Positions 1 to 23,670 of a stretch of DNA of 23,670 bases are shown one piece after another. Both the position numbers and the translations under genes were made by a program. Each line of letters begins with the position of its first letter. The stretch's first letter is position 1. The stretch spans positions 7,344 to 31,013 of the forward strand of contig BQXS01009722.1 of assembly GCA_024181965.1 (NCBI GenBank), in the 5' to 3' direction. This stretch comes from Aduncisulcus paluster (lineage: Eukaryota > Fornicata). The notes under the pieces were generated by a model. It made no database searches, was not told the DNA's origin, and saw only the letters and a program-made list of their open reading frames with translations.

Positions 1-3000
1 CATAATCGTAATATTCATACTCATATTCAGAAGAAGAGAACATTCCATCAATATAATGTTCCTCTTCTTTTTCTCTTTCTTCCTCTTCTTCCTCTTCTTC
101 CTCTTCCTCTTCTTTTGTGGTAGGGGTGAAATGAAGAGTACTGCCAAGCCCTACTTCACATTGAAATAGAATCTCAGTAGAATCATCTCTATCATAATCA
201 TCTTTCTCATTAGCAATGCTATTTTTAGATACTTGAGAATGAGAAGGTATTATACCAAGTATTTCAGTCTGAGATAGAGACAATGTTGTTGAATCATCAC
301 GTGAAACCGTGCGATGTGCGTTCTTATCCTTGTTCTTATCCTCGTTCTTGGTTGTTGACTGTGCTTGTGGAGTTGTCAATGTAGAAGGTAAGAGAAGAGT
401 AGAAGAGGCTGAAAGAACTTCAGTCGCAGAAAGAGTCGAAGAAGTCTTTAACAAATCAAGACATATATCAATATCATTATCAAAATCACCACCATCTTCA
501 ATAGTAGTCTTTGATAACCCGACATTCTGTTGTGGAATAAATTGGTCATGTTTATCCGTTGTTCTATGTTTGCCTCTCGTAGGTTTATCTTGATCATCAC
601 CCGCTTCTGTTCCAAAAATAGATGATGAGAAAGAAGATGAGAAAGTAGAAGTCCCTGAGAAACTTGTTGTTGTCGATGCCGCAGAAGATGCACCAGTCGC
701 AGCAGTAGTAGGGTGGTGCTGAGCAGCAGTTATAACAGATTCATCCAACACATGGAGGTGAGCTCTTCCAGAATCAGAGTATTCAATTCCCAATTTCATA
801 AGTTTCTTCTCAGAATCTAATTTTGGAACATCTTGCCTTCTCTTCTTCTTTCTCTTTGTTCGTTTTCTCTTTGTTCGTTTTTTCTGCTTCCTGCTTTGCA
901 GCTGGTGCTCTACCTTATCCTTGATCTTCTTCTTTCCACCCTCTCTCAATTCATCACCATCTTTTTCTTCTTTTTTTTGTATGATTTCATTGTCTTCAAG
1001 ATCCAGAAAGTCAGAAAAAGAATAAGAAGAAGGAGAGAATGATTCTTCATATTCATATTCATACGCATATTCAAATAAAGGAGAAGGTGCAGATCCGACA
1101 ACTCCTTCTTTCTCAGACAATCTAATTTTAGAACGAGCAGATCTTGGCGATATAATCACGCTCTCTTGTTGTTGCTGCTGTTGCTCGACCCTTTCATGAT
1201 CATCATATAATGTGAGTACATCGTCAGGTAAAGATTCAACAAGCTTAGAAAGTTGACTATTCTCCATCTTTGAACCAAATACCCGCTCTCTTTCCTCTTT
1301 CTTCTTTCTCAATTCAGCTGTTATTTGAGAAGGGGATTTGTTGGCCGATTCTGAAGGATGCATGGGCGATTGACGACGTTGTTGACCTTTCTTGACCTTT
1401 TGAGAAGAACCTGTGCCATGTCTCTGATGTGAAGAATATCTTCCTTTCTTTTCCTTCACATTCATCTCTTCTTCTCTTCTAATCTTCTCTCTAATCCCAT
1501 GAGAGATCCTTGGAGGAGGAGGTAACCTTTTCTTCTTCATTTTAACAGCACAACGCATGCTCTGTGGAGGAGGATAGAGTTGCTTTGCTTTAATCTTACG
1601 AACAGAAGAAGAAGAAGAAGAGGAAGAAGAAGAAGAGGAGGAGGAAGAAGAAGATCTATCACTGCGAATGATTCTATTTTTAGATGGTTTGATTTGTTGC
1701 TGTTTTTGAGAAAGTTTAGATATTTGAGGACTACTTTTGGAAGCAGGAAGAGGTGAATGAATAGGAGAGGAAGAGGGAGAAGGAGAGGAAGGAGAGGAAG
1801 AAGTATAAGGAATCTGAGTTGGAGCTCTTGAAGAGATTTGAATCTTCTTTTTCTGTTGTTCCATCCTTGTTTTTGGTCTATTTTTATCCCTCTTGTTTCT
1901 CAGCAACATTGCATTCCTCCTTTCTCTACCTGCAATGTCAGTTAATGGAGGTAAAGGATAAGGCGATGAAGGAAGACTACAAACATGGCGTGAAGATTCA
2001 CTATCACGAACTTCCTCTTCTTCTTGTGAATGCAATTTGTCAGCAATTCCTGGAACAACTTTTGCGTTCTTTTTCTTCCCACTTAAACCGCTATTAATAC
2101 TTCCCACTGGTCGCGAGGTCGAATCTTTGGTATCAAGTTGTGACATTTTCGATGGAATCTTCTGTCTTGGAGAGTATCTTGGAGAGTACCTTGGAGAAGA
2201 ACTGATTGAATGATCTCTCTCCTTGTCTCTTTCTTGTTTCTGATGATTGGAGCTTTGTTGTTCTTCAGAAAAGGATACTTCTCGAGGAACAATCACTTTA
2301 CCGGCTGCAACGATGCCCTTGGATCTTATATCTTTCTTCTTAGTGATTATCTCGTGTTCTTCTTTCCCTTTCATCTGACTCAAGGCTGAAGGTATTGGCG
2401 AAGCTGTTTGTACAGAGGTTGATGTTGCTTTAGTCTTATCGTGTAATCTTTCTTCTTTCTTATCTAAATACTCAGAAACTTCAGTCAAAAGAACTTTTGC
2501 TGTGGGACGAGAATCAGGATCAACACTGAGCATCTTATTGACAACAGAACACAGTTTCTTGCTATATCCACTGGTATATTTGCTCATGTGCGATACTTTT
2601 CCACGAATAAGCTTGGAAATCAACTCCGGCTGGGTCTTCGCACTGACAGGAGGTTCACCGATGCAGCATTCGTACAAAGTGGCTCCTAAGGACCATATAT
2701 CTGTCTTTTGAGAGTATTTTCCACTGAATATCTCAGGACCCATGAACAGAGGGGTGCCTACGATGGTCTCAGCAAGACTGGAGGAACTTAGAAAACGACC
2801 AACTCCAAAATCACCCAATATGGGGGTCATTTTGTTATTATCACCGATTTTCAGAAAGATATTATCCCCTTTTATGTCCCTATGTATTATTCCTATTCGG
2901 TGAATGTGAACAAGGGCAACGAGCATGGTTTCACATACACGCCATGCTCCATTTTCAGATATTCGTTTGCTTTTCTTTTGTTGAAGGTATTCTTTAAGTG

Positions 3001-3289
3001 TTCCACCCCGGCATATTTCTTGAAAGAGGAGTAAATACGATGAAATCAAGGAACTATGATATAAATGAATTGCATACGGAGACTTCACCTTTTTAAGCAA
3101 TTTAACCTCGTTCATGGCAACTTTTTTCCCTTTAGAACCGAGTTTAGACATATCGACCACTTTCAAAGCCCCTTCTTGTCCTGTTTTAAGGTGTTTCGCA
3201 GCATAGACACTAGCAAAACTTCCTGAGCCTAGTTTTTCAGTTAAAACATAGTCTGAAGCTATTTTTTTATGTGCTGGCAGTATATCCAT
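1..3289 (-). CDS. NIMA-related (NEK-like) Ser/Thr protein kinase with long disordered tail, 3' end beyond window
   Basis: The frame is open on the minus strand from ATG at 3287-3289 to the left edge: 1096 codons with no stop, so the C-terminus is missing. Residues ~14-275 are a complete protein kinase domain. Visible motifs are the glycine loop GSGSFASV (21-28), ATP lysine K43 in ALKVVD, alpha-C E61, catalytic HRDIKGDN (136-143), DFG (160-162), activation-segment end GTPLFMGPE (178-186), D197 in DIWSLG and R261. The HRDIKGDN loop and GTPLFMGPE are most like NEK family kinases; this subfamily call is my inference. All catalytic residues are present, so it should be active. The remaining >800 residues are low complexity: a serine run (genomic ~1604-1652), Lys/Arg clusters, a short RYSP repeat, and a Glu run near the left edge (58-117). 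No intron is seen. It is transcribed divergently from the CstF-50 gene, with a 196-nt spacer. Confidence 0.87.
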   Translation of the reverse strand, partial: MDILPAHKKIASDYVLTEKLGSGSFASVYAAKHLKTGQEGALKVVDMSKLGSKGKKVAMNEVKLLKKVKSPYAIHLYHSSLISSYLLLFQEICRGGTLKEYLQQKKSKRISENGAWRVCETMLVALVHIHRIGIIHRDIKGDNIFLKIGDNNKMTPILGDFGVGRFLSSSSLAETIVGTPLFMGPEIFSGKYSQKTDIWSLGATLYECCIGEPPVSAKTQPELISKLIRGKVSHMSKYTSGYSKKLCSVVNKMLSVDPDSRPTAKVLLTEVSEYLDKKEERLHDKTKATSTSVQTASPIPSALSQMKGKEEHEIITKKKDIRSKGIVAAGKVIVPREVSFSEEQQSSNHQKQERDKERDHSISSSPRYSPRYSPRQKIPSKMSQLDTKDSTSRPVGSINSGLSGKKKNAKVVPGIADKLHSQEEEEVRDSESSRHVCSLPSSPYPLPPLTDIAGRERRNAMLLRNKRDKNRPKTRMEQQKKKIQISSRAPTQIPYTSSSPSSPSPSSSPIHSPLPASKSSPQISKLSQKQQQIKPSKNRIIRSDRSSSSSSSSSSSSSSSSSVRKIKAKQLYPPPQSMRCAVKMKKKRLPPPPRISHGIREKIRREEEMNVKEKKGRYSSHQRHGTGSSQKVKKGQQRRQSPMHPSESANKSPSQITAELRKKKEERERVFGSKMENSQLSKLVESLPDDVLTLYDDHERVEQQQQQQESVIISPRSARSKIRLSEKEGVVGSAPSPLFEYAYEYEYEESFSPSSYSFSDFLDLEDNEIIQKKEEKDGDELREGGKKKIKDKVEHQLQSRKQKKRTKRKRTKRKKKRRQDVPKLDSEKKLMKLGIEYSDSGRAHLHVLDESVITAAQHHPTTAATGASSAASTTTSFSGTSTFSSSFSSSIFGTEAGDDQDKPTRGKHRTTDKHDQFIPQQNVGLSKTTIEDGGDFDNDIDICLDLLKTSSTLSATEVLSASSTLLLPSTLTTPQAQSTTKNEDKNKDKNAHRTVSRDDSTTLSLSQTEILGIIPSHSQVSKNSIANEKDDYDRDDSTEILFQCEVGLGSTLHFTPTTKEEEEEEEEEEEEREKEEEHYIDGMFSSSEYEYEYYDY

Positions 3290-3485
3290 GGCTTACTGCC
3301 TCATGAGTGTCTCACAAAACCATAATTTATTAATCAGATTGCTTCTTGTATTGTAGCCAGAGAAATGAATTTTAAAATGGGTTTTTATTTGGTCATAGAA
3401 ATTGAATATATCAAATATAATTTGCTAAAACATTGAATAAAAGAATTAGAAAAAATAGTCACGTTTCTTCGCTAAAGGTTCTGAA

Positions 3486-5284
3486 ATGGACGCTAAAACA
3501 ACCTATCAGCTTATTGTTAGTCAACTAAAAGATGATGGATATTTTGGATTAGCCGATATGATATGTAAAGCCACTTTAACTCGTATGTCTATCATTTCTC
3601 CTATACCTGTTCTATTTTTGCTCCTATAACTTTCCATTTATTTATAAATTTTATATTTTAAAATGATTATGTAATAGCTATGAGTGTTGAAGTTCCTCCT
3701 AACAAACTCTCTGAAATTGTATCTAATGCCGCTCAAAAAGAAGACTTATTGGGTATGGAATTGGGTGTTCGTATGTAAAAATGTCTTATTTATTACTTTT
3801 ACTTGATTAAACTTGTATTTATCCTTTACCTCATGTTTTATTATCAATCGTTATTTTTATTTTCATTTCTAGCCACTGTACACTCTGACATATTCGATAA
3901 AAGCTCCAAACCGGGCTCAAAATCATATACTTCTTCTGGCTCCTCCTCAGGCCCCATTCAATTAGCTACTCCAAAGATACAATCTGGCCTTAGAAAAAGA
4001 CATACAGGCGCCGTTACTGCTCTTGCATTCTCTGCAGATGGTTCCCATTGTGCCACAGGATCCATGGATAGAGCTATCAAGATTCTTGAATGTAAAAAAG
4101 CTCTTGATGAGTACGAATCCTCCAGTTCGTCAGGTATGTCGATTGGCCATCGTGGATCTCAAGGTCCGAAACGTGGAGTTGGCGTGACATCATCTGTTGT
4201 GACAACTCTATACCTCCATTATGGCCCAGTTACATGCATGACATTCCACCCATATCTTCCAATCTTGGCCTCTGCAGATTCTGAGGGTTTGATCGCCATA
4301 AATGCATATTTACGTGATAGATCGGCACCTTTATTGAAATTTCATGATCCAGATGCAATTACTGCTATGGAATGGCATGGGAGAGGGAGCATATTGTTTT
4401 ATGGAGGTATCGATGGAAGATTGCGTGCTTACGACGTAGATAAGAAGGAATGCTACATTCCTGCCCATCATATTGGCAAAGGTAGTGGCTCCAAACATTT
4501 ATCCACAGCCACTGGCTCTAGTGGTTTACCGACAACCATTATTTCTGAGCTAGCCGCCATCACTTGCATTGCCTGTGTAAGTGGATCGAGTGTTATGAAG
4601 GATATTATGGCCATCGGAAGGAGAGATGGCACGATTGAACTTATGAATTCACGGACTCTAGTTCAGATATGTAAGATATCATTGGTTGATCTCGAGACAT
4701 CCATTGTTGAAACTGCCGGTTCTGCTGGTTCTGCTGGTTCTCTACCTTCAATGACTCGGAAAAGACTGCCCAATCAAGAGATAAGTTCCCTCCAATTCTC
4801 AAATGCCAAACCTCACTTATTGATTGGAGCCACATCAGGAAATGGCTATATTTATGATCTGAGAAACTCCAGTATACTACCATCCTCGACTTCCCTTATG
4901 GAGTTTATAAGGGGAGAATACATTGAGAAATGTCAGATGCCTTCCTCTTCTTCTTCATTCCCTCCCATTCGGCTTCATGTCCATGATTCTGGTGGTAAAC
5001 CTCCATCCATGAGTGTTTTATCCTTGCCGGGTTGTATGGCTCCAATATTGCAATTAAGGTATATATGCGAAGATAATTTCATTGTTGCTGTCCAAGCCAA
5101 GTCATATTTGGCCACATTTAACGCCACTGATGGTAAAAAAGAGGGGACCTCGTCTCCTTCTGGACTTACCGGAGAGATTAAAAGACATACCAGCCAGATT
5201 ATAAGACTCGAATCATGTAGATCGAAACCGTATCTTTTAACGGGAGGTAACAACGGTTTTCTTCAATTCTGGAGTTATAAATAG
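3486..5284 (+). CDS. CSTF1: Cleavage stimulation factor subunit 1 (CstF-50)-like WD40 protein, three exons
   Basis: Exons are 3486-3582, 3678-3770 and 3873-5284 (1602 nt, 533 residues, stop TAG). CstF-50 is the WD40 subunit of the CstF complex, which binds the GU-rich element in mRNA 3'-end processing. The N-terminus (TYQLIVSQLKDDGYFGLADM) resembles the CstF-50 homodimerisation segment. From about residue 107 there are WD-type repeats, including HTGAVTALAFSADGSHCATG followed by SMDRAIKILE, then GPVTCMTFHPYLPILASADS. The last repeat ends LLTGGNNGFLQFWSYK. The repeats match human CSTF1 in order and in wording such as the DRAIKILE and FHP..ILAS segments. Without splicing the conserved N-terminus is lost: two phase-1 introns must be removed, and both exon joins keep the frame. 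The family is usually ~430 residues; extra Ser/Gly-rich loops (84-90, and a SAGSAGS run near 4719-4740) explain the greater length. A general WD40 protein is the alternative. Confidence 0.85.
3583..3677 (+). other. Spliceosomal intron 1 of the CstF-50-like gene
   Basis: 95 nt, 5' end GTATGT, 3' end AATAG, phase 1. Reading through it gives a stop after about 15 codons. Removal joins ...ACT C to CT ATG..., keeping the frame open. The 5' hexamer is identical in all five introns of the window. Confidence 0.85.
3771..3872 (+). other. Spliceosomal intron 2 of the CstF-50-like gene
   Basis: 102 nt, 5' end GTATGT, 3' end TTTCTAG, phase 1, AT-rich with a pyrimidine-rich 3' portion. The codon GTA TGT AAA lies at its start, and read-through leaves the exon 2 frame at once. 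Splicing joins ...GTT C to CC ACT GTA and links the N-terminal dimerisation segment to the WD40 part. Confidence 0.85.
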
Positions 5285-5655
5285 ATATAATATTATGAGT
5301 GAATTCAAAATAAATATATATATTTCATATAAATGGCATACCAAGTTGGTTTTTGTGATCCGAGACGAAAACGGGATAACTGGACTTATTAGAACATGAT
5401 ATAATTGTTATTTCTCATTAAAATGACATTTAGAATAATTTTATTCTATTTTGAAACAAAACAACACAGGAATAGTGACTATATAGGCAGAATCAACAAA
5501 ATGCGATGATTTATTGAGGGCTATGAAAGACAAGATCATTTTTATAAAAAACAGTAGTATAATTTTTTAAAAAAGTGAATTTGAAAGATTAATATGATAT
5601 GATTAGCTTTGATGGACAGAAAATATTGAGTATGCTTTAATTTCTCTTCATGTGA
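5285..5655. other. Convergent intergenic spacer, no gene seen
   Basis: 371 nt between the 3' ends of the CstF-50-like gene (plus) and the E2 gene (minus). It is AT-rich and holds the 3' UTRs of both. I see no supported ORF, tRNA or repeat. Confidence 0.6.
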
Positions 5656-6600
<945 letters not shown>

Positions 6601-8388
6601 TTATTCAAAACTATCAGTGTCAGATTCAAATTCCTCTTGATTTGAGTCCTGAGAAGTTTCTTCGCTATGACCATGCATTGTTCCTTTCCCAGTAGTTCCC
6701 ACAGATTGTTGTGATTTCTTGCTTCTTGAAGCAGATCCGTAATCTTTCCTGGTCCTTTCCTCAAATCTCCTCTGTCTTTCATCTCTTCTGGTAGCTCTAT
6801 CCTCAAAGAAAGTGCATGCTTCGAGTCGTGTAAATTTGACAATCTCAGACGGATATATATGGTGATCTTTCTCACCTTCTCCCACCAATCCTTCTGAATG
6901 CATCCCTGCTGCTCGCCCACCATCTGTCGATCCCCCTTTGGCCGTTACCCCAGAGTCACCTCCTCCAGCCATGTGGGTCGACTCATCCTCATCTTTCCTT
7001 CCAGCAGAAGAAAACCCACTTCCTCCTCCATCTTCACGAACAATTATAGCCGATTCTTTCGCTTCTGCACAACCATCCGCTGAGGGGCTTGAGAGACCAA
7101 ATGTCACGGCTCTGTCATGTAATATACGCTCCTCTTCAGAATTATCAATAGACATCATTCCACCTGCTTTCACATCATATAGAGCATCTCTCACACCGAC
7201 TATGAACTTACTCACTAATCTATGTTTAGGTTGGAGCTTGATACGTTTCAGAACATGTCCCTTGATATCACAGACACAAACAACACCCAAGGGAACAACT
7301 ATACGACTTGTACTGCACACAAACACACACAACCATGATGAACATTCCGATAGAAGAGGTGGGGAAAGGTCAATTCGATGTCCGAGAGTTTGGGCAGCTT
7401 CGAGAACAATTGTTCTCATTGTTCCTTGAAGTATATTCTTATCGGCAGTCTGAATAACCCCATTATCATGTAGTACGACAATATTGCTACTGAGTCCCTC
7501 GAGTAGACTATTCTGATCATCAGGATTGAGAAGAATGATATCTTCAACATTGTGCTGGATATCGAAGTAACGAGATAGTTTTTTACGCTCTTCTACCCAC
7601 TTTGCATCCTTAATAGATGGACTGTCACGTCCCATACGACTCCCAAGGACGGCCACTCCACACATCCCACCACCATAACGTTTTGGATCCGCAGACATTC
7701 CTACTGGCGGTATCATCTCCATATACACAGCTAATGGGGTGTGGAAATAGCTACCTTCAGAGTCTGGAGAGAGACGATCAGGGAGATTAGGAGAAAAAAT
7801 AGATCTATGTTGAGATCCTGAAATACTTGAAGATTTATGAGGTAATGTTTGAAATATTCTTGGATAACAGACGATATAATAACGTAAATTAAGTGTTTTA
7901 ACGAGTTCTTTTGCTTGAACAGATAGTTTTTGAGTTTCAACAATCATTTCGTCACGAGTCATATGAGCATCGTAATCAACATCTCTTTGGGATGTAACTA
8001 ACTTAAATGCAAAAACTTCTGCCATTTTAGATAATATTTGAAGTAATCTCTCTCTGAGAGATTCAAATGTTTCAACAAACGAATCTGGAGGAGATTTCCT
8101 GGAAACACCATAATGCAATCGAATAACATGTTTATCAAATAAAAAAATACCATGTTTTCCATGATGAATTAATGTGGTATAAACAGATTCAGCGTGATCT
8201 GCCAAAAATTGTTTTGAAGTCCGCGACGAGGAGCCACAGCAAATTTTTAATTGATTTTTAAGATCATATTCTACAGAAAAATTTGGAAAAGCATCAAATG
8301 CTTGCATATTGATGGCAAAAAAGATGTTATTACGGGATATTTGTGTCAGATTACTATTAGACATCATTCTCCTTTGATCCAGTTGCAT
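6601..8388 (-). CDS. Class IV aminotransferase-fold (BCAT/D-amino-acid transaminase superfamily) protein with long C-terminal tail
   Basis: 595 residues, stop TAA. Class IV aminotransferases are PLP enzymes that move amino groups between amino and keto acids. Landmarks are: an N-terminal segment GIFLFDKHVIRLHYGVS (80-96), like the family's LF..H..RL; a PLP-lysine candidate K260 in SIKDAKWVEERKKL; and the cofactor-binding block LLEGLSSNIVVL (E297, N302) followed by ILQGTMRTIVLEAAQTLG (319-336). The K..W..R...L arrangement resembles the less-studied eukaryotic aminotransferase-like proteins more than classical BCAT, so the substrate is unknown. From about residue 430 a tail rich in Gly, Ser, Asp, Glu and Arg has no family counterpart. 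Met8, Met9 or Met28 are alternative starts. It could be a non-enzymatic member, though Lys, Glu and Asn are kept. It lies upstream of the E2 gene on the same strand. Confidence 0.75.
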   Translation of the reverse strand: MQLDQRRMMSNSNLTQISRNNIFFAINMQAFDAFPNFSVEYDLKNQLKICCGSSSRTSKQFLADHAESVYTTLIHHGKHGIFLFDKHVIRLHYGVSRKSPPDSFVETFESLRERLLQILSKMAEVFAFKLVTSQRDVDYDAHMTRDEMIVETQKLSVQAKELVKTLNLRYYIVCYPRIFQTLPHKSSSISGSQHRSIFSPNLPDRLSPDSEGSYFHTPLAVYMEMIPPVGMSADPKRYGGGMCGVAVLGSRMGRDSPSIKDAKWVEERKKLSRYFDIQHNVEDIILLNPDDQNSLLEGLSSNIVVLHDNGVIQTADKNILQGTMRTIVLEAAQTLGHRIDLSPPLLSECSSWLCVFVCSTSRIVVPLGVVCVCDIKGHVLKRIKLQPKHRLVSKFIVGVRDALYDVKAGGMMSIDNSEEERILHDRAVTFGLSSPSADGCAEAKESAIIVREDGGGSGFSSAGRKDEDESTHMAGGGDSGVTAKGGSTDGGRAAGMHSEGLVGEGEKDHHIYPSEIVKFTRLEACTFFEDRATRRDERQRRFEERTRKDYGSASRSKKSQQSVGTTGKGTMHGHSEETSQDSNQEEFESDTDSFE

Positions 8389-8687
8389 CTTGAATAATGT
8401 TAAAATATTTAATGGATGATGTTTTTACGCTTTCTTTATTTGACTGTCTAGTTGAGTTTTGATCTACTTGATCAAATACTTCTAAATTTTGGATTTGGCT
8501 TTGGAATATGGATCTACTAATAGCGATAAATCGCATAAAACATTATCAAAATTTATATTTCTTTTTAATTCCAGTTTTAATGACTTGGAACGGGGATCTC
8601 CCTCAATATACCTAATATGATATTAAGAAGGTGATTCGGAGTCAGTAATTCCCCATAAATCTTTTTATTTCATCCTAGAATTTCTTT
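8389..8687. other. Spacer between transposase and aminotransferase-like genes, no gene seen
   Basis: 299 nt, AT-rich. I looked here for a terminal inverted repeat of the neighbouring transposase and did not find one. Confidence 0.5.
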
Positions 8688-11096
8688 TTACTTTGTCCCG
8701 TAATTTCTTCGTTTTCCAATGATAGGCGAAGAACTGTGATTAGCACTCACACTAGAACAAGCCATGTCAAAGAAATCCTCAACACTAACACAAGAAGAAC
8801 TCCGACAAGTTGGACTCGAAGAAGAAGCACTCTGGTCAAAACTTTTGAGCAGTTTCTCTCTGCATGAACTCAGAGAAAGTTCTTCATAAAACAAGGAGAC
8901 TCCTGATAATAATTCTACCTTAGTATCATCAGAAACAAGACTCAATACAGATATTACATGGACACACGGATAACCATACCTGATAGGATGATGGCAGGAA
9001 CAAGTCAATGAATTTGCAACTTTACGAACACAAAAGGGATTCCCCCAGGTCTTGGACGACCATGGATTGGACTTTCCTCCCTCCTCAGTAGTTACAAACA
9101 AATGATAAGTGTCGTTCCTGAACTCCACAGAAAGAAAAGGTCGTAAATGAAATATCGATTCCCAATCTTGTTCCATCTTCGATAAGACATTTTGAAAGAC
9201 CTTTTCGCATTCATCAGTTCCTAATATATCTATAATACTACGTTCCTTAGCTTTGATATCTCTAAACACGGGTCGAATATCGTCTAAACATTCTTTCTTT
9301 AAAACACCATATGAATCAAGCTGACGATTCACACACTCGACAATGCACTCTTTCATCGTTTCCACCTTCATATCACTCTTTATACGCCGCTTCAATGATT
9401 CAGAACCACATGTAGTCCTCAGTCCAAAGTTGAATTCCATGAAATTGGTTGGAACCCAGAGCTTAAAGAGTTTTAATCCCTCTATTATTGGAGCTCTATC
9501 CGGCCGAAAGTCAGCAGTGTAAGGAACAGTGTCATGATAGAGGCGAATTATTCTTTGGATGAAATGGCGAGTTGTTGGAGAGACAGATGAATAGAAAGAA
9601 GCTAACCAACGATTAAATGAACTGTATTCTGTGACAAATATTTCACTGTCATCTTCTTCTTGGTCATCATCTTCATAACCAACGTCCTGGCTTTGTATCG
9701 TTATTTGCCTGGAAGCCTTTCGTTGTTCGTATTTCTTTCTCTCCTCGGCAACTTTTTTTGTCGACATCTTCCCCTTCTTTCTACGAGTCTTCTTTGCAAC
9801 AATTGGTTGTGGAAGACAATCGGTTGCCAACATCATTTGCTCATCAGTCGCAGAATTATCGAATAGAACAGATTTGAACTTGTCAAAAAGTTGACGAGTT
9901 TGTCGATTCGCGTGTTGAATTGATAAATGAAAATAACAAAGACGTATTTTAAAGGGAAACTTATGAGCAGCCTTAAAATCTAGCATAGCACGGCATTCTC
10001 CAGCCGAATGATCAGTAGAGAATGTTCTTACTTTCTTCCAAGGATCTTCTCCACAAACATCCAAGACAAAGTCAAGGAATTTACGGAATGAAATAGCAGT
10101 CAACTCTTCCATATATCCACAAGCAATAATATACATCGTATAATTGGGAAGGTACCCACAAAGCATGTGCAAATCTTGCTTAAGCCTACCAATTTTGAAC
10201 GTTGTGTCCCAGCTTATGGCTGTTGGGAAAAGGGAGAATAGTTTTTTCCCAATCTCTGATATCCAGAAGAAGTGATGAAGGATTTTCTCATCTTCAGTAG
10301 CACTACCCTCCTTCTCTCCATCATCTTCTTCTTCTTCTTCTTCCTCCCTCTCTTCCTCTTCTTCATCGTCTTCATCGTCTTTCTTCCTCTCTTCAGGAGG
10401 CACAGCCACTCGATATGAAAAAGAAGTGTGGAGATTCTTCAAACCATCTGAATGCTCGGTTATGGCATATTTCAAAACTTCCGTCACCTCTAAAGACTTA
10501 GAAACGTGCCCTGCTAGCAGTTGTTTCTCACTATAAAGGATTTTTCTGTCCAACGCTGATAGTGACTGACCAGGAGACATAAACTTTTTGTGGTATCTCG
10601 ACAAATAACTTCCGCTCTTAAAAAGAATTGAATTCACCAAAAATTCAATGGTTGCAGGTCCTAGATATTTTCTTTTGGTGATAGGAGGCATCCAAAGAGG
10701 AGAAACAGAAAGAGAATAGTCCTGGCATCTTTTGCAATGTGGAACCTCCTCTCGAAGTCGAAACATATCTGGTATCTTTGATTTTTTCAATTTTAGCTTA
10801 TAGTTACAATTTTTTTCAACAGAATCTTGAGTGTAAGTGAACATACATGAATAATGGAAAGCAAGAGAATGATTTATAGCCTTCTCGGCAAGAACTACAT
10901 GTTCTTTATATGTAATTGCGTATAAAACTTTTCGAACTTGGTCTTTTGTAAGGCAAATCTCTTGATCCTTTTTCCATGATGAATAAAGAGTAATATCAAG
11001 CTCCTCGCCAGGAGATGTAATTAAATAACCTTTTTTTCCGTGGATATGAATATTTTTTTTCATCATTTCACCAAAAAAGGTTATTCCCCAAATCAA
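8688..11096 (-). CDS. MULE-type (Mutator superfamily) transposase or derived protein with SWIM zinc finger
   Basis: 802 residues in one intact frame, stop TAA. MULE transposases cut and paste DNA with an RNase H-like DDE core. Candidate catalytic residues are D297 in ISWDTTFK, D362 in FSTDHSAGECRAM and E566 in GSESLKRR; the family's C..H pair between D2 and E is C387/H390 in RLCYFHL. A C-terminal SWIM finger C699-x-C701-x9-C711-x-H713 follows, as in MULE and FAR1-like proteins. The D2-E spacing (~200 residues) is long because of a Lys/Arg- and Asp/Glu-rich insert (~435-490). A Glu/Asp run (240-262) and two Cys pairs (C121/C124, C97) lie in the N-terminal part; these may be an extra metal site. 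No terminal inverted repeats were found at the ends, so it may be a domesticated gene or an element with ends I could not recognise. Its first ~27 codons are repeated beyond the scaffold gap. Confidence 0.8.
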   Translation of the reverse strand: MIWGITFFGEMMKKNIHIHGKKGYLITSPGEELDITLYSSWKKDQEICLTKDQVRKVLYAITYKEHVVLAEKAINHSLAFHYSCMFTYTQDSVEKNCNYKLKLKKSKIPDMFRLREEVPHCKRCQDYSLSVSPLWMPPITKRKYLGPATIEFLVNSILFKSGSYLSRYHKKFMSPGQSLSALDRKILYSEKQLLAGHVSKSLEVTEVLKYAITEHSDGLKNLHTSFSYRVAVPPEERKKDDEDDEEEEEREEEEEEEDDGEKEGSATEDEKILHHFFWISEIGKKLFSLFPTAISWDTTFKIGRLKQDLHMLCGYLPNYTMYIIACGYMEELTAISFRKFLDFVLDVCGEDPWKKVRTFSTDHSAGECRAMLDFKAAHKFPFKIRLCYFHLSIQHANRQTRQLFDKFKSVLFDNSATDEQMMLATDCLPQPIVAKKTRRKKGKMSTKKVAEERKKYEQRKASRQITIQSQDVGYEDDDQEEDDSEIFVTEYSSFNRWLASFYSSVSPTTRHFIQRIIRLYHDTVPYTADFRPDRAPIIEGLKLFKLWVPTNFMEFNFGLRTTCGSESLKRRIKSDMKVETMKECIVECVNRQLDSYGVLKKECLDDIRPVFRDIKAKERSIIDILGTDECEKVFQNVLSKMEQDWESIFHLRPFLSVEFRNDTYHLFVTTEEGGKSNPWSSKTWGNPFCVRKVANSLTCSCHHPIRYGYPCVHVISVLSLVSDDTKVELLSGVSLFYEELSLSSCREKLLKSFDQSASSSSPTCRSSSCVSVEDFFDMACSSVSANHSSSPIIGKRRNYGTK

Positions 11097-11305
11097 GGCA
11101 ATTTCTCTTGAACGTGTCTATCTCTTCTCAGCGGAAAGATATTTTATTAGACAAGTAAAAAAATATAAATCATAACGAATGATTATTATAAGTTGGCAGA
11201 ATTGTCATGGAAGATGTTTTAATCTAGAGATGATTCTTTCTCTGAACACCTTCCAAAATCATCAATACTTTTCTTATTAATAATTAAAAATGAACACTTT
11301 CTTAC
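11014..11305. repeat. Left copy of a ~292-nt sequence flanking the scaffold gap
   Basis: This segment covers the transposase start, the spacer and the first 16 nt of the phospholipase-like CDS. It recurs at 11326-11618 in the same orientation. The only difference I see is an A run after GACAAGT (7 A here, 8 A in the other copy). It stops exactly at the Ns, as expected for overlapping contig ends. Confidence 0.93.
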
Positions 11306-11325
11306 NNNNNNNNNNNNNNNNNNNN
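11306..11325. other. Assembly gap (20 Ns)
   Basis: Run of 20 Ns between two same-orientation copies of one sequence. The true gap size is probably negative (an overlap), not 20 nt of unknown sequence. Confidence 0.97.
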
Positions 11326-11618
11326 GATGTAATTAAATAACCTTTTTTTCCGTGGATATGAATATTTTTTTTCATCATTTCACCAAAAAAGGTTATTCCC
11401 CAAATCAAGGCAATTTCTCTTGAACGTGTCTATCTCTTCTCAGCGGAAAGATATTTTATTAGACAAGTAAAAAAAATATAAATCATAACGAATGATTATT
11501 ATAAGTTGGCAGAATTGTCATGGAAGATGTTTTAATCTAGAGATGATTCTTTCTCTGAACACCTTCCAAAATCATCAATACTTTTCTTATTAATAATTAA
11601 AAATGAACACTTTCTTAC
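11326..11618. repeat. Right copy of the gap-flanking sequence, including a partial copy of the transposase start
   Basis: 293 nt, identical to 11014-11305 apart from one extra A in a homopolymer. Positions ~11326-11408 repeat the first ~27 codons of the minus-strand transposase without the rest. This is not an independent gene. The last 16 nt are the beginning of the phospholipase-like CDS at 11603. Confidence 0.93.
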
Positions 11619-12451
11619 GTTACACAATATTTTTATCGGCGGTTTTTTTCATGAGCGTTTATTCTTGGGGACCGATTACCCATCAAGCACTCACATACTG
11701 GTTAGCTGGCAATAGTGATGTTCCTTTTGATCCTAATGATCCAGAACTTCTTATTGGAGCCGCTCTTCCTGATGCTTTGAAGCTTCTCAACTCTAATTTC
11801 CACACATTTGATTTTGCTTTTTGTCTTTATAATATTACTCAGATTCACCCAGCTTATGATGTATATCCTGCTTGGAGCTTATCAGCTGGTTATTTACTTC
11901 ACATTGCTGAGGATTATATTGCTCACAAGTCTTCTGATCCCACTGGGTTCCTTCCACGAGACACCAGTGAGGATGATCACGAATCAGAGCTTGCTGTGGG
12001 ATCATATGTCCTCGATGGGAGTGAGTATATCCAAGACATTGGAGATTATTCGTTTGCCATCAAGAAAGTTGATCGCATGTCAAGTGATCTCTACGATTTC
12101 ATCGCCTATGCTTCAAAGCTTTGTCTCAATTTCCCCATCACGGCTGACAATGTTCTTGACACTTTGGTGGAATTTAGTGCTGTTCAAGCTGGTTGGTTGG
12201 TTGGAGCTTCTACTTTAACTGTTGATCAGGCTTACACTGCTATTTTGCCACCTCTCGAGAGTGATAAGTGCGGATCCAGTAACGATTGGTATAAAACTAA
12301 GCAGAATTTAGACAACAATTTGGAAAATGCAGCGTATCTTGCCTACACGGTGTATGATACCTTCAGAAGTCAGCCAAATGTTACAACCGCTGAGAGTTAC
12401 ATGGATTCAGAGGCAGATATTGTCATGAATGATTATGTTTGTGCCGTTTAG
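11603..12451 (+). CDS. Secreted zinc-dependent phospholipase C / S1-P1 nuclease-fold protein
   Basis: 282 residues, stop TAG. Residues 1-21 form a signal peptide (hydrophobic core YTIFLSAVFFMSVYS), and predicted cleavage leaves Trp22 as the mature N-terminus. In this fold the N-terminal Trp is itself a zinc ligand. Other candidate ligands appear in the usual order: H27 in SWGPITHQ, D57 in GAALPDA, H67, then H100-D104-H108 in GYLLHIAEDYIAHKSSDP, and H126/E129 in DDHESELA. The whole ligand set of a three-zinc site therefore seems present, and the protein should be exported or lysosomal. Phospholipase versus nuclease or another phosphoester hydrolase cannot be settled by eye; the GYLLHIAED and PD blocks are closer to the Zn-PLC type. 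The start lies 3' of an AT-rich leader (TTAATAATTAAAA) and is repeated before the gap. It is divergent from the transposase. Confidence 0.75.
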   Translation: MNTFLRYTIFLSAVFFMSVYSWGPITHQALTYWLAGNSDVPFDPNDPELLIGAALPDALKLLNSNFHTFDFAFCLYNITQIHPAYDVYPAWSLSAGYLLHIAEDYIAHKSSDPTGFLPRDTSEDDHESELAVGSYVLDGSEYIQDIGDYSFAIKKVDRMSSDLYDFIAYASKLCLNFPITADNVLDTLVEFSAVQAGWLVGASTLTVDQAYTAILPPLESDKCGSSNDWYKTKQNLDNNLENAAYLAYTVYDTFRSQPNVTTAESYMDSEADIVMNDYVCAV

Positions 12452-12612
12452 TATTTTTAATTTTGTTTATCGCTTTTAATTGGATTTATATAAATAAATG
12501 TTTGATTTTTTATTTCTTTTTCGACATCAATGAATATTATGAATATTGTAATAATATTGTTGCATATGATTAAAATTTTATATTGACCATTGATTTCCTT
12601 TCTATTTAGCCT

Positions 12613-12633
12613 CTCCGATCGGAGTTCAAACTC
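12613..12633. repeat. Two overlapping palindromes upstream of the TMEM128-like gene
   Basis: CTCCGATCGGAG at 12613-12624 is a perfect 12-nt palindrome. It overlaps GAGTTCAAACTC at 12622-12633, which has 5-nt arms around CA. They are GC-richer than the surroundings and lie ~95-115 nt before the ATG at 12728. This could be a binding site; function is unknown. Confidence 0.5.
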
Positions 12634-12727
12634 GAATAAATCGATCTCGCTCTGAAGGGCCGTTTTTCTTTCTGTTTCAAACCACAAAAAGATATTTAAC
12701 CAGAAGAAATAATAATTAAATTGCAAT

Positions 12728-13351
12728 ATGTCAGCTGACCAATCATTTGATGATGGATTTCACTCTGAAGATCACACAGTATCAAATGCTGCTTCAAGAT
12801 TCATGGAATCTGAGCTTGCAAATGCAAAAATTCGTGAAGGAGTTGAACTTATTGAGCAACAATCTGGTATTTTATCGCTGTTAGAAGATATTCTATTTAT
12901 TTCACTCTTCCTTATCGTCAGTTATGCTAGCGAGTTCCCTAAAAAGGTAATTTATTCAGAAATTCCAAAAAATAGATATTTATATGTTGGTTTATTCTTT
13001 GTTTGCGTTGCTGTTGTCTGTAATATTATTTTTACAGTTATGAATTGTCTCAAACCCAAGAAAGTTGCCCAGCTCAAATCCTCTCTTTCAACGGGGACTA
13101 AAAAGATTAAATCTGATGAACCACTCCCATTGACCGCCATGATTGCCACGGCTTCATTTATATTGGCCCTTATTTTATTCTGTCCTGGTTTGTGGCCCTT
13201 CTACCAAGGTTGGACCTTAGTGATTCTTGTTCTTTGTGTTCTATTCTTAATTGGAGTTATATCTATTATGAGTGACATCGGAGGATGGATCCAGAAACAA
13301 AAGATGAAGAAGGTCACCGAAAGTGAAATTCCCGAGGCAAAATCCATGTAA
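12728..13351 (+). CDS. Four-helix membrane protein, TMEM128-like
   Basis: 207 residues, stop TAA. Four hydrophobic segments are visible at about 48-68, 84-106, 135-153 and 161-182, with a charged N-terminal region (1-45) and a Lys/Glu C-tail. The third segment, ATASFILALILFCPGLWPFY (140-159), closely resembles the ATASF...LWPxW block of animal TMEM128, and the spacing of the other helices fits. TMEM128 is a small four-helix membrane protein of poorly known function, reported to be ER-associated. A loop of ~28 residues rich in Lys and Ser joins helices 2 and 3. There is no signal peptide. The start follows an AT-rich leader (TTAAATTGCAAT). If the TMEM128 match is wrong, it is a four-helix membrane protein of unknown role. 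Confidence 0.6.
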   Translation: MSADQSFDDGFHSEDHTVSNAASRFMESELANAKIREGVELIEQQSGILSLLEDILFISLFLIVSYASEFPKKVIYSEIPKNRYLYVGLFFVCVAVVCNIIFTVMNCLKPKKVAQLKSSLSTGTKKIKSDEPLPLTAMIATASFILALILFCPGLWPFYQGWTLVILVLCVLFLIGVISIMSDIGGWIQKQKMKKVTESEIPEAKSM

Positions 13352-13974
13352 TTTCTCTCGGATGGAAGCAATTAATCTGTTTATGGTGTGAAAATATTAT
13401 TCTTTAATACTGTATTGTGTAGTTTAAAGATCTTTCCCCACATCTCAACTTGAGAATGGTATGAATAGTTTATCTGTTGTCAATATTATTATATCATTGC
13501 AATGTATATGGATGGTTGTCAGGCGATACGGCCAAACCTGAATTATATAGATATATATTGTTATCACCACTGTCCTTCCCAACTTGGGAACTTGAAGTTA
13601 TTCTCGTATGTTCTGCCTAGGAATCACTTGTTGATCTCTTCATCTTTGTCATTCAATTCATCAGTGAATGGGAATGAACATATAATAAATTTTTTGTGTA
13701 TGAAATCAAATTTATCTGCAGTTTCAAACTCAAAGGCTTTGAAGTTCAAAAATATCTCAACCTCCATAAATACTAAGAATTTACAATGAAAAATAACATT
13801 TTTCAAAAAATAATATCCTTTAATATCCAATACTTACATTTAAAATTGTCTGACTATAAGTAAAAAATGAGGATGTATTGTCTTGGCGTTTTCTCTCGTA
13901 TAAAATTACCAATTATACATTTTACAAAAAATTTATTTATTATTCATTTTTTTACGTGAAAATCTGAAAAAAAT
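13352..13974. other. Intergenic spacer with odd-centred palindromes, no gene seen
   Basis: 623 nt between the TMEM128-like and PARP genes. Two hairpin-like palindromes with a one-base centre are present: TTCCCAA-C-TTGGGAA (13576-13590) and TTTGAA-G-TTCAAA (13738-13750). A 95-codon plus-strand ORF (13502-13789) has no recognisable content. The last ~60 nt before the PARP start are very AT-rich, as upstream of other genes here. Confidence 0.5.
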
Positions 13975-16900
13975 ATGAGTAGTAAGTTATCCCAATCCCT
14001 TATGGGATTCAAGTCAGTCCTCCTACAATATTTTTCGAGGTGTAAAGAAAATATTTTGTATAAGGCAACCTCTGCAAATGATGTATTTGTGTTTTTGAAT
14101 AATTTGAAAACAATCTTTGAGAGTATCGTTCCACCTACAGCTTTCGAGACTCTTTCTGCAGAATCTTCTCTTGAAAGTAGCCCAATTCTTGAAATTATTC
14201 GAATCTCTTCGGATATTCGGAATTACTTATCTCTTGGTTATTTTTTCCTCTCAAAAGTTCGTGCACTGAAGCACGAAAGCCATCGTTTGGCCTCTGAATT
14301 CATGTCCATAAAGGAGTATGATTTCGATCAAGATACAATCGTGTCTCCCCATCCAATTTGCCATCTTCCCGCCTATATAAGCCGGATTGTTGAGTATTTT
14401 CAATATGCTCCTATTCTTCAATGGGCTCACGAAAAATGTGAATTCACTTCTTTATTGTTTGAATTGCATTATAACCCTCCAAAAGAGTATAAAACTCAAT
14501 CATTTCAATTTAGAGCCCAGAAAGACAAAGCCAAACGACAGTTTCTAGATCGTCACTTCAACAGATTGCCTCTTATCCCTCTTTGTGACTGTTTTAAGGC
14601 GACATTCTCCTGCAAATCCCCCAGACTCACAGGTGAAATATTCCATCTTGTTGATTCCATTGATATTCCGACCAAATCGACTTCATCTGTGATGGATTTT
14701 CTTGACCTGTTATTCTCCTTCTCTTCAACCGCCGAACCCACCCATGGACTCCCACTGTGTGTATTTATGCAACGACCCGTGTGTTGTATGATTAAAGACA
14801 CGCCTATACTTGCCAGTAGGCTTCGTAAGACTTCTCGAGGTGATTTTGATGCTGTTAAAATGATGGAATTCACTGCTCTCATGCCTAAGACGAGCTCACT
14901 ATCCGATATATTTGTTTCAACGTACAATTCTGCATCTTCTAAACCTTTTAATTGTAGTCTTTCATTCAGTGGTGGTATTTTGGCATCTTATGCTGCTTCC
15001 TTGCTTGCTCGTGGTAATATTACACCTATGGTGACACCTAAATTGATTGAAGTTCTCAAATTATCTCCTTCTGATGTGTCTGATTGTACAAATCCAATTA
15101 ACTTTTACTCTCCTTGTCACATTCGTCAGTGTTCTTATCATGGCATTGTTACCAATGTTAGCGAGTCCATCCTTGATGTTTTTAAGGAATTCTTCGAAGA
15201 AGATGATGAAGAAGATGAAGAAGAAGACGAATATTCGTCCTCTTCATCTTCGTGCTCATCCAAGAGTGACCATTCTTCGAAAAAAGATTATTCCTCCCCC
15301 TCTCTTCATAAAAACTTAAATGATTCCAGTCCTGAAAGCTTTGTTGGCTATAACGAATTTCACAATGCGACGAAGGATATTTTTATTTTCTCCATTGGAC
15401 TATCCTCTCCTAAATCTTCCAGAAGTAGAAGAGGTTTCTCCGAGGTTGCTTCAAGTTCTTACTTTGAGCTTTTCTCTGGGTCTGGGAGCAAAAGTTCTTC
15501 ATGTCTTGGTCGAAATGACAATGTTTCTCTTTGGGATGCATTCTGGAAACGTTCCATTGGTGCCGAGGAACGTCTGAAGAAATGCACATTACCTGTTGAC
15601 TTTGCAAGGATCATTTCCGATGTTTGTTTTGACCCATCAAGCCTTGGCCGTCTCAATGCTGCTCTTATTGATATTCCTTCACTTTATGACCCTTCTGCAC
15701 TCCTCCACAAATGCTCAAAATCATTTGCTTCCATCCATCGAAGTCTTGGCATTCGTGACAAGTCCAGTCTTGACACTGATTTGTCATTTTATTTCTCCTT
15801 GAACAAGACATTTGGCTGGATGTCTCAGAAGAAGCTTGATCCATTCTCTTTCGAGCTCATGTATTCCAGTTCCACAGATGACGACATGACCACTGATGCC
15901 TTTGAGGATGTGGATGAATGTTCATGCTCTGATGATTCTTCTCCTTCTTCATCTGAGGAACCTTCATTGCCTCATTCTGCTTCGGGAATGATGGGAGCTT
16001 ATTCATCAACTTCAATGATACATTCTGATTCATTTCCTTCACCTTCAAAAAGCGATGCCTATGTTTCATCTCTCAGAGAAAAGTTAAAAGGAATGAGCCC
16101 AAGCCAGCGCATTGATTTTCTCAAATCGATAAAAATGGAACAAGAATTGGAAATCACAAAGTTGAAAAACCAAAAGTTTGCTGTTGATAAAGAAGCGTCA
16201 CACCTAAAGGCCGAGAAAGACAAAATCAGCGATGATGTGAAAGCTTTCAGAGAGTTGGTCCGAAAAGAGAAGATGGCTTGTAAAAGAGCTGAAGATGAGT
16301 TCTATGACCACTGTAAAAAGTTGAGAGAAAGCCGTGAGGAGAAAGAACACGATCAGAAATCCCAGGCAGAAGGCTTTAAAAAATCCCTTCAGGAAACGGA
16401 GAAAGAGAAACGTAGGAAAGAGAAGGCCCGTCAAGCAGCTCTAAGAGAAGAAAGGCGTCTTTTGAAGGAAAAAAAGGAAGCAGACGATGATATCCAGGCC
16501 CAATCTTCCAGAATCACACGTGTCAGAAAATCCAGGGAAAAAGATGAAGAAGATATTGAAAAGCGTCAAAAAGAACTTGATGAATTGGAAACTAAAAAGC
16601 AGATTGCTGACAAAGGAAAAGATATCCTTGACATTGAAAAGGACCAAGAAGAGCAGAAAAGATTGACTCGGTTACGTCTGTTTTATGCTTCTTCTGCCTG
16701 GTACCCTTCTGATTGGTGCGTGTATCGTGGCATCTGTTCTTCTGATTCCGCTAAGCAGCCTGTCTTGGTTCCCTTGAAATGTCTGGATACTTTCCAAGCC
16801 TTTGTCGATGACACTTGCATCACAAAATATCTCGGCTCTGGTCGTGATGTGGTCAAGACTGAAAAATACAATTATCTCGAAGTTCACAAAGCTTACCGAA

Positions 16901-17553
16901 TCGAGAATCCTGCCCTTTGGCACAAGTATTACCTTTACCGTCAGTCTATCATCGACCAATACAAATCGATCGACGACAAATTCACTCCACTCGATGCAGC
17001 TACGGATAAAACGAAATTGGCAAAGATAATCCTTCCCAACAAACATGATCCTGCATGCCTTCCCATTGATATGTCCAAGCTGTCCGAATGTAAACTATCT
17101 CCAAAGGATATTGATACCAAAATGCCTGCAGACTACCACTCTCCGGATTTGAGTGCATTTGTCAATGAGAAACTTCTATTCCATGGGACTAAAGCGAGGT
17201 TTGTGGATGCTATTATGAGATGTGGTGCAGATTTTCGTCTTGCAGCCAATGGTATGTATGGACATGGAACATACTGTGCCGAAAATTCGAGCAAAAGTGA
17301 CCAATACTGTGTATGTGGTGATGATAAACTTTACCCGATGTTTATTACTCGTGTTGTTATGGGTCCATGTCCTTACAAATCCCCAACGACTTGTAATGGA
17401 AGGATCAAACCTCCTCCAATTCCTGGAACTGATCTATTGTACACATCAATTCATGGAAGATTTAGAGAGTGGTCTCAGCATGAATTCGTTGTGTATGAGC
17501 TAAGTTGCTTCTACCCTCAGTATTTGATGTGGTACAAACGAGTCCAGAAATAA
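13975..17553 (+). CDS. PARP-family ADP-ribosyltransferase with coiled coil
   Basis: 1192 residues, stop TAA, no intron. PARPs transfer ADP-ribose from NAD+ to proteins or nucleic acids. The C-terminal ~280 residues hold the catalytic region: RIENPALWHKYYLYRQ (a segment found before PARP/tankyrase-type domains), then KLLFHGT (H1070), MYGHGTYCAENSSKSDQY (Y1100) and HEFVVYELS (E1170). The H-Y-E triad is thus intact, which is compatible with chain elongation, although triad alone does not prove poly- over mono-transfer. Residues ~700-900 are a long charged coiled coil. An acidic run lies at ~408-421, followed by Ser-rich sequence and another Asp/Ser-rich patch at ~640-670. Residues 1-400 and ~470-630 match nothing I recognise. 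No BRCT, WGR, zinc finger or macrodomain is visible. It may act as a damage or stress sensor, but localisation is not shown by the sequence. Confidence 0.92.
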   Translation: MSSKLSQSLMGFKSVLLQYFSRCKENILYKATSANDVFVFLNNLKTIFESIVPPTAFETLSAESSLESSPILEIIRISSDIRNYLSLGYFFLSKVRALKHESHRLASEFMSIKEYDFDQDTIVSPHPICHLPAYISRIVEYFQYAPILQWAHEKCEFTSLLFELHYNPPKEYKTQSFQFRAQKDKAKRQFLDRHFNRLPLIPLCDCFKATFSCKSPRLTGEIFHLVDSIDIPTKSTSSVMDFLDLLFSFSSTAEPTHGLPLCVFMQRPVCCMIKDTPILASRLRKTSRGDFDAVKMMEFTALMPKTSSLSDIFVSTYNSASSKPFNCSLSFSGGILASYAASLLARGNITPMVTPKLIEVLKLSPSDVSDCTNPINFYSPCHIRQCSYHGIVTNVSESILDVFKEFFEEDDEEDEEEDEYSSSSSSCSSKSDHSSKKDYSSPSLHKNLNDSSPESFVGYNEFHNATKDIFIFSIGLSSPKSSRSRRGFSEVASSSYFELFSGSGSKSSSCLGRNDNVSLWDAFWKRSIGAEERLKKCTLPVDFARIISDVCFDPSSLGRLNAALIDIPSLYDPSALLHKCSKSFASIHRSLGIRDKSSLDTDLSFYFSLNKTFGWMSQKKLDPFSFELMYSSSTDDDMTTDAFEDVDECSCSDDSSPSSSEEPSLPHSASGMMGAYSSTSMIHSDSFPSPSKSDAYVSSLREKLKGMSPSQRIDFLKSIKMEQELEITKLKNQKFAVDKEASHLKAEKDKISDDVKAFRELVRKEKMACKRAEDEFYDHCKKLRESREEKEHDQKSQAEGFKKSLQETEKEKRRKEKARQAALREERRLLKEKKEADDDIQAQSSRITRVRKSREKDEEDIEKRQKELDELETKKQIADKGKDILDIEKDQEEQKRLTRLRLFYASSAWYPSDWCVYRGICSSDSAKQPVLVPLKCLDTFQAFVDDTCITKYLGSGRDVVKTEKYNYLEVHKAYRIENPALWHKYYLYRQSIIDQYKSIDDKFTPLDAATDKTKLAKIILPNKHDPACLPIDMSKLSECKLSPKDIDTKMPADYHSPDLSAFVNEKLLFHGTKARFVDAIMRCGADFRLAANGMYGHGTYCAENSSKSDQYCVCGDDKLYPMFITRVVMGPCPYKSPTTCNGRIKPPPIPGTDLLYTSIHGRFREWSQHEFVVYELSCFYPQYLMWYKRVQK

Positions 17554-18071
17554 ATGTTCTAAGATAAAGGTGTGGGGGGGGAGAAAAAAACGAACCGAAT
17601 GCAATGAAGGAATGAATTAGCTTATAGTAAAAAATTGCAATCCAATATGTGAACTTCACATTGTGAACAAAACGCCGGACTTTGGAAACGAATTTATATC
17701 AGGAGTGGAATGACAAGGCTAGTTTCCAATATATATTAAAAAATTAAAATATCATATTCATTTATTAATATATTATGTGATATTACTTTCAATTCTTGTT
17801 TAGTATGGTTTCGGTGTTTTCTCCTCAGCTCTTCTCGCTTTGAATATATCTCAGAAATATATGTATGTCAGAAATCCAATATCATACGCATTATTATATA
17901 TTTTATCCATTATTATTCAATATTACTCACTCGTTGTATTATTTTGTTCTTGTCCTCATTTCCTCCTTGAAACTCACTTCATGTTCGATGATTGTGGTGA
18001 CATTCTTTGTTAAAATTATCATATTATTTTTATTATTGTTCGTGTTCTCATCATAGACATTTTAGAACACA
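17554..18071. other. Intergenic spacer upstream of the repeat-kinase gene
   Basis: 518 nt. It starts with an 8-G run (17574-17581) next to an A run, a likely place for sequencing error. A 15-nt odd-centred palindrome ATGTGAA-C-TTCACAT lies at 17647-17661, about 95 nt after the PARP stop. The rest is T-rich. A 63-codon hydrophobic ORF (17865-18056) stops before the next gene and is probably chance. Confidence 0.5.
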
Positions 18072-21000
18072 ATGGATCCAATGCCAAGCTCAGAACGTAG
18101 CCAAGATATTGTATGTTTCTAAAAGTTTTCGAATTTATACATTTTATGATGTTTGATATAATTAATTTGAAAATTAATGCCCATATTGCTTTCATAAACC
18201 CATTTTCTCTTTCGGGTGTGTTTTATTGCTTTATTTCAACCAAATGCACAATTAATTTATTAGATTCAAGAAGTTAAGCCAGAGTTTATTCATGAAGGTG
18301 ACAAATCTTGCTCTCCAATTCCTCGAGATTGCCCGAATGTTAAGAGTCCTGATATAACTGTCATCAAAGCCAAGAATAGGACCAAGGAAAAAGGCGATAG
18401 AGAATATGATCAGTGTTCTGCAGCACAAAAGATGATGAAAGGAGAGCGTAATTGGGGAGAATTTACAGATATCTCCCTTCCTTTCTCCACATCTACTCCC
18501 ATTAAAGGCGCTTATATTTGTATTGGAGGAAAATCATCCAGTTCTCCACCCCCATCACACCTTATCTTCTCTCTTACATCTTCAAAGGGGGAGAAAATGT
18601 TTAAAAAATATAAATTTCTTGAATCAGAAATAATAAGCTTATTATATTTATTCTCGGAAACTGATAGCTGGTTCTTTCTCCCTATTGATCTCTCTGATGT
18701 TGTTCTGTGTGAGATTACAGGGAAAGGAAGAAAGAAAGAGTCTTTTACTATCTTCTCCCTCATATTTTTTCGAGAAGAAACACATGAAGAAACTATATTT
18801 CGTGAAGCCAAAGAAGCTTTTCGAGAGAAACTATGGTCAGAAGCTCAAGTTGTGAAACCAGAGTTTGTTCAGGAAGGAGATAGAAATTCTCAAGGTAGAT
18901 ATTCTATTCCTATTCCGCGTGGTGATCCAAAGCTTGTAGATCCTTCATTCTCAATGGTAAAGTGCAAGGATGATTCGAAGAGTAAGGAATCTGAGGAGTT
19001 TGATCAGAGTTCAGATGCACAAAGAATGTTAAAAGGGGATCGCTTTGTGCGGTTATCCTATCTTTCCATCCCTTTCCCATCACCTAGTCCAATGAAAGGT
19101 GCTTATATCTGTGTTTATAAGTATGATAGTTCACCCTCTCTTCTCTTCACTTTCACTGATTGTGATGGTAAGAAGACACGCAAGAAGTATGAATTCACAA
19201 GACCTAAACATGTATTTGAATGGCACTTCCTTCCTATTGATCTGGATAATGTTGTATTGTGTGAGATTGAAGGGAAGGGAACGTGGAAAGAGAAGAATAG
19301 TCGATGTTTTATCATCCTCTCCCTCGTATTCCTTCGAGAAGAAACCCCTGAAGAACGTTGTATTCGAGAATCCATTGAGGAGCAATGGTCTAAAGCTGTA
19401 TGTTCATTATATTTTATTGGTTTAATATTTTCACATTTCTTTGTTTTATTATTTGATACGATTCACGCTAATCTTATTTAACAATATTATCTCTCGATTT
19501 GTTTCTAATACCATTATATATCTCTTTTTTCAAAAATGATATGTAGCCCACCATTAAATCAGAGTTTATTCATAGAGGAAATTATCTTTGCTCTCCAATT
19601 CCTCGAGATTGCCCGAATGTTAAGAGTCCTGATATAACTGCTATCGAGTCCAAGAATAGGACCAAGAGAAAAGGTGATAGAGAATATGATCAGTGTTCTG
19701 CAGCACAAAAGATGATGAAAGGAGAGGGTAATCGGGGAAAATTTACAGATATCTCCCTTCCTTTCTCCACATCTACCCCCATTAAAGGTGCTTATATTTG
19801 TATTGGAGGAGGATACTATTTCTGTCCACCCTCACGCCTTATCTTCTCTTTAACATCTTCAAACGGGGAGAAAATGGTTAAAAAATATGAATTTCCTGGA
19901 TTAGAAAAAACAAGCTGGTTCTTTCTCCCTATTGATCTCTCTGATGTTGTTCTGTGTGAGATTTCAGGGAAAGGAAGAAAGAAAGAGTATTTTGAAATCG
20001 AATCCCTTGTTTTCATTAGTAGAGAAGAAACTCCTGAAGAAATCAAAGCTTGTGAAGCCAGAGAGAAACTATGGTCTGAAACTCCAGTTGTGAAACCAAA
20101 GTTTGTTCAGGAAGGAGATTGGACATCTCAAGGTAGAGATTCTATTCCCATTCCGTGTGATGATCCAAAGCTTGTAGACCCTTCATTCTCAATGGTTAAG
20201 TGCAAGAATGATTCGAAGAGTAAGGAATCTGAGGAGTATGATCAGAGTTCAGGTGCTCAAAGAATGTTAAAAGGTGAAGGTTTTGTACGGTTATCCCATC
20301 TTTCCATCCCTTTCCCATCACCTAGTCCTATGAAAGGTGCTTTTATCTATGTGGATGAAGATAATAGTTCACCCTCTCTTCTCTTCACTTTCACTGATTG
20401 TGATGGTAAGAAGACTTCCAAGAAGTATGAATTCACAGAACCTAAACATTACTATGAATGGCATTTCCTTCCTATTGATCTGGATAATGTTGTATTGTGT
20501 GAGATTGAAGGGAAAGGAACGTGGAGACGGAAGAATAGTCGATACTTTGACATCGACTCCCTTATATTCTTTCGAGAAGAAACCCCTGAAGAACGTTGTA
20601 TTCGAGAATCCATTGAGGAACAATGGTCTAAAGCTGTATGTTCATTATATTTTATTGGTTTAATATTTTCGCATTTCTTTGTTTTATTGATACGATTCAC
20701 GCTAATCTTATTTTACAATATTATCTCTCGATTTGTTTCTAATACCATTATATATCTCTTTTTCAAAAATGATATGTAGCCCACCATTAAATCAGAGTTT
20801 ATTCATGAAGGTGACGAATCTTGCTCTCCAATTCCCCGAGACTCCCCAAATGTTAAGAGTCCTGATATAACTGTCATCAAAGCAAAGAATAGGACCAAGG
20901 GAAAAGGTGATAGAGAATATGATCAGAGTTCTGCAGCACAAAAGATGATGAAAGGAGAGGGTTATCGGGGAGAATTTACAGAAATCTCCCTTCCTTTCTC

Positions 21001-23670
21001 CACATCTACTCCCATTAAAGGTGCTTACATTTGTATTCGAGGAAAATATACCCTATCACCCTCACACCTTATCTTCTCTTTAACATCTTCAAAGGGGGAG
21101 AAAATATTTAAAAAATATGAATTTCTTGAATTTGGAGGTTATCATTGGTATTATCTCCCTATTGATCTTTCTGATGTTGTTTTGTGTGAGATTAGAGGGA
21201 AAGGAAATTGGGAAGAGTCTTTTGGAATTATATCTCTGAAAAAGTGTTTTTTTTCTATCCGATCCCTTGTTTTCATTAGTAGAGAAGAAACTTTTGAAGA
21301 AACTCAATCTCGTGAAGCCAGAGAGAAACTATGGTCTGAAGTTCCTGTTGTGAAATCCGAATTTGTTGGGATTGGACACAAAGAATTTCAGCCGATTCAA
21401 TTTGATGACCCAGCAATAATTTACCCTTCATTTTCAATGGTTAAGGCAAAATTGGATCATTATTGTAAAGAATCTTCCGATTATGATCAGAGTGAAAGAG
21501 CAAAAAGAATGTTGGAGCTCAACTATGATGGAATTTGGTATCGTGAGTGTGATTTATTTGTGTCCCATCTTTCCATCCCTTTCCCATCACCTCGTCCAAT
21601 GAAAGGTGCCTATATTTGTGTGGATAAGGATGATAGTTCACCCTCTCTTCTCTTTACTTTCACTGATTCTGATGGCAATAAGACATCCATAAAGTATGAA
21701 TTCACAGAACCTATTTATGAATTTGAATGGTACTTTCTTCCTACCGATCTGTCGAAGATTGTGTTGTGTGAGATTGAAGGAAAAGGAATGTGGAAAGCGA
21801 AGAATACCAGAAAATTTAAAATCAATTACTTGGTTTTCCTTCAACAACGTGTTTCTTTGGTAAGAATCAGGAATATATTTGATGGTTCTTCTCGATGTAT
21901 TCCAACTCCTCGAGATGATCCAACCTTTATTTGTCCAGATTTTGCTGCAATTAAAGTAAGAAGGATCAAACCAGGAGATGTTTCCCAAGATTTTGATACT
22001 AAGAGCGATTCAGAGGGAACTATATTGGAAGATGAAACAGATCGTGATGTAATTAAAGTAACAAGCAAAGCAAAAGCAAAAGATGTCATTGGGGATGAGA
22101 TTGGACAAAAGATCATGAAAGGAGAGGTGTGTAGTTTTGAAGATGTCGGGTTTTCTTATATTTCCATTCCTTTTAAATCATCGATATCTATTAAAGGTGC
22201 TTATATCTGTTTATGTGATGGTTTGGCTGCTGGTGATACATATCTTTTCACATTTACCATATCAAATGGAAAAAAAAGATACAATACCTATCAAATTCCT
22301 AAACGTGATCGTCCATCTTGGTGGTACCTTTCGATTGATCTCTCTGATATTGTTTTGTGTGAGATTGAAGGTAGAAAGACAAAAAATAACCATTTTCGAA
22401 TTTTTTCTCTGGCATTTTATCGAAAAGAAACTCCTGATGAAGAGAATAATCGAAAAAACAGAGATTTTTGGCAAAACAGAGCGTGGATAGAAACCATAAC
22501 TATCAAACCTGAATTCATTAAGGAAGGATATAGAGATTCTATTCCCATTCCTCGAGATGATGAGTCAATCATAAATCCTTCATTTTCAGATGTTCAGGGG
22601 AAGAATGATGTCTATTGTAAGGAATTTGGGGAGTATGATCAGAGTTCAAAAGCACAAAAAATGTTAAAAGGGGAAGATTCTGTATCTTTATCCCATCTTT
22701 CCATTCCTTTTCCATCTCCTTGTCTAATGAAAGGTGCTTATATCTGTGTGGCTAATGATTTGAGTTCGCCTTCACTTCTCTTCAGATTTTCTCATTCTTG
22801 TGGCACTAAAACGTTCAAAAGGTATATATTTTCGAAATTTGAGGAACCCACTTCCAAATCCACAAAGGAAGATTTTGAATTTGAATCCAATGGATTATCC
22901 AAAGATTCGGAATTTGAATCGATAATTAATACTAGATGGTATTTCCTTCCTATAGATTTACCAAATGTTATTTTCTGTGAGATTCAAGGAAAAGGGACAT
23001 GGAAAGAGCGGTTGAGTCGAAGTTTTCAAATAGAATCCCTCATTTTCATTAAAGGTGAAGACATTCCTCCCCTTCCTTCAGATTCCACAAAGCTTATCAA
23101 ACATGACTCTTTCACTCTCACTTCCTCTGCAACCATTACATCTCAGTGCATCATTGGTCATGGTGGATTTGGTGAAGTTCTTCTTGTTAAAGTTGAAGGT
23201 ATTCCTATTCCTTGTGTTCTGAAGAAAATGCTCCATGAAGCCGATGAAAGAGTTGTTAAAGGATGTCGAAAGGAGTTCAAGATGCAACTCAAATTGTTTA
23301 CGAATCCAAAATGTTTCAATCGTATCCCTCGTCCTTTGTATATCCTTGACCTGCTTGATGCAGATATGAAAGGTGAATATGGATTTATCATGGAATATTG
23401 TGCTGGAGGCAGTGTTAAGGATTTTGCTAGAAGTTGGTGTGATGATGGCAAGTATGTGAGTGATATTGGTGATGCTGATGATAGTGAAGATTCTGATTCA
23501 TCTTGTATTTCTGATTCTGACTCCAAGAGTGATATTGGCACAACTCGTTTTGATCCCATGACACTGAACCCTGTGAAAGTGAGTGCTCTCTGTGTTGGCA
23601 TGATTGAGTGTCTTGATGATGTGTTTAGAGCAAAGAAGAGTCTTGTCCATCGAGATGTTAAACCCGATAA
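18072..23670 (+). CDS. Eight-repeat protein fused to a C-terminal protein kinase domain, 3' end beyond window
   Basis: Exons are 18072-18110, 18264-19397, 19547-20635 and 20780 to the right edge; all introns are phase 0. At least 1717 residues are encoded with no in-frame stop. After the short MDPMPSSERSQDI exon come eight ~170-210-residue repeats as four A-B pairs. Each has a polar linker with IPIPRDDP- and EYDQSSAAQKMLKGE-like wording, then a probably beta-rich core containing KGAYICI, LLFTFT, FLPIDLSDVVLCEI and SL.FFREETPEE. I do not recognise this repeat. From about residue 1538 a kinase domain follows: GHGGFGEV (G1547), VLKKM, EYCAGGSVKDF, an acidic Asp/Ser insert, then HRDVKPDN (H1711-D1713) at the window end. 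The DFG and later parts are not seen. No signal peptide or membrane segment occurs in the spliced product, so it is probably intracellular. The repeats could bind ligands or assemble the kinase; this is inference. A model made of separate genes is possible, but the three in-frame splices argue against it. Confidence 0.85.
18111..18263 (+). other. Intron 1 of the repeat-kinase gene
   Basis: 153 nt, GTATGT...TTATTAG, phase 0. It joins the 13-codon first exon to exon 2, and the join is in frame with the long repeat-coding frame. It is not similar to introns 2 and 3 beyond the splice signals. Confidence 0.75.
18264..19397 (+). repeat. Repeat pair 1 (R1 18264-18848, R2 18849-19397), one exon
   Basis: 378 codons containing one A-type and one B-type repeat. 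R1 is the longest A copy; its loop between KKYKFLE and the W-FLPIDL strand has about 10 extra residues (ISLLYLFSETD region). R2 carries FTFTDCDGKKTRKKYEF and ends REETPEERCIRESIEEQW. Confidence 0.88.
19398..19546 (+). other. Intron 2 of the repeat-kinase gene
   Basis: 149 nt, GTATGT...TATGTAG, phase 0. It is nearly identical to intron 3: I count two substitutions and two indels (4 nt and 1 nt). Read-through adds a hydrophobic tail and a stop at 19479-19481. Confidence 0.85.
19547..20635 (+). repeat. Repeat pair 2 (R3 19547-20086, R4 20087-20635), one exon
   Basis: 363 codons, a duplicate of the preceding exon. Its length differs by 15 codons through in-frame indels in loops (for example GYYFCPPSR versus KSSSSPPPSH, and EFPGLEKTSW for a stretch twice as long). 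Core blocks such as FTDISLPFSTSTPIKGAYIC are unchanged. Confidence 0.88.
20636..20779 (+). other. Intron 3 of the repeat-kinase gene
   Basis: 144 nt, GTATGT...TATGTAG, phase 0, almost identical to intron 2. It is followed by the same CCC ACC ATT AAA exon start as after intron 2. Confidence 0.85.
20780..21859 (+). repeat. Repeat pair 3 (R5 20780-21346, R6 21347-21859)
   Basis: R5 resembles R1/R3, with an insertion of about 10 residues (SFGIISLKKC region) before SLVFISREE. R6 is B-type but has a rewritten linker (FVGIGHKEFQPIQFDDPAII), and it loses the REETPEE end, which reads LQQRVSL. No intron separates it from pair 4. Confidence 0.82.
21860..23080 (+). repeat. Repeat pair 4 (R7 21860-22498, R8 22499-23080), most diverged
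   Basis: R7 keeps IKGAYICL, LSIDLSDIVLCEIEG and FYRKETPDEE but has a longer linker rich in Lys/Asp. R8 keeps LSIPFPSPCLMKGAYICV and FLPIDLPNVIFCEIQGKGTW, and has an insert of roughly 30 residues (SKSTKEDFEFESNG region) before the W-FLPIDL strand. It leads directly into the kinase domain. Confidence 0.8.
23129..23670 (+). other. Protein kinase domain, N-lobe to catalytic loop (cut by window end)
   Basis: Glycine-rich loop GHGGFGEV at 23156-23179, lysine strand PCVLKKM, hinge region IMEYCAGGSV, and catalytic HRDVKPDN at 23648 to the edge. An Asp/Ser-rich insert of ~35 residues (about 23440-23550) lies after the alpha-D region. The HRDVKPDN form is typical of Ser/Thr kinases. DFG and the activation segment lie outside the window. 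Confidence 0.88.

Follow-up and report, generated by a model that had tools for sequence, protein, structure and literature searches.

When analyzing a 23,670-nucleotide stretch of the Aduncisulcus paluster genome (contig BQXS01009722.1; the whole stretch is called the window below), we noticed a gene encoding eight tandem repeats followed by a protein kinase domain, which belongs to a large repeat family in this organism. With moderate confidence, we read its product as a cytosolic sensor kinase within a diversified recognition repertoire, with a patch of hypervariable positions under positive selection. A. paluster is a free-living flagellate of the phylum Fornicata, and its published genome comprises 29.4 Mb in 25,863 contigs assembled from Illumina reads (PMC9933649).

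The exons at 18072-18110, 18264-19397, 19547-20635, and 20780-23670 splice in frame to give 1717 residues without a stop, and each of the three introns has the form GTATGT...TAG (Table 1). The eight repeats span residues 14 to 1517, are 169 to 215 residues long, and share 35 to 83% identity with one another, a similarity far beyond chance. Proteins P0004 and P0010 start with the identical spliced residues MDP.PSSERSQDI/IQ, and the EEQWSKA/P junction is common to P0004, P0005, and P0010 (slashes mark the junctions). The original prediction of three in-frame splices joining eight repeats to a kinase had its coordinates right: the frame is open throughout, and the predicted junctions are backed by paralogous loci and by these three database proteins. 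The kinase in the window is incomplete, cut at HRDVKPD, because the last base of the window is the end of the contig.

Table 1. Coordinates of the array-kinase gene and its parts in the window
Feature	Position	Strand	Remarks
Exon 1, 13 residues, MDPMPSSERSQDI	18072..18110	+	Exon and splice shared by paralogues L015, L017 and proteins P0004, P0010
Intron 1, GTATGT...TAG	18111..18263	+	Copies in L015 and L017 are 94% and 91% identical
Repeat R1, type A, exon 2	18264..18839	+	Repeat comparison
Repeat R2, type B	18840..19391	+	AlphaFold model m2a024e49f395, pLDDT 86.4, galactose-binding-like fold
Intron 2	19398..19546	+	96.6-98.7% identity to copies at three further loci
Repeat R3, type A, exon 3	19547..20077	+	Exon 2 ends with the codons of its first two residues
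Repeat R4, type B, exon 3	20078..20629	+	R3-R4 model m60c896b8d73c, pLDDT 93.1
R4 variable codons, repeat positions 68-71 (example)	20279..20290	+	Position 70 is not one of the 13
R4 variable codons, repeat positions 93-96 (example)	20354..20365	+	Codon variability analysis
R4 repeat positions 148-160	20519..20557	+	Variable codons 148, 150, 151, 156, 158, 160
Intron 3	20636..20779	+	Matches intron 2 at 142/144 aligned bases, 5 gap bases
Repeat R5, type A, exon 4	20780..21337	+	First two residues from exon 3
Repeat R6, type B	21338..21844	+	Repeat comparison
Repeat R7, probably type A, with insert	21845..22489	+	Most divergent, 35-39% identical to the other repeats
Repeat R8, type B	22490..23068	+	Repeat comparison
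Linker and protein kinase domain to HRDVKPD	23069..23670	+	Ends at the contig end; longer relatives known

Three other coding regions were seen in the window. A 1197-residue open reading frame (ORF) upstream of the array gene (13960-17553, plus strand) has a C-terminal PARP catalytic domain (E value of 6e-14), a second, typical protein kinase lies at 5-3292 on the minus strand (Pfam E value of 2.3e-55), and a MULE transposase domain at 8688-11117 on the minus strand, just above the cutoff (Pfam E value of 3.1e-6), marks a copy or remnant of a DNA transposon.

Along the array, repeats of type A (R1, R3, R5, and probably R7) and type B (R2, R4, R6, and R8) alternate. Identity is 76 to 78% among R1, R3, and R5, 83% between R2 and R4, and 52 to 62% for the other B pairs, compared with 45 to 48% between R1/R3/R5 and R2/R4. 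Exons 2 and 3 each encode one A-B pair, and since an A and a B repeat together make up whole proteins of about 360 residues, we read the window gene as a series of four A-B pairs. The existence of such short two-repeat proteins points to the pair as the evolutionary unit. Among 103 proteins examined, 81 have two repeats and 56 terminate in LPW followed by K, E, Q, or R.

Pfam scans of 19 repeats gave no match below an E value of 0.04, the best match of any family (E value of 0.04) being to an unrelated model. No F5/8 type C, CBM32, ANAPC10, or related Pfam profile matched the 19 repeats, the window exons, or P0001 (the translation of an ORF at locus L008, equal to P0002 and excluded from record counts), and no PDB sequence matched the repeat at E values up to 10. 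AlphaFold reached a pLDDT of 86 using the eight window repeats only and of 93 for R3-R4 with 64 short proteins. The best PDB fold matches to these models were APC10/DOC1, CBM32, and F5/8 type C (discoidin) domains, with moderate TM-scores of about 0.4 to 0.5; cupins also rank high in the Foldseek list for the A-B pair, although their TM-scores do not exceed about 0.15 and their root mean square deviations are above 19. By predicted fold, the repeat is a galactose-binding-domain-like β-sandwich jelly roll. The original prediction of a β-sandwich is thereby borne out at the level of models, and its statement that the repeat belongs to no named family stands for sequence, as judged from Pfam and PDB, but not for the predicted fold, which is known. 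A new fold was considered and is not supported, given the galactose-binding-like matches; the repeat is novel in sequence on what is predicted to be a known fold. Among the best matches listed in a literature search on hypervariable discoidin-like or galactose-binding-like families, nothing concerned the A-B repeat family.

The A-B repeats share the predicted β-sandwich with APC10/DOC1, CBM32, and F5/8 type C domains but differ from this fold group in having no sequence match to it, two alternating types, and hypervariable positions. Most single-domain matches to CBM32 begin near repeat residue 22 to 32 and leave an N-terminal stretch and a C-terminal helix outside. The discoidin domain receptors DDR1 and DDR2, a DDR1 structure being in the fold list, likewise combine a discoidin-like domain and a kinase in one protein. 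DDRs are transmembrane tyrosine kinases, however, whereas a crude scan of the incomplete window protein shows no strong hydrophobic segment, a related kinase is nearest in the PDB to AAK1 and calcium/calmodulin-dependent kinases, and A. paluster arrays reach ten repeats.

The protein is not singular, and we found its repeat in 239 protein records (P0002 to P0240) with 685 repeat matches, some partial or split. Of these records, 233 are named A. paluster, 2 are EukProt sequences from the same strain, NY0171, and 4 have no species name. No relative outside A. paluster was found in searches of protein records at E values up to 1e-3 or up to 1, which relied on shared 5-residue words and limited lengths, so that distant relatives could escape. 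The gene number is uncertain in both directions, since some records are partial and may overlap and lengths beyond the searched ranges are missed. In 7.09 Mb of the genome (397 contigs), there are at least 153 matches to R4, with 150 of 300 candidates scored. Some copies are transcribed, as the EukProt sequences P0147 and P0153 contain the repeat; their best relatives among the proteins compared are about 57% and 64 to 69% identical, but the 90% clustering of the database would have merged any closer ones.

The repeat-kinase fusion recurs, as the earlier reading had suggested one should look for, in the 82 of the 239 records that show kinase motifs; none of the 239 is assigned to another species. 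The remaining 157 records have no kinase motif, and many of them are partial, although the short A-B proteins seem to be kinase-less by design. Among 10 further records scanned, 2 (P0207 and P0216) have a thioredoxin after the A-B pair; TXNL1, which joins thioredoxin to a sandwich domain, is among the fold neighbors of the repeat. A STAND/NLR fusion was considered for P0065, which has precomputed STAND-like domains, and was rejected: Pfam best reads an ABC transporter behind the A-B pair, and the NACHT match is one among many P-loop models, via the ABC transporter ATPase. P0065, P0041 (AAA), P0060, and P0064 may be merged gene models and were not counted as fusions. In a crude scan, hydropathy over 19 residues peaked at 1.49 in the window protein, whose C terminus is missing, and no signal peptide stands out in it. 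The same crude scan of 241 sequences found a 19-residue stretch above 1.9 in 15 and a hydrophobic N terminus in 4, so solubility is not evident for all records.

The kinase domain starts near residue 1530 of the window protein, with a glycine loop (GHGGFGEV), a VAIK-type lysine (VLKK), and an HRD motif (HRDVKPD). Pfam scores it weakly (E values of 0.049 and 0.066, below the cutoff) because the contig ends at the last base of the window; the kinase of the longer relative P0001 scores 8.2e-19, and a DLG motif was found in longer relatives. All four catalytic motifs sought are kept in 38 of the 82 kinase-motif records, the other 44 being partial or without one of the four, and the glycine loop follows the first repeat in 70 of the 70 records that have one. 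The nearest PDB entries to a related kinase are AAK1 and calcium/calmodulin-dependent kinases. With pN/pS values of 0.23 to 0.73 (7 sequences compared in 21 pairs, with a shorter one set aside), the kinase domain of the family looks constrained.

We investigated variability within the repeats in 63 DNA sources, which gave 194 repeat hits and, after duplicate removal, 132 copies (69 B, 56 A, and 7 unclassified, which were dropped). The B framework codons checked are nearly fixed, silent sites included (CCT in 68 of 69 copies at position 78 and ATT in 68 of 69 at position 143); the framework of the 56 A copies is less fixed. Thirteen B positions (68, 69, 71, 93-96, 125, 150, 151, 156, 158, and 160) have entropies of 2.4 to 3.7 bits, and each accepts 9 to 17 residue types in the 69 B copies and 6 to 16 in the 56 A copies, with positions 150 and 151 less variable in A than in B. 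Further sites vary as well, e.g., 15, 18, 52, 53, 59, 62, and 165-167. Over 157 sites, entropy in A correlates with entropy in B (Spearman coefficient of 0.61), and the six positions from 148 to 160 show 111 distinct combinations in 117 motif-picked copies.

By predicted strand order, the 13 positions fall in or beside four loops joining strands at one end of the sandwich and, where the last strand begins, on every second residue. Using loop limits fixed before the entropies were known, we found that the loops exceeded the rest of residues 65 to 165 by 1.11 bits in A and 0.96 bits in B, which 0 of 100 rotations reached for either type; with one loop moved by one residue, the excess was 1.25 (A) and 1.11 (B) bits, reached by 1 and 0 of 100 rotations, respectively. 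Judged from strand order rather than coordinates, the 13 positions would form one exposed patch. Galactose-binding-like domains usually bind ligands at the end opposite the termini, and by strand order the variable end would be that end. We also considered that the repeats could be targets of a diversity-generating retroelement. This is disfavored because change is not confined to adenines: framework codon 86, made up of adenines alone (AAA), is the same in 64 of 69 B copies, and no base of codons 71 and 158 is constant.

For the analysis of selection, we avoided circularity by taking the 20 most variable sites from the opposite repeat type and counted single-base codon changes in independent closest pairs (22 B and 17 A). 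The variable sites had 116 replacement and 8 silent changes in B and 86 and 8 in A. The silent share of 6.5 to 8.5% compares with neutral expectations of 19.4% (B) and 23.2% (A), with P values of 4e-5 and 1.9e-4, and this deficit disfavors relaxed constraint alone. The framework had 249 replacement and 171 silent changes in B and 232 and 160 in A. Variable codons differing at two or three bases were left out of these counts (111 in B and 70 in A); in the independent B pairs, they make up 111 of the 235 changed variable codons. Pooled dN/dS in four distance classes was 1.16 to 1.86 (B) and 1.06 to 2.10 (A) at variable sites versus 0.40 to 0.51 and 0.41 to 0.68 in the framework; the variable-site values were lowest in the most distant class (1.16 and 1.06), perhaps through saturation. 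Of the 160 variable codons in the 8 closest B pairs, 71 had changed, 1.4% of these silently; in the 4 closest A pairs, variable codons had changed no more often than framework codons (9 of 80 versus 57 of 545). One B repeat of locus L019 and one of L009 differ at 25 of 176 codons, and all 25 are replacements. Replacements between close pairs are also seen at many sites of the framework and the N-terminal region. These codon patterns indicate that the variable positions are under positive selection, and the framework looks constrained.

We propose that four pairs of galactose-binding-like sandwiches display hypervariable patches, chiefly in loops at one end, to ligands, and that ligand binding would be relayed to the C-terminal Ser/Thr-type kinase as the output. 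The framework would be kept uniform while positive selection diversifies the patch, probably aided by sequence exchange between copies. The ligands may be variable or non-self, such as prey bacteria, parasites, viruses, or other clones, arrays could provide avidity or combined specificities, and the short A-B proteins are perhaps soluble partners, decoys, or donors. The architecture, the predicted fold, the number of records, the hypervariable positions, and the surplus of replacement changes at them are observed here; we infer the single exposed patch, its binding, the ligand type, the kinase output, the cytosolic site, and copy exchange. The original suggestion of ligand sensing or a scaffold thus survives mainly in its first half: sensing is likeliest, with the hypervariable, positively selected positions, which that suggestion had not mentioned, as the best evidence, and a scaffold is less favored.

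The same positions could instead belong to glycan-binding lectins for the handling of bacterial prey or of organelles, with the variable end as a CBM32-like sugar end, the kinase reporting feeding state, and prey glycans, not enemies, driving the diversification. CBM32 structures containing galactose or GalNAc do rank among the best fold matches, and food bacteria are present in the culture (PMC9933649). We nevertheless regard this as unlikely, since the window protein has no evident signal peptide and a sugar site would be expected to fix some of the variable B positions, which accept 9 to 17 residues.

A lineage-specific cytoskeletal or signaling scaffold, in which the variable positions assign copies to different cellular partners, has a model in Giardia, which belongs to the same phylum as A. 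paluster. Giardia has 198 Neks, 67% of them with ankyrin arrays, together with kinase-less protein 21.1 relatives; 71% of the Neks are reported inactive, and most are described as evolving slowly from strain to strain, apart from a subset with rapid gene gain and loss (PMC3218828). The Nek-ankyrin proteins and protein 21.1 parallel the array kinases and short A-B proteins as a huge repeat-array kinase family with kinase-less relatives. They differ in that the kinase is N-terminal in Giardia and C-terminal in A. paluster, the repeats are ankyrins rather than β-sandwiches, and the 71% inactive Neks contrast with 38 of 82 A. paluster records keeping all four catalytic motifs. The scaffold has a low probability in our view, because the deficit of silent changes is stronger than binding of fixed partners would be expected to need and because most Giardia Neks are described as slow evolving.

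Comparison of introns, flanks, and distances bears on how the sensor repeats may have diversified. The aligned bases of introns 2 and 3 are 98.6% identical, whereas silent sites differ by 16% between R2 and R4 and by 23% between R1 and R3. Among 21 short genes with flanks, alignments of at least 60 bases were obtained for 107 of 210 upstream pairs and 15 of 210 downstream pairs. The flanks of L022 and L050 are 98.5% and 99.1% identical but their coding sequences only 87.7%, with silent differences of 14.9%, and L029 and L044 are similar (flanks 97.3% and 98.0%, coding 84.5%); for L022 and L036 the relation is reversed (flanks 92.7% and 88.8%, coding 94.0%). The 9 of 190 pairs with an upstream distance below 8% have means of 4.7% upstream and 7.3 to 11.1% at framework third positions, compared with a median upstream distance of 0.40 over the 190 pairs, mostly unalignable, and framework third-position medians of 0.11 to 0.19 over 595 pairs. 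Distances of repeat halves correlate at 0.74 within A and 0.33 to 0.44 between A and B, and the two B halves at only 0.36. These patterns provisionally fit copies that exchange coding stretches. The PHI test was not significant (40 of 500 permutations at or below the observed value for B and 493 of 500 for A), and PHI on framework third positions (58 to 715 of 1000 over six settings) gave no support, possibly for lack of power.

Exchange is held as provisional because the assembly is Illumina-only, all genome data here being short-read assemblies of very similar repeats, and chimeric assembly could yield the same picture. The hypervariability itself might in part be an artifact, with near-identical copies misassembled into chimeras and unconstrained loops drifting, a concern raised by the Illumina-only genome (PMC9933649), by the lack of an ordered recombination signal in PHI, and by fungal NLRs, whose conserved repeats were found to be unreliably assembled from short reads (PMC12222747). 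We find this quite improbable: chimeras create neither single-codon residues nor a lack of silent changes, drift predicts about 20% silent changes where 6.5 to 8.5% were observed, and both framework and kinase of the family look constrained. Going further in the other direction, a pool of hundreds of A-B units, in stand-alone genes and in array exons, might actively swap short coding stretches or selectively mutate codons, giving each cell lineage an immune-like, changing repertoire of cytosolic recognition kinases; we consider this extension of the sensor reading rather doubtful, although compatible with the pair with 25 of 25 replacements, the 111 of 235 multibase codons, and the near-identical introns and flanks beside diverged coding sequences. 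Variable surface or secreted antigens with parasite-like switching of expression would also account for a large family with a conserved framework and variable positions and for the pair with nearly identical flanks (98.5% and 99.1%) around 87.7% identical coding sequences, but are highly improbable in a free-living organism whose records have a hydrophobic N terminus in only 4 cases (crude scan) and whose kinase fusion ill suits a coat protein.

If the sensor reading holds, the family joins a wider class of systems. Large diversified recognition repertoires are known in plants, animals, and bacteria, and to our knowledge, a discoidin-like sandwich with a hypervariable end has not been used as such a scaffold before. 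Fungi have them as well (PMC4986451 and PMC12222747). The A. paluster family is a concrete, testable case for diversified repertoires in free-living unicellular eukaryotes beyond those groups, and it could provide hundreds of natural surface variants of a single binding scaffold, usable as a library. The WD40, ANK, and TPR repeats of fungal NLRs (HET-D, HET-E, and NWD) have a uniform framework with a few positively selected positions on the predicted binding face, exchange between copies is proposed, and variable proteins are recognized (PMC4986451 and PMC12222747). Fungal NLR repeat sensors are the nearest parallel, since the tandem A. paluster repeats likewise have a uniform framework and a few selected positions per repeat, in loops at one end. 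They are, however, β-sandwiches of about 180 residues rather than WD40, ankyrin, or TPR units and are joined to a kinase; neither NACHT nor NB-ARC was found by Pfam in the window exons or P0001; and the closest same-type window repeats (R1/R3/R5 and R2/R4) are 76 to 83% identical, compared with the 85% threshold applied to the fungal repeats (PMC4986451). With these differences in domain, repeat kind, and identity, the A. paluster family at most works like the fungal group.

Three further kinase genes deserve mention. An ORF at L010 (2116-8706, minus strand) encodes LRR and EGF-like regions, a hydrophobic stretch interpreted as spanning the membrane, and a kinase sharing 36% identity with an array kinase; it is a possible receptor kinase in a fornicate and makes a receptor output plausible for this kinase type. 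The kinase gene at L008 (1927-6468, minus strand) contains the stretch from MIECLDDVF to DGYSLG twice, which is either a real duplication or an assembly fault. At L012 (5861-9004, plus strand), one ORF encodes two kinase-like domains, of which the second is probably a pseudokinase, as it has HGNVSPTNF where HRD..KP.N is expected.
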